In this document: positions 1 through 64,000 of the stretch, piece by piece
Layout: each line of letters starts with the position of its first letter
How positions within the stretch are numbered: the stretch's first letter is position 1
Assembly: GCF_964019845.1 (NCBI RefSeq)
Contig: NZ_OZ026465.1
Location: 124,001-188,000 of the forward strand
From: Spiroplasma endosymbiont of Labia minor
Lineage (GTDB): Bacteria > Bacillota_I > Bacilli_A > Mycoplasmatales > Mycoplasmataceae
Reading direction: 5' to 3'
Length of the DNA: 64,000 nt
Translations under genes and position numbers: made by a program
Notes under the pieces: generated by a model
Database searches by the model: none
The model's input: only the letters and a program-made list of their open reading frames with translations
What the model was told of the DNA's origin: nothing

Positions 1-226
1 TAATTTTTAATTTGCCTTTATAAGTACCTAGTTCAAATTTGCGTTTAATAAACATAATTAATCAGGCAATAAATATAATTAATGCAATGATAGATACAAC
101 AGTTACAGCTAGCAATCACTTTCAATTTTCCTGTAGTCAATGGAATTTTTCAATGATTTCGCCAATACCACCAAGCATTCCGCCACTTAATGTAGTAAAA
201 GTAACTGCCTTAATTATTTTCCTCAT
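1..226 (-). CDS. Small phage membrane protein (3' end outside window)
   Basis: The reading frame starts at ATG 226, preceded by TGGAGGT eight bases upstream, and stays open to the window edge. The visible 75 residues have a short Gly-rich hydrophobic stretch near the N-terminus (GGMLGGIGEI) and a clear membrane segment around residues 33-55 (LLAVTVVSIIALIIF), followed by a basic segment. It overlaps the end of the preceding structural gene by 17 bases. Size, position after the structural genes and one or two membrane segments would fit a holin or other virion-membrane protein, but no family is recognised and this is only inference. Confidence 0.6.
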
Positions 227-1829
227 TATTTTTACCTCCAAATTTTGAGACATTACTTTTTAGATGAGGAAACTCATTATAAAAATAATTTTCAAATTGT
301 CTTAACTGTTTTAGCTCATTTTGCATATCTTTTATTTCAGAGTTATTTTTTGAGCTATTGATTTTAAATTCTAAATTTAATATTGCCTGTCTAAGATCTT
401 CTTTTGATTTTAAATCTGAATATAATTTTGATTTTGGTGTATGAGTTATAAAATTATGTAATTTTTCTAATTTTATTTTGCTTTCATTATTTCAAGGCAC
501 AAAATCTATTTCCCTTAATTTTCAAACAGAATTAGTTACAACAAGGTCTTTAATACCATCTGTTTTAGATTTTAAATTTAACATTGCGATACTTACTTCT
601 CCCCCTCTTTCATATTGATATTCGAAATAAAATCATGCTGATTCTTTAGCATTTGAGATTGAAAAATAATCTGTCGTTAATGAAATATTTCCGTCTCCAA
701 TTTGTAATGCTGGTAAAATAGACTTCATATTCTTGTAAATAAAATTATTCATAGCAGGTACAGCAAATATTTCAAATTCAACAATTAAATGACATACTTT
801 TCCATCACCCGATTGTGAGACGAAAATTGGTATAGCGGTGTTTGCATTCAAATCTCAACTAATTTTATTTGTGCCAACAAAAATATCTTTAATATAATAT
901 TTTCCCTCAATAAAAACAGGTGTATTTTCATAATAAATTTCATTCGGTATTAGCGTTGAAGAAATTGACATCATATTTTTTTCTTCGTTTAAATTAAAGC
1001 TCTTAAATTTATCATTCAATTTTTTTGTGATGTTATATGATGGAGCTTGTTGTTGATGCGGTTCAGTAACAGTAGTTGCAAAATCGTCTATTACTAAAGC
1101 ATCAGTAACAGCTGATGCAGAAATGTTGTGATCAATATTTACAGAACCATCATCGTTGTTTATCACTGTTGTTGATACTAAATCTCCATGAATATTTAGA
1201 TTTGAAATTATTTTTTTGATAGATTCAGTTTCGGTTGTGATTAATTGAGACGTATCCGCTTTTTTATTATCCAAATTTTCTAACTCTAAATTTATAGACA
1301 TATTTAGCATAGATATTATTTGGTCAACTTCATTTTTTGTATAAAATTTAGCTAAATCTAAAATTGGTATTTCATCGCCACCATCTTGCTTTCATTTGAA
1401 ATAGATAAAATCAATTCCACTCGTTTTTCAAGCATCGATAGCTTTTGCAGATAAGAAATCTAAAGAAGATATTGCAAAAAAATTAGTTGTCGCATCTGTT
1501 CTACCACCTGTAGTAGTTGTCATTGATGAAACTGTTTGTGACTCTACTGTTTGACCATTGTAAAGCAAACCATCTATTGCATAATAGGTAAATCGCTTCA
1601 AATACTCAACAGTATTGTCGCTAAAACCACTAATATCAAAATTTTTATTAATAAAACCTTCCAGTCTCATATTTAAAATATCTTGTAATTGCAAAGCTTG
1701 AGTTTCAAAATAATCTTTCAAATTTGAAAATCTGTTAGTTAATTTTTTTGGCAATACTTTATTACCACTGGCAGAACGTCAATTGTTAAATCAATCATTG
1801 TATGATGTATTCGATCATAATTTTTGCAT
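210..1829 (-). CDS. Large phage structural protein, unknown function (539 aa)
   Basis: The frame is open from ATG 1829 to TAA 210 when TGA is read as Trp (for example in NNWRSAS near the N-terminus and AIDAWKTSG near residue 134). It starts eight bases after the previous stop and follows it in the same operon. The N-terminal third is helical and rich in aromatic residues. A Ser/Thr-rich linker (SSMTTTTGG) lies near residue 113, the middle is beta-rich, and the last ~120 residues are strongly charged and helical (SKNNSEIKDMQNELKQL), probably coiled coil. It lies among late genes, so a virion, tail or host-binding role is plausible. No family is recognised; a portal function cannot be excluded because no other portal candidate is clear. 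Confidence 0.72.
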
Positions 1830-1835
1830 ATTAAG

Positions 1836-3434
1836 TTATCACGTCCTTACTCTTTTTCTCATTCTACTTTGCGATTTAGATTTTATTAAATTTAGAAAAT
1901 TACCGGTTGTCAAAGTATCGTCCATTAAATTTTGAAAATAACTTGAAGCAACAATTGAACCAAATAAAGTTTTTGATAATAAAATTGAAAACTGATGTTT
2001 GGCTTCATCTTTAAAATCAAAATTTAGTACATTTGTTGCTAGAGATGTTGTACCGTTTATTAAATTTCTAATTCTATTGTAATCTCGCATTAAAGACAAT
2101 GAAGTTCTAACAATTGATGTTCCCATAAATATACCAACAGATGTTAGTATTTTTGAATAACCACCATTTCGGCCTAATTGCCAATGTGTTCGATAAAAAT
2201 TATTCTGATGTTCATTTGTAAGAAATTCAGTAGCTTTAACTAATGTTGTATTAATAAAAATATCATTGTATTTAGTTACTTTTGGTTTTGTTTTTCAAAC
2301 ATGTGGCATTTTTCTAATTTGTAAAATTACTTCATCAAAAGACAACGGATGAACACGATAACCTAAAAACATTTCCATATTTCCATTTATTCAATTTGAA
2401 TTTTTTAGAACAGAGTTTTTGTATTTTGTAATATCAACTTTCATCATTATTTTTTTACGTAATTTAGCTATTGATTTTTCAATTGGTTCCATCATTTTAT
2501 CAATAATTTTTTTAACTCAATACGTTGGGTCTAATTTTTGCAAAACAGAATTTGTAATTCTACCTAATTTTAAATAAGCATCAACCATTTTATTGAAATG
2601 ACTTGATTGCCTTCTTAACAAATCTAATTTTTTAATATTTGGAATAGAAATTTTACCTTTTAATTTATTTAACATTGCAACAAATTCTATATCATTTAAA
2701 TTTGCAACTTCTTTAATTGATAAACTATTTTCCAATAAAAATTCATTAATTTGTGATAATTCCGATTTGGATAATTTCTTATTTAATGTTGGCATCATTT
2801 TTCTATAAATTTTATGCAAATTTAGCAATTGGGCTAAATCTTTTTTAGGTAGCACTTTTAATTGTTTCATTGTATAGCTATCAGCTAACATAGCAAAAGC
2901 CGAAATTATCTCTTCATTTGTAACTTTATCGCCAAAACGAATAATAAATCTTTTTCGCGTCAAGACAGATCTAAAACGTAATAGATTTCTTAATTCGGCA
3001 TATGTTTTTATTTCTTGATTTATACCTAATTTTTTTAAAAAATTTAAACTTTTAGCATATTTTAAAATTTTATCAGCTCTTAGACCTCGTCCGATTTTAC
3101 CTATTTCAGAAAAAGAAAATACTAAATTTAATAGCGTATTTGTACCAGATAAATTACCAGTAATTGCATCATATGCAGTATCTACCGTAAACTGAGTAAC
3201 AGCATTTGCAATAAATGATGATGTTTCTGTTGCAAACATTGATAATTCAAGTGACTCTCCTATTGCTGTTGCAATACCACCAGTTAAAGAGCCAAGCGCA
3301 ATTGAAACAAATGTAACTCCTAAAAATTTTAATAATGACAATCAAAATGAATTTGAATTTTTTGCATTTTGTCTGTTCACTATTTTAATTTCTTGTGGAG
3401 TTAAATTGAAATTTACTAAGTAGTTGTTTGCCAT
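1836..3434 (-). CDS. Large phage structural protein with hydrophobic N-terminal segment (532 aa)
   Basis: ATG 3434 opens a frame that runs to TAA 1836, with TGA codons as Trp. The start lies inside the end of the upstream zinc-ribbon gene (19-base overlap), which suggests translational coupling, because no strong ribosome-binding site is visible. Residues about 32-75 form a Gly/Ala-rich hydrophobic region (FVSIALGSLTGGIATAIG). The rest is basic and helical, with a hydrophobic stretch near residue 410 (KILTSVGIFMGTSIV), and it ends with an Arg-rich tail. A membrane-active virion protein, such as an ejection or tape-measure-like protein, is possible. The family is not recognised, and the assignment rests on position among late genes. 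Confidence 0.7.
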
Positions 3435-3559
3435 AAAGTCAATTTTTTGTAATGTTGTTTTACTTTATCTATGCAAGATAAACAAATTGGCTTATTATAC
3501 ATAGTATTGTACAATTCTGTATTTTTGTATTTTAGTTTGCAACTAATACACTCTGTCAT
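3416..3559 (-). CDS. Small zinc-ribbon protein (47 aa)
   Basis: This short gene has two Cys pairs, CISC at residues 4-7 and CLSC around 26-29, separated by about 18 residues. That is the layout of a four-cysteine zinc ribbon. Its ATG at 3559 shares bases with the stop of the capsid gene (TAATG), and its 3' end overlaps the next gene by 19 bases, so it is embedded in the late operon. The role is unknown; small zinc ribbons in phage late operons may be structural or regulatory. Confidence comes from the cysteine pattern and the tight packing on both sides. Confidence 0.6.
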   Translation of the reverse strand: MTECISCKLKYKNTELYNTMYNKPICLSCIDKVKQHYKKLTLWQTTT

Positions 3560-4659
3560 TATTTTGTGTCCTCATTTCTATTTTCAGGAATTTTCTTTTC
3601 AATATCAGTAATTTTTGTTTGTAAATTTGTAATTAATTCGGTTATTTTTGATGAATTATTTTCAACTGATATTGATATATTTTTTTTACTTTCAATTTTA
3701 TTATAGAAATCTTCAACAACTGATTCAGCTACATGAATTCTTTCTGCAAGTGTTTTAATATAACTACTATCATTTTTAATTCTTTGATAATTAGCTTTTA
3801 CAATTGTTTCGGTTGGATCTACTTTTGGAACAGGCACAGAATAAACCAAACTATCTTTAACAATAAATGCGTCATATTTCGACTCAGTAATAACGTATTG
3901 TTGACCTGTAAATTCTCCTTCCATATATGTTGAGGCTTTTGGTTGTACAAATGTTTGTCTAAACGAAACAACATTTGTAGGAGTTGTAATTAACATGTAA
4001 TATCCTAATTTTTTTAAAGAGCGAGGAATTATTTGTCATCCAAAACCTGTATATATTTCTAAAGCAGTTCCTTCAACAGTTTTAGCACCCGAAATAATAT
4101 TTTTTGCTTTTAAAACAGCTATTAATTTATAATCCATAATTACTTTGCATTGTTCAGGTCGTAAACGTGATGCCGAGTCTTCCATAACAGATTGTAACTC
4201 TCCTAATAATTCTGAAATTGTATCAATATTTCATGTTGTAGGGGCTTTAATTTGTCCATCGACATTTTTTGTTGCAGACTCAACTATTTTTGCAGCAATA
4301 TAATCATCAATCAATCATGAAAAATCTGCTTGCATTTGAAATAATTTGGCATCTTTTCAACCAATTTTTAGTCCATAATGACCCAATCTATTTTCGCCAC
4401 CAAATCTTTGATTAACAGGAAATGTAATAGTAACTTCTTTTATGTGTTTAGAAATAATTCCTATCGCGTCATCATAATCCTCTTGTGCTATAAACGGAGA
4501 CATAAGCGGTATTCTTATATTATCTCGTGGTAATGCATTACCATCCTCAGAAACATTTGAAAATGCTGAAAATAATTTTGACGTAGCATTCAATGTATAT
4601 TTATTTCATTCAGCAACTAATTTTTCATTATTAAAATCAATATATCTAGCAACAGCCAT
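3559..4659 (-). CDS. Probable major capsid protein (366 aa)
   Basis: The frame starts at ATG 4659, which overlaps the stop of the preceding gene (TAATG), and runs to TAA 3559. The position two genes after the terminase and directly after a small scaffold-like gene is typical for a coat protein. The body reads like an HK97-type capsid: an acidic N-terminal arm, a helix-rich middle (RPEQCKVIMDYKLIAVLKAK, residues ~165-185) and a beta-rich segment (YTGFGWQIIPRSL and EGEFTGQQYVITESKYDAF). The last ~75 residues are an added helical, charged tail (KITELITNLQTKITDIEKKI) that looks like a coiled coil, which is not usual for a coat protein. Assignment is from layout and sequence character rather than a recognised signature. 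Confidence 0.65.
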
Positions 4660-4961
4660 TATTTAACAACTCCCAATCCATTTGAAAATGACATTTCCTT
4701 ACCATCTACATCAATTGTTTCGTAAACTTGAGAAAGCATTTTTTCAATCGCTAAATCTGCTGGATCAGTTAATTCATCATCCTTGTTGTCAAATGGATTT
4801 TTTGAATTTGAAATAACTGGATTATCAGATTTTGGACTTTCATTTTTTGCTATATAATCTTGTATAAATTTATTTTGTTCAGTTAAAACTTTTTTTGTTT
4901 CAATTGAATCTGTTTGTATTTGTTTAATTGTATTTAACAATTCTGTTAATTTACTTGCCAT
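4659..4961 (-). CDS. Scaffold-like phage head protein (100 aa)
   Basis: The frame starts at ATG 4961 after an AAAGGAAA ribosome-binding sequence and ends at TAA 4659, sharing bases with the capsid start. The N-terminal half is a charged helix (LLNTIKQIQTDSIETKKVL) and is followed by an acidic, Asn/Asp/Pro-rich linker (NPFDNKDDELTDPADLAIE). Small helical acidic proteins encoded just before a coat protein are often scaffolds, so this is the likely role. No family is recognised. Confidence 0.6.
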   Translation of the reverse strand: MASKLTELLNTIKQIQTDSIETKKVLTEQNKFIQDYIAKNESPKSDNPVISNSKNPFDNKDDELTDPADLAIEKMLSQVYETIDVDGKEMSFSNGLGVVK

Positions 4962-5056
4962 AAATTTTTCCTTTCATTTTTTTTATTCCTTACACTTCAC
5001 ATAAAACACTTCAAAAGTCAAGTGTTTTTTTCAAATATTTTAAAAAAATTTAACAT
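4946..5056 (-). CDS. Possible leader ORF (36 aa) ahead of the head genes
   Basis: A GGGAGGA ribosome-binding sequence stands eight bases before ATG 5056, and the frame runs 36 codons to TAA 4946, overlapping the start of the scaffold-like gene. The product would be basic (MLNFFKIFEKN at the start). The frame passes through a perfect 9-bp inverted repeat at 5003-5028. The good ribosome-binding site argues for translation; the short length and the overlap with a hairpin argue for caution. It may act mainly to couple or attenuate expression of the genes that follow. Confidence 0.35.
5003..5031. repeat. Inverted repeat, terminator- or attenuator-like
   Basis: Arms AAAACACTT and AAGTGTTTT pair perfectly over 9 bp around an 8-base loop. 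On the plus strand the stem is followed by a run of T, as in an intrinsic terminator, and it could block plus-strand transcripts from entering the late operon. On the minus strand it lies in the leader of the head genes, inside a possible leader ORF, where it could act as an attenuator. Confidence 0.5.
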
Positions 5057-5131
5057 AGTTTCGATTCCTCCCGCAAAAAAGAATTTCTTGACTTTTGTTT
5101 AAAATCATGTGAAAATACTAATGTTTTAATT

Positions 5132-5159
5132 TTATTAGAACAGAAGGAAAAGTTGTCAA
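5132..5159 (-). promoter_or_regulatory. Candidate late promoter for the phage head genes
   Basis: On the minus strand a perfect -35 box TTGACA (5159-5154) is followed after 16 bases by TAATAA (5137-5132). It lies in the only sizeable gap (4962-5246) of this part of the prophage, directly upstream of the scaffold and capsid genes, so a separate head-gene transcript is likely. Confidence 0.45.
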
Positions 5160-5246
5160 ATGTTTTAGTACACGCGACAAGGAATTTTTTTTTGTGGGAG
5201 GAACGAACTTTTCCGTTTCCGTTTAGTAAATGGAAATATATTATGT

Positions 5247-6992
5247 TTATAATAAATAGTTTCTGTACTTGGATAATGCATACTCAAACGCATTGATTGT
5301 ATCAAGTTTATTGATACCTGGCTTTTCATTTCTGATACTTGTTTTATCATCTTTAATTACATGTTTAAAATCTCGTAGTAAACAACTTTCTTTATTCAAA
5401 AACCTAATTTTGCCTAAGCTAAATAGATGTTTAACTGTGTTTTCTCGTTCAACAATTGTTCAAACTTTTTTCGATGTTTTGCCTGTTTTTATGTTTCTAC
5501 CTGTTGCTGTAAACGTATCGAAATTTGCTAAATCAGTAAATGATAATAGTTCTTCATCTTTAGTTAAATAATCATGAATGATATGAACAATTGTTCTTGA
5601 GTCTTGACCCATTCTTAATTTAATTTTTAATGTCGAATAATATTTTGGATTAAATTTCAATAAGGCCTTTCATTTGAATTTAATTCACTCTTTGACTAAA
5701 TTTAATTTTTTTACCTGATCAAAAAATTCTTTCGATGAAATAATCAATTCATCAAGAACAGTAACAGTATCAAAAATACCATCTTTAAACTTAATACCTA
5801 ACATTACTCAAACTGCATCATCTTTTCCTTTAACTGAATCTGCGTAATCACCACCAAATAATATGTCATCAAATTTTGAAATTGAAACATCAAATAATTT
5901 ATTATTTGAATTAGCTAGCTCAATTGATTTTTTATAAACATATTTTTCATTCGCATATTGTTGATCTAAGCCAATAATAATTTTTTCATAAATTTCTGGA
6001 ACACGTTTTTTTAAAAAATTGGCAAATTTAGGCATCAAATCTGTTAGATTGGAACTGTTAATTTCAGATGATGCAAAAAATATTGTGAGTCCCAAATCAT
6101 CGATTTCTGATAAATTGTTATCTGCAATTATATAATTATTAACTAATCTCTCTTTATCTATTAAAAAATTATCTCCAAGAAACAATGTTTTTGCGGGGTG
6201 TCTATTCACTTGATTATCATGATTATTAAAATTCATTTGAAATTCAATTTGCTTTGTTAAACTAAATTCAAATTTTGTAGTAACATCTTCATTTTCTATT
6301 TTTATAGAAACAGTTCACATTTTTAATTTATCTGTAAATGTTTTGCAACCTTTAGATCTAATTTTTTGTTGAACAAATTGTAAAAATGTTTGCATTCATT
6401 CTGATTCATCTAAAATAGGTTTTTCTGAATAATCTAACGGAACTATCTCATCAAAAGTAGTTATAAATTCAGCACCAACTGCTTTTTCAGCGTTTCCAGT
6501 TCACGATTCAGCATTATCATAACCACCAGAACTCAATAAACGGCCATTAGGTCATTTCACAGAAAATTTCCCTTGCGATTTTGAGTCAGTTATTTTTAAT
6601 GCTTTAGCTTCAATAGCATCTAAAATTGTAGATCCGTTTTGGTCAAATAATGCTGAAACTTTATAAAATGTTGTTGATAGTTGATCGTATGCGTGATTAT
6701 TAAAATAACGTCAAAACTCACAATTAACATCAGTAAAATTACACATAAAAAATATCTTTTTCATTATTTGAAAAGTTGTTTTTCCAATACCTTTAGCTCC
6801 GCCAAACATTTTGAAAGTAGTTGGAAAACATGACATTAAATAATATGGATTAACTGTTTTGACAAATGTTTTAAAATTCATACCTAAATTTGAACTGTTA
6901 CCAACTCAGTTATGCTCTTTTAAAAATTTTTCTTCCTCTTTTATTTCTGTCGCTGACATTTTATCAATTAAAAATTCATAAGTAACTTTCAT
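5247..6992 (-). CDS. terL: Phage terminase large subunit (581 aa)
   Basis: The gene encodes the ATP-driven DNA-packaging motor and nuclease. It is open from ATG 6992 to TAA 5247 with TGA as Trp. Near residue 65 is a Walker A loop (FGGAKGIGKTTF), and near residues 175-182 a Walker B with its catalytic acid (EFITTFDE). In the C-terminal half are RNase H-fold nuclease features: FGGDYADS near residue 380, and a final acidic helix (LDTINAFEYALSKY) close to the end, as in other large terminases. The length is normal. Its start overlaps the stop of the upstream gene (TAATG). Unusually, no portal gene follows; a 285-base gap with a promoter separates it from the head genes. Confidence 0.88.
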
Positions 6993-7534
6993 TATTTGAT
7001 ATTAATTTTCTTTTTTGTTTCTACTTTTTTATTATTTTTAATTGAAGTTACAGCTTTAGCTATTAAAATGTCATCTGATTTTTTTGCAGTTCTTGCATTT
7101 AATGTGCCAATAATTTTTAATGATTTAATATTTATTAAATTTAAAACATTTGATGTAGTTTGAGTATTTTTATTTTTTCTAAAGACATAATATAAATCAC
7201 ATTTAATTTCAATAACATCATTAATTTTTAAATTATTTACTAGATCAGTTTCTTTTTTATCAATTGCATCTAAAAAACAGTAACCAGCAGTTGAACGTAG
7301 CGTAATTTTTAAAGTTTCTATCCTTTTACCATTTGAAACTGATAATGAATTTTTATCAATATTATAGACAGACATTACTGCTGTACATTTAATATATGTA
7401 TCAGAACTGTCAAATTTATTTAGACGTATGTTTTTTGTCATTTTCGGTTCGCTTTTTGTCATTTTAGGTTCGCTTTTTGTCATTTTAGGTTCGCTTTTTG
7501 TCATTTTAGGTTCGCTTTTTTTAGTTATTGCCAT
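6992..7534 (-). CDS. OB-fold-like phage protein with N-terminal heptapeptide repeats (180 aa)
   Basis: The preferred start is ATG 7534, which has AGAGGTGG closely upstream; an in-frame GTG at 7543 is less likely. After a short basic start come four copies of a seven-residue unit (KSEPKMT). A beta-rich domain of about 100 residues follows (from TYIKCTAVMSVY to LNLINIKSLKIIG) with the strand pattern of an OB fold, and the protein ends in a Lys-rich tail. OB-fold proteins in this position may bind single-stranded DNA. A small-terminase role is also possible because the gene directly precedes the large terminase. Neither is proven. It overlaps the resolvase gene by 14 bases and the terminase start by a TAATG junction. 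Confidence 0.6.
   Translation of the reverse strand: MAITKKSEPKMTKSEPKMTKSEPKMTKSEPKMTKNIRLNKFDSSDTYIKCTAVMSVYNIDKNSLSVSNGKRIETLKITLRSTAGYCFLDAIDKKETDLVNNLKINDVIEIKCDLYYVFRKNKNTQTTSNVLNLINIKSLKIIGTLNARTAKKSDDILIAKAVTSIKNNKKVETKKKINIK
7437..7520 (-). repeat. Tandem repeat, four 21-bp units, inside a coding region
   Basis: Four adjacent 21-bp units are present, identical except for one base in the leftmost unit. Each encodes the heptapeptide KSEPKMT, so gain or loss of units keeps the frame and only changes the length of a charged linker near the N-terminus of the OB-fold-like protein. Confidence 0.92.
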
Positions 7535-8063
7535 TTTTACCACCTCTTAAATTTCCTCTTAAATCATAGTAAGTTAAATTTTTTCTTATTGTTTTTTTCA
7601 TACGCTCACAAAGCAAATATGCATCAACTATATGTTCAGATTTTTTAAAATTTTGTCATCTGTATTTATCGTTTTTAATCGCTTTATATTCTTCTTTATC
7701 TTTTCAATCAGGTTGTAACCCAACATATTTTGAACCAAATAAGATTTTAAGCATACCTATCAATTCAATAGTTTTTCTAACTTGTAAAGGTACTTGTTTA
7801 TTTTTATCTGATTGATGTGCTTTAGGAATATAGCACTCTTCAACTGCAAAATATTCAATTGAACCACATTCACTTTGTATTTTTTCAATGTATTCCATTA
7901 TTTGAGTTACTGCATCGTATGGATTATCAGCTTCAATTTCAGTCATTTTTCTTGCAGTAAAATTTGAATTGTTATTGTAACATACTCAAATACCACTAGT
8001 ACCCATTCCTGATGGATCTATACTAAAAATTAATGGATTTGGAGAGTCTAATATTTTACTCAT
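7521..8063 (-). CDS. RuvC-like Holliday-junction endonuclease of the phage (180 aa)
   Basis: The protein has the RNase H-fold layout of RuvC-type resolvases. Residues ~13-21 carry the first catalytic acid (FSIDPSGMGTSG), a second acidic motif lies near residue 73 (YFAVEECYIPK), and the C-terminal motif near residues 140-150 (SEHIVDAYLL) supplies His and Asp. The length is close to RuvC. ATG 8063 is preceded by TATGAGGTAA. Phages of Gram-positive hosts often encode such an enzyme to clear branched DNA before packaging, which fits its place just before the OB-fold protein and the terminase. The chromosomal counterpart in mollicutes is usually RuvA/RuvB-based or RecU, so this copy is phage-specific. 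Confidence 0.75.
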
Positions 8064-8114
8064 TTTTAATTACCTCATATAAGATAATTTATCATATTCA
8101 AATTTAGTGGATGT

Positions 8115-8135
8115 GTTTACTTGTTTACTTGTTTA
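8115..8135. repeat. Short direct repeat upstream of the resolvase gene
   Basis: Two and a half head-to-tail copies of the 8-mer GTTTACTT stand about 50-70 bases upstream of the RuvC-like gene start. The spacing would suit a protein-binding site in the control region between two phage operons, but no binding protein is identified. Confidence 0.5.
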
Positions 8136-8201
8136 ATATGTTAACGACAAAATAAGAACTTTTAAAATTCACTATAATTCAAAACGAATGCAAAAAATGT
8201 A

Positions 8202-8230
8202 TTGACAATAAAATCAATACTGGCTAATAA
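8202..8230 (+). promoter_or_regulatory. Consensus-like promoter pointing against the phage operon
   Basis: On the plus strand TTGACA (8202-8207) and TAATAA (8225-8230) are separated by exactly 17 bases, an almost ideal housekeeping promoter. It would start a transcript near 8237, at the first base of the inverted repeat 8237-8270, and read antisense into the minus-strand gene ending at 8265. Confidence 0.45.
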
Positions 8231-8236
8231 TATGAA

Positions 8237-8270
8237 ATTTAAATTTTATTGCACCTACTAAAATTTAAAT
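8237..8270. terminator. Inverted repeat at the end of the early operon
   Basis: Perfect 12-bp arms (ATTTAAATTTTA and TAAAATTTAAAT) flank a 10-base loop and overlap the stop codon of the 295-residue early gene. The stem is all A/T and there is no long T run, so termination is probably partial. It may instead protect the 3' end, or form the 5' end of an antisense transcript. Confidence 0.5.
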
Positions 8271-9152
8271 AAAATCATCGTAATCGAAATCAGAAATTAC
8301 CGTATTATTATTTTCTGATTTATTTTTTTTATCTATTTTTTTAGGTGGTGGTGATTCAGGTGCATTATTATATTGTTTTGGATCAGTAACTATTTGTTCA
8401 ATATTAATTAATTCTAAATTTGCTAAAGCTTTTGCTTCTTCTGTAATTTTAATTCTTTCTTTAGCTTCTGCAATTTTTTGTTTCATTGCTTTGTTTTGTT
8501 CTAATTCTTTTAGTCTTCTTTTAACACTATCCATTGTTGAAACAAATTTAGCTTCTGCGATTAATTGTTCGTTTAAAAGTAACTCATTTGTAACTTTTAA
8601 AGTGTCAAATAAATCCAAATAATTTACATGTTTTTTTCTATGAACAATATCTTTTTCATTATTACTTTCAATTTGCAATCAGCACTTTCAAGTTGACTTA
8701 ATACCACAAACTGTAAAATCTAGTCTGTCCATTGTTTTACCTTCGTACTTAAAATCTTTAAGAGAATAAACTAACTTTTTATCTGGATCTTCAAATCCAC
8801 CTTTTGGAAAATGAACTATTAAAAAACGATTATTTTCATAATCAGGAATACGAACTTTAATTGAATTTTGGCCAAATTTTTTTGATATTATTCATTCATT
8901 TTTAATAATTATATTCGATAATGTTTTGTGTTCTTTGTCTTGATTGATCACAATATTTTTTCGAATTTTTAAAAAAGAGCTCATATTGCCAATAACAGAA
9001 GCGGCCTGCTTTCTATTTAATTCTTTAAATTGTTTTGCAGAAGGTAAATTAAATTTTGTTTTTTGTGTATATTTTTTTATTTTTTCACCATCAAATTGTT
9101 TTAATAGTATTTCAAAATAATTTGATTGATCAATAGTTACAAAATTTTCCAT
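8265..9152 (-). CDS. Early phage protein with SSB-like acidic C-terminal tail (295 aa)
   Basis: ATG 9152 has a near-perfect ribosome-binding sequence (GAGGAGGTAACC). The frame reads to TAA 8265 with TGA as Trp. Residues 1-165 contain mixed beta/alpha sequence (VRIPDYENNRFLIVHFPKGG), residues ~180-245 a long charged helix (SVKRRLKELEQNKAMKQKI), then a Pro/Lys/Asn linker and the end DFDYDDFI. An acidic tail closing with hydrophobic residues is the hallmark of single-stranded DNA-binding proteins that recruit repair and replication factors. A role as ssDNA-binding or recombination mediator is therefore inferred. No family is recognised in the main body. Confidence 0.6.
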
Positions 9153-9211
9153 GGTTACCTCCTCAATTTCTAAATCTCATTTAATATGCAACAAATTTAT
9201 TGTTGTATATT

Positions 9212-9231
9212 AAACAAGCATTAGCTTGTTT
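9212..9231 (-). terminator. Terminator-like hairpin between two early genes
   Basis: Arms AAACAAGC and GCTTGTTT pair over 8 bp around a 4-base loop. They overlap the stop codon of the 84-residue gene and are followed on the minus strand by an A/T tract. Partial termination before the SSB-like gene is plausible. Confidence 0.4.
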
Positions 9232-9475
9232 TAAATATATCTATGTCTTCTCTAGTTGATGAATCAATATCAACTTTCATATATTGAATTTCATAGTCAA
9301 TTATTTTCCTATCCTTGAAATGATAATTATATTGCTCTTGTCATTCATTTGCCTTTTCTTTAGTTGAAAAAATTTTATTTTTTTTCATTACTATATTCGA
9401 AATTTGATTTAGTTCAACATCATTTGCATCAACTTTTAAAATAACTGTATATTTTAATAAATAAACATGATCCAT
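9221..9475 (-). CDS. Unknown small phage protein (84 aa)
   Basis: ATG 9475 follows a strong GGAGGTGA site and the frame runs to TAA 9221 with one TGA codon. The product is soluble and rather acidic, with beta-strand-like starts (VYLLKYTVILKVD) and a helical middle (EKANEWQEQYNYHF). It resembles no family that I recognise. Its own ribosome-binding site and the 19-base gap after the methylase stop support it as a real gene of the early operon. Confidence 0.6.
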
Positions 9476-9494
9476 AATATATTCACCTCCTTTT

Positions 9495-10292
9495 TTAATT
9501 AAATAAAGTAATTTGTTTATATTTTATTTTGGTTACAAAATTAGTAATCAGAAGTTCTTTTCCCAATTTATTTTTATTTTTGCCTCTAAAGTCATAGCGT
9601 TTTTCTCACGTAATAATATGGAATTGCTTAAATAAATTTCTTGTATAATCACAATCGTTCAAACTTAAAATAAATTTGCCCTTCACTTTTTCTAAAATCG
9701 CTAACAATTCGTTAAAATCAAATTCATAATGCTTATATAAATCTTTAATATTTGGAATGAAATATGGAGGATCTAAATAAAAGAGTGTTTCTGAGCTATC
9801 ATTTAATGCAATTATTTTTTTATAGTCTAAATTTGTGAATGTGACATCATTTTGCTTAAATAACTCTTCACAAAATTTCACTCTTGTTAAACAATCAAAG
9901 TATTTTAGATTGTATCTTGTAGTTGAAAATGTAGAATTTTCTTTACCACTAAATGAAAGTCTATTTTGTAATAGCATTTGTCATCCTAATTTATTTTTTT
10001 TTGGAATTGTGCTATAAATTTCTTTAGCTTCCTCTTCAGTTTTGAACTTTGGATATTGATTAATAATGTTGTTATTTTTAACATCATTTCAAAAAGTAAT
10101 TAAATCTTGATTCAAATCATTAAAAATTGTGTAGCCTGTAATTCTATTTTCTATTAGAAGTCTTAATCCAACAGCGCATGATCCAGCAAAACATTCAATA
10201 TATTTACCAATTTTTTTTGGAAAGAAACTTGCAATAAATTTGTCAGCTTTAGTTTTACCACCAACTCATGAAATAGGACTTATAAATTGCAT
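9495..10292 (-). CDS. DNA adenine N6-methyltransferase, Dam/D12 class (265 aa)
   Basis: The enzyme transfers a methyl group from SAM to adenine in DNA. The N-terminal SISWVGGKTK (residues 5-13) and the Gly-rich SAM motif YIECFAGSCAVG (residues ~31-42) are typical of the D12 class, and the catalytic DPPY motif is present (FYLDPPYF, near residue 172). The length is normal. No restriction endonuclease lies nearby, so it is probably an orphan phage methylase that protects phage DNA or marks it. The start at 10292 shares bases with the stop of the preceding 45-residue gene (TAATG). The target sequence cannot be read from the gene. Confidence 0.85.
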
Positions 10293-10429
10293 TAGTGATA
10301 ATATTTTCTTTCTTTTGAAAAATAAACTAATCATGAATTTGCAAAATGCAGTATTCGATATCTATTTGGACCTTCGTTTTTAAACCTTACAAATAAACTA
10401 CCTCTAACTCTCATTTCTTCTTGCGTCAT
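10292..10429 (-). CDS. Unknown small phage protein (45 aa)
   Basis: The frame from ATG 10429 (overlapping the upstream stop as TAATG) to TAA 10292 (overlapping the methylase start) gives a basic 45-residue protein rich in Arg/Lys and aromatics (GSLFVRFKNEGPNRYRIL). It is too short for a family call. The coupled junctions at both ends support it. Confidence 0.5.
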
Positions 10430-10797
10430 TATTTAACTCCTCAATCAAATTGTTGTTGACCGTGTATTAAATTTCATTTTTCTTGTGCTTCAAAAGACAT
10501 GCTTGGTCTAATTTGTCCATCAATTTCTTTATATTTAATGTCATATAATTTTTCTTGCGCTTCGATTTTGATTTCTATAGCGCAATCACCACAAATGTAT
10601 AAATCATTTTTTTTAAATTTTTCTGCACAACTTTTGCAAATATACATTTGATCATCACATCTTGAACATCAAATTGCATCACAATCTTCACAAATTCAAT
10701 TATCACATCATATTTCAATATCACCACACATTAAAGCCTCTTGATGACATTCAATACATATAATTGTTTCACTAAATTTTTCTTTATCAATAGCCAT
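10429..10797 (-). CDS. Cysteine-rich zinc-binding phage protein (122 aa)
   Basis: The protein has at least eleven cysteines in residues 14-68, arranged as repeated C-x2-C and C-x-C-type pairs (CIEC, CEDC, CSRC, CKSC, CGDC) with nearby His and Trp, which suggests several zinc-ribbon or treble-clef modules. The C-terminal 50 residues are helical and charged. ATG 10797 overlaps the upstream stop, and the TAA overlaps the next start. A nucleic-acid or protein-binding adaptor is plausible. The family is not recognised. Confidence 0.62.
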
Positions 10798-11225
10798 TAT
10801 TCCAAAACCTCCAAATCATATCAATATAGTTCATCACCTTGTTTAAAATATTCATTTAAAAAATCTAAGATTTTTATATACATTGACATTAATAATAAAT
10901 TATTATTTGATTCAGCATAATCAATTCTCTTCTGCAAGTTTTGGCCTATTTTAAATGCATTCATTTCCTTATCAAGCGTTAATTTAACTTTTAATTTATC
11001 TTGAATACAATAATCGCAACAGTTACCATTATAGAAACATTGATTATCAGTCATACTATCTCTCATTGTTTTCGTTTGATAACCTTCGCACTTAGTTTTG
11101 AATTTTCTTTCAAAAACTATTAATTCAACTTCTCCTTCTAAATATTTATCTTTTCTGATTTCAAAATTTTTAAAACCTTTTTTAATTTGCTCAAAAAAGT
11201 CTCATCTAATTTTTAGTTGTTTCAT
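10797..11225 (-). CDS. ASCH/DUF3850-like phage protein with cysteine insertion (142 aa)
   Basis: The N-terminus (LKIRWDFFEQIKKGFKNFEI, then RKDKY) matches the opening of the DUF3850/ASCH-type fold, small beta-barrel proteins thought to bind RNA or modified bases. Here the barrel is interrupted near residues 62-75 by a Cys cluster (NCCDYC) that may bind metal, and a helical C-terminal half is added. ATG 11225 overlaps the upstream stop (TAATG), and its own stop overlaps the next start. Function is inferred from a short similarity only. Confidence 0.5.
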
Positions 11226-11446
11226 TATTTGAGCACCTGCATTCCAAATTTCAAACCTACAATAAAATTGTTAATTTCATTAGCATTTCAATCTATGATT
11301 ACTGCAAGTTCAAATCCATCACTTTTTCTTTTTATAAAAACTGGATTACTGCCTTTTTTAAACTCTAAATCTAAATTATTTTCATCAATTAATTTTTGTA
11401 AATCATTTAAAGTATCTTCATATAATTTTATTTGTTCTTGTGTCAT
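11225..11446 (-). CDS. Unknown small phage protein (73 aa)
   Basis: An acidic helical N-terminus (KLYEDTLNDLQKLIDE) is followed by a beta-like stretch (FELAVIIDWN). ATG 11446 and the TAA at 11225 both lie in TAATG overlaps with neighbours, which is the main support for the gene. No family is recognised. Confidence 0.5.
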
Positions 11447-11583
11447 TATTTTTCATCCTCATTTTCTACTTCAAATTCAGATGTAATTTCTTTTAGATGT
11501 TTTGACATAATTTCAGCTTCATCAATTATTTTTGTAAAACCAATTTGTATTTTTGCAAATAATTCTTTTTCTTTTTTTGTCAT
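11446..11583 (-). CDS. Unknown small phage protein, first gene of the early operon (45 aa)
   Basis: ATG 11583 has AAAGGAGAAAG eleven bases upstream, and the frame ends at TAA 11446 inside the next start. The product is a short charged helix with an acidic end (FEVENEDEK). It is the most upstream gene of the leftward operon. The promoter that serves it is not obvious; the only sequence upstream is the structured element at 11621-11682. Confidence 0.5.
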   Translation of the reverse strand: MTKKEKELFAKIQIGFTKIIDEAEIMSKHLKEITSEFEVENEDEK

Positions 11584-11620
11584 AATAGTACTTTCTCCTT
11601 TTATGTCTTTTATTTGCCTA

Positions 11621-11682
11621 AATCAGTAACAAATGGCGGAAAAAGCACTATCTCACGACAGGGGAACCATTAATTACTGGTT
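11621..11682. other. Structured G+C-richer element at the prophage-chromosome junction
   Basis: Outer arms AATCAGTAA and TTACTGGTT (one G-T pair) and inner arms ATGG and CCAT form an interrupted stem around a 30-base loop that is clearly richer in G+C than the surroundings. On the plus strand it is followed 10 bases later by a strong terminator. It could be a small RNA, the operator region for the leftward phage operon, or a remnant of a mobile element. Nothing decides between these. Confidence 0.4.
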
Positions 11683-11692
11683 TAGACAAACA

Positions 11693-11724
11693 AAAAAACA
11701 TATCTATTCCTAGATATGTTTTTT
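11693..11724. terminator. Strong bidirectional terminator between prophage and chromosome
   Basis: Perfect 14-bp arms (AAAAAACATATCTA and TAGATATGTTTTTT) with a 4-base loop give A/T runs on both sides, so it works as an intrinsic terminator in both directions. Confidence 0.85.
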
Positions 11725-11734
11725 GACTTTTTTA

Positions 11735-11756
11735 TGTGTCCCACTTTTGGGGTTCA
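11735..11756. mobile_element. Sequence like an IS3-family terminal inverted repeat
   Basis: The reverse complement reads TGAACCCCAAAAGTGGGACA, which has the form of IS3-family ends (TG start, CCCC-AAAA-GT, then GACA). Its orientation would place the body of the element to the left, but no transposase is present there. A solitary end left after deletion is the likely reading. This is recognition by memory of the family consensus, not a search. Confidence 0.42.
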
Positions 11757-11803
11757 CACTATTGAGATGTGTTTTTTATATAAATAAAAATGAGAGATAG
11801 ATG

Positions 11804-11838
11804 TTGACATAAATATCGCCTAACATATTTGATATAAT
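11804..11838 (+). promoter_or_regulatory. Probable promoter of the P-type ATPase gene
   Basis: A perfect TATAAT lies at 11833-11838, about 40 bases before the start codon. TTGACA at 11804-11809 is 23 bases upstream, longer than ideal, so the -10 box may act with a weak -35, as is common in mollicutes. Confidence 0.5.
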
Positions 11839-11876
11839 ATAGTAAAGTTTATAATTTTAGAAAGGATTAAATTTTT

Positions 11877-14693
11877 ATGAAAATCAAAAAGCATTCAAGT
11901 AAAAATTTAAATAGCGTTGCAATAATACGTACTGCTTGATATAGTAAATCAACAGAACAAATAGAACAACAATTAGTCGCAAATGAAAAATATGGACTGA
12001 CATCAGAACAAGCGAAAGAACGTTTGAAAATGAACGGACCAAACAAATTGGCAACGACCAAAACAATTCCTTGAATTATTTTCTTTCTAAAAGGAATTTT
12101 AGAGCCATTATCAATTATTTTATTAATTTGTGGTGTTGTGTCATTAATTTTGCCTATTATTTTATCGCATAGTCCTGGTACAACAGAATATATTGAATTT
12201 TCAGTAATTATGTTAACTGTATTTACAAATGCAATAATAGGTTCTGTTCAAGAAATTAAAGCACAAGGTTCTGTTCAAGCATTAAAGAAGCTTTCTAATC
12301 CAAATGTATCTGTTATTCGTGATGGTCAAGAAAAAATTATTGATGCTGCAGAAATTGTTAAAGGTGATCTTGTTTTAATGAAAGTTGGACAATTTGTACC
12401 AGCGGATATTAGACTAACAGAAGTTTTTCAATTTAGTATTAACGAATCTGCTTTAACTGGTGAATCAAATCCAATTAGTAAAATTTCAAATGTTATTGAA
12501 GGTGATTCTTTAATGCTTGCACAACAAGAAAATATGGCTTTTATGTCTACAATTGTTGTTGCAGGTAGAGCTAGAGGAATTGTAGTTGAAAATGCCAAAA
12601 CATCAGAAATGGGTCATATTGCAAATTCAATTTCAGAGACTAAACTACAAAAAACTCCATTGCAAATTCGTTTAAATAAAGTAACAAAAATAGTTACATA
12701 TGTTTCAATAGCAATTGCGTTAATTTTATTTGCTGTTTTAATAGCTCAAAATTATTTTAATTTTGGTGAACAAATGACAATTTCTGAAATAATAATTTTG
12801 AGTGTTTCCTCGGCAATTGCAATTATTCCAGCATCTTTAACAATAATAGTTTCTGTTATCTTATCTTTATCAACAAGTAGAATGACTGCAAAGAATGTAA
12901 TTGTAAAATCATTAAATTCAATAGAGACACTAGGAGAAATTAATGTAATTTGTTCTGATAAGACAGGAACTCTAACACAAAACAAAATGACTGTTACAAA
13001 ATTTTCATTAAATCATAGTTTAAATAATGCGGTCAATTATAATTATGTTTTAGATTCTTCATTAGATAATCATTTTGTTAATGCGATGGGATTAAATAAT
13101 GATGCTAAAATTACGGCAAATGATCAAAGAATTGGTTTACCTACAGAATTAGCTTTAATAGATTTTTTAGCAAATGTAGAAATTGATGCTACAACATTAC
13201 AAAAAAAATTTCCAAGAATTGATGAAATTCCTTTTTCATCAGATTCAAAATTAATGACTACAGTAAACAAAATAGAAGACCATGAATTTATCTATGTTAA
13301 AGGTGCATTAGATAGAATTTTGAAAAAATGTAAATATATAAATTTGCAAGACAATGTTGTATTAATGACACCAGATGATAGACAAAAAATTTTATCAAAT
13401 ATGGATTTAATGTCTAATGAGGCTTTAAGAGTTCTGGCATTTGCATATAAAGAGAATCAAAAAGATGCTGCAAAAGAAGATTATGAAAATGACTTAATAT
13501 TTTTGGGCTTGGCAGGAATTATTGATCCTCCACGTCCTGAAGCAATAGTTGCAGTAAGAGAGGCTAGAGCAGCTGGAATAAGAACTATTATGATTACGGG
13601 TGACCATGCATCAACAGCTATGTCAATTGCAAAAAAAATTGGTATAGCAAACGAAGATTCAATTGTTATTACTGGAGAAGAATTGGATTCTATGAGTGAA
13701 GAAGAATTATTAGGAAAAATTCCAAATGCGGATGTATTTGCTCGTGTAAATCCAGAACATAAAACTAGAATAGTTTCTTGTTTACAGTCAAAAGGTTTAA
13801 TTGTTGCAATGACTGGAGACGGTATAAACGATGCTCCAAGTTTAAGAAAAGCAAATGTAGGTATTGCAATGGGTATTGCTGGTACAGATGCAGCAAAAGA
13901 AGCTGCAAATGTAATTATTACAGATGACAATTTTGCATCTATAATACAAGGGGTTGCAGAAGGCAGAGATGCTTATCAAAAAATTAAGTCTGCAACCGCA
14001 TTCGTTTTAGGTGCAAATCCACAAATTTTTGCTATGTTTGCTGTTATTTTAATTTTTGGTTTTTCACCATTAACCGCAATAAACATTTTGTGATTCAATT
14101 TAATTGTAGAAACTATTTTAGCCATTCCAATTGGAATGGCTGCTATGTCAAAAACTGTGATGCTGGAAAAACCAGCAAAAGTAACAGATTCTATATTTAA
14201 AAATGTTTGACAGATAATGTTAATTTCATTAGTGTCTACTTCAATATGCGTTTTATTGGGTTCAATAATTGGTTATGAATATGCTTTGGCAAATAATATG
14301 TCTAATCCACAACAAATAGCTCAAACTTCAAGTTTCATAATAATAATTTTTTCACCAATATTTTTAATTTTCCTTGTAAAACCAATGACGCATCAAAAAT
14401 TTGCAAAATTCAATAAAAAACGTATAAATTGATGATTATTTGGAGCTGCGTGTATTTCATTTTTACTAAATATAGTAATTTTGTTTACACCATGGATAAA
14501 TTTGGTTGTTTTTTCTGTACATCCAGATATGCCTGCAGTCATGTGGATAATGAGCTTTCTATTAATGTTAGTTCCGATGCTATGTTTACTAAGTTTTCTA
14601 TATATTAATAAAATTATAGATAAACGTAGATACAATAAAATAAAAAAACAAAATTTAAAAAAACAAAAAATGAATCAATTAAAACAAAAATAA
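11877..14693 (+). CDS. P-type cation-transporting ATPase, Ca2+-type (938 aa)
   Basis: This membrane pump couples ATP hydrolysis to cation transport. It is open from ATG 11877 (AAAGGATT 9 bases upstream) to TAA 14693 with several TGA Trp codons. Family signatures are present in order: an N-terminal cation-ATPase domain, TGES near residue 194 (phosphatase loop), the phosphorylated DKTGTLT near residue 360, the nucleotide-binding KGA near 474, and GDGINDAP near 647. The residue pattern and the C-terminal group of six membrane segments fit the P2A/P2B group, which exports Ca2+ or exchanges Na+/K+. The exact ion is not certain. The last ~25 residues are very basic. Confidence 0.88.
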
Positions 14694-14708
14694 TTTATGA
14701 TAAAAATC

Positions 14709-14738
14709 ACATGCTAAATTTGGCATGTTTTTATTTTT
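14709..14738 (+). terminator. Terminator after the P-type ATPase gene
   Basis: Arms ACATGC and GCATGT enclose an 8-base loop and are followed by TTTTATTTTTT. Confidence 0.75.
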
Positions 14739-14897
14739 TATCTTTTGTTAAAATGACTCAATCATTTTAGTATTTAATGATAAAATAGAAGTTGATTAAA
14801 ATAATATTATTGCAGCAAAATAAAATTAATTTTTATCTTTTATTAAATTTATTATTTAATATTGCGCAATATTTACAAGAAGGGATAATTATAAATT

Positions 14898-17800
14898 ATG
14901 GCAAGCGACAAATCTTTAGTGAGAATGCATGGTAAAATAGCAGATATTATTATTTCAAAACAGCCAGAAATGGAAAAAATGACAGACCATGAATTAAAAC
15001 AGAAATCTAATGAATTAAAAAAACAAGCTCAAGATGGTGCAAATTTAGATGATTTATTAATTGATGCATATGCAGTTGCAAGAGAAGCTGCAAGAAGAGT
15101 TTTAGATTTAAATGCTTATAGAGTTCAACTTATAGGAGCAATTATTTTACATAATGGTGATGTTGCAGAAATGAAAACAGGTGAAGGTAAAACTTTGACT
15201 GGATTATTTCCTGCGTATTTAAATGCATTAGCTGGCAAAGGTGTTCATATTGTTACTGTTAATGAATATCTTTCAAAACGGGATTCTGAAATTAATGGTC
15301 GCGTATATGATTTTTTGGATATTAAAGTAGGTTTAAATGGTCGCTCTTTAAACAAGGACCAAAAAAGACAGGCTTATTCAGCAGATATTACATATACAAC
15401 AAATTCAGAATTAGGTTTTGATTATTTGCGAGATAATATGGTTTTATCTTTGGAACAAAAAGTACAACGTGGATTAAATTTCTCAATTATAGATGAAGTT
15501 GACTCTGTATTAATAGATGAATCTAGAACGCCTTTAATTATCTCTGGTGGTTCAATGAATAGAACAAAATTATATGAGGCTGCAGATCAATTGGCAAAAA
15601 CATTAATAGGTAATGGTGTTGATGTAGACATAGATTTAGAAACTAAACAAGTTTTTTTAACCGAATCAGGTATTAAAAAAGCGGAAGGTTTTTTTACACT
15701 TAAAAATTTATTTGATGTAAATAATACCGAAATTTTCCATTTAATTATGAACGCATTAAAAGCCAATTTTATTTTTAAAACGGAAGTTGAATATACAGTT
15801 AAAGATAATCAAATAGTACTTATAGATCAATTTACAGGACGTATTATGGAGGGTCGTGCTTATTCTGATGGTTTACATCAGGCATTACAGGCAAAAGAAA
15901 AAGTTCGTGTAGAAGAAGAAACGACTACAATGGCAACGATTACGTACCAAAATTTTTATCGTATGTATGCAAAAATTTCAGGTATGACTGGTACTGCAAA
16001 AACAGAAGAAGAAGAATTTATTAAAATTTATAATATGAGAGTTGTTTCAGTGCCAACTAATCGACCCGTTATAAGAATAGATGAACCAGATTTCACTTTT
16101 GCAACTAAGGGAGCAATGTTTAAACATTTCAAAAATCATTTAAAAGAATTAAATGATCAGGGAATACCAATATTAATCGGAACGACATCTGTTGAATCAT
16201 CAGAGCAAATAGCAAATGTTTTAACAAAAGCTAATTTTAAGTTTGAAATGATTAATGCAAAAAATCATGATCGTGAGGCTGAAATAGTTGAAAAAGCAGG
16301 TCAAAATCAAGCAATTACACTTGCAACTAATATGGCTGGTCGTGGAACAGATATTAAATTGGGTGAAGGAATTGCAAAATTAGGTGGATTACATGTTATT
16401 GGTATTGAAAGAAATGAGGCTAGACGTATTGATAATCAATTACGAGGACGTGCTGGTAGACAGGGAGATCCCGGATGTTCTAGATTTTATATAACTATGG
16501 AAGATGATTTAATGAAGCGTTTTGCCTCACCAAAATTAAGACAAATGTTTTTACGTTTAGGTGATGACCATATTAAATCTAGAATGTTTACACGTGCAAT
16601 AACTAACGCACAAAAAAAACTAGAGGGGTTAAATTTTGACCAACGTAAAAATGTTTTAGATTATGATAATGTTTTAGCACAACATCGTGAAGCTATGTAC
16701 TCACAAAGAGATGATATTTTGGCACAACCAGATTTAAAGGTGGTTATTGAAAAATTTGTTTATACAGATGCTTATGAAACGGTTGATAAATCTTCTGATT
16801 TAATTAGAGGTCAAAAAACAACTGATATAAAAAACTTATTAGAAAAAATAGATGGCATATATATAACTAAAGGATTATTTACAATTAGTGATTTTCAAGG
16901 TAAAGATAAAAGAGAGATTGCTGCGAGAATTTCAGAAGCAATAATGAATAACTATATTGAAAGAGTTAAAGATATTCCAGAAAATGTTGTACATGAAATG
17001 GAAAAAAGAACAATTATTCAATCTTTTGATAAATATTGAACGCACCATATAAATTTGTCAAATAAATTACGTTCAGGTATATATTTACAACAATATGCAC
17101 AAAACAACCCGCTACAACATTATGTAGAAGAAGCATCAATATTATTCAATAATATGAAAATAAATATTGCACACGATGTAATTGATAAACTTTCTAAGGT
17201 TGTAATAAAACCAGTAGATCAACAATCATCTAATATTGTTAATCTTTCTGATTTATCACTTAATAATCAAGTAACAAATGGTAATCAAAAAGAACAACAA
17301 CACATTAATATTACAGATAAGGATATTGAAAAAATATTAAAAGAAATAAATATTGAATTTAATCAAGCAACACCTATGAATGTTCGTGATGCATTTATAA
17401 AATTGAAAGAAAATTTAGATCCAAAAGTAGATAATCAAAAAATTCAGGAACTTAATTTGAAAGAAAGAATTTTGGTTGGTTTTTTCCAAGAATTAGCAAG
17501 GAAAAGAATGCAAATTCAAAATGGTGGTAAAGTAGATTTAAAATTATCACCACAGCATATAAATCAATTATTAGATGAATTTAATATTGATTTAAAAAAA
17601 GTAACAATAGAAGATGTGGATCAAAAAATAGAAACTATTAAAAAAACACTAGATCCTGAAAAAGATAAAGCACAAATTCAACAATTAGAAATTAAAAAGC
17701 AAATTCTTGCTAAAATAATTGATGATATTAAAACACAAAAAATAAAAATAATGGATTTATCTGAGACTGCAAATAAAAATGAAACAGAATATATTGTTTC

Positions 17801-17906
17801 TGATGAAACTGGGAAAACAAAAAAAAGAATTAAAGCAAACAAAGATGGCGATATTGAAGATGTAAATGATTCTGAGCAAGTTCAATCTCAAGTCAAAATT
17901 GGTTAG
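14898..17906 (+). CDS. secA: Preprotein translocase ATPase SecA with C-terminal extension (1002 aa)
   Basis: SecA drives protein export through SecYEG. The Walker A loop is at residues ~91-99 (MKTGEGKT) and the DEAD-type acid motif near 200 (IIDEVDSVLIDESRT). The second helicase half includes MAGRGTDIKLG and QLRGRAGRQGDPG. A TGA at 17037 (Trp 714) would split the gene under the standard code, but the sequence beyond it is normal SecA scaffold (LRSGIYLQQYAQNNPLQHY). After about residue 760 comes a ~240-residue charged extension with two tandem repeats, starting near residues 805 and 883. There is no C-terminal zinc motif. AGAAGGGA lies before ATG 14898. It is transcribed alone and followed by a terminator. 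Confidence 0.95.
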
Positions 17907-17910
17907 TAAT

Positions 17911-17938
17911 AAACACTAGGTAAAAACCTAGTGTTTTT
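17911..17938 (+). terminator. Terminator after secA
   Basis: Arms AAACACTAGGT and ACCTAGTGTTT form an 11-bp stem around AAAA, followed by TT; the T run is TTTTT in total. The stem stands directly before the uvrB ribosome-binding site. Confidence 0.85.
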
Positions 17939-17960
17939 GTCGCACAGGAGGTCGAAAATT

Positions 17961-19943
17961 ATGAATAAAGAGTTTAGAAAATTTGATTTAGTAACAGATT
18001 TCACTCCATCGGGTGATCAACCTCAAGCAATAAAGGAACTTGTTGAAGGCTTGAATGAAGGTAAAAAACATCAAGTATTGCTCGGAGCAACAGGGACTGG
18101 TAAAACTTTTACTATGGCAAATATAATTACAAAAATGAATAAGCCAACATTGGTTTTGGCGCATAATAAAACACTAGCAATGCAATTGTATATTGAATTA
18201 TCAGATTTTTTTCCAAATAACAGGGTTGAATATTTTGTTTCAAACTTCGATTTTTTTCAACCAGAAGCATATGTTCCCTCAAGAGATTTGTATATTGAAA
18301 AGGATGCAAAGCAAAATCTTGAATTAGATATGATGAGATTGAGTTCAAAAAACGCACTTCTTACTAGAAGCGATACTATAGTTGTAGCTTCAGTTGCAGC
18401 AATATTTGCAGAGCAAAATCCGCAAGAATATGCAGAAGCATTTTTTGAAATAAATATTAATCAAAAATTTTCTAAAAAAGAATTACTTTCTTTTTTGGTA
18501 AGAACTGGCTATTCCAGAAATGAAATTGAAAAAGCACCAGGAACATTTTCCGCAAAAGGAGATGCAATAATAATTGTTCCGGGATGAACGCATAGATATT
18601 ATTTTAGAATTTCTTTATTTGGTGACGAAATAGAAACAATAGATATAATGGATATAATGACAAATTCAATTACTGAAAAAACCAAAACATTAACCATTTT
18701 TCCTGCAACCGGTTATGTTACACCAGAAAATAAAATGAAAACTGTAATAGAAAATATTCGCAATGATTTATTTGATAGATTGAAAGAATTACGTGCTGAA
18801 GAAAAAATTGTAGAAGCACAAAGATTAGATCAAAGAACAAGATATGATTTAGAGTCACTAGAAGAATTTGGTTATGTTTCAGGAATTGAAAATTATTCTT
18901 CTTATCTTGATTTTAGAAAACCTGGAGAAACACCTTTTACTTTAATAGATTATTTTGGCGATGATTTTTTAACAATTATTGATGAATCACACATTATGAT
19001 TCCTCAAGCTAGAGGAATGTATAATACTAATTTGTCTAGAAAAAAGACATTAATTGAATATGGCTTTAGATTACCAAGTGCAATGGACAATAGGCCATTG
19101 AATTTTGAGGAATTTATAAATAAAATGAAACAAATAATTTATGCATCTGCAACTCCTGGTGATTATGAATTGGGTATGACAGAAAATAAATTTGTACAAC
19201 AAATAATTCGTCCGACAGGACTATTAGATCCGCTAATTGAAGTTAGAAAAACAGAAAATCAAATAGAAGATATTATTGAAGAAATTATTAAAAGAAGAGA
19301 AAAAAATGAAAGAGTATTTATTACAACTATTACTATCGCTCAATCCGAAGCTTTAACAAGTTTTTTACAAGGTAGAGGAATAAAAGTTGCATATTTACAT
19401 TCAGAATTAAAAACATTGGAACGTTCAATTGTTTTAACAGATTTAAGAAAAGGTGTATTTGAAGTTGTTGTTGGTGTTAATCTATTGCGAGAGGGATTAG
19501 ATATACCAGAAGTTTCATTGATTTGTATTTTAGATGCTGATAAGCAAGGATTTTTAAGAAATACTCGTTCTTTAATTCAAACAACAGGTAGAGCTGCAAG
19601 AAACGCTAATGGTTTAGTAATTTTTTATGCAGATCAAATAACTCAGTCTATGAAAGAAACTATTGAAGAAACATCAAGGCGTAGAATCATTCAGCAAGAA
19701 TATAATGAGCGAAATAATATTGTACCAAAAACAGTAATTAAAAAAATATCAGATTACGGAGTTTCAGAAGATGTCAGAAAAGAAATTTTAAGATCTACAA
19801 ATAAAAAAGGACAAGTATCTAAAAGAGAAAAATCAAAAATTGTCCAAGATTTGAGAGTTAAAATGATAGCAGCATCAAAGGAATTAGACTTTGAAACTGC
19901 AGCAAGTCTGCGTGATATGATAATTGAATTAGAAGGAGAATAA
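17961..19943 (+). CDS. uvrB: Excinuclease ABC subunit B (660 aa)
   Basis: UvrB is the damage-verifying helicase of nucleotide excision repair. ATG 17961 follows AGGAGG. The N-terminal Walker A ([14 protein letters not shown], near residue 43), the beta-hairpin region, the DESH box ([12 protein letters not shown]) and the C-terminal helicase motif ([12 protein letters not shown]) are all visible. The C-terminal UVR motif that contacts UvrC is present ([15 protein letters not shown]). The length is normal. uvrA follows after four bases, so the pair is co-transcribed; uvrC is not in this window. Confidence 0.96.
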
Positions 19944-19947
19944 TCAA

Positions 19948-22791
19948 ATGAGTGTTGATAAAATTATTATTAAGGGAGCAAGAGAACATAATCTTAAGGA
20001 TGTAAACATTGAAATACCAAAAAATAAATTAGTTGTCTTTACGGGACTATCTGGTTCTGGAAAATCATCATTAGCGTTTTCAACTATTTATGCAGAGGGT
20101 AGAAGAAGATATATTGAGTCGCTGTCTGCGTATGCAAGACAATTTTTAGGTGGAAACGAAAAACCAAATGTAGATTCAATTGAGGGATTGTCACCCGCAA
20201 TTTCTATTGATCAAAAAACAACAAGTCATAATCCTCGTTCAACTGTTGGTACTGTTACAGAAATATATGATTATTTGCGTTTACTTTATGCGAGAGTGGG
20301 AACACCAAATTGTATTAATGGTCATGGAATAATTTCTGCCTCTACATTAAAAGAAATTACAAATAATATAAAAGCAAAAACAAAAATAGATGAGCAAATT
20401 TTTATTTTATCACCAATAGTGAGAGACAAAAAAGGTAGTTTTGCTGCTTTATTTGAAAGATTAATAGCAGATGGATTTATTCGAGTAAGAGTTGATGATC
20501 AAATTTTTCAATTAGAAGAAATTCAAGAATTAGATAAAAATAAACGACATAATATAGATATTGTAATTGACCGTATGGTTTGAGATGATAGTGACGAAGT
20601 TTTTTCAAGAATGTTTTCAGCTATTGAAGTTGGAATTAAATATGGTAATGGTTTAATAAAAATTGCGTATCCACAAAGAGATAATGAAGAAATTTTATAT
20701 TCAACAAATTATTCATGTAAAATATGTGGATTTAATATTCCGGAAATGGAACCAAGATTATTCTCTTTTAATGCACCCCTTGGTGCATGTGAACTATGTA
20801 ATGGTTTAGGTTTAAATTTAGAAGCAGATCCAGATTTAATTGCACCAAATAAAGAATTATCAATTATGAAAGGTGCGATAATTTATTATAAAAATACGGC
20901 AGGAACTGCAAACATAGAATGACAAAAATTCAAGATTTTATGTGATTATTATGGCATTGATTTAAATGTATCTTTAGATAAACTGACAAAAAAACAATTA
21001 CAAATTATAATGTATGGGTCTGATGAAAAATTAGAAATTAAAATATTTTCAGCTAGTGGTAATCGTCATGAATCGTTTGATTATATAGAAGGTATTGCAA
21101 CTTTAATTGAAAGAAGATATTATGAAACAAAGTCTGAAGAACAACGTAAATGATATGCAAAATTTATGAGTTCACGAATTTGTAAAGAATGTAAAGGTGC
21201 AAGATTAAATAAAACTGCTTTGTCTATATTTATAAATGGTAAAAATATAGCTGATTTTACAATTATGTCAATTAAAAATACTTTAGATTTTATTTTACAA
21301 ATTTCATTAACAGAAACACAAGAAAAAATTGCAAATTTAGTTTTAAATGAAATTCAATCAAGATTATCTTTTTTAAATGAAGTTGGTTTGGGGTACATAA
21401 ATCTTTCAAGAATGGCTACGACTTTATCTGGAGGCGAAGCACAACGTATTCGTTTAGCAAAACAAATAGGCTCACAATTAACTGGAATACTTTACGTATT
21501 AGATGAACCATCAATAGGATTACATCAAAGAGATAATGATAAATTGATTGGCACACTGAAACATTTAAGAGATCTAGGCAACACATTAATTGTTGTAGAA
21601 CATGATGAAGACACAATGAAATCATCTGACTGAATTGTAGATATAGGTCCTGGTGCAGGTATTCATGGTGGTGAAATTGTTGCCGAAGGAACATATGAAG
21701 AAATATTAAAAAATGAAAATTCATTAACTGGTCTTTATTTATCTGGAAAGAAAAAAATTGAATTACCAAAAAATCATCGTGGTGGTAATGGCAAAAAAAT
21801 AGAGATAATTCAAGCATCGGAAAATAATTTAAATAAAATAGATGTAACTATTCCATTAAATAAATTTATTACAATTACAGGTGTTTCTGGTTCTGGTAAA
21901 TCTACCTTACTTGAAGACATTATTTATAAAGGAATGCAAAAATATCTTGGTAATGAATCTGTAAAACCTGGTAAATTTAAAGAAATTAAAGGTTTGGAAA
22001 ATATTGATAAAGTTATTTTCATTTCTCAAGATCCAATTGGTAAAACTCCTCGTTCAAATCCAGCAACATATACTGGAGTATTTGATGACATTAGAGATTT
22101 ATTTGCAGATTCTCAAGAATCAAAAATTCGTGGTTATAAAAAAGGTAGATTTAGTTTTAATGTCCCAGGGGGAAGATGCGAAAATTGTCAAGGAGATGGA
22201 ATTATTACAATTTCTATGCAATTTTTGCCATCTGTTGAAGTTGTGTGTGAGATTTGCGATGGTAAAAGATACAATGAAGAAACTTTGTCAATTAAATTTA
22301 AAGGAAAATCTATTTCAGATGTTTTAGAAATGAATGTTGAAGAGGCATGCACCTTTTTTGCAAATCAACCAAGCATAAAAGATAAACTGGATACAATTTT
22401 AGAAGTAGGTTTAGGTTATATTAAACTTGGTCAAAGTGCAACAACTTTATCTGGAGGAGAAGCACAACGTATTAAATTGTCAACCCATTTGTTAAAAAGA
22501 CAAACAGGAAAAACATTATTTTTACTAGATGAACCAACTACAGGCTTACATATTGATGATGTTAGTAGATTAATTAAAGTTTTGAATCGTTTAGTAGATT
22601 TGGGAAACACCGTTTTAACTATTGAACATAATTTGGATTTTATTAAAGTTTCTGATTATATTATTGATCTTGGTCCAGAAGGAGGAGTTGGTGGTGGTAA
22701 TGTTATTGCTACTGGAACTCCAGAACAAATTGCAAAAGTAACTGGAAGTTATACAGGTTATTATTTAAAATCATATTTAGAAAATAATTAA
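19948..22791 (+). CDS. uvrA: Excinuclease ABC subunit A (947 aa)
   Basis: UvrA is the damage-sensing ABC ATPase that loads UvrB. Two ATP-binding domains are visible: Walker [13 protein letters not shown] near residue 33 and [12 protein letters not shown] near 648, with signature [12 protein letters not shown] and [12 protein letters not shown]. Zinc modules are seen as CKICGF with CELCNG, and CENCQGDG with CEICDG. The length is typical. It starts four bases after uvrB, and its TAA is immediately followed by the folC start. Confidence 0.96.
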
Positions 22792-23880
22792 ATGATTTCA
22801 GTAAATAAAGAAATAATTCCAGTCTTAAAAAGATTTGCAAATGAATATAATTTAAATAAAGTTTTAACAAGAGATAATCTTAATAATTCATTTGATGTCA
22901 TAAACATTGTGGGAACAAATGGTAAAGGATCAACTAGCTTTTATTTATCGCAAGGTTTAAAAACAAGTTTTAATAAAGTAGGTTTGTTTTTATCGCCCGC
23001 TTTTATCTATCACAATGAAAGAATACAAATTAATAATGAACCAATTTCTGATTTGGATCTTTTAAGAATAATTAAACAAATTGATGATGATATAATTCAA
23101 TTCAATTTAACATTTTTTGAAATATGAACTTTAATTGCTGCAATTTATTTTAAAGAAAATAATATAGATATAGCAATTTTAGAAGCGGGAATAGGTGGAG
23201 TTTTAGATTCTACAAATTTATTCTCAAGACAAGTATTAACTTGTCTCACATCGGTATCATTAGACCATCAAGAAATTTTAGGTAATACTGTTGAAGAAAT
23301 AATAATGCAAAAAATAGGTATAGTTAAATTTCAAAAGCCAATTATAATTTCTATGGATAATTATGAATATTATGATTTAATTAGATATAAATTAAGAACA
23401 ATTACAAATAAGATATATTTAGCAAATATTTGTAGTGAAGATTATATCTTTCAAAAAGGTAATAAAGGTTTAGTAAAAGAAGCTTTAATTTTCTTTAAAA
23501 TTAATAATTTTGAATGTTTAAATCTTGCACCGCCATTAGGAAGAATGACAGTTTTGCAATCAAAACCATTATTAGTTATAGATGGAGCACATAATGTTAA
23601 TGCAATAGAAAAACTTACAATACAATTTAAAGATACAGAAAATTTAAATGTTATTTGTGGTTTTAGTAAAGAAAAAGACACAAGTAAAATGTATAAGATT
23701 CTTACTAACAATTTTAAAAATGTAACAAGGATAAGTTTTAATCACATAAAAGCAGAAACTGGTAATTATCCAAACTGAGAAATTGTTTTGCAAAAATTAA
23801 TGAATGAGAATGAAAATGTATTAATTTGTGGAAGTCTTTATTTTATTCCGCAAGTGTATGAGTGATATATTAAGGGGTAG
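22792..23880 (+). CDS. folC: Folylpolyglutamate/dihydrofolate synthase family protein (362 aa)
   Basis: The enzyme adds glutamate to folate, which keeps the cofactor inside the cell. The ATP loop (IVGTNGKGSTS) is near residue 40, followed by FLSPAFIYHNERI, the motif ILEAGIGGVLDSTN, and the ligase-type LVIDGAHNVNAIEKL in the C-terminal half. At 362 residues it is shorter than most (about 430), as in other mollicutes. ATG 22792 follows the uvrA stop with no gap. The next gene is a folate-type ECF transporter component, which supports uptake followed by polyglutamylation. Biosynthetic dihydrofolate synthase activity is unlikely. Confidence 0.85.
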
Positions 23881-23885
23881 TTATA

Positions 23886-24581
23886 ATGTTGTATGTTTTA
23901 ACAAATTTATTCGCTGTTTTTGGTGTAATTATTTTATTTGTTATAAGTTTAAGTTTAGAAAAATGAACTTTTAAAAAACTTTCCATTAGAATAATTTCTA
24001 TTATGGGGATAATGACTGCGCTATCTGTGATACTAACAAATTTGATATCATACAACATTCCATTAATGGGAAATAAAATAATGCTAGCATTAGGGGATTG
24101 AATTTTATTTTTAAATGGTATGATTTTTGGACCTATTGCGGGAATAATTACAGCCGTGGCAACAGACTCTATTGGATCTGTAATTAATGTTGGTGGTGGC
24201 TATCATGCGGGTTTTATGTTTGACAAATCGTTACTTGCAATTTCTGGTTCATTTATTTTTTTAATGAGTACAAATAAAAATTGATATTTTCATGTAATTT
24301 GATTATATTGTATTGCCTTTTTTATCATATCTTTTCTTTTAAATTCAATTTGATTGTACGCATCTGGATGAACCGATTTAGTATTTATTAATGTTATCTT
24401 TAAATTAATAAAATTTCCAATAGAAATAATAATTTATCCGTTTTTTGTTATTTCATCATTTTCAATTTTGAAAATCATTATTCAAAAATGAACTCAAGAT
24501 CAAATTTGGTGTTTGCGAAAAGGAACAATTCCAAATATAATAAAAATAAATAGATTTAGAAGAGAATATATTGAGGGTTAA
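23886..24581 (+). CDS. folT: ECF transporter S component, folate type (231 aa)
   Basis: This is the substrate-binding membrane subunit of an energy-coupling-factor vitamin importer. It has about six membrane segments, and its central region (YNIPLMGNKIMLALGDW, then FGPIAGIITAVATDSIGS) matches the folate-family S component. The last ~40 residues are basic and cytoplasmic. It starts five bases after folC, whose product retains the imported folate; this context is the main reason for the folate call. The shared EcfA/EcfT module is not in the window. The gene has one of the few TGG Trp codons seen. Confidence 0.75.
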
Positions 24582-24585
24582 ATTT

Positions 24586-25524
24586 ATGAAGTTAAAAGTA
24601 AGTAATTTAATAGAAAGATTTAATTTAGAAGTTTTATCTGGCAACAAAGAAACTTTACAAACAACCATAAATTTATATGGTTTAAATAGAGCGGGATTAG
24701 AATTAGCCGGCTATTTTGAAGACAAAAAAAAATTCAGTAGAGTTGTATTAATTTCTACAAAAGAATTTAATTTTATAAAAAGTTTTTCTGAAGACGAAAG
24801 AAAAAGAAGATATAAAAAATTAATTAAATCAAGCGTTCCATTAATAATTATTACAGAAAAATTTTTGGATAATACTTTAATTGAAGTTGCAAAAGAGACA
24901 GATTTTCCAATTGTGAAAACACACGAACAATCAACAACAGAGTTTACTCAACACGTTTTAAATTATATGGATAATTTTTTCGCCCCCCAAATAGAATTAC
25001 ATGGTTCTATGGTTTCAATTTATGGTAAGGGTGTATTAATAATAGGAAAATCTGGAATAGGAAAATCTGAAATTGCAATTGACTTAATTGAAAAAAATCA
25101 TATGTTTGTTGGTGATGATAGAATAGTTATGATTAGAAAAGGTAACTCCATTATTGCAAGAGTACATGAGATTTTAAAAAATTTAATTGAAGTTAGAGGA
25201 ATTGGCATAATTAATATTGTTACTGCAAATGGTTATCAATCAATTATGGAAGAATCAAAATTAGATCTTGTTATTGAATTGTCAAAATTTATCTCAAATA
25301 ACGATGTCTATGATCGAATAGGTTTAGATTATGAAACTTATGATGTTTTAGGTTTAAAAATTCCTTATATAAATATACCTGTATCATCTGGTAGAAATAT
25401 AGCAACAATTGTTGAAACTGCAGTGGCACAATTAAAAATTAATTTAGCAATTCCAGATAACGATATGGTAGGAATACTAGAAAAAAGAGTTCAAAAATAT
25501 CAACGAGAGCAAAAAGATGATTAA
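24586..25524 (+). CDS. hprK: HPr kinase/phosphorylase (312 aa)
   Basis: The enzyme phosphorylates HPr on Ser46 and reverses the reaction with phosphate, linking sugar uptake to metabolic state. The P-loop GKSGIGKSE lies near residue 155, followed by LIEKNHMFVGDD. The family motif around the second Asp (EVRGIGIINI) and the C-terminal capping region (IPVSSGRNIATIVETA) are intact. ATG 24586 is preferred over an in-frame TTG at 24571 because GAGGG stands upstream of it. It overlaps the following lgt gene by 8 bases, the order found in many Firmicutes. Confidence 0.94.
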   Translation: MKLKVSNLIERFNLEVLSGNKETLQTTINLYGLNRAGLELAGYFEDKKKFSRVVLISTKEFNFIKSFSEDERKRRYKKLIKSSVPLIIITEKFLDNTLIEVAKETDFPIVKTHEQSTTEFTQHVLNYMDNFFAPQIELHGSMVSIYGKGVLIIGKSGIGKSEIAIDLIEKNHMFVGDDRIVMIRKGNSIIARVHEILKNLIEVRGIGIINIVTANGYQSIMEESKLDLVIELSKFISNNDVYDRIGLDYETYDVLGLKIPYINIPVSSGRNIATIVETAVAQLKINLAIPDNDMVGILEKRVQKYQREQKDD

Positions 25525-26971
25525 TTTATTTTCAACATATTTTGAACCTAACATTGATCACTCTGGTGAATTGGTTAGCAATTATGATTTTTCAAACGAA
25601 AGAATGGCATTTGGTTGATTACCAATTTATCCTATAGCCATGTTGTTCGGTGCTTTACTTGTTGTAATGTGTTCTGTAATAAAATTTAGAATGAAAAAAA
25701 TACCATTACGTGAATTTGAAATTGCTATATTTATTACGCTTCCTTTAGGATTAATAGCGGCTTCAGTATTTGGAAAATTAGATATCTTAAATCCAATGCA
25801 AAAATGATGAGAAATGTTTTATTTTTGAGAACCCGGTATGTCATTATTTGGTGGAGTAATTACAGGTACTGCTGTTGGTTTTGTTTGATTTTATGTTCAA
25901 AGTAAAAAAACATTAATCTCAGTTTGAGTTTACGCAGATTGTATATTACCAAATTTACTATTAGCCCAGGCTATTGGAAGATGAGGAAATTTATTTAATC
26001 ATGAAATTTTAGGTCCAACAACATCATGAGATTCATTAAGTTGATTGCCAAATTGAATTAGATCAAAACTTTTCTATATTGTTGATCCAAATGGTATTGT
26101 TGATCCAGATACAATTCGTATTGTTTATAGACAACCATTATTTTTATATGAATTTATTTTTAATTTATTTGGTTTTTTCATGTTAACATTTATTTTTCCT
26201 AATTTGGGAAGGTGATTTTCAAAAATTAAGCCATGAGATATTGATGAAATGGCATTTCCAAATAGATATTCAAAAAAAAGACAATGACTTAAAAAAAATG
26301 AATTAGTAGAATATCATTTACAAAATGATGTTAAATATATTTATAACGCAAGAACAAGTAATTTCAGTTTATCATTATGAAATGTTTGAAATAAAGCTTA
26401 TTATTTAAAAGAAGTTGATTTTTTTAAATCGGATTTTGAAGATGAAAAAATTGCAGAATACATAAATAATCATAATTATAAAATTGAACAAGTAAAAAAA
26501 ATTAAAGCAAAAACTAAATATAAAATTGAACAAAATAAACATAAACAACTTAATAAAAATAAAATAGATATTAAGAAATTAAAAAGTTTAAAAACTGAAC
26601 ATCAAGAATTTATTAAAACTGAAAATGCTAAAATGAAAATAGAAATTAAAAAAATTGATTTAAAAAATTGATTTATATTTAATTGAAATTTTGATTCATC
26701 AAAATTAGAGGAATTGCATAATCCACATAAATATTTTATTGTTAAATGTGGTTCAATAACGGGTTTATATATTGTTTGATACATGTTGACAAGAATAATA
26801 CTTGAAGCATTTCGTGGTGAAGGTGAGTACTTTATTCAAAATGCTGCAGTTTTAAACTTCGTGATACTTACATTGATTTTAATTTCGGGTATAGTAGTTT
26901 ATGTATTTGCACAATTTATAGCACCAAAAAAATGAAGGAGAGCACATTGATTATATGAAAAATCTTATTAA
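25517..26971 (+). CDS. lgt: Prolipoprotein diacylglyceryl transferase, copy 1, with large insertion (484 aa)
   Basis: Lgt adds diacylglycerol to the lipobox cysteine of prolipoproteins in the membrane. The signature AIGRWGNLFNHEILG is near residue 154, RQPLFLYE near 205 and the last transmembrane part has RIILEAFRGEGEYF. The family usually has about 280 residues; here a Lys-rich insertion of ~150 residues (about 250-410) sits before the last membrane segments. The residue usually found as His in the HGG motif is replaced (MSLFGGVITG), so activity may differ from copy 2. It overlaps both hprK and trxB, so all three are translated together. Confidence 0.85.
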
Positions 26972-27917
26972 TGAAATTTGAGACGTAATAATTATTGGTT
27001 CTGGACCAGGTGGAATGACAGCGGCAATTTATACAGCTAGAGCAGGTTTAAAAACATTAATTATCGAAAAAGAAGCACCGGGCGGAAAAATGATCAAAAC
27101 AGATGTAATAGAAAATTATCCAGGTTTTAAATCAATAAAAGGTCCTGAATTATCAATTAATTTATATAATCAAGCTGTAGATTTAGGAACTGAGTATACA
27201 TTTGAAGAAATAGAAGAAATAACAAAAAATGAACAAACAAAATTATTTTCTTTAAAAACAAAGAAAAATTTTAACGATGTTGTAAATACTTATCAAGCCA
27301 AAACTGTAATTATTGCTACCGGAATGAAAGAAAATCAGCTTGGAGTTATTGGTGAAGATAGACTTTATGGAAGAGGTGTATCTTATTGTGCTGTTTGTGA
27401 TGGTGCATTTTATAAAGGCAAAAATATAGCAGTTGTTGGTGGGGGTTATTCTGCAATTGAAGAAGGTACATATCTAACTCGCTTTGCAAAAAATACTTAT
27501 TTAATTCATAGACGTCAACAATTTAGAGCAGATCAAAAACATGTAGATAAATTTAAACAAAAAGACGGTGTTCATTTTATTTTAGATTCAATAGTTGAGG
27601 AAATATATGGTGAAAAACGAGTAGAAGGAATAAAAATTCGAAATAATATAACAAATGAATTAACTGATTTAAAAGTAGATGGTATTTTTCCTTATGTTGG
27701 AGCAACGCCAATTACTAAATTTTTAGAAATCAACTTTGCGAAAATATTGTCAGATGATAAATTTATTAAAACAGATAACAAAATGGAAACAGAAATTTTT
27801 GGTCTTTTTGCAATTGGCGATGTTAGAGTTACTCCGTTAAGGCAAATAGCAACAGCTATTGGAGATGGAGCTTTGGCTGGTCAACAAGTTATTGAACTAT
27901 TACAAAATGAAGAATAA
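26955..27917 (+). CDS. trxB: Thioredoxin reductase (320 aa)
   Basis: This flavoprotein reduces thioredoxin with NADPH. The FAD-binding IIGSGPGGMTAAIYTARAG is near residue 13-31, the redox pair CAVC near residue 145, the NADP-binding AVVGGGYSAIEEG near 160, and the C-terminal FAIGDVRVTPLRQIATA near 275. The length is normal. The first bases overlap the end of lgt copy 1 by 17. A strong terminator follows, separating it from lgt copy 2. Confidence 0.95.
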
Positions 27918-27922
27918 TAGTT

Positions 27923-27952
27923 AAAAACGCCTCATATATATGAGGCGTTTTT
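27923..27952. terminator. Palindromic terminator after trxB
   Basis: A perfect 30-base palindrome has outer runs of five A and five T and a central CGCCTCATAT stem. It ends the hprK-lgt-trxB transcript. Confidence 0.9.
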
Positions 27953-28017
27953 AATATAATAAATTATTGTTTTTAATATCATATGATAAAATACTAGAAG
28001 TAAAGAGGTGCAAATTT

Positions 28018-29388
28018 ATGATTGATTGAACAGAAAATGGTAATTGATCATCAGTTAATGCATATGTTCATTCTGATTATGGTTGATTTCATGTGTATGC
28101 TTTTACTATGACTATCGGAATGTTAGTTGCTATTGCTGCATCTGGATTCATTTTTTGAAGACGTAAAATACCAATTGATGGTTTATTTTATGGGGCAATT
28201 GTAATTATTCCGGTTTCTCTATTTGGAGCATCATTTTTTGGTAAATTAAATGCAGAAGCACCAGGTGTAAATGCAAACGGTGTTGGGTTCTGAGGCCTTT
28301 TTGCATTTTGAAATTCTGGTATGGCAATTCATGGCGGAGTGTATTGTGGTTCAACGGTCGGTATGATTATATTTTATTTCATTGGTAGAAAACCACGTGT
28401 GTCATTATGAACCTATATGGATGCAATAATACCAAATATTTTACTTGGACAGGCAATAGGAAGATGAGGTAATTTTTTTAATGCAGAAGTTACTGGAGCT
28501 CCAGTTGGGAATATAACTTCTGGAACTGGTAATTTTTTAAAATGATTGCCAGATTTTATTACAGATAATACACAGGCCATATATCACGGTGAACAAACGA
28601 TTATTAATGGAATAACTTATGGGTCTGGTGATATAGCACAAATGTCTCCCATTTTTATTTATGAATCATTTTGATTAACAATTTCATGAATAATAATTTA
28701 TTTTGTTATGCCAGGTTTTGGTAAATGAATTTCAAAAAAACCATGAAAATTATATCCTGATAATTTTAAAATCAATGTTCGTAATTCTTTTTTATATTTT
28801 TTTACAAGAAAAAATCAATACAAAGAGAATTCATATATTGATATTTGAAATAAAGCATATTATACAAAATATGATTTTGAATTATCAAAAGAATATTCTG
28901 AAAAAATAAATTTCTTTTTGATGAATAAAAAAAATAAGACCGAACTTGTCAAAGTTTTTGGAACAACAAATATAATTACAATAAAATGAAATCTAGGCAA
29001 AATGTTGAATAAAATAAATAACCCAGATAAATATTTAATGACTAAATCTGGTAGTCAGGCTGGTGCATATTTTTTTGCTTGAAACATAGTTAGATTTGTA
29101 CTTGAATTACAAAGACCCGATGATCATTTATTTATAATGTTTCAAAAAACACTATCCTTGGCAATCATTTTTTTGACTGCTATGATTGGTTTAGCTTTAA
29201 TAATTAGTGTTAATACTTTTGTTCCTTATTTATTTAGAAAAGAAAACTTTTTATATGAAAAAGAATTTATTTCAAATAATACAAATGATCAAGTAAAAAA
29301 AATGAAAAATGTTATTAAAAAATCAGATAAACAATTGATTGCAGAACAAAAAGCAAAACAAAAATTAGAAAAATTAAAGAAAAAATAA
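28018..29388 (+). CDS. lgt: Prolipoprotein diacylglyceryl transferase, copy 2, with insertion (456 aa)
   Basis: This second Lgt paralogue has its own upstream region. It keeps the HGG motif (MAIHGGVYCG) near residue 105 and the signature GQAIGRWGNFFNAEVTG near 150, and RFVLELQRPDD near 360. The region before the last membrane segments is expanded by about 100 residues (240-345), and a Lys-rich tail is added at the end. The stop is followed 14 bases later by whiA. Two diverged copies flanking trxB suggest specialised lipoprotein substrates or a heteromer. Confidence 0.85.
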
Positions 29389-29402
29389 TAGGATGTGTTT
29401 TT

Positions 29403-30341
29403 ATGTCATTTGCATTGGAAGTGAAAGAAGAAATAATTTCGCATTACTTTACTGAATATCAACAGTTAATGTTGTTGAGAGGATTTATAAAATATAGCAG
29501 TAATTTATTGCTTGAAAAAAATCAGTGAAAATTACAATTGGATTTACTTTCAAATAAAATAACAAGAAACATTTATACTTTTTTAAAAAATTTGTACCCA
29601 CATGAAATAATCATTTCAATTATGCAAACCAGCAAATTAAAAAAGCAAAAAATTTATCACTTGATTTTGGAGAAGGATGTTAAAAAATTTTTAAAAAATT
29701 TTGATATATATGATATTGATAAAAATCATAAGATTATAAAAATTCAATATAAAGACAAAAACAACGAGAAAAATTTACGCGCTTATTTATCTGGAATATT
29801 TATTGCCTGCGGAAGCGTTAATTCACCCAAAACTTCAAATTATCATTTAGAACTCCAATTTAAAGAGAAAGAATCAGCTGAATATTTTTTAGAATTAACA
29901 AAAAAATTTAATTTCAATTTTAAAATTATTGAGCGCAAAGATAATATTGTGTGTTATTTGAAAAAATCCACAAGTGTTTCTGATTTTTTAAAATTAATAG
30001 ATGCACCAAATTCTGTATTAACATTTGAAAATGAAAGAATATCAAGAGATTTTAGTAATTCTTTAAATAGAGTTAATAATGTTGACATCTACAATCAAAT
30101 GAAAACTACATTAACAAGTGATAAACAAATTGAACAAATCAATTCTTTAATTGAAAAAGGAAAAGTTAAAGAATTGTCAATTAAAAATCAAAAATTAATA
30201 GAATTAAGATTAAACAATCCTAGCTACTCATTTCAAGAATTAACAATAGAAATGAATGCATTGGGTATTTCAATAACTAAATCAGGTGTTAGTAATTTAT
30301 TTAAGATAATAGAACAAATGTATAAAAATTTGGAGGAATAA
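29403..30341 (+). CDS. whiA: DNA-binding protein WhiA (312 aa)
   Basis: WhiA combines a LAGLIDADG-homing-endonuclease-like N-terminal fold without nuclease residues and a C-terminal helix-turn-helix. The N-terminus (MSFALEVKEEIISHYF) is typical, residues ~130-145 carry AYLSGIFIACGSVNSPK, and the C-terminus (LSIKNQKLIELRLNNPSYSF) is the DNA-binding end. In Firmicutes it lies near trxB, as here. It controls growth and division-related processes in bacteria with known function; the mollicute role is not established. The XRE gene starts two bases after its stop. Confidence 0.9.
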
Positions 30342-30342
30342 C

Positions 30343-30660
30343 ATGAAATCAGAATTAATTCAATTATTTGCCATAAATATGAAAAGGCTTCGTCAAGATG
30401 CTGGTATAACCCAAGAGGAATTAAGTTTTAGATCTGGAATACATAGAAATTATATTTCCGATGCAGAAAGAGGAGCCAGAAATGTGACTATTAAAATTAT
30501 TGAAAAAATAGCACATGGATTAGGAATACAGCCAGAAGAATTACTAAAACAACCTTCAGGAAAATATTTATCACAATTATTTAATATTCCTAACAATTTT
30601 GAAAATTCAGAAGTTGAACAAAAACAAAATCTAAATAATAAAATTACTGATAATAATTAA
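30343..30660 (+). CDS. XRE-family transcription regulator (105 aa)
   Basis: Residues 1-65 form a Cro/C1-type helix-turn-helix (MKRLRQDAGITQEELSFRS and GIHRNYISDAERGARN) like those in restriction-modification controller proteins. The C-terminal 35 residues are disordered-like and Asn/Gln/Glu-rich. It starts two bases after whiA, so the two are translationally coupled. No restriction system or phage gene is adjacent. The target is unknown. Its stop overlaps by two bases the stop of the gene on the other strand. Confidence 0.85.
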   Translation: MKSELIQLFAINMKRLRQDAGITQEELSFRSGIHRNYISDAERGARNVTIKIIEKIAHGLGIQPEELLKQPSGKYLSQLFNIPNNFENSEVEQKQNLNNKITDNN

Positions 30661-31055
30661 TTATAAACATTTACAATAGTTAATTTATCAAATTCCGGTA
30701 AAGAAGCAATTTCGTTATAATTAAGAGTAAAAATGTATGGTTTGAAATGTCTTTGTTTCAATAATCTGTAAATATTTAGATTATTTTTGTAATATGAATT
30801 GATAATGAGAATTTTTTTATTTCGAGTTAAATGCTTGAAATAATTTGCTTTAAAAAAATTGGCTGAAATATTTATGGAATTCTTTAAATGATTAGCTTCA
30901 TAACTTGCAGAATTACGCAAATCTATAATATTTCATTTTTTAGATGTAATAATTTTTTTCAAATGGTGTTTTGTTTTGGTTTTATAGTTTTCCTTAAAGC
31001 CATCTGTTTTAAATAATCACTGAAAAAATTTTAAAATTCTATCTATAAACTGCAT
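30657..31055 (-). CDS. Rhodanese-like domain protein without catalytic cysteine (132 aa)
   Basis: The frame begins at ATG 31055 (GAGGTGATATT upstream). Residues ~45-70 carry the rhodanese entrance motif (NIIDLRNSASYEANHLKNS), and the rest follows the fold to the end. At the position of the sulfur-carrying Cys there is NSYYKNN, so no persulfide can form. It is probably an inactive sensor or binding protein. It is convergent with the XRE gene and divergent from secG. Confidence 0.7.
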
Positions 31056-31133
31056 AATATCACCTCAATTATTTTAACTTATTTATAAAAAATAATGTAC
31101 AATAATGTTGTATAAATGAATGGAGATTAAACT

Positions 31134-31415
31134 ATGATACTTTTAGCTTCAGTTGCTGAATCTGCCAACAAAGTTATTTTTGTTTTTGAAATTATTGCAT
31201 TAATTATTGGAGTTTGCATGATTATAGTTGGATTAGTACAAAATAAGCAAGCACAAACGGGACTAAGCGCATTAAATGGTGGGAATGAAGAATTATTTTC
31301 AAATTCAAAAGAACGTGGTTTAGACAAGGTGATGTCTATTTGAATGATGAGTTTAGGAATAATTTTATTTGTAATGACTATAATAATTTGTATTTTAACA
31401 AACACTATTGTTTAA
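31134..31415 (+). CDS. secG: Preprotein translocase subunit SecG (93 aa)
   Basis: SecG is the small auxiliary subunit of the SecYEG channel. Two membrane segments (residues ~12-36 and 67-90) flank the conserved cytoplasmic loop (QTGLSALNGGNEELFSNSK). The stop overlaps a terminator, yet rnr and smpB follow, the order known from Firmicutes. ATG 31134 has GGAGATT upstream. Confidence 0.92.
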
Positions 31416-31427
31416 ATAGTGTTTTTT
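31400..31427 (+). terminator. Terminator overlapping the secG stop
   Basis: Arms AAACACTATT and AATAGTGTTT pair over 10 bp around a 5-base loop, with TTTTTT at the end. It probably attenuates read-through into rnr. Confidence 0.8.
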
Positions 31428-31454
31428 AAAATACAAATAAAATGGAGGCAAAAA

Positions 31455-33557
31455 ATGCAAAATATATTAGAACTTAAAAAAGAAAAAAATATTTGATCAT
31501 TAAACGATATAAAAAATAAGACAAAATTAGATTTCGATGTTCTAAAATCAAAATTAGACTTGTTAAAGTCAGATAATAAATTGGTTATATCAATAAATAA
31601 TCTCGTTTATTTTATAAATGATAATTTGTTATATGGTACGTTAAAAATAAATGAGCGTGGTTTTGGTTTTGTATATAATGATTTAAATTTAGAAGAATCT
31701 TTTTTTGTTCCTCCAACATCACTGAATGGATGCTTAACAAACGATATTGTTATTTACAAAAAAATTAAAGAAGACGATGGCAGATTTAGAGCTGAAATTT
31801 TAGATTTAATTAAACGCGATCAAGAAACATTGGTTGGAATAATTGTTGAATCAAAAGATAAAAAATTTTTAGATTTTTCTCCATCAGTTTCTGGTTATTC
31901 TAGTTTTAGAATAGTAATGATAAATAAAAAAGATTTTCAGTTAAAAAAAGATTTATTGTTAAAAGTAAAAATTTTAAATGTTAAAGAACGTAAATTATTT
32001 GTAAAAATACAAAAAATAATAGGTGATGCAAATAAAGCATACGACAGAATTTTATCAATAGCTCAAGAACTAGATATTCAAACAGAATTTAAAGCTGAGA
32101 CATTGGAAAATTCAAATAAAGTCGCAACGGGTATTAATTTTAATGACCCGAAAATTAAAAAACGTTTGTTAAATGATTTAAGAAATGAAATTATAGTGAC
32201 AATTGACGGTGATGACTCTAAAGATTTGGACGATGCAATTTCTGTTAAAAAAACTAACAATGGATTTAAATTAACTGTTGTAATTGCGGATGTTTCTTAT
32301 TATGTACAACCAAAAAGTCCGTTGGATCTTGAAGCATTATCAAGAGGCAATTCAACATATTTAGCAAACGTTGTTCTGCCAATGTTACCTGAAAAATTAT
32401 CTAATGGTGTTTGTTCTTTAAATTATGGCGAAGATAAATTAGCAATTGCTTGTGAAATAAATTATGATAACGATGGGAAAATTGTTTCAAAAAAAGTTTT
32501 TGAAACAATAATTAAATCAAATGCAAGATTGACTTATAAAAATGTTAATAATTTTTTTGCGGGTGATAGACAAATATTTGCACAAAATAATGAAATCGCA
32601 AATATGTTGGATGTTGCTTTTGAATTACATAAAATACTTGAAAGAAAAAAAATAGCTAGAGGAGTAATCTCTTTTGAAATATCTGAACCAAAAATCATTT
32701 TGGATGCAGAGTTCAATGTTGTTGATATAAAAAAAAGAGAACGAGGTATTTCTGAGGAATTAATAGAAAATTTTATGGTTGCTGCAAATGAAGCTGTAGC
32801 TGAAATAATATTTGAAAAAAAATTACCATTTGTTTATAGAAATCATGATTTACCAAATAACAATCTTTTAAATAATTGATATGCTATGATACGTAATTTG
32901 GGAATTGATTTAAAAATGACTGATGCAGAAATTTCTGATGTCAAAATGATTACAACAGCATTAAAAAGAATAAGCGAACAAATTACAGATCCTGCAGAGC
33001 TAGAAATATTAAATGTTGCCTTATTAAGATCAATGGATAAAGCATTATATTCTAGAGAGAATATAGGGCATTTTGGATTAGCATCTAAATGTTATACGCA
33101 TTTTACCTCTCCAATAAGAAGATATTCAGATTTAATGGTTCACAGATATTTAAGACAATATATTTTTGAAAACAAAATAGATTCACAAAAATTATCACTA
33201 AATGAAAAATTTATTGATAAAGCATGTTTAATAATTAACGAAACTGAAAAAAAATCTGTTACATGTGAAAGAGAAGTAAACAAAGTATGTATGACAGAAT
33301 ATACAGTTCAAAATATTGGAAAAGAATATGAAGGATACATATCAGCTGTCTTAAAATTTGGGTTATTTATTCAGTTGTTTAATCTGATTGAAGGTTTAGT
33401 TCATATTTCCACTATACCTAATAATCCTGTTTTTGATGAAAAAATGAATACAATTATTTTAGATAATAATAAACAATTTAAATTTGGTCAAAAAATAAAA
33501 ATAAGAATTAAAGACGCTTCTGTTAAAAGAAGAATGATTGATTTTGAATTAATTTAA
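31455..33557 (+). CDS. rnr: Ribonuclease R (700 aa)
   Basis: RNase R is a 3'-5' exonuclease of the RNB family that also removes mRNAs rescued by tmRNA. A cold-shock-like N-terminal part (YGTLKINERGFGFVYND) is followed by the catalytic block with its metal-binding aspartates (IDGDDSKDLDDAISV, near residue 252). The YTHFTSPIRRYSDLMVHRYL block lies near 545, and an S1 RNA-binding domain is at the end (EYEGYISAVLKFGLFIQL). ATG 31455 follows TGGAGGCAA. smpB follows 20 bases later, so nuclease and rescue factor are coexpressed. Confidence 0.94.
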
Positions 33558-33577
33558 TTTATTAGTGGGGACAAATT

Positions 33578-34021
33578 ATGGGTGACAAAATTATTGTTCA
33601 GAATAAAAAAGCAAGATTTAATTATGAATTATTAGATTTTTTTGAAGCCGGAATTGTTCTGATGGGATGTGAGATAAAATCAATACGCTTGCATGATGTT
33701 TCTTTAGATGGAACTTTTATATTAATACGTAATCATCAAGTAATATTAAAAAATATGAATATTAAAAAATATGAATTTTCAAATCAACAAACAATAGAAT
33801 CAGATAGAGATAGAATTTTACTTTTGAGTAAAAAAGAAATAAAAAAAATAGAAAATAGAATTCAATTAGAAAAAGTTGTAGTTATTCCAACAAAATTATA
33901 TTTAAAAAATAATTATGCTAAACTTGAAATTGCTATTGGCTTAGGTAAAAAATTGTATGATAAACGAGAAACTATAAAACAAAGAGATATTTCAAAAAAA
34001 TTAAATAAATTTAAAGGATAG
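33578..34021 (+). CDS. smpB: SsrA-binding protein SmpB (147 aa)
   Basis: SmpB binds tmRNA and brings it to stalled ribosomes. The OB-fold core (KARFNYELLDFFEAGIVLMG, CEIKSIR) and the C-terminal basic tail (LGKKLYDKRETIKQRDISKK) are typical. The length is normal. It lies between rnr and an amino-acid permease, with the tmRNA gene 1.46 kb further on. Confidence 0.96.
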   Translation: MGDKIIVQNKKARFNYELLDFFEAGIVLMGCEIKSIRLHDVSLDGTFILIRNHQVILKNMNIKKYEFSNQQTIESDRDRILLLSKKEIKKIENRIQLEKVVVIPTKLYLKNNYAKLEIAIGLGKKLYDKRETIKQRDISKKLNKFKG

Positions 34022-34029
34022 TATTTTGC

Positions 34030-35415
34030 ATGGAACAATTAAAAGAAAGCGAACTTACTGTAAAACCAAAAATCGGATTTTGAACGATTTTTTTAATGGC
34101 TTTATCTTCAACAATTGGTGGTGGATTATTGATATCTTTTGGTCAAGTTGCACAACTCGCGCAAAATCCTGTCCTTACTATTGTGTCATTTTTAATTGGT
34201 GGAATTATTCTAATACCTGAAATGATGTTAATGTCAGAAACAGCTTATAATATACCTGCAAATGGAAGTACTTATTCATGAATTAGAGAAGCTGGTTGAT
34301 CTGCGATTTCATTTTGATTTGGTTGAATTTTAGTTTTAATTGTAGCGATGACAGCGCTTTCATCTGTAATGCTTTCGCTTGCAAACTTATTTACAAACTT
34401 ATTTTCATTAAATTCACTATGATATGGAAAATTAATTGTGTTTTCATTTACAATTATTTTAATTTGTTTTCATGCGTTTATAAAAAATTACTCTCAAATT
34501 AGTCAAATTATTTTTACAATTTTAAAATTTATTCCTATTTTTGTTATTTTATTGATTACTTTTATTCATGCAAATTTTAATGATTTTGCAGCTGGCAAAA
34601 ATGAATCTACTTCATTGTATTTATCAACTTTTTGCTTAATTCCAGCTATATCTATGACTATGTTTGCATATTCTGGAACAGAATCAATAACTTATGTTGC
34701 AGGTGATGTTAAAAATCCACAACGAAATATACCAAAAGCTTTAATAATATCTACAGCTACTATTATATTAATTTATGTTGTTTTATTAATAGCTCTTTTA
34801 TTAATAGCTCCATTTGATAAATGAAGCGGAACACTTAATGTTTGAATTAGCGCAATTATATCGCAAAATTTAGCGTCAGGTTGAATTATAACTATTGAAA
34901 TAGCATCATTTTTTTTATTTGCAGGATCAATAAATGCTTTTATTTTCTATTTTTCAAAATTAATACAGCAAATGGCCTTTAATGGTGATTTATTTAGTTT
35001 CTTTTCTAAAGAAAATAAAAATGAAAATCCTTATTTAGCAACTTTATTATTGCTTGTGGGTTCATTAATTTATTTCTTATGAGATAAATTAATGAATATA
35101 ACAAATTATTATGTTTTTGCCAATAGTTTATTAAAATTTGTTTTAATATTTATATTAATTTATCATAGACTTAAAAGAGAGAATTACGTAAAGTTATTTA
35201 ATGAAATTTGATATTGACTATTTATTTGCATTTCTATAATTTCATTGTTAATTACAACAATTGGTCCTATACTAACAATTGTTGAATTGGCAAATTTAAA
35301 TAGTGCAAATACAAAAGAAATGCTAATAAATTCTAGTATTATATTAACAATTATATTGGCGGGAATTCCAATAGCTTTTTTAAAAAAATACATTCAAAAT
35401 AAAATTAAAAAATAG
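34030..35415 (+). CDS. APC-family amino-acid permease (461 aa)
   Basis: This is a secondary transporter for amino acids with about 12 membrane segments. The first segment has SSTIGGGLLISFGQVAQLA, the glycine-rich substrate-binding helix of the family, and the sixth has MTMFAYSGTESITYVAGDVK, the family's characteristic loop. It is open from ATG 34030 to TAG 35415 with many TGA Trp codons. It separates smpB from the tmRNA gene, which are often adjacent. The substrate is not evident from the sequence. Confidence 0.83.
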
Positions 35416-35465
35416 TTTTAGCAAGTTACGAAAGAATAATTCTCTAAAATTATAGATTTAATTGT

Positions 35466-35471
35466 TATAAT
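35466..35471 (+). promoter_or_regulatory. -10 box of the tmRNA gene
   Basis: A perfect TATAAT ends nine bases before the first base of the tmRNA, the usual distance. No good -35 box is visible. Confidence 0.6.
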
Positions 35472-35479
35472 AATGATAT

Positions 35480-35902
35480 GGGGATGTCCTGGTTTCGACG
35501 GGATAATTTCGCCTCATTGTTGCAGTAGTGTGGTGCACTATAACACTTCTAGGTTTGAATAAACGCAAACGAAAAACGCGAAAGCGAAAAAATTGAAATG
35601 CCAGCATTTATGATCAATAACGCATCAGCTGGGGCAAATTTATTTGCTTAGATATTAGTTAGTTACTACTAATTGAAGCAATTCACGTTAACTAATCTTT
35701 GTTTTGTTGGATGAAACTAACGTATAGGCTAAACATTACTAGCAGTTCATATGATAATGTTGAATTTGCAAAATTTAATTATCTATTTTAGTAAATATTT
35801 TGTTAGCTTTAATTTACTAAAATTTTAAATAAGTTAACTAAACTGTAGACGCAATGAGGGGGAGTATCTCGGACGCGGGTTCAATTCCCGTCATCTCCAC
35901 CA
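35480..35902 (+). ncRNA. ssrA: Transfer-messenger RNA
   Basis: tmRNA frees ribosomes stalled on broken mRNAs and tags the nascent peptide for degradation. The 5' end GGGGATGTCCTGGTTTCGAC and the 3' end CGGGTTCAATTCCCG then CATCTCCACCA form the tRNA-like half. The acceptor stem GGGGATG/CATCTCC pairs with one G-U, and CCA is encoded. The tag frame starts at GCA 35565 and ends TAG 35651. It encodes 28 residues: ANEKRESEKIEMP, then AFMINNASAGANLFA. The second half resembles the mollicute tags recognised by Lon (PTFMLNA..ANYAFA in Mesoplasma). smpB lies 1.46 kb upstream. Confidence 0.95.
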
Positions 35903-35943
35903 TTTTTTTATGTTTTTATAAATGAAAGGACGATTATTCTTTT

Positions 35944-37977
35944 ATGCAAAGTGTTTCACAAAATCTGGGCAATTGAATTATAATAGCACTTTCATTTACA
36001 TTAATATTAGTAGTTATTTACGCAACTATTTTTGGCTTTACCCGTCATATATTTGAACGTAATAAAATTTTCTATCATATAACGCTAGGTTTAATTTTCG
36101 GTTTAACATCGATATTATTTTATTTAATTTCTATTTTAAAACTCCCCTTAAATAATTTGGGTTATTTTTTATTAATTAATTTGTTGATTTTTTTAGTTTT
36201 TTGAATTTGTTTAGTTTTCATTTCTATTTATACCGCACTTATTGTTGCAAGTATTAATGCAATATTATTATTTCTATTACCAAATGTTGTTGAAAATTTA
36301 TTTTCAATAGATTTCAATTTGTTTAATATATTGATTATTGTTCTAGCTTATGTTACAACTACAACATTATGAATTATAAGCAGGTTTTTTAAAATTTTGA
36401 ATTTGTGATGACAGTGATCAATTGCTACTGTTATCTTGCTTTCTTTTGGTTTAATTTTACAATTTATTGAATTGAGAACTGAGAAAAATATTGCAAGTAT
36501 AATTATTTTGTTAATAGATTTATCTTTTAGTTATTTTGCATATTTTATTTTACAATTTTTTGAAACTATTTATTTGCATGCAAAAAAATTACAAAATTTA
36601 ACTTCTTACAATCATACTTATTTTGTTCGTGAAGCAATGGCAAATCACTATTTGTCTAAAAAAATTAATAATGGTAAAATTAAATATGGATATTATTTAA
36701 TGTATTTCATTGATGGCTTTGAATCTGTTGAAAAAAAGATTGATAACTTATTATTAAATACAATAATAGAATCTATAGCTGACCAATCGTATAAATATTT
36801 TTCAGAAGTTTATAAAGATTTAACTTTTTTTAAAATAAATTATAGAGTATTTGGTGTATTTATTCCTATTGAATTTGGCAAAGAAAATTGAATGGAAAAA
36901 TCATTACAGGGTAATTTCCTGAAATCAAGACCAATAGAAGATGAACTATCAAAATTAGAAACGGTATTTAAAAAAATAAAAACCATTTTTTTGATTGATG
37001 AATATTTATTGAAATTAAAACTAAAAGGTGTAGTTTCAATTTATGGAATAACATCTAATGACATTAATAAATTGCAATCAATAAATACATATTTTTCACA
37101 TCAACAATTAACTAATAAATATGAAAATAAATTACTTCTAGTTGATTCTGCTGAGTTAAAACATTATCAAGATCAAGACCGTAAAGTATCAATTATGCGA
37201 GATATTACAAATATTGCATTTAATTCTATTGTTTATTATTCTATTTGTGGCATAAAATCTGGTGAAATACTTGGCTACTATTTGAAATTAATGATTCAAG
37301 GAGAATTTATTCAATTTCAAAATGGTGATGATAATTATGATCAAATTGTTGAGTATAATCTAGAATCTATTTATATAAGATATATAGCAAATTTGTTTGC
37401 AGAATCTGTGGAAAAAAATAGAAATATTATAAAAAATAAATTAACATTCATACAGTATGATTCATTATTTGCGTCCTCAAAAAATTTTAATATAGAAGAA
37501 TTTTTAAATAAACTCAATAATCATAAAATTAGAGATTTAAATCTTGTTTTTACTTTTAATATTAATTCTGATGCCAAATCTTTTGATTTATTGAAGGAAA
37601 ATATAGGTAAAATTAAAAATGCTGGATATAAAATTGCATTAAATAATGTTGGTATTTATAGTATTCAGTATGAATTATTAAATGTATATAAACCAAATTA
37701 TATTATTCTTGATTCTAAAGTAACTAAAGAATTTGCATCAAAATCAATTTATAAAAATTTAACAGATTATATTATAAATATTTGTAAAAAATTAGAAATT
37801 AGTATAATTGCATCAGATATAGATGGATTTTTCAAATTTAAACAGATTCAAAATTATAATATTGATTATGCATATGGAAATATTATTGGTTCTTCGTTAG
37901 AACCAAAATATGATTTAGATAAAGAAGCTAGATATATTCTTTTCAAAGAAAAAAATAATTCTACTTCTATTAAATAA
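35944..37977 (+). CDS. Membrane protein with degenerate GGDEF and EAL domains (677 aa)
   Basis: The N-terminal ~215 residues hold six or seven membrane segments. A GGDEF-like region follows (about 230-345), in which the active GGDEF motif is replaced (YRVFGVFIPI). The C-terminal region (about 430-670) has the EAL pattern (GYKIALNNVGIYSIQYELL; KPNYIILDSK; IDYAYGNIIGSSLEP), but the residues needed for metal binding and catalysis are not conserved (for example DDFG is NNVG). The protein therefore probably neither makes nor degrades cyclic di-GMP. It could bind a nucleotide or a partner protein. It begins 41 bases after tmRNA and precedes mgtE. Confidence 0.7.
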
Positions 37978-38011
37978 TAATTTAAAATTAATAATAATGG
38001 AGGTGAATGAA

Positions 38012-39472
38012 ATGATAAATAAAACTGAAATAAAAAAGGAACAAGATAAAATCAAAGAATTGATTGATGATCCAAAAAAAATGTTGGAATTAAGAGATTT
38101 TTTTGCTAATTTTCCTAATGCAGATATTGCTGAACTTATTGAAGATTTGGATATGCCAATAATTCTAAAAATAATTCGTTCATTAAATACAGATATAGCT
38201 GCAGAAGTTTTTACATATCTTTCACCCGATACACAAGAACAAATTATTGAACAATTTACAGCAAATGAAGTTAAAGATATTTTTGAAGAAATGTATACAG
38301 ATGATATTATTGATGTTTTGGATGAAATGCCCGCAAATATTGTTAAAAAAATTTTAAGAAATACCAATAAAGAAACTAGAAATGATATTAATTTTATTTT
38401 AAAATATGATGATCAAACAGCGGGTGGTATTATGTCTGTTGATTTCATCAAAATTAGAGAAGATTTAACCATTCATGATGCAATAATAAAAATGAGAGGT
38501 TTAAAAAATGCAGATGAACTTTTTGACTTGATATTTGTTGTTGATAAATTTTCAAATTTGAAAGGAAAAATTTATTTAAAAGACTTAATTTTAAATAACA
38601 CAGATGCAACTGTTGAAGAAATTATGGATAAAAGAATTGTTTCAACAATTACTTCAACAGATCAAGAAGAAGTTGCGTCACTTTTTAAAAAATATGATTT
38701 AAATGTTTTACCTGTTGTGAATAATCAAAACAAACTCGTGGGAGTTATAACTGTTGATGACATTATAGATGTTATTGAAGAAGAGGCTACAGAAGATATT
38801 CATAAAATGGCTGGTATTTCTCCAACTGAGGATTCTTATTTCAAAACATCAGTATTTAAAATGGTAAGATCAAGGTCAGTTTGATTATTATTTTTGATGA
38901 TTTCGGCTACGTTATCTCAAATAGTCATTTCTGTATTTGTTGGAATATACACAAAGAATTCAGTAGATAATGGAAATTCAACAATAAATAATAATACAGA
39001 TATAACATATATATTAACTGTTTTATTAACACCTTTACTAACAGTAATTTCAGGAACATCCGGAAATGCTGGTTCTCAATCATCAACAATGGTTATAAGA
39101 TCCATGGCTTTAAGAGAAGTAAAAACTAAAGATTTGGCTAAAGTTTTGTGAAAAGAACTTCGAGTGGCTTTTTTATGTGGTTTAATTTTAGTTGTAGTTA
39201 ATTTTGTGAGAATGACAATAATTTATGCAATTCAATATAAAGGAGATATTAATCGCTGATATTTATGAGAATCAATTGCTACTTTATCAATTTCAATGTT
39301 CATTACATTAATAATTGCTAAATTAGTAGGTGGAACTTTACCAATTTTAGCGAAAACTATTAAATTAGATCCAGCTGTAATGGCAGCTCCTTTATTAACA
39401 ACACTTGTGGATGCATTATCTACTGCGGTTTTCTTCTCAATAGGTTTAATATTTTTTGGAGGCATGATTTAA
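38012..39472 (+). CDS. mgtE: Magnesium transporter MgtE (486 aa)
   Basis: MgtE is a Mg2+ channel gated by cytoplasmic Mg2+. The order is standard: an acidic N-terminal superhelical domain (residues 1-~135; FFANFPNADIAELIEDLD), two CBS domains (~140-265; DDQTAGGIMSVDF and LPVVNNQNKLVGVITVDD), then five membrane segments with the pore motif TSGNAGSQSSTMVIRSMAL. ATG 38012 is preferred over 37997 because GGAGGTGA stands at the right distance. trmB starts 3 bases after the stop. Confidence 0.93.
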
Positions 39473-39475
39473 TTT

Positions 39476-40132
39476 ATGCGATTGAGAAATAAAGAAAATG
39501 AAAAAACATTATTTTTACAAAATAATGAGAATGTAATTCATGAAATAAAAGAGCAGTGTAATCCTGCAATTTTTTTTGATAATAACAATCCAATAGAGCT
39601 TGAAATTGGCTGTGGTAAAGGCAAATTTATTATTTCAAAAGCTCTAGAAAATCCTGATATAAATTTTATAGCAATAGAAAAAGAATTAACGGTTGCTGGA
39701 GTTGCGCTAAAAAAAGCTTTAAATATATTTAAAAATAATATACCCGATAATCTTAAATTTATGTCGTATGATGTTAGAAAAATTTCATCATTATTTTTGA
39801 ATAAAACAATTAGCAAAATTTATTTGAATTTTTCTGATCCGTGACCTAAAAAGAAACACGAAAAAAATAGATTAACACATCATTATTTTCAAGAAATATA
39901 TTCAAATTTATTATATAGTGATGCAAAAATAGTTCTGAAAACAGATAACGATTCTTTATTTAATTATTCATTCAAAACCATTATGGATAATTATTTTTTT
40001 AGAGTAGAATATTTTACAACTGATTTATATAATTCAATTTATTTGACTGAAAATATTTCTACAGAATATGAAGATAAATTCACAGCAAGTGGAAAAAATA
40101 TTAATATGTTAATTGCAAGTAATCAAATTTAA
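39476..40132 (+). CDS. trmB: tRNA (guanine-N7-)-methyltransferase (218 aa)
   Basis: The enzyme makes m7G46 in tRNAs. The SAM-binding motif LEIGCGKGKFI is near residue 42, followed by NFIAIEKELTVAG. The family box YLNFSDPWPKKKHEKNRLT, crossing a TGA Trp codon, is near residue 120. The length is normal. It is the last gene of this plus-strand run; a convergent minus-strand gene starts its stop 14 bases away. Confidence 0.93.
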
Positions 40133-40145
40133 GGTGTAAAATAAA

Positions 40146-41135
40146 TTACATTTTTTTATGGTTTTTTTTATTGATAAGTTTTTCAAGTCTTTCATTATAT
40201 AGTGCAAAATTTTCATCTTGATACATAAAATCAAAAATTAATCTGTATTTTTTTGAAAATTCTATTCATAAATAAATAAAAGATAACGCTTCTATTCTTT
40301 GCTTATAATCAAATAAGACAATTTTTTTTAATCATTCAAATTTAGTTTGTAGTTTTTTTGAATCGTATTTTCTATCTAAAATATGATTACATCAAGCCTG
40401 TATTATTTTATATTGGCTTTTTTTTAATCTTTTTGCATCTTTTTTTAGAATATCCAAAAATAAATATGCTAGAAATATTTGTTTATTTAGTGAATTTTGC
40501 GTAATTATGGTAAAAAAATATTGCGCTTGAAAATTAAGATTAATATCTGATCAACTTCCAGGTGTAAATATTTCTTCAAATGAAATTGTGTATAAAGGTG
40601 TTTTTAATCTTTTGCTATCTGTTTGTGAAATCATTGATCGAATTATTTCGTTTTCGTATCATGATTCAAAATTTTCTTCCTCCTCTTCAATAAAATTTTC
40701 TTCTAAATTTACTTTTCCAGAAATTTCACCACCGTCAACTTGCAAGTTGATTAATGGTGCATTATGATTTAAATTATATTTTATTATGTATGATTTATCA
40801 TTTTTTTGTACATAAATTATTTCATTTCTTCAAAATAGACCCATTATTATTGGAAAATATTTCGATCTAATTAAAAAATAATTAATTTTAGAAATTAACT
40901 GTTCTAAAGATATTTGTTTTGAAGCGTATATTCTAAGTTCTAAATCAATAGCAATTAACATTTGACTGAAATCAATATCTCTTGCAATTATAAAATTGTT
41001 TTTCTTAATTTTTTGTTCGTTATTTTCTTTTATTACAATCGCGGTTAAATTTTCAATTGTAAAAATAAAATTAGCTTCTATTAACGCTGGGTCAAATTCT
41101 TTTAAACTATCATTTGCTTCTAATGGATTTGTCAT
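40146..41135 (-). CDS. Unknown soluble protein (329 aa)
   Basis: The frame from ATG 41135 (AAGGGGG eight bases upstream) to TAA 40146 is open with TGA as Trp. The N-terminal half looks beta-rich (NFIFTIENLTAIVI; SLEQLISKINYFLIR), followed by an acidic stretch near residue 150 (EENFIEEEEENFESW) and a helical, Lys-rich C-terminal half. No signal peptide or membrane segment is seen. I do not recognise the family. It is the only sizeable minus-strand gene between 31 and 54 kb and has its own -10 box. Confidence 0.65.
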
Positions 41136-41168
41136 TTTACAAAACCCCCTTAAGCGTATTACTAAATA

Positions 41169-41174
41169 ATTATA
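41169..41174 (-). promoter_or_regulatory. -10 box of the minus-strand gene ending at 40146
   Basis: On the minus strand a perfect TATAAT stands 34 bases upstream of ATG 41135. The sequence around 41136-41239 must also hold the promoter of the divergent epimerase gene. Confidence 0.45.
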
Positions 41175-41239
41175 TCATATTTTAATTAGGGCATTTTGTG
41201 ATTAAATATTCATGTATAACAAAGGAGTATTATATATTT

Positions 41240-42100
41240 ATGATTTGAACAATCTCAAAAAAACAATTAGAAGTTAAAATTAACGATGATGTGATGGAAA
41301 TAGTGTCAGTAAAAAATGGTGGACTAGAATTTACCTATCAACAAGATAGCGAATGAAAAAAATCAAACCCAACTATGTTTCCAATTTGTGGGGGTTTAAT
41401 TGACAATAAATATAAACATAATGGACTCGAATATTCAATGAACAGACATGGTTTTTGAAGAGAATTAAAAGAATGAAAAATAGTTGAGCAAAATGGTTCT
41501 TCAATATCATTTATTGTTAATTCAAATGGTAACTATAAAAATATTTATCCATTTGAATTTAAAATAAAATACACAATTTTAATTAATGATAATGATGAAA
41601 TTGAAATATTAACAGAGATAAATAATTTATCAGCAAAAAATGCAATGTACTTTAACTTTGGGCATCATCCATCATTTTTGGTTGACAAAAATAATGGAAT
41701 TATTACGTATGATAAAGTGCAAAAATTTACAAATGATATTACAAATGATGGTTTTTTTAAAACTAATATGCAAACAACCGATACTTGATTGAATAAAAAA
41801 ATGGAAGATATTGATTTTACAAATGGTGCCTATATTGCAGATACTTCGTTAGATGCTAATGAATTTATTTATGAAGATGAGATGAGAAAAATTATTATGA
41901 AATTGAATGATTTTCCTAACATGTTAATTTGATCACCATCAAACAAAGAAAAATTCGCTTGTTTTGAACCTTGAATGGGAATACCTGATGTTGATGAAAA
42001 AAGATCAGATAGAGAAATTGCAAATAAAATTGGAATTCAATCTCTTTTGCCGGGAAATTCATATAAAAATATATTAAAAATTAAATATATTAAAAAATAG
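41240..42100 (+). CDS. Aldose 1-epimerase (galactose mutarotase) family protein (286 aa)
   Basis: The family interconverts alpha and beta anomers of sugars. The sequence has the beta-sandwich pattern with the conserved site NRHGFWRELKEW (near residue 72), YFNFGHHPSF (near 135, with the catalytic His), and a C-terminal NMLIWSPSNKEKFACFEPW. It contains seven or more TGA Trp codons. ATG 41240 follows AAAGGAG by 13 bases. In this family, members differ in substrate (galactose, glucose-6-phosphate), and this one cannot be assigned. Confidence 0.78.
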
Positions 42101-42144
42101 TTTTAATTAATATTTAAATAAATAAATATAGAAAGTGATTATGT

Positions 42145-43185
42145 ATGAAAAATAAAGAAGATATTGATCCTGAAAAATATTATGAAAATGAGCAAAATTT
42201 GAATACAGATGAAATAAAACAAGGTTGAAATAGAATAGAATTAAAAAAACAAAAAGTAGATATATATTATCCATATGATTTTGGCGCATATAATGCAAAA
42301 ACTGAGGGTACAATTTTTATTTTTTTAGCTTTAGTTATTCCATTTATTTTCACTGTAATTTTATCAATGTTTGGAATGTCACATAATTCAAATCTGCAAT
42401 TGACAAATATAGTAATAGCATTGATTAGTGCCGCAATTGCATTTATGATAATTTTTACAAGACAAGGTAAATTGATTTGAACTTCGGGAGCATTTATTTT
42501 TTATATGTTTATTGCAATTCCTATAGTTACATCTTTATTTTCTGCGCTAGTAATTCTAATAATAGGATTAAATTCAAATGATGAAAATTATCAATTTAAT
42601 TTAAGTTTAATATCTATTTTAATACAAACAATTATGGAAATAATTTTAATAGTTTTCGGGCTTGTTTATACTAAAAATTTAAGCAAAAAATTACTTGAAA
42701 CTTTCAAAACTTCATGAAAATTATTATTAATATGCGTGCCAATAGGAATTTTGATTTTGTATTTTATTCCCGACTTTATATTTACATTTCTTTTGGGAAA
42801 ATTATGGCCAGCTTCTGGCGAATCATCAGATAATCAAAATACACTTGTAGATTTAATTTCTGGTGTAGGTTTTAAAAAAGTTATTGGAATAATTGCTTTG
42901 TTTGCATTTTCGGTACTTGTTGCACCATTATGTGAAGAATTGTCAACAAGACATGCATGATTTTTATCATGTGGTAATAGATGGACAGGTTGAATTACTT
43001 CAGCAATATATTTTGGATATATGCACGTATCTCAAACTGGCGATTTTACACATATCATAGCTTATTTTGCATCAGGCTTATGTTTGGCCACCTTTTTTAA
43101 TATCTCAAGAGGGAACGTCACCTATAATTGATTAATACATATGGGATATAATTTATTAACTTTTATTTTGATGTTGGTTTTATAA
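42145..43185 (+). CDS. CPBP-family intramembrane metalloprotease (346 aa)
   Basis: About eight membrane segments follow a ~50-residue cytoplasmic start. The family motifs are all near the C-terminus: the glutamate pair with Arg (CEELSTRHAW, near residue 265), FGYMHV (near 290) and HMGYN (near 335). The family cleaves membrane proteins or processes small peptides. Substrates are unknown. The RluA gene starts two bases after its stop. Confidence 0.82.
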
Positions 43186-43187
43186 AT

Positions 43188-44117
43188 ATGACTAAGATAA
43201 TTGTTTCCAAAAATGATGAAGGGCAGTCACTTTTTAAATTTATTAAAAAATGCTTTTCAACAACATCTTTATCTGTAATTTATAAATGATTTAGAACAAA
43301 TAAAATAAAAGTAAATTCAAAAAAAATCAATAATGATAGCCATAAGTTATTACTTAAAGAAGGCGATGTAGTAATGGTTTTTGATTATAATAATAAAGAA
43401 ATTCGTGATAAAAAAATAAATTATGATGGTAATATACCAGATATCAAAATAATGTATGAAGATGAAAATATCTTAATTATTGACAAACCAGAAAATATAG
43501 AAGTACATTCGCCAATCAATTTATCTCTTGATTTGATGGTTAAAAATTATTTGAAAAATACAAATCAGTATAACCCATTAATGGAGAATTCGTTTGTTGT
43601 AAGTCATGTTCATAGACTAGACAAATTAACAAGAGGATTAATAATTTATGCAAAAAATGCAATATCATTAACGATATTAAATAAAATAATTAATGATAAA
43701 GATAAAATAGTTAAAACATATTCTGCAGTAGTTGAAGGAAATATATTCAAAAAACAAATTATTAATGGCTGAATTTATTATGATGAACATAGTCAAAAAG
43801 CTATATTTGATGAAAAACAAGATATGCATAGAAAAGCTAAAACTGCAATTTTATTGTTAGATCCTCAAATGGTTAGAAACAATAAAACATTTATATCAAT
43901 TGCTTTAAATACCGGAAGAAAACATCAAATTAGGGCTACTATGGATTATCTGAAACATCCTATTTTGAATGATTTCAGATACGGTGCAAAAAAAATCAAT
44001 AATGAAAAAATGATTTTTTTATTTGCAACAGAATTAAATTTTATAGAATTACCAGAGCCATTAAATTATTTGAATGGAAAAAAATTTAGGTTAGATGTAA
44101 ATATTGACTGAAACTAA
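43188..44117 (+). CDS. RluA-family pseudouridine synthase (309 aa)
   Basis: The enzyme isomerises uridine in rRNA or tRNA. An S4-like N-terminus (FRTNKIKVNSKKINND, residues ~40-55) is followed by the catalytic block HRLDKLTRGLIIYAKN, with the active Asp near residue 145, and TGRKHQIRATMDYLKHPI near 245. The length fits RluC/RluD. Which uridine is modified cannot be read from this. Confidence 0.87.
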
Positions 44118-44164
44118 TGATAAAATACTAATGAAATTTATTATTCGTATTTGGGAGAATTGTT

Positions 44165-46090
44165 ATGATAAGCACTAAAAATGGGATTATTAATACATTT
44201 GTAGGTTCGGCAATATCTATTTTTGGTGCGATTATTCAATTTATGTCTATTTACTTAGTGTTAAAAATTTATGGCACAGAATTCAATGGTTTCATTCGTA
44301 TTTGTTCATCATTTACATTAGTTATAGGCACTGCTGATGGAGCCCTTGGTATTGCTACAACATTGCTATTGGTTAAACCAATTAGTCAAAACGATTGAAT
44401 TACAGCAAATGAAATTTTTTCAACTTCATATAAGAAATATAGAAAAAATCTTATTTTGGTATTACCACTCGCTTTAATTATTGCTATAGTTTACCCTCTT
44501 TATATAACAATTTCAAATATAATTGCATCAAATGGATCATTTGATGCTTCTAGCTTCTTAAATAGTGCAGGAATTTCTACTAATTCTAACGGTAATCAAG
44601 GTTTTTTTGTTCTTTTTGGTATTATTATGTTTTATTGTTTAAAAAATATTGGTCAAGGAACAATATTTGGAGTTTATGAAAATATTATGGCCGCTGATTC
44701 AAAAAATGCAATAAAGCGAATAGTTGTATTATTTGTTGATACTACTATTTACGGAGTACTATTTTCTTTAATTGCATTTAAAGATATTCCATTTCCACCA
44801 GTAATTCCGTTTTCAATACTAATTTTATATTCACCTATACGTGGATTAATGATAATGTTATATGTAAAAAGGCATTATGCCTGATTAAAATTCTATAAAG
44901 ATTATAATAGTTTTAATTTAAATACCACAACACAAAAAATTTCTATTTCAAAAATCGGAATAACATTGTTAACGAACACTGATTTAATAATAGTTGCTTT
45001 AATTTTGGGTTTAAATGTGTCCTCTGTTTTGTCTTTATATATGGTAATAGCAATTAATGTTCGTATTATTATGACTAATTTTATTACTTCATTTAGAGAG
45101 TTCTTTATTGTTATTGTTGCAAATAATGGACGTATTTATTGAAATTCCTATTCAAAATATGAGTTATATGTTTATCTTGTTGCAGCCTTTACGTTTGTAA
45201 ATATGAGTATGTTATCACCATATTTTGTATCAGCTTTGTATGGAAATATTATTAACGAAGAAATCCAAAGCGCAACAATTATATGAGCAGAAAATGAGAA
45301 ATTGCTTTTTGATTTTGTATTTTCAAGTCCATTATTTTCTTTTGTTTATGCAATACCTGTTGTTTTATATATTATTCAAGAATCACAAATGAATATAATT
45401 CAAGCAAAAGGCACTTTTTCTGAAGTCACAAAGTTTCAAAATATAACTGGGTTAGTTTATTTGATTATTGCAATTATATCAACACTTATTTTTAAATACG
45501 CTTTAAATAATAATGTGAATAATTTATTAATAGCTTTAAATTTAATGTATGGTTTAAAAATTATTTTCTCGTTAATTATTTGTGCATATTTATGAATTTA
45601 TATATGAAAATATGCAACTTATAATTCAACTTTTAAAAATGTATTTTCAAATTTATTAGTGTTAATAATACCAATTATTGTTGGTGCAATAGTTTCAAAT
45701 TTATGAATTAATAAAATTTTATCTTTACAATTGGAACACTTGCAATTATTGCATATGTCGTCGTTGATTGGTCTATTTTTTAGTGTTATTGGTGCATCCA
45801 TTGTATTTATTATTTCCGTAGCTTTATTGTTTTCACCAAAATTGATTTTGGGAATAATTAAAAGATTGCCAATTGTAAATCAAATAATAAAATTAAAATC
45901 AAAAAAAGAAAAAGAAGAAAGATTAGAAAAAGAAGGCATGGAACTCTTTGAAATAACAGATACTGATTATGAGATAAAAGAAAATATTGATAATTTAAAT
46001 ATTTTAGAAAATGATAAAGATAGTACAGAAAATATCGAAAGAACTCTTGTAGATAAAAAAACAAATATTTATAAATTAAAAGGAAAATAA
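44165..46090 (+). CDS. Polysaccharide/lipid flippase-like membrane protein (641 aa)
   Basis: The protein has about 14 membrane segments. The first (GIINTFVGSAISIFGAIIQF) and the layout are like MOP-superfamily flippases that export lipid-linked sugars. The last ~65 residues are a Lys/Glu/Asp-rich cytoplasmic tail (KKEKEERLEKEGMELFEI). ATG 44165 follows GGGAGAATT. No polysaccharide genes are adjacent, so the substrate is uncertain; the call rests on topology and N-terminal similarity. Confidence 0.65.
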
Positions 46091-46151
46091 AACTATTATA
46101 CTTGCAAGGTGATTTTTTCGAACACAATTTATAATTGATTTTATCAATGTT

Positions 46152-46180
46152 AAATTTAATTATATTTCAATTAAATTTTT
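46152..46180 (+). terminator. Terminator-like hairpin after the flippase gene
   Basis: Arms AAATTTAATT and AATTAAATTT (10 bp, all A/T) surround a 7-base loop; a T-rich stretch follows. The 46,091-46,333 interval otherwise contains no gene. Confidence 0.45.
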
Positions 46181-46333
46181 ACTTGCTTTTTTAGTCATAA
46201 AAATAGTAGAATGATTTTAGATGTGATTTTATGCACATTAAATGGGTATGAAAAATAATAATATTTTTCAGAATTGCCAATGAATATTTAATAATTATAT
46301 TATTTTTTTAAATGTTCAAAGAAGGGAATATTA

Positions 46334-47944
46334 ATGATGTTAAATAAACAAGATTTTGCCCAGGTTGAAAAACCACAAAATCTTACAAAGGAAAGATTAT
46401 TTAGAATAGAAGGGGCATTGAAAACACAAGATACAGTAAAAGGTATGTCATGAGGACTAATATCAGCTTTGATTTACTCGTTATCACCTTTAATATCTTA
46501 TATTACTGTCTCTTCTGAACATGAATACGGCTCATTTGTTTCATCAACAATGTATGTTGTTTGACAAGAAGTTTTTGCAGCTATTATTATGTGTTTATGT
46601 TATAAACCAACTGAATTTTTTAGATATTTTAAAAAACTAAAAGATCCACGTTCTTGATTAATTGTCCTTATTGGAGTAACTGCAGGACCGATTGCTATGG
46701 TTATGTTAACTTTAGCGGCGCAGTTTACTATCGTTGCTGGTGGACAAAAAGATGATACAATTGCAGGAATGTTATTAAATTTAAATGCTATTTTAGCTTG
46801 TTTATTATCAAATGCACTATACAAAACTAAAAATTCAAAATTAGCATATATGGCATTTTTTGTGTCAGCTGGCTTGATTGTTGGTCTATCTATACATTTT
46901 TGTATTGAAAAAGATATTCAACCAATAGGAGTTCTTGGCATTATTTTTGGCTTAGTTGCTGCTGTTTTGTATGCGCTTGAGGCTGTATTTATGTATGCTG
47001 TGATGAATAAAATGCATTTAAATTTATCAGATCGAGAAGTTGTGTCAATTAAAACAGGAACTTCAGCAATATTAATGCTAATTTTTGCAATGCCAATAGC
47101 TTCATTGGCTGATCATGATACAGCAGTAAATGGTTATAAAGCCTTTGCCTTAATGGGTGATTGAGTAATTGCGATAAAGTACATTATTGGTGGTGTACTA
47201 ATGGGATTTGGCCGCATGATGTATTATTACTGTATTAAACATGCATCAGGAAGTTATGCTGCGTCTTCACAATTATTGATGTTATTTTGAACGCCAATTA
47301 TTCAATACATAATGGTTGGAATTCAAAAATATGTTGGAGATCCATTTTTATTACAAAATGAACAAGATAAATGGGGACCACATGTATCAATAAATTCTGG
47401 CATATTGATTGTAGAACCAGAATGATGATATTGAGTTTATGCAATACCAATAGTTATTGCATTACTGGTAATTGTCTTTGATGAAAATTTCTTTCAAATT
47501 GCAGAAAAAAAAGGCTGAAAAGCTGCAGCTTTATTTTTTAAAGAGCAAAATCGAATGAGCGAAAAAGATCAAAAATTAATGGATAAATATGAGCAAGAAT
47601 TTTTAATGCGAAAAAAAAAGAAAATTGAAAGAAAAATCGCAAAAATGAGTGAAGCAAAAAAATTGGAATTTATTCAAAAAAGAAAATCTAAAGAAGATTT
47701 AAGAAAAAAACGTGATTTAAAATGACAAGAATCAAACATTAAAGCAGCTGCAAAATGAGAAGCTATGAATGATAAAATGCATCAAAAATATTTACAATTG
47801 TCACAAGAAAAACGCGACAAAATAGAAGCAAGATCAGTTAAAAAAGAACAAGCAGAAAAAGATGTATATTGAAAAAAAGTATTAGCTTATAATGAACGTA
47901 TTGAAAGACATGAAAAACTAAAAAATAACCATGCAAATCTCTAA
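46334..47944 (+). CDS. DMT-type transporter with coiled-coil C-terminal tail (536 aa)
   Basis: Ten membrane segments between residues ~45 and 395 have the two-fold layout of drug/metabolite (EamA-like) transporters (GMSWGLISALIYSLSPLIS at the start of the first half, FGLVAAVLYALEAVF in the second). From residue ~395 a ~140-residue, very basic helical tail follows (KKIERKIAKMSEAKKLEFIQ) that is probably a coiled coil in the cytoplasm. ATG 46334 follows GAAGGGAA. The gene ends in a palindromic terminator. The substrate is unknown. Confidence 0.7.
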
Positions 47945-47959
47945 ATTTAGAGATTTTTT
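47935..47959 (+). terminator. Palindromic terminator at the end of the DMT-type gene
   Basis: AAATCTCTAAA and TTTAGAGATTT are perfect complements and are followed by TTT. The palindrome overlaps the stop codon. Confidence 0.8.
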
Positions 47960-48017
47960 ATTTTTTATAAGTTTTGTTGATGTGCTATAATCAACAAGTT
48001 AGGAGTAATTGAATTTT

Positions 48018-49628
48018 ATGATTGGTTATGCTATCAGTTTTAGTGTAATGTTTATTTTTCTATTTTACATATCAGGAACAACTATTACGCACTTTTTTAA
48101 AATTAGATTACGAAATCCATTTATTTCCATTGCTATAGGATTTTTTCTTTATTTTTCTTTTATTACAATTTTTTCATTTCCGTTACAAATAATAGGAATT
48201 GTACCTTATTATTTCTTAATATATTATGACGCTGCGATAACATTTGTTTATTTGGCATTTTTTTTAATTTTGTTTAAATTTTGAATATCAACTATTTGAA
48301 TTTCTTTAATGTCAATTAGATATTTCTTAATTGTGGCAATAGCTTTATCGGCAACGTGAATATTATTGCATCTTTTTTCGACAAATTCATTTAACGATTT
48401 TAGAGAAACTTTAGCAATAATGAATTGAATTTCTGGAAATCAATTAGCTTTTATAAATGATAGCACATTGTTTTCTTACTTTGGATTTAAACCATTTCAA
48501 GCTTGATATACTTTATTGCAAATAATAATTAATCTTACAAATGCTCAGGTTTATGATTATAATGATTTAATTATTACTTTTACTTTAATTATTGAAGCAT
48601 TTTTAGTAGCTTCAATAATATTAACGATACATACAACATTTTCTAAAATTGGAAATAAACTTTTTGATACTCTAGTTTTATTCATTATGTCCATTATATT
48701 TATTTCTATTAAGACATTATTTTCTGTGCAAGAAGATGCGGTTTGATCAGAACGAACATTGTTTATGTATTTATTAATATTTATTGTTATTATGTTAATA
48801 AATTATGTAACTTCAGACTTTAGACAAAGAAATATGCCAATATTAATAGGTTTAATGTTCACATGTTATACTTCTTTTTCTTGAGATTCGTCTTATCCTG
48901 TTTTATTTTTGCTCTTTGTATTTATGTTTATTTTGCAAATTGCATTCAAAACATCTTGAACAAAAGATTTAATAAAGATAAGTGTTGGACCCATTATATC
49001 TGTTATTTGTTTTTCTGTAATTACAAATTTAATTATTCAGTGAATAATTCTAGTTATTATTGCTTTTTTTATGTTAATGGCAGTTTTCATCATGAATTCT
49101 CGCTATGCTAGAATTCAAAAAGTTGAACTATTTTTATCAAAACATTTTAAATTATCAGTTTTGTTTGTCCCAACAATGTTTGCATTGTTATCTTTGGCAA
49201 TGATTTTAGGACAACCATCTGCATTTGCACAATTGGTGGGTGGTTATTTAACTTTTATTGAAAAATTTTTAGTTTTTATAAAAAATGAAGAAATAAGATA
49301 CTGAATTGTGATTTTAGTTTCGTTTGCACTAATTATTTTAAGTATAGTTTGAATTATATTGAGGGATAGGCTTTCTTATGGTATAGTGGTTTATGCTGTT
49401 GATTTATTTGTTATTAGTTATTTAACATTTTATAACCCAATAGTAATTAAATTTATAACTGTTATTTATACGCCATTATTGCAATCTGATGGTGTTATGA
49501 TGCTTGTTATGTTGATTGTTGTTATTGTCGCTAACATGTACTATGTTATAAATAAAATAAATACAAAGATAAAAGTTTCAAAAAGTGTCAACGTTAATAA
49601 ATTACCAGTTTATATTTATGTTGTTTAA
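48018..49628 (+). CDS. Unknown polytopic membrane protein (536 aa)
   Basis: About 14 membrane segments cover nearly the whole length, with short loops and one longer extracytoplasmic region around residues 125-170. ATG 48018 follows AGGAGT at a suitable distance; an upstream TTG is less likely. The topology is like membrane glycosyltransferases or flippases, but no catalytic motif is recognised. It precedes ligA by 23 bases. Confidence 0.6.
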
Positions 49629-49651
49629 ATTAAAATTTTAAAATGAGGTAT

Positions 49652-51655
<2,004 letters not shown>

Positions 51656-51657
51656 TA

Positions 51658-51951
51658 ATGCAAAAAATTACAAAAGAAGTTATTGTTGAATTGGCAGAAG
51701 AATCGATGCTAACTTTATCACAAGAAGAAATAGATATAATTTATAATATGGAAAATATAATTACTAAAAGATTTGAAAAAGTTAAAGATATAAATACAGA
51801 AAATATTGCACCTGCACATTATCCATTTGATGACATACATAATTTTTTGCGTGAAGACATTTCATTATACGTAATTGATAGAAAAGAAATTTTAACTAAC
51901 GCTCCAGAAATAAATCAGGAATATATAACTATTAAGAGAGTGGTTAAATAA
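51658..51951 (+). CDS. gatC: Asp/Glu-tRNA amidotransferase subunit C (97 aa)
   Basis: GatC holds GatA and GatB together. The N-terminal KEVIVELAEESMLTLSQEEI and the C-terminal acidic half are as in the family. The start follows TTGGAGG by nine bases. The gatA start comes one base after its stop. Confidence 0.92.
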   Translation: MQKITKEVIVELAEESMLTLSQEEIDIIYNMENIITKRFEKVKDINTENIAPAHYPFDDIHNFLREDISLYVIDRKEILTNAPEINQEYITIKRVVK

Positions 51952-51952
51952 A

Positions 51953-53413
51953 ATGAACTATGGAATATTAACAATTAAAGAATTAATTGAGTTAATTACA
52001 AACAACAAAATTAAAGTTGAAAAATTAATTGAAGAAGTTTTCAAGAATATTGAAAAGCATAAACAAGATAATTTTTATGTTAATTTAGATAAAGAAAATG
52101 CCATAAATTATGCAAAAAAATTAGACGAATTAAATAATTTTTCAGATAAACTTACAGGAATACCTTTTTTTGAAAAAGATAATATAGCAACAAAAAATTT
52201 AAAAACTACATCATCATCTAAAATTTTAGGAGATTTTATTCCACCATATTCTGCAACAGTTCATGAAGATTTAATTAAAGCGGGCGCAATATTAATGGGT
52301 AAAACAACAATGGATGAACTTGGTATGGGAGGAACTGGTTTATTTGCATCAACAGGAATAGTTGCAAATCCAAGAGATAAAAAAAGAATTATAGGTGGAT
52401 CATCATCAGGATCAACTTACGCCGTTGCAACTGGAATAGTTCCATTTGCAACCGGAAGTGATACTGGAGATTCAATAAGAAAACCAGCTTCTTTAAATGG
52501 AATTGTAGGATTTAAGCCAACGTATGGTGCAATATCTCGTTTTGGCTTATTTCCATATGCTCCTAGTTTTGACACCATTGGCTTTCTTGCAAAATCAGTT
52601 GAAGATGTGGCGTTATTATCTGATATTGCAATTCATACTGATGAAAAAGATTTTACATCTACACAAATAGATAATAAAGATTTTGAAAAGAATCTCATTT
52701 TAAAAAATGATTCAATAAAATTTGGTTTTTTAAAGAATGTATTTGAACAAATGCCATTGTTTTTAAAAAATGAATATGATAGTTTTTTTGAAAAACTGAA
52801 AAAAGAAGGCCATACAATTGAAATGATAGATTTTCATCATCAACTTTTAGAGACATTACCTTCTGTATACAAAATGATTTCTTTTGCTGAGGCTGTCTCA
52901 ACAAATTCTAATTTAGACGGAATTAATTTTGGAAAAAGAGTTGATGGTAGTGATTATATTGAAATAATGAAAAATTCTAGAACCAATGGTTTTGGTCCTA
53001 TTGTTAAAAAAAGATTTGTTTTGGGTTCATTTCAATTAAAACGAGAAAATCAAGTGGAATTACTTTTAAAATCTAAACAAGTTAGAAGAATGATAATTGA
53101 TGAATTAGCAAAAATTTATAATGAAATAGATATATTAATATTGCCACCGACAACTGCAATTGCACCATTAATTGATGATGTGCTTAAAGACAATGTTGAT
53201 GAAAATGATGTGGAAACTGGTTTTGTTGAGGATATATTAATATTGGCAAATATTAATGGAATGCCTTCAATAACTTTACCTTTTATAAAAGAAAAAAATA
53301 TGCCAATAGGAATAAATTTAAATGCAGCACCAAAAAACGATTTATTTTTATTACAAGTTGCAAAATATGTTGAAACATTTCTTAACTTGCCAATAGAAAT
53401 TGTGGGTGAATAG
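51953..53413 (+). CDS. gatA: Asp/Glu-tRNA amidotransferase subunit A (486 aa)
   Basis: GatA releases ammonia from glutamine and passes it to GatB. The amidase-signature triad can be placed: Lys in AILMGKTTMDELGMG (near residue 111), Ser in GGSSSGSTYAVA (near 148) and the nucleophile Ser in GSDTGDSIRKPASLNG (near 175). In most members the residue before the nucleophile is Gly, here it is Asp. The length is normal. It lies between gatC and gatB and is coupled with both. In mollicutes GatCAB makes Gln-tRNA(Gln) because glutaminyl-tRNA synthetase is often missing. Confidence 0.94.
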   Translation: MNYGILTIKELIELITNNKIKVEKLIEEVFKNIEKHKQDNFYVNLDKENAINYAKKLDELNNFSDKLTGIPFFEKDNIATKNLKTTSSSKILGDFIPPYSATVHEDLIKAGAILMGKTTMDELGMGGTGLFASTGIVANPRDKKRIIGGSSSGSTYAVATGIVPFATGSDTGDSIRKPASLNGIVGFKPTYGAISRFGLFPYAPSFDTIGFLAKSVEDVALLSDIAIHTDEKDFTSTQIDNKDFEKNLILKNDSIKFGFLKNVFEQMPLFLKNEYDSFFEKLKKEGHTIEMIDFHHQLLETLPSVYKMISFAEAVSTNSNLDGINFGKRVDGSDYIEIMKNSRTNGFGPIVKKRFVLGSFQLKRENQVELLLKSKQVRRMIIDELAKIYNEIDILILPPTTAIAPLIDDVLKDNVDENDVETGFVEDILILANINGMPSITLPFIKEKNMPIGINLNAAPKNDLFLLQVAKYVETFLNLPIEIVGE

Positions 53414-53414
53414 A

Positions 53415-54875
53415 ATGATATTTAAGAATTTTGAAATTGTTATTGGTATTGAAAATCATGTAGAATTGAAGACAAAATCAAAAATGTTTGGTTATGGACC
53501 CGTTGTTTATGGGGCAGAACCAAATACAAAAGTTTCTGAAGTTGATATGGGATATCCAGGGGCATTACCATCTGTAAATAAAAAAGGCGTTAAATTAGCG
53601 ATATTGGCAGCTAATGCTTTAAACATGGAAATAGATGCATTACTTAGATTCGATCGTAAAAACTATTATTATCCAGATTTAGTTAAGGGCTATCAAATTA
53701 CACAGCAATTTCATCCAATAGGACGAAATGGTGAATTAACAATAACATTATCAGATAATACTAAAAAAAATATAACTATTGAAAGAATGCATATAGAAGA
53801 AGATACGGCAAAACAAATTCATAAAAATGATACAACATTTATAGATTACAACAGAAGTGGTGTTGGGTTAATAGAAATAGTTACAAATCCAATAATTAGT
53901 TCTGCAGAAGAAGCAATAGCTTATGTTGAGAAATTAAGAGAGATACTTTTATATCTTGGTGTATCTGATGTAAAAATGAATGAAGGTTCATTAAGATGTG
54001 ATGTAAATATATCTGTGAGGCCATTTGGTTGTAATAAATTAGGTACAAAAGTGGAAATAAAAAATTTAAATTCTTTATCCAATGTTAAAAAAGCTATAGA
54101 CTTTGAAGTTGAAAGACAAACAAAATTATATATGGCTGGAAAAAATGTTGATATGGAAACAAGAAGATTTGATGAGACATTGCAAGAAACGGTTTCAATG
54201 AGAAAAAAATCAAATTCTGTTGATTATAAATATTTTAGAGAACCAAATATTATGCCTATTCGATTGGATGATAATTGAATTGAATATATAATTTCAAACT
54301 CACCAGAAACAGCAGATATAAAACGTTATCGTTATCAAAAAGAGTATGGTCTAAAATTTGATGAAACTAACTCAATTTTACAAAATATGTCAATTATGAG
54401 TTTCTTTGAACAAACAATTTCTTTAACGACAAATTATACAAAAGTTGCAAATTTAATAATCACTGATATACAAGCATATTTAAATAAAAATAATTTTGAA
54501 ACAATTTCAGATACATATTTACTACCAGAAAATTTAGCTGAATTAATAAATTTAGTTGATGATGGATTAATATCATCAAAACATATAAAAACTATTCTAC
54601 CTATTATTTTAGAAAGTGACAGTGTAACTCCAAAAAAAATTATAGAAAATTTAAAAATCAAATTGATTTCAGATCCAAATGAAATTAAAAAAATGATTAT
54701 GATAGTTATTAATGAAAATTTAGATTTATTGACACAATATGATAATAGACCCGAACGTGTTTTAAAAACTATTATGGGTATTTTAATGAAAAATACCCAA
54801 GGAAATATAAATCCAGATATTACACAAAAAATTTTGGTTGAACAAATTAATGAGATACTTGAAAAACAAAAATAA
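53415..54875 (+). CDS. gatB: Asp/Glu-tRNA amidotransferase subunit B (486 aa)
   Basis: GatB phosphorylates the misacylated tRNA and amidates it. The start region reads FEIVIGIENHVELKTKSKMF, followed by VDMGYPGALPSVNKKGV, FDRKNYYYPDLVKGYQITQQ and MHIEEDTAKQIHK, the catalytic core. The C-terminal tail domain is helical. ATG 53415 is chosen over GTG 53400; it stands one base after the gatA stop. The terminator overlaps its stop codon. Confidence 0.95.
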
Positions 54876-54904
54876 CACTAATTTTTATTAGTGTTATTTT
54901 TATT
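54871..54904. terminator. Convergent terminator between gatB and a membrane-protein gene
   Basis: Arms AATAACACTAAT and ATTAGTGTTATT form a 12-bp stem with a TTTT loop and T runs on both sides. It overlaps the stop codons of both convergent genes. Confidence 0.85.
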
Positions 54905-55423
54905 TTCGTTATATTGTTGAATGAGTTGCTCTTTTAGGGTGTTATCTTTTGATAATATTTCTTTTGTAATTAAATAATACATGGTAAGTATCACAAAATT
55001 AATTATTAATAATATCATTGCAATTCATCAGTAGTTTTTAATTACTTTTGCAAATGATTCATCTAAGGCAAATGAGATACCACCAATTTGAATAAAATAA
55101 ATGGCTATAGTCAAAATTGAAATAAAAAATCAACTGAAATTTGAAATTATAATTTTTGCATTTTGGATAACAGCATTTTCGTTTTTTTGATATTCAATAT
55201 AAAAATTAAGTCTAATAAATAATCTAGATGTTGCTTGAATAGCTAGTATAAATATTAATAAAATTAAATCTATCATTCCTAGTGTTGTAAGTGTAATTTC
55301 TATTTTAATATTTGAAATAGTCGTGAGCAAAATGGCAAGGTAAATTCCTGCAATTACAAGAATTATTGTAGTTATTCAAAAAAAAATTTTAACTGTGTGT
55401 TTTCTAAATAAATTTGGTTTCAT
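54878..55423 (-). CDS. Unknown four-segment membrane protein (181 aa)
   Basis: The frame from ATG 55423 (GAGGTAT nine bases upstream) to TAG 54878 has four hydrophobic stretches (for example ITTIILVIAGIYLAILL, IDLILLIFILAIQA, then two more near residues 105 and 140) and a charged tail. No family is recognised. It is convergent with gatB and lies next to the structured region at 55.5 kb on its upstream side. Confidence 0.6.
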
Positions 55424-55901
55424 TTTATACCTCTTTTTGACTTACAATTAAAATTATAAACTTTTATTTTTAATTTAATATTTTATTTTGCTTTGTGTTA
55501 ATATCTACGTAGGTGGTTTTCCCACGGAGCAGTTAATGGTATACATCACATGTCTCTGAAATTGTTTATTTTTTTTAAAAAAATAAATTTCAAAAAGCTA
55601 TAATAATAATTTTTCAGATTAATGTAGCATTGCTCTCTAAATATAAAAATTTTTAAATAATTGACTATGTATCATCATAATATCAATAAAATAAAAGCAA
55701 ATTATTGCTGATTCTGTGTACTTAATGAATTAAAAATTCATTAGTTAAAAAATACAATTAAAATTAAGCGTAGATTAATTTTTAAAAATTTATTATATTT
55801 CAGAATTTGATAAATAAATAATAGGAATATTTATCTATTGATTTTTAGCATACATTTTTATGCATATAATGTATTAGATTTTAAAAGGAACGGAAAAATC
55901 T
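55424..55901. other. 478-base gene-free interval with several possible RNA structures
   Basis: No coding frame with a ribosome-binding site is seen on either strand. A G+C-richer block at 55506-55558 can fold into GTGG/CCAC, GGAG/CTCT and ACAT/ATGT stems. A long A/T hairpin lies at 55558-55591, and a perfect 9-bp hairpin TAATGAATT/AATTCATTA at 55723-55743. The right end carries the nucleoside-transport promoter. The block does not match the purine riboswitch pattern that I know. It could be a small RNA or the leader of the minus-strand membrane-protein gene. Confidence 0.5.
55865..55870 (+). promoter_or_regulatory. -10 box of the nucleoside-transport operon
   Basis: TATAAT preceded by TGCA (a near extended -10) stands 32 bases before the lipoprotein start. 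A possible -35 (TTGATT, 55838) is too far (21 bases), so the extended -10 is probably what matters. Confidence 0.5.
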
Positions 55902-57260
55902 ATGAAAAAAAACATTAGTTTATTAATGGCTATTGGTTTAATAATGCCAATGGCAACAATGGTAATTTCTTGTGGTAATGAAGTTTTACCAGATAAACCA
56001 ATAGTAGTTACAGATTCTGGCAAGGTAAATGATAAATCTTTTAACGAATCGGCTTTTAATTCTGTAAATCAATTTATCTTTGATAGAACTGGAATAAAAT
56101 CATCACATAATTATGTTGAGACTGCAGCGAATAATCCAGAAGCATTTAGAAATGCTTATGCTGCTACATCATTATTGCAAGCTTCAACATTTATTTTACC
56201 TGGCTTTAACCATGCAAATACAATTGGTGGTTACCAAGGCGCTACATCAACAGCTGCGGATATAGATGCAAATGTCATTTGAATTGATTCATCAACTGAT
56301 TCATCGTATGTTGATAGTGGAAAATCAGTTTTGGCTACCAATCCAGACGGAGATAAAGATGAAATAAATATAATAGGAAATGAACAATATGATAATTTAA
56401 TAGGTATTACTTTTAATACTGATTTAGCTGGTATTTATGCTGGAATTGCAACTGCTGCATATTTAAATTTAAATGATATCAATGTAACATCAGAACATGT
56501 TATTGGTATGTTTGGCGGAATGCCGAATAAATATTCTGTAAACAATTTTTTATGAGGTATAGCTGTTGGGGCAAGAATTTGAAATATCTATACTGATGCG
56601 GAAAAACAAACAGATTCATGAAAAGAATTGATAGAATCATTTAATTTAGATGCAAATAAATTAGAACCAATTTTAATTACAAACGGCATATCAAAATTTT
56701 TACCAGAAAAGGCATTGAACACAAATAATATGGATTGATTTTCGGGTAATTTTGATGTTGGTGGTGGAACTGCAAAAGCAAATCAACTTATAAGTCAAAA
56801 AACAGATGCAGGAATTGCTGTAGCTGGTCCGCAAACATTGGATATTATCAATTCTGGAATACCGTATATTCTTGGTGTTGATACAGATCAAAGTGAACTT
56901 TACTCAGCTGGTAATTTTATTACTTCTGTTGAAAAAAACATTTATCTTGCAGCATATGATGTTATGAATTTAGTAGATCCGCTTGGTGTTGACTATAATA
57001 ATTCTGATACATCTGCTACAAAAGAAATATTAGGAAAACATGTCACATCAAATAAATGATCAGCAATTTCTACAGATGGGAAAAATAAAATTACTTCAAC
57101 TGAATATGATTTAATTCTTAAAGCATTAGACCCAGAAAAATTGCAAGATGCACATCAAATTTATTTAGATTTAGATAGTTTTTTATTAAGCGATGCGATG
57201 AATAAAGTTTCAGATGCTGCAAATGTAATAACATCTTCAACAAATGAAGGGAGTTATTAA
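55902..57260 (+). CDS. BMP/PnrA-family substrate-binding lipoprotein (452 aa)
   Basis: This is the likely nucleoside receptor of the following ABC transporter. A lipoprotein signal peptide (MKKNISLLMAIGLIMPMATM) ends at a lipobox VISC with the modified Cys at residue 24. The mature part starts with the family pattern VVTDSGKVNDKSFNESAF and later IGMFGGMPN and VAGPQTLD, fitting BMP-type nucleoside-binding proteins. It is larger than the usual ~340 residues because of insertions and a C-terminal addition. The ATPase gene starts two bases after its stop. Confidence 0.85.
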
Positions 57261-57262
57261 TT

Positions 57263-58804
57263 ATGTTAAAAATAAATTATGCTGTCGAAATGATAGATAT
57301 AACTAAAATTTTTAATAAAACCATAATTGCAAATAATAAAATAAACTTTAGAGTTAAAAAAGGAACAGTTCATGCTCTTGTTGGTGAAAATGGCGCCGGC
57401 AAATCAACTTTAATGTCAATTTTATTTGGTTTATATGAACCAACAGAAGGTTATATAAAAATAAATGATGAACAAGTAAATATTTCAAATCCAATAAAAG
57501 CAAATAAATTAGGAATTGGTATGGTTCATCAACACTTTAAATTGATAGATAACGACTATGTTTGACAAAATATATCATTAGGAGCAGAAATTACTACTGC
57601 AAAAATATTTGTAAATCAATTTGCAATTAAAAGGAAAATTCGACAAATAATGAATGAATATAATTTATTTGTAAATCTAGATGCAAAAATAGAAAATATT
57701 TCAGTTGGCATGCAACAGAGAGTTGAAATATTGAAAATTTTATATCGCGGTGCAAATATTATGGTTTTAGATGAACCGACTGCTGTTTTAACACCTCAAG
57801 AAATACAAGGACTATTAAATAATATTAGAGATTTAAGAAAACGAGGTAAAACAATTATTTTTATTACTCATAAACTGGATGAAATTACAGCTGTAGCTGA
57901 TAGTGTAACTGTTATCCGCAATGGACAAAATGTTAAAGATTTTGACGTTAAAGAATTAACAGAAGAAAAATTAGCAGAGGCAATTGTTGGTAGAAATTTA
58001 GTGGAAGTTAAAAATAAATTAACAAAACCTGGACCAGATATATTGTACATAGATAATATTTCAGTAAAAAAAGAAGGTTCAAAAGTATATGGACTTGAAA
58101 ATTTTAGTGCTTTAATAAATCGTGGTGAAATATTAGCAATTGCTGGTGTTGAAGGAAACGGACAAACCGAACTTATTGAGGCATTATCTGGAATGAAAAA
58201 AATATCCTCTGGTAATATCTTTTTTAAAGATGTAAAAATTACAAATAAATCCATTAACGAACGTTACAAAATGGGCATAAATCACATACCAGAAGATAGA
58301 CATAAGTACGGTTTAATTTTAGATTATAGTGCAATTAATAATACAGTTTTGCAAAATATTTCTCAAAAACCATTTTCGTTTTTTTCCTTATTAAATTTTA
58401 CAGAAATAGAAAATTACGGTAGAAAAATTATCAAGGAATTTGATGTTAGAGGAACCAGAAATGGAATTGCATTAGCAAGAGGTTTATCTGGCGGAAATCA
58501 ACAAAAATTAATTGTGGGAAGAGAAATGACAAGAAATTACGATTTACTGTTGATTGTACAACCAACAAGAGGTCTTGATGTTGGTGCTATTGAATATATG
58601 CATAAGCAAATATTAAAAGCAAAAGATGATAATAAGGCAATTTTATTGGTAAGTTATGAACTTGATGAAGTTATGTCACTGGCTGATAGAATCATTATTT
58701 TAAGTAGAGGAAAAATAACTGGAGAAATTAGTGCAAAAAATGCTAGAAGAGAAGAAATAGGAAAATTAATGGCTGCGAAAGGAATGAAACAATATGAATT
58801 TTAA
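57263..58804 (+). CDS. Nucleoside ABC transporter ATP-binding protein, double domain (513 aa)
   Basis: Two ABC domains energise the transporter. The first has Walker A VGENGAGKSTLMSIL (near residue 40), SVGMQQRVEILKIL and LDEPTAVLT. The second has a degenerate Walker A (GVEGNGQTELIEAL, near 300), signature LSGGNQQKLIVGREM and Walker B LLIVQPTRGLDVG, as in BMP-type sugar/nucleoside ATPases in which the second site is inactive. The length is normal. It overlaps the permease start by 11 bases. Confidence 0.92.
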
Positions 58805-61493
58805 GCAAAAAATGTGAAGAACATCAAAAAATATTGTTGGCTTTTTTAAATCAGATGAATTAAAAAGAAAAGCATCTTTATTTAAAGGATCAGTTGTCGC
58901 TATTTTATTCGGTTTCATAATTGCTGGATTATTAATTACAACACAAGGCCAAAATCCATTTCAATATTTTTATGATTTATTCAAATTGACAGAAGATCAC
59001 AGATTTAAAACATCTACTGTTATGTGAATTGCTGTCTTTATGATTTCTGGTACTGCAATTGCTGTTGGTTTCAAAGCGGGTTTATTTAATATAGGTGGAA
59101 CAGGACAAGCATTAGTTGGTTTTTTAATTTCACTTGTGATATCACAAAATTATTATTTAAAACATCAAGAATATATGTCAAATTCATCAGCAGTATTATT
59201 TTTTATAATATTTGTTTTGTCTGGTGCAGTTTGTGGAGCAATATCTGGATTATTAAAAGCTCTTTTCAATGTACATGAAGTTGTGTCATCAATTATGGTT
59301 AATTGAGTAGTTTGATATGTGTTGAAAAATGTAGTGAATGCAAACCCAGAAAAATATGGGGCAAATGGTGGTTCGCAAACTACTGCTTTATTACCGCAGG
59401 AATATTTTTTTATAAATGGACAGCAGTCTTATTTAATTCCAATTTTAATTGCCATTGGTGCAATGGTAATAATTATGTTTGTAATGTATTTCACAACATT
59501 AGGATTCAAATTAAGAGCAATAGGTCATTCAAAAACAGCAGCAAGATATGCTGGTTATAATTCGGTTTTTGGTATTACAATTTCTATGATAATTTCTGGT
59601 TCTTTAATGGGTATCGCGGGTTTTATTTTATATTTTGGATTGCAACCTTCGATATCATTACAATCTGATACTTTACCAACATTAGGTTTTGATGCTTTAG
59701 CTGTTGCTTTAGTTCCATTTAATAATTTTCTTGGAATTGTGCCAATTGCTGTTTTATGAGGAATTATTAAAAATAACTCAATAGGCGCATCAGTTCTAAA
59801 TGGAAATATTTCAAATCAAATCTCATCTGTTATGTTTGGTTTGATAATTTATGCAGCAGCTATAGCTACATTAATGATGAGATTTAGTCCAATTAAATGA
59901 ACGCAAATTTGAATCTACATTAAAAGTAATTTTTCATTAAGAAAAAATATTTTCATATATAAAAAAAATATTAAAACTGCAAGAGAAAATATTTTGTCAA
60001 TTAATTATATAAACAAATTTGCTGAATTAAAATTATCAACAGCAAATGATCAACAATTTAATGAGCTCATTAAATTATATAAAGAAATAATTGAACTCAA
60101 ATTAAATTTAAAAAATAATAAAATTAAATTAAATGAATTACAAAATATTTTTAATGATAAAAAATATAAATATATAAATGATAATAAGCAGAATATAAAT
60201 TCAAAATATAAAATTCAAATTTTAAATTCTTCTAGAAAATTAATTTCTTATGTCAACTTATCAGATAGATTGAAAATATTAATTGAAAAATATTGTGAAT
60301 ATTTAAAAATCAAAAAAGAAAATATCAATAAGCAAATTTCATATTCCTCAAAAATGAATAATGAAGAATTAAAAGAAAATATTTTAAAATTAAGAAATGA
60401 TAATAATGATCAATTCAATAGTTTTAAAAATGATTATAATTCATTCATTGAATTTTACAAAACTGAAATTTTAAAAAATAAATTAATGATGAAATCAGAA
60501 ATATGTGTAGAATTTGCAAATAAAAAAAATATTGGTATTGCTTTATATAAAAATTATTATAATATTATGCAAAATAAAATTTCACATGATGCAACAAAAG
60601 CATATGATCAAGATATTCTATCTTATCGTTTAGAAAAAAATACTTTGACAAATGAATGAAATGAAAAAACCATTCAATGAAAAAACGATTTAAAAAATGC
60701 AAAAATAAAATTAAAAATAAAATTACGTTTAGAGAAAGATATTTACAAACGCAATTTCAATTCATTATATGGTATAAGTGAGTATAATGATAATTTGAAT
60801 AAACTGAAATTTTCTTGATTAGAAATTGTTGATGACTTTGATAAACAATTATCAATTCTAAAAGAAAACTATTTGATTAATAAAAAAAATGAAAGTGATG
60901 TTAATTTAATTAAAAATTTGATTGCAAAATATAAATTAAATAAAGAAGAATCAATAAATAATTTAAAATCAATTAAAAAATCAATTGCTTCTAAAAGAAA
61001 AACACTGCATTTTAAATATAAAAATGACAAAATGCAAGTAGAGAAAAAAAAAGTTGATGATTTAATTAAAACTTATAATTTCAATAAGGAAAAATTATTG
61101 AAGGATTATTCTAAAGAAGCAAATGATAGTTTTGAATTAAAAGCAAAAAATATTAATTTTAAAAAAGAAATTATAAATATAGATAGTTACAAAAAATCAC
61201 AAAATGATTTAAAAAATATTTATAAAAATAAAATTAAATTATTAATTGATACTGCTATAAATAAAATAAATAAAAATAAAAAAATTTATAGAGAAAGTAA
61301 ACCATATTATTCATTAGCAATAAGTAATTTGAAAAAAGAATTTAATGAGCAATTAAAAATTATTAAAGCCAATCAAAATGATTATTCAATTAAAATTAAT
61401 GATTCAACTATTTTGTATTCTGATTTTAATGTGAAGGCAAAAAATATTTCTAATGAATTTTTCGAAATGAAATGAGGTAAATTTAATGATTAG
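58794..61493 (+). CDS. Nucleoside ABC transporter permease with giant coiled-coil tail (899 aa)
   Basis: Residues ~45-365 are a normal permease of the branched-chain/BMP type (SGTAIAVGFKAGLFNIGGTG, DALAVALVPFNN). The family normally ends there at about 350-380 residues. Here the frame continues, with TGA Trp codons, through ~535 additional Lys/Asn/Ile-rich residues (NINKQISYSSKMNNEEL; KSIKKSIASKRKTLHFKYK) predicted to be mostly helical coiled coil, to TAG 61493. The second permease gene starts before its stop (8-base overlap), so the extension is not a separate gene behind a lost stop. Its role is unknown; a cytoplasmic scaffold is possible. Confidence 0.85.
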
Positions 61494-62397
61494 TTTCTTT
61501 ATTCAAAATTTTCTGTTCGTTTTAGCAATTTTATTAATAGCTTCATTATCTGGTATGATGTCTGAAAGAGCTGGAATTGTTAATATTTCAATAGAAGGAA
61601 TGATGACAACTGGAGCGCTGGGATTTGCTATCATTTCATCTTTTAGTGGAACAAACAATGCAACTCAGTTACTTGGTATAATAATAGCCATGATCTGTAG
61701 TGGGTTAATTGCTTTATTACATGCATATGCATCTGTTACTTTAAAAGCAGATCAGACTATTGTTGGTACAGCAATTAATTTATTAGCATCGGGAATTGCT
61801 TTATTTGTTTGCACACTTGGAGCATTTGGTGATAGCGCATCATATATTGCTGGTACATTTAAAGCGATAACATTTGGTGTTAATGGAGTTATGTCTCTAT
61901 ACATAATCTTGGCTATTGTATTATTAATTATAATAATAGTTTTTTTCAATTTTACAAAAATTGGAATGCGTTATGCCGCAGTTGGAGAAAACCCTAATGC
62001 AATAGATGCAGCTGGAATATCTGTTATAAAATATCGTTATATTGCTTTATTTATTTCCGGATTATTAGCAGGATTGGCAGGAGCTATATATGTAGTGACA
62101 TTATCACCATTAGCTTTTTATGGTGATGTAAGAGGATTTGGTTTTCTGGCCCTGGCAATTATGATTTGTGGACAATGAAGACCAACATACATTTTCCTAG
62201 TTTCAATTTTATTTGCATTGTTATTTTCTTTAGCCACTTATATAACTAACTTTACAGATAATTCATGAATTAAAAATAATTTGATATTATTTAAAATATT
62301 ACCATTTATTGGTTCTTTATTAGTTATGATTATTTTTTCAAAACGAAGTAAAATGCCAAAGGCGGATGGTATTCCGTTTGATAAATCACTTAGATAA
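61486..62397 (+). CDS. Nucleoside ABC transporter permease, second subunit (303 aa)
   Basis: Nine or ten membrane segments, with the family start SLSGMMSERAGIVNISIEGM and later MRYAAVGENPNAIDAAGI. The length is normal, without the extension of its partner. ATG 61486 lies within the end of the previous gene. Together with the two genes before it, it completes a nucleoside importer. A terminator follows. Confidence 0.9.
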
Positions 62398-62413
62398 TCA
62401 ATAAATTGTTGTT

Positions 62414-62447
62414 AATAAACTCCATAATTGGAGTTTATTTTTTTAAT
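62414..62447 (+). terminator. Terminator after the nucleoside-transport operon
   Basis: Arms AATAAACTCC and GGAGTTTATT pair over 10 bp around a 6-base loop, followed by TTTTT. Confidence 0.85.
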
Positions 62448-62485
62448 AATGTTATTATTAAACTAGAAATAAAGAGGAATACTAC

Positions 62486-63199
62486 ATGACACCACACATT
62501 CATGCTAAAAAAAATGATATTGCTAAATTTGTACTTATGCCTGGTGATCCATTAAGGGCAAAAAAAATTGCAGAAACATTTTTAGATAATTATAAGTTGG
62601 TTAATGATATTAGAAATATGTTTATGTACACTGGATATTATAATGGAGTAAAGGTTACAATTGCTGGTTCTGGTATGGGGATGGCTTCTATTAGCATTTA
62701 TTCATATGAATTATTTAAATTTTACGATGTAGACTGCATTATACGTGTAGGATCTGCTGGAAGTTATACAAATAAATTAAAAGTTTATGATATTGTTAAT
62801 ACAAAGACAGCTTTTGGTGAAACAAATATCGCAAAAACTATTGCTGGTATTGATGAGCATGAAATTGATTCATCTCCACAGTTATTTGATCAATTAAATG
62901 ATAGTGCAAAAGAAATGAATATAAAATTAAATAATGAAAGAGTACATTCATCAGATGTTTTTTATAGACTAACAAGTTCATTAGAATTTGCAAAAGAAAA
63001 TAATTTAGCCTGTGTAGAAATGGAAGCCTTTGCGTTATTTGCAAACGCCAAAATTAATAACAAACAAGCAGCTTGTTTATTAACTATATCTGATTCATTT
63101 GTAGACGAAGTAACGACTACACCGAATGAAAGGCAACACAATTTTTTAGATATGGTAAAAATTGCTTTAAATGTTGCAGAAAAATATAATCAAAAATAA
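62486..63199 (+). CDS. deoD: Purine nucleoside phosphorylase (237 aa)
   Basis: The enzyme splits purine nucleosides with phosphate into base and ribose-1-phosphate. N-terminal MPGDPLRAKKIAETFL (phosphate site Gly/Arg), IRVGSAGSYTNK near residue 92, VEMEAFALFANA near 180 and LTISDSFVDE near 205 identify the hexameric DeoD type. The length is normal. The position after the nucleoside importer links uptake and salvage. ATG 62486 follows AAAGAGGAA. Confidence 0.94.
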   Translation: MTPHIHAKKNDIAKFVLMPGDPLRAKKIAETFLDNYKLVNDIRNMFMYTGYYNGVKVTIAGSGMGMASISIYSYELFKFYDVDCIIRVGSAGSYTNKLKVYDIVNTKTAFGETNIAKTIAGIDEHEIDSSPQLFDQLNDSAKEMNIKLNNERVHSSDVFYRLTSSLEFAKENNLACVEMEAFALFANAKINNKQAACLLTISDSFVDEVTTTPNERQHNFLDMVKIALNVAEKYNQK

Positions 63200-63217
63200 A
63201 TATAAGGAGAAATAATA

Positions 63218-64000
63218 ATGCTAATATTAGCTGTTGAATCCAGTTGCGATGAATTTTCAGTTTCAATTTTAAAAAACGGAAAAATAATTAGTAATATAAT
63301 TTCATCTCAAATAGAAGAACATGCAAAATTTGGAGGTGTAATTCCTGAATTGGCTGCAAGATTGCATTTGGAAAATTTTCCACACGTTTTAAAAACTGTT
63401 TTTAAAAACACAAATTTGTCTTTAAATGAAATTGATTATGTAGCCTATACACATGAACCAGGATTAATGGGGTCATTATTAATTGGTAGATTGGTTGCAA
63501 AAACTATTGCAATGTACATTAATAAACCTTTGCTTCAAGTAAATCATATTCTTGGTCATATTTATGGTTCAAATATAAACAATGAATTTGTTTATCCAGT
63601 TTTAGCTCTAGTTATATCTGGTGGACATACACATTTACAATTATTAAATTCGCCATTGGAAACTAAAATTATCGGCGAAACACAAGATGATGCTATTGGA
63701 GAATGTTATGATAAGGTAGCCAGATTATTGAATTTATCTTATCCAGGTGGTCCAAAACTAGATAGATTAGCAGCGATGGGCGATCGCAATATTTACAAAT
63801 TGCCATCACCAAAATTGATAGATCATGATTTAAATTTTTCTTATAGTGGTCTCAAGACTGCCGCAAATAATTTAATTAATAATGCTAAACAAAAACAAGA
63901 AAAAATTAATATAGAAAATTTTGCTGCTAGTTTTCAATATGCGGCAATTAAACCATTATTTATGAAATTAAAAATTGCCATTAATAAATTTAATCCTAAA
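63218..64000 (+). CDS. tsaD: tRNA threonylcarbamoyladenosine transferase subunit TsaD (partial, 261 codons)
   Basis: TsaD makes t6A37 in tRNAs reading ANN codons. The start LILAVESSCDEFSVSI, the metal-binding NHILGHIYGSN (near residue 110) and VISGGHTHLQL (near 132) and the FSYSGLKTA block are present. The 3' end lies beyond the window. ATG 63218 follows AAGGAGAA. It stands 18 bases after deoD and is probably cotranscribed. Confidence 0.93.
   Translation, partial: MLILAVESSCDEFSVSILKNGKIISNIISSQIEEHAKFGGVIPELAARLHLENFPHVLKTVFKNTNLSLNEIDYVAYTHEPGLMGSLLIGRLVAKTIAMYINKPLLQVNHILGHIYGSNINNEFVYPVLALVISGGHTHLQLLNSPLETKIIGETQDDAIGECYDKVARLLNLSYPGGPKLDRLAAMGDRNIYKLPSPKLIDHDLNFSYSGLKTAANNLINNAKQKQEKINIENFAASFQYAAIKPLFMKLKIAINKFNPK

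Follow-up and report, generated by a model that had tools for sequence, protein, structure and literature searches.

The gene described here lies in a window of 64,000 nucleotides, which is the whole stretch of DNA that was analysed (NZ_OZ026465.1, positions 124,001 to 188,000), from the genome of the Spiroplasma endosymbiont of Labia minor (984,411 bases, one contig). Its reading frame contains seven TGA codons read as Trp. The predicted product is a membrane protein with seven hydrophobic segments, a GGDEF-like region and an EAL region, and is hereafter called the GGDEF-EAL protein (Table 1). A preliminary description, made from the letters alone, had placed the gene directly behind the tmRNA. 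This is borne out by a gap of 41 nt between the end of the tmRNA and the ATG, although the position is not peculiar to this genome and belongs to an old gene cluster found in several families of the order. No terminator-like site was found between the two genes in the interval 35380–36050, so it is possible that transcription from ssrA runs on into the GGDEF-EAL gene. On the opposite strand, an ORF of 329 aa (40146–41135) matched no NCBIfam model and no Pfam family over cut-off, one Pfam match standing at E 0.18.

Table 1. Genes and protein regions at the GGDEF-EAL locus, in window coordinates
Feature	Position	Strand	Basis or remark
secG, upstream part of putative ancestral cluster	31134..31415	+	TIGR00810 over cut-off
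rnr (RNase R), upstream part of putative ancestral cluster	31419..33557	+	TIGR02063 over cut-off
smpB, upstream part of putative ancestral cluster	33578..34021	+	TIGR00086 over cut-off
tmRNA (ssrA), directly upstream of GGDEF-EAL gene	35480..35902	+	
7TM – degenerate GGDEF – degenerate EAL membrane protein	35944..37977	+	677 aa, code 4
Membrane part, seven predicted segments, residues 11–206	35974..36561	+	Hydropathy, family average and single sequence
Predicted GGDEF-fold region, residues 216–398; signature replaced by N299-Y-R-V-F303	36589..37137	+	hhalign, AlphaFold2 fragment, fold search
EAL region, residues 395–668; Pfam match residues 509–649; catalytic residues replaced	37126..37947	+	Pfam, family profile
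mgtE magnesium transporter, 19 nt downstream of GGDEF-EAL gene	37997..39472	+	TIGR00400 E 4e-111
trmB, after mgtE in conserved order	39476..40132	+	NF001080 and TIGR00091 over cut-offs

Domain architecture and catalytic residues

Hydropathy averaged over the family gave peaks at residues 11–29, 46–64, 75–93, 98–116, 127–145, 157–175 and 188–206, and seven peaks were also present on the single sequence. The EAL fold is firmly established. Pfam assigned PF00563 to the window protein with 46.7 bits, where the cut-off is 31.3 (E 3.3e-12), and a 26-row family profile matched solved EAL structures at E 1.3e-15 over profile positions 412–633. EAL was found by Pfam in only four of the seven further family members scanned, and this part is shortened or below Pfam detection in some members of f3, f10 and f11 (f1–f11 are working labels for families of the order).

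The GGDEF region was not seen by direct searches. Pfam at E <= 10 gave no PF00990 match in the window protein and found GGDEF in none of the seven further members. The NCBIfam scan gave none either, as its match to PRK09776, labelled 'diguanylate cyclase', spans only the EAL end of that model, and hhalign with the 26-row family alignment did not recover the domain (E 0.21). With the 49-row non-redundant family alignment, hhalign matched a template of 29 GGDEF domains (from 29 of 30 loci fetched from the class, picked by motif) at E 1.5e-5 with a probability of 79% over 118 columns, extending to 165 columns under a relaxed setting. None of 200 column-shuffled templates reached this value (best E 0.056); the reversed template gave E 0.33 and five decoy families gave E 0.061–0.57. 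The membrane and EAL regions compared with the GGDEF template stayed at E >= 0.56, and the lowest chance value in these controls was that of the EAL region against smpB (E 0.014, probability 3%).

An AlphaFold2 model of residues 216–398, made from a four-row alignment, had a pLDDT of 67 and a pTM of 0.67. GGDEF-containing entries were present in all 50 VIA rows listed for this fragment, at Z 7.9–9.3, where models without a true match typically reach a best Z of 7–8. Foldseek returned two rows at E <= 0.001, both GGDEF, with TM values of 0.44–0.53 near the top and some class III nucleotide cyclases from rank 22 on. The full-length model (four rows, pLDDT 44.8) is too poor to trust, and its Foldseek list, which is headed by GGDEF-EAL tandems at E 1e-12, counts as agreement only. 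From the profile–profile match with its controls and from the predicted fold, we assign a GGDEF fold to residues 216–398 with moderate strength.

EAL phosphodiesterases use E, N, E, D-D, K, E and Q as metal-binding and catalytic residues. Compared with a single canonical reference (L140), the window protein has T537, I540, N567, N568, I588, S624, D627 and Y644 where E, E, D, D, K, E, E and Q are canonical; the E and N of motif 1 fall in gapped alignment columns and were judged by eye. The GGDEF signature reads N-Y-R-V-F, and F255 occupies the position of the metal-binding Asp. The window protein thus lacks the GG(D/E)EF signature and metal Asp of a diguanylate cyclase as well as the residues of an EAL c-di-GMP phosphodiesterase.

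We extended the comparison to 62 family rows, two of which (L095 and L097) are additional gene copies from genomes already represented. Of the two Asp residues of DDFG, the first was kept in 0/59 rows and the second in 6/57; the Glu of ELTE was retained in none of 60, the Lys in two of 57 and the Gln in one of 42. The Gly that follows this Gln, a residue of the fold, was kept in 39/40. The metal Asp of GGDEF was present in six of the 62 rows and the string [GA]G[DE]EF in none of them, while the pattern E-[AVGS]-[LFIM]-x-R occurred in five, at other places. These results agree with the preliminary description, which had given the protein six or seven membrane segments (seven by hydropathy) followed by GGDEF-like and EAL-like regions with their catalytic motifs lost: the EAL region was found by profile search with PF00563 over cut-off, the GGDEF-like region was recovered by profile–profile comparison and predicted fold rather than by a direct Pfam search, and the compared positions of both are replaced.

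Distribution, descent and selection

The window's family is the one containing Spiroplasma and is represented by 60 genomes (G000–G059, G000 being that of the window). A search with the single protein matched 48 of 198 genomes of the order, comprising 41 of the 60 in the window's family and seven in f3. The presence of matches in 41 genomes of its own family shows that the ORF is not a chance reading. Profile searches added members in f7, f8, f10 and f11 and more in f3, which makes five families beyond the window's. Over 396 genomes the profile search matched 94, of which 41 belong to the window's family, 24 to the rest of the order and 29 elsewhere in the class; nearly all of these last 29 match in the EAL half only, as expected of ordinary GGDEF-EAL proteins. 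Named relatives carrying a member include Spiroplasma poulsonii and S. phoeniceum. A 14-row alignment searched against genome contigs found three named Spiroplasma loci, and a scan of the contigs with the single sequence gave no match.

The gene tree was built from 48 of 49 rows, one partial row being omitted. In it, f1, f3, f7 and f11 can each be set apart by a single branch, f8 and f10 are represented by one row each, and the number of family changes, five, is the minimum possible. Support was 100/99 for f1 and only 61/81 for f7, and several branches are long. The tree groups by family with the fewest possible changes, and therefore vertical descent fits. We rejected a recent horizontal gain on the basis of this grouping, with the support of f7 and the long branches as stated.

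Among 13 close pairs, dN/dS was 0.04–0.20 in nine and 0.31–0.50 in three with dS <= 0.06; one pair was saturated. The nine low values led us to reject a decaying pseudogene, and they indicate that the GGDEF-EAL gene is a working gene under purifying selection; with members in six families of the order, it is no one-off relic either. The gene is absent from one Spiroplasma-group genome (G042) and broken in another (G048), where a C-terminal part and an N-terminal piece lie ~200 kb apart (L041 and G048:C1:1378135-1378488); it is therefore dispensable in those genomes.

A second family of ~500–625 aa was also observed in f4, f5, f7, f10 and f11 (L099, L100, L103, L106–L112). Its members have one membrane segment by eye and a degenerate EAL-like C-terminus that aligns with the EAL region of the window's protein family at E 7e-12 (hhalign); GGDEF is marginal (E 0.0012).

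Nucleotide-signalling genes and the link to cdaM

Searches of the window's genome gave no GGDEF match at E <= 10 and no PilZ match, in line with the statement in the preliminary description that mollicutes generally lack c-di-GMP signalling. The window protein was the one EAL match over cut-off, a weak second match lying at G000:C1:634800 (E 0.02). Weak EAL matches at L101, L113 and L117 were judged unrelated by eye. Across the order, GGDEF matches were weak and confined to eight of 198 genomes. Six of the eight were read, five being GdpP-like by eye (GGDEF with DHH) and one a chance match in a long ORF; G130 and G136 hold the other two. With six of these eight weak matches read, no diguanylate cyclase was recognised in the 198 sampled genomes.

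The diadenylate cyclase domain (DAC, PF02457) gave no match in the window's genome, so c-di-AMP is apparently not made there. The domain was found in 123 of the 198 genomes of the order, that is, in 0/60 of the window's family and in 123/138 of the others, and c-di-AMP synthesis thus seems to have been lost across the window's whole family, spiroplasmas included. The remark that all mollicutes use c-di-AMP, as it stands in the available part of PMC11535214, would need amending for this family. The window's genome has one DHH protein, whose best NCBIfam match, below cut-off, is oligoribonuclease NrnA. The accessible text of PMC5508000 gives M. pneumoniae two proteins of this kind, of which one is the c-di-AMP phosphodiesterase; by this comparison of one with two, a dedicated c-di-AMP phosphodiesterase may perhaps be absent from the window's genome too.

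We read the surroundings of the gene over ~10 kb in 28 of the 41 matching genomes of the window's family. The tmRNA was directly upstream in 25/28. The next gene downstream was mgtE in 17 and trmB, with an overlap of 17 nt, in 11; a cyclase gene adjoined in none of the 28. Outside the window's family, a diadenylate cyclase gene was next downstream on the same strand in 21/31 member loci, or in 16/26 without the five that were fetched via the cyclase and are therefore biased (L178, L179, L180, L192, L203). The two genes are separated by −14 to 119 nt, with four overlaps, all in f7; overlaps depend on the start codon, and the first in-frame start was assumed. In the remaining loci, the cyclase is within 3.4 kb in two cases (f8) and missing from the surroundings in five; the other three are truncated at a contig end. 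All four genomes searched among those five have a cyclase elsewhere. The three neighbours scanned with Pfam all matched PF02457 at E 6e-33 to 1.5e-37; of four compared with NCBIfam, that of L045 is CdaM over cut-off, and those of L148, L154 and L178 match CdaA/CdaM below the cut-offs. Two tandem DAC genes were seen behind the GGDEF-EAL gene at L152:3842-5101.

In the same 31 loci, mgtE lay <=1.5 kb downstream in 15 and the tmRNA upstream in 14 (12 gaps below 80 nt, 223 nt in L178 and 530 nt in L159). The full order secG-rnr-smpB-ssrA-gene-cdaM-mgtE is present in f7 (L148, L149, L159, L152) and in f11 (L154, L163, L179, L192), in the latter with cdaM and mgtE ~0.7 kb apart. In f3 the cluster has come apart, and the neighbour is the cyclase in 9/15 loci, rnr in three, smpB in two and ssrA in none. 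Gene order is inherited, so the loci are not independent. The cyclase gene often lies between the GGDEF-EAL gene and mgtE elsewhere, and DAC is found in 0/60 genomes of the window's family; the order ssrA-gene-mgtE in the window therefore looks like the older operon minus cdaM.

Among 26 fetched DAC loci without an adjoining member, three (L167, L170, L190) have the cyclase immediately after ssrA and two (L182, L200) immediately after rnr, with the place of the GGDEF-EAL gene vacant in all five. The remaining 21 show the cyclase among different neighbours, break off (L202) or contain a candidate diverged member (L181). This last is a membrane ORF of 526 aa between ssrA and DAC (L181:4129-5709), which matched the unfiltered family profile at E 0.0016 and is possibly a very diverged member of the family. 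One f9 genome (L198) has ssrA-mgtE-trmB with neither the GGDEF-EAL gene nor DAC.

The preliminary description had proposed a repurposed sensor, perhaps binding another nucleotide or controlling the adjacent Mg2+ transporter. The c-di-AMP synthase gene beside the relatives' genes and the proximity of mgtE, together with the binding of c-di-AMP to MgtE reported for B. subtilis, where the c-di-AMP level follows Mg2+ in osmoadaptation (available text of PMC8844918), make another nucleotide and Mg2+ sensible themes. The proposal fares less well on two counts, the window's genome having no diadenylate cyclase and trmB instead of mgtE coming next in 11/28 loci of the family.

Interpretation and comparison with known systems

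What was computed is the EAL fold, the GGDEF fold of moderate strength, the loss of the catalytic residues, the conservation, the linkage to cdaM and the absence of the cyclase domain. From this we tentatively favour one explanation, at slightly less than even odds: the gene would encode a membrane regulator of the 7TM-GGDEF-EAL type, old and without catalytic activity, which belonged to a c-di-AMP/Mg2+ operon and persisted in the window's lineage after the cyclase was gone. The retention of the folds with their active sites gone fits such a dead regulator. The gene would go back to the ancestor of the order, as an operon partner of a CdaM-type c-di-AMP synthase and MgtE. Its membrane part may sense a membrane or ionic state, such as osmotic stress, Mg2+ or K+, and the dead GGDEF-EAL arms, acting as a pseudo-enzyme, would relay the signal by touching another protein directly. 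Where a lineage has the cyclase, the target would presumably be CdaM, much as a regulatory role towards CdaA is ascribed to CdaR elsewhere. With no cyclase gene in the window's lineage, the protein there would act on a partner that is left, membrane ion transport being the most plausible. A wider version, which is possible but doubtful, would have a c-di-GMP enzyme turned in mollicutes into a membrane regulator of c-di-AMP synthesis in CdaR's place, the Spiroplasma family having lost c-di-AMP but kept the regulator, coupled to Mg2+ or ion transport.

Some observations speak against an operon partner. The cyclase and the GGDEF-EAL protein part freely, many genomes having the cyclase with no detected member, and in the window's family the protein is retained with the cyclase domain found in 0/60 genomes. 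Gene order alone may moreover be inertia, and mgtE is not adjacent in 11 of the 28 loci of the window's family. The protein could also be a passenger, with the order ssrA-gene-cdaM-mgtE persisting by inertia and with an unrelated job, for example in shape or motility in spiroplasmas. The inheritance of gene order within families and the keeping of protein and cyclase each without the other suit this explanation, but the genes overlap in four f7 loci, the pair with the cyclase survives better in f3 than the other pairs, and a job confined to spiroplasmas sits badly with the occurrence of the protein in six families of the order; we consider a passenger rather unlikely. A CsrD-like partner in RNA turnover or trans-translation, tethering the work of RNase R, SmpB or tmRNA to the membrane, would account for the tmRNA lying directly upstream in 25/28 loci of the window's family and upstream in 14/31 others, for the rnr and smpB neighbours in three and two f3 loci, and for the persistence of these adjacencies where the cyclase is elsewhere (L044, L046, L048, L155). 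The tmRNA, however, is present in all 60 relatives searched, whereas many lack the protein; among the f3 loci, moreover, ssrA is adjacent in 0/15 as against 9/15 for the cyclase. The NCBIfam match of one member to CsrD (20 bits, far under the cut-off of 663; E 1.5e-4) reflects general EAL similarity, and this role appears unlikely.

The dead EAL/GGDEF pocket might instead bind a cyclic dinucleotide or another nucleotide and report it at the membrane, in the manner of LapD and FimX, which are inactive GGDEF-EAL tandems serving as c-di-GMP receptors. The linked gene does make a cyclic dinucleotide. Against a receptor stand the replacement of the compared canonical residues, D-D to N-N among them, and the retention of the protein in a genome (G000) with neither a PF00990 nor a PF02457 synthase; we hold a receptor to be unlikely. 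Its ligand would be c-di-AMP in the cyclase-bearing relatives and, for the window's lineage, some other nucleotide, perhaps imported or made by the host. Hidden enzyme activity, as a cyclase or a phosphodiesterase working through non-canonical residues, could draw on the strong conservation of other positions in the family (FFK, Y367-G368, R479, Y505, N553), but almost every member, the window protein included, has lost the usual residues at the catalytic positions compared, and such activity is hardly credible.

It is the linkage to cdaM together with the loss of the cyclase that puts the GGDEF-EAL finding in a different light. To our knowledge, inactive GGDEF-EAL proteins are known only from organisms that make c-di-GMP. 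Here, a dead GGDEF-EAL protein is kept across several families of an order with no recognised diguanylate cyclase in 198 genomes, and its gene is linked to that of a c-di-AMP synthase. Sixty sampled genomes of one family, spiroplasmas among them, show no diadenylate cyclase, yet its proposed operon partner is maintained there by selection, which offers a natural experiment. On the dead-regulator explanation, the protein is a candidate regulator of CdaM, which makes c-di-AMP and is reported, in the accessible text of PMC5508000, to be essential in M. pneumoniae. A literature search by title and start of abstract, with most subscription journals outside its scope, returned no report of this family or its link to CdaM, and the available part of a 2026 paper on M. 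bovis CdaM (PMC13022847) contains no whole-word EAL, operon or MgtE.

The protein shares features with several known systems and differs from each. Structures that we take to be those of LapD and FimX are among the matches of the EAL family profile and in the Foldseek list of the full-length model. Like these, the window protein is an inactive GGDEF-EAL tandem with the same domain order. It differs from both in its replaced canonical residues and in a genome (G000) with no detected GGDEF cyclase, and it departs from the LapD layout of two helices around a periplasmic part with HAMP in having seven hydrophobic segments. CsrD, a degenerate GGDEF-EAL protein steering RNase E, is likewise membrane-bound and non-enzymatic with both domains degenerate, but the family described here has another membrane part and is linked to c-di-AMP synthase and tmRNA genes, not to the Csr system. 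CdaR, the YbbR protein encoded with CdaA, is also a membrane partner encoded beside a diadenylate cyclase; the window protein is unrelated to it (no YbbR match with Pfam at E <= 10), and its gene precedes that of the cyclase instead of following it. U1 of Ca. Oceanoplasma callogorgiae, likened here by description only and not by sequence, also comes from a mollicute and combines an EAL match with a membrane segment, but it is read as potentially degrading c-di-GMP in the available text of PMC11535214. GdpP (YybT), as described in the accessible part of PMC5508000, similarly sits in the membrane, has a degenerate GGDEF domain and is connected with c-di-AMP; in place of its DHH-DHHA1 phosphodiesterase domain, the window protein, in which only EAL is over cut-off in Pfam, carries an EAL-type domain.
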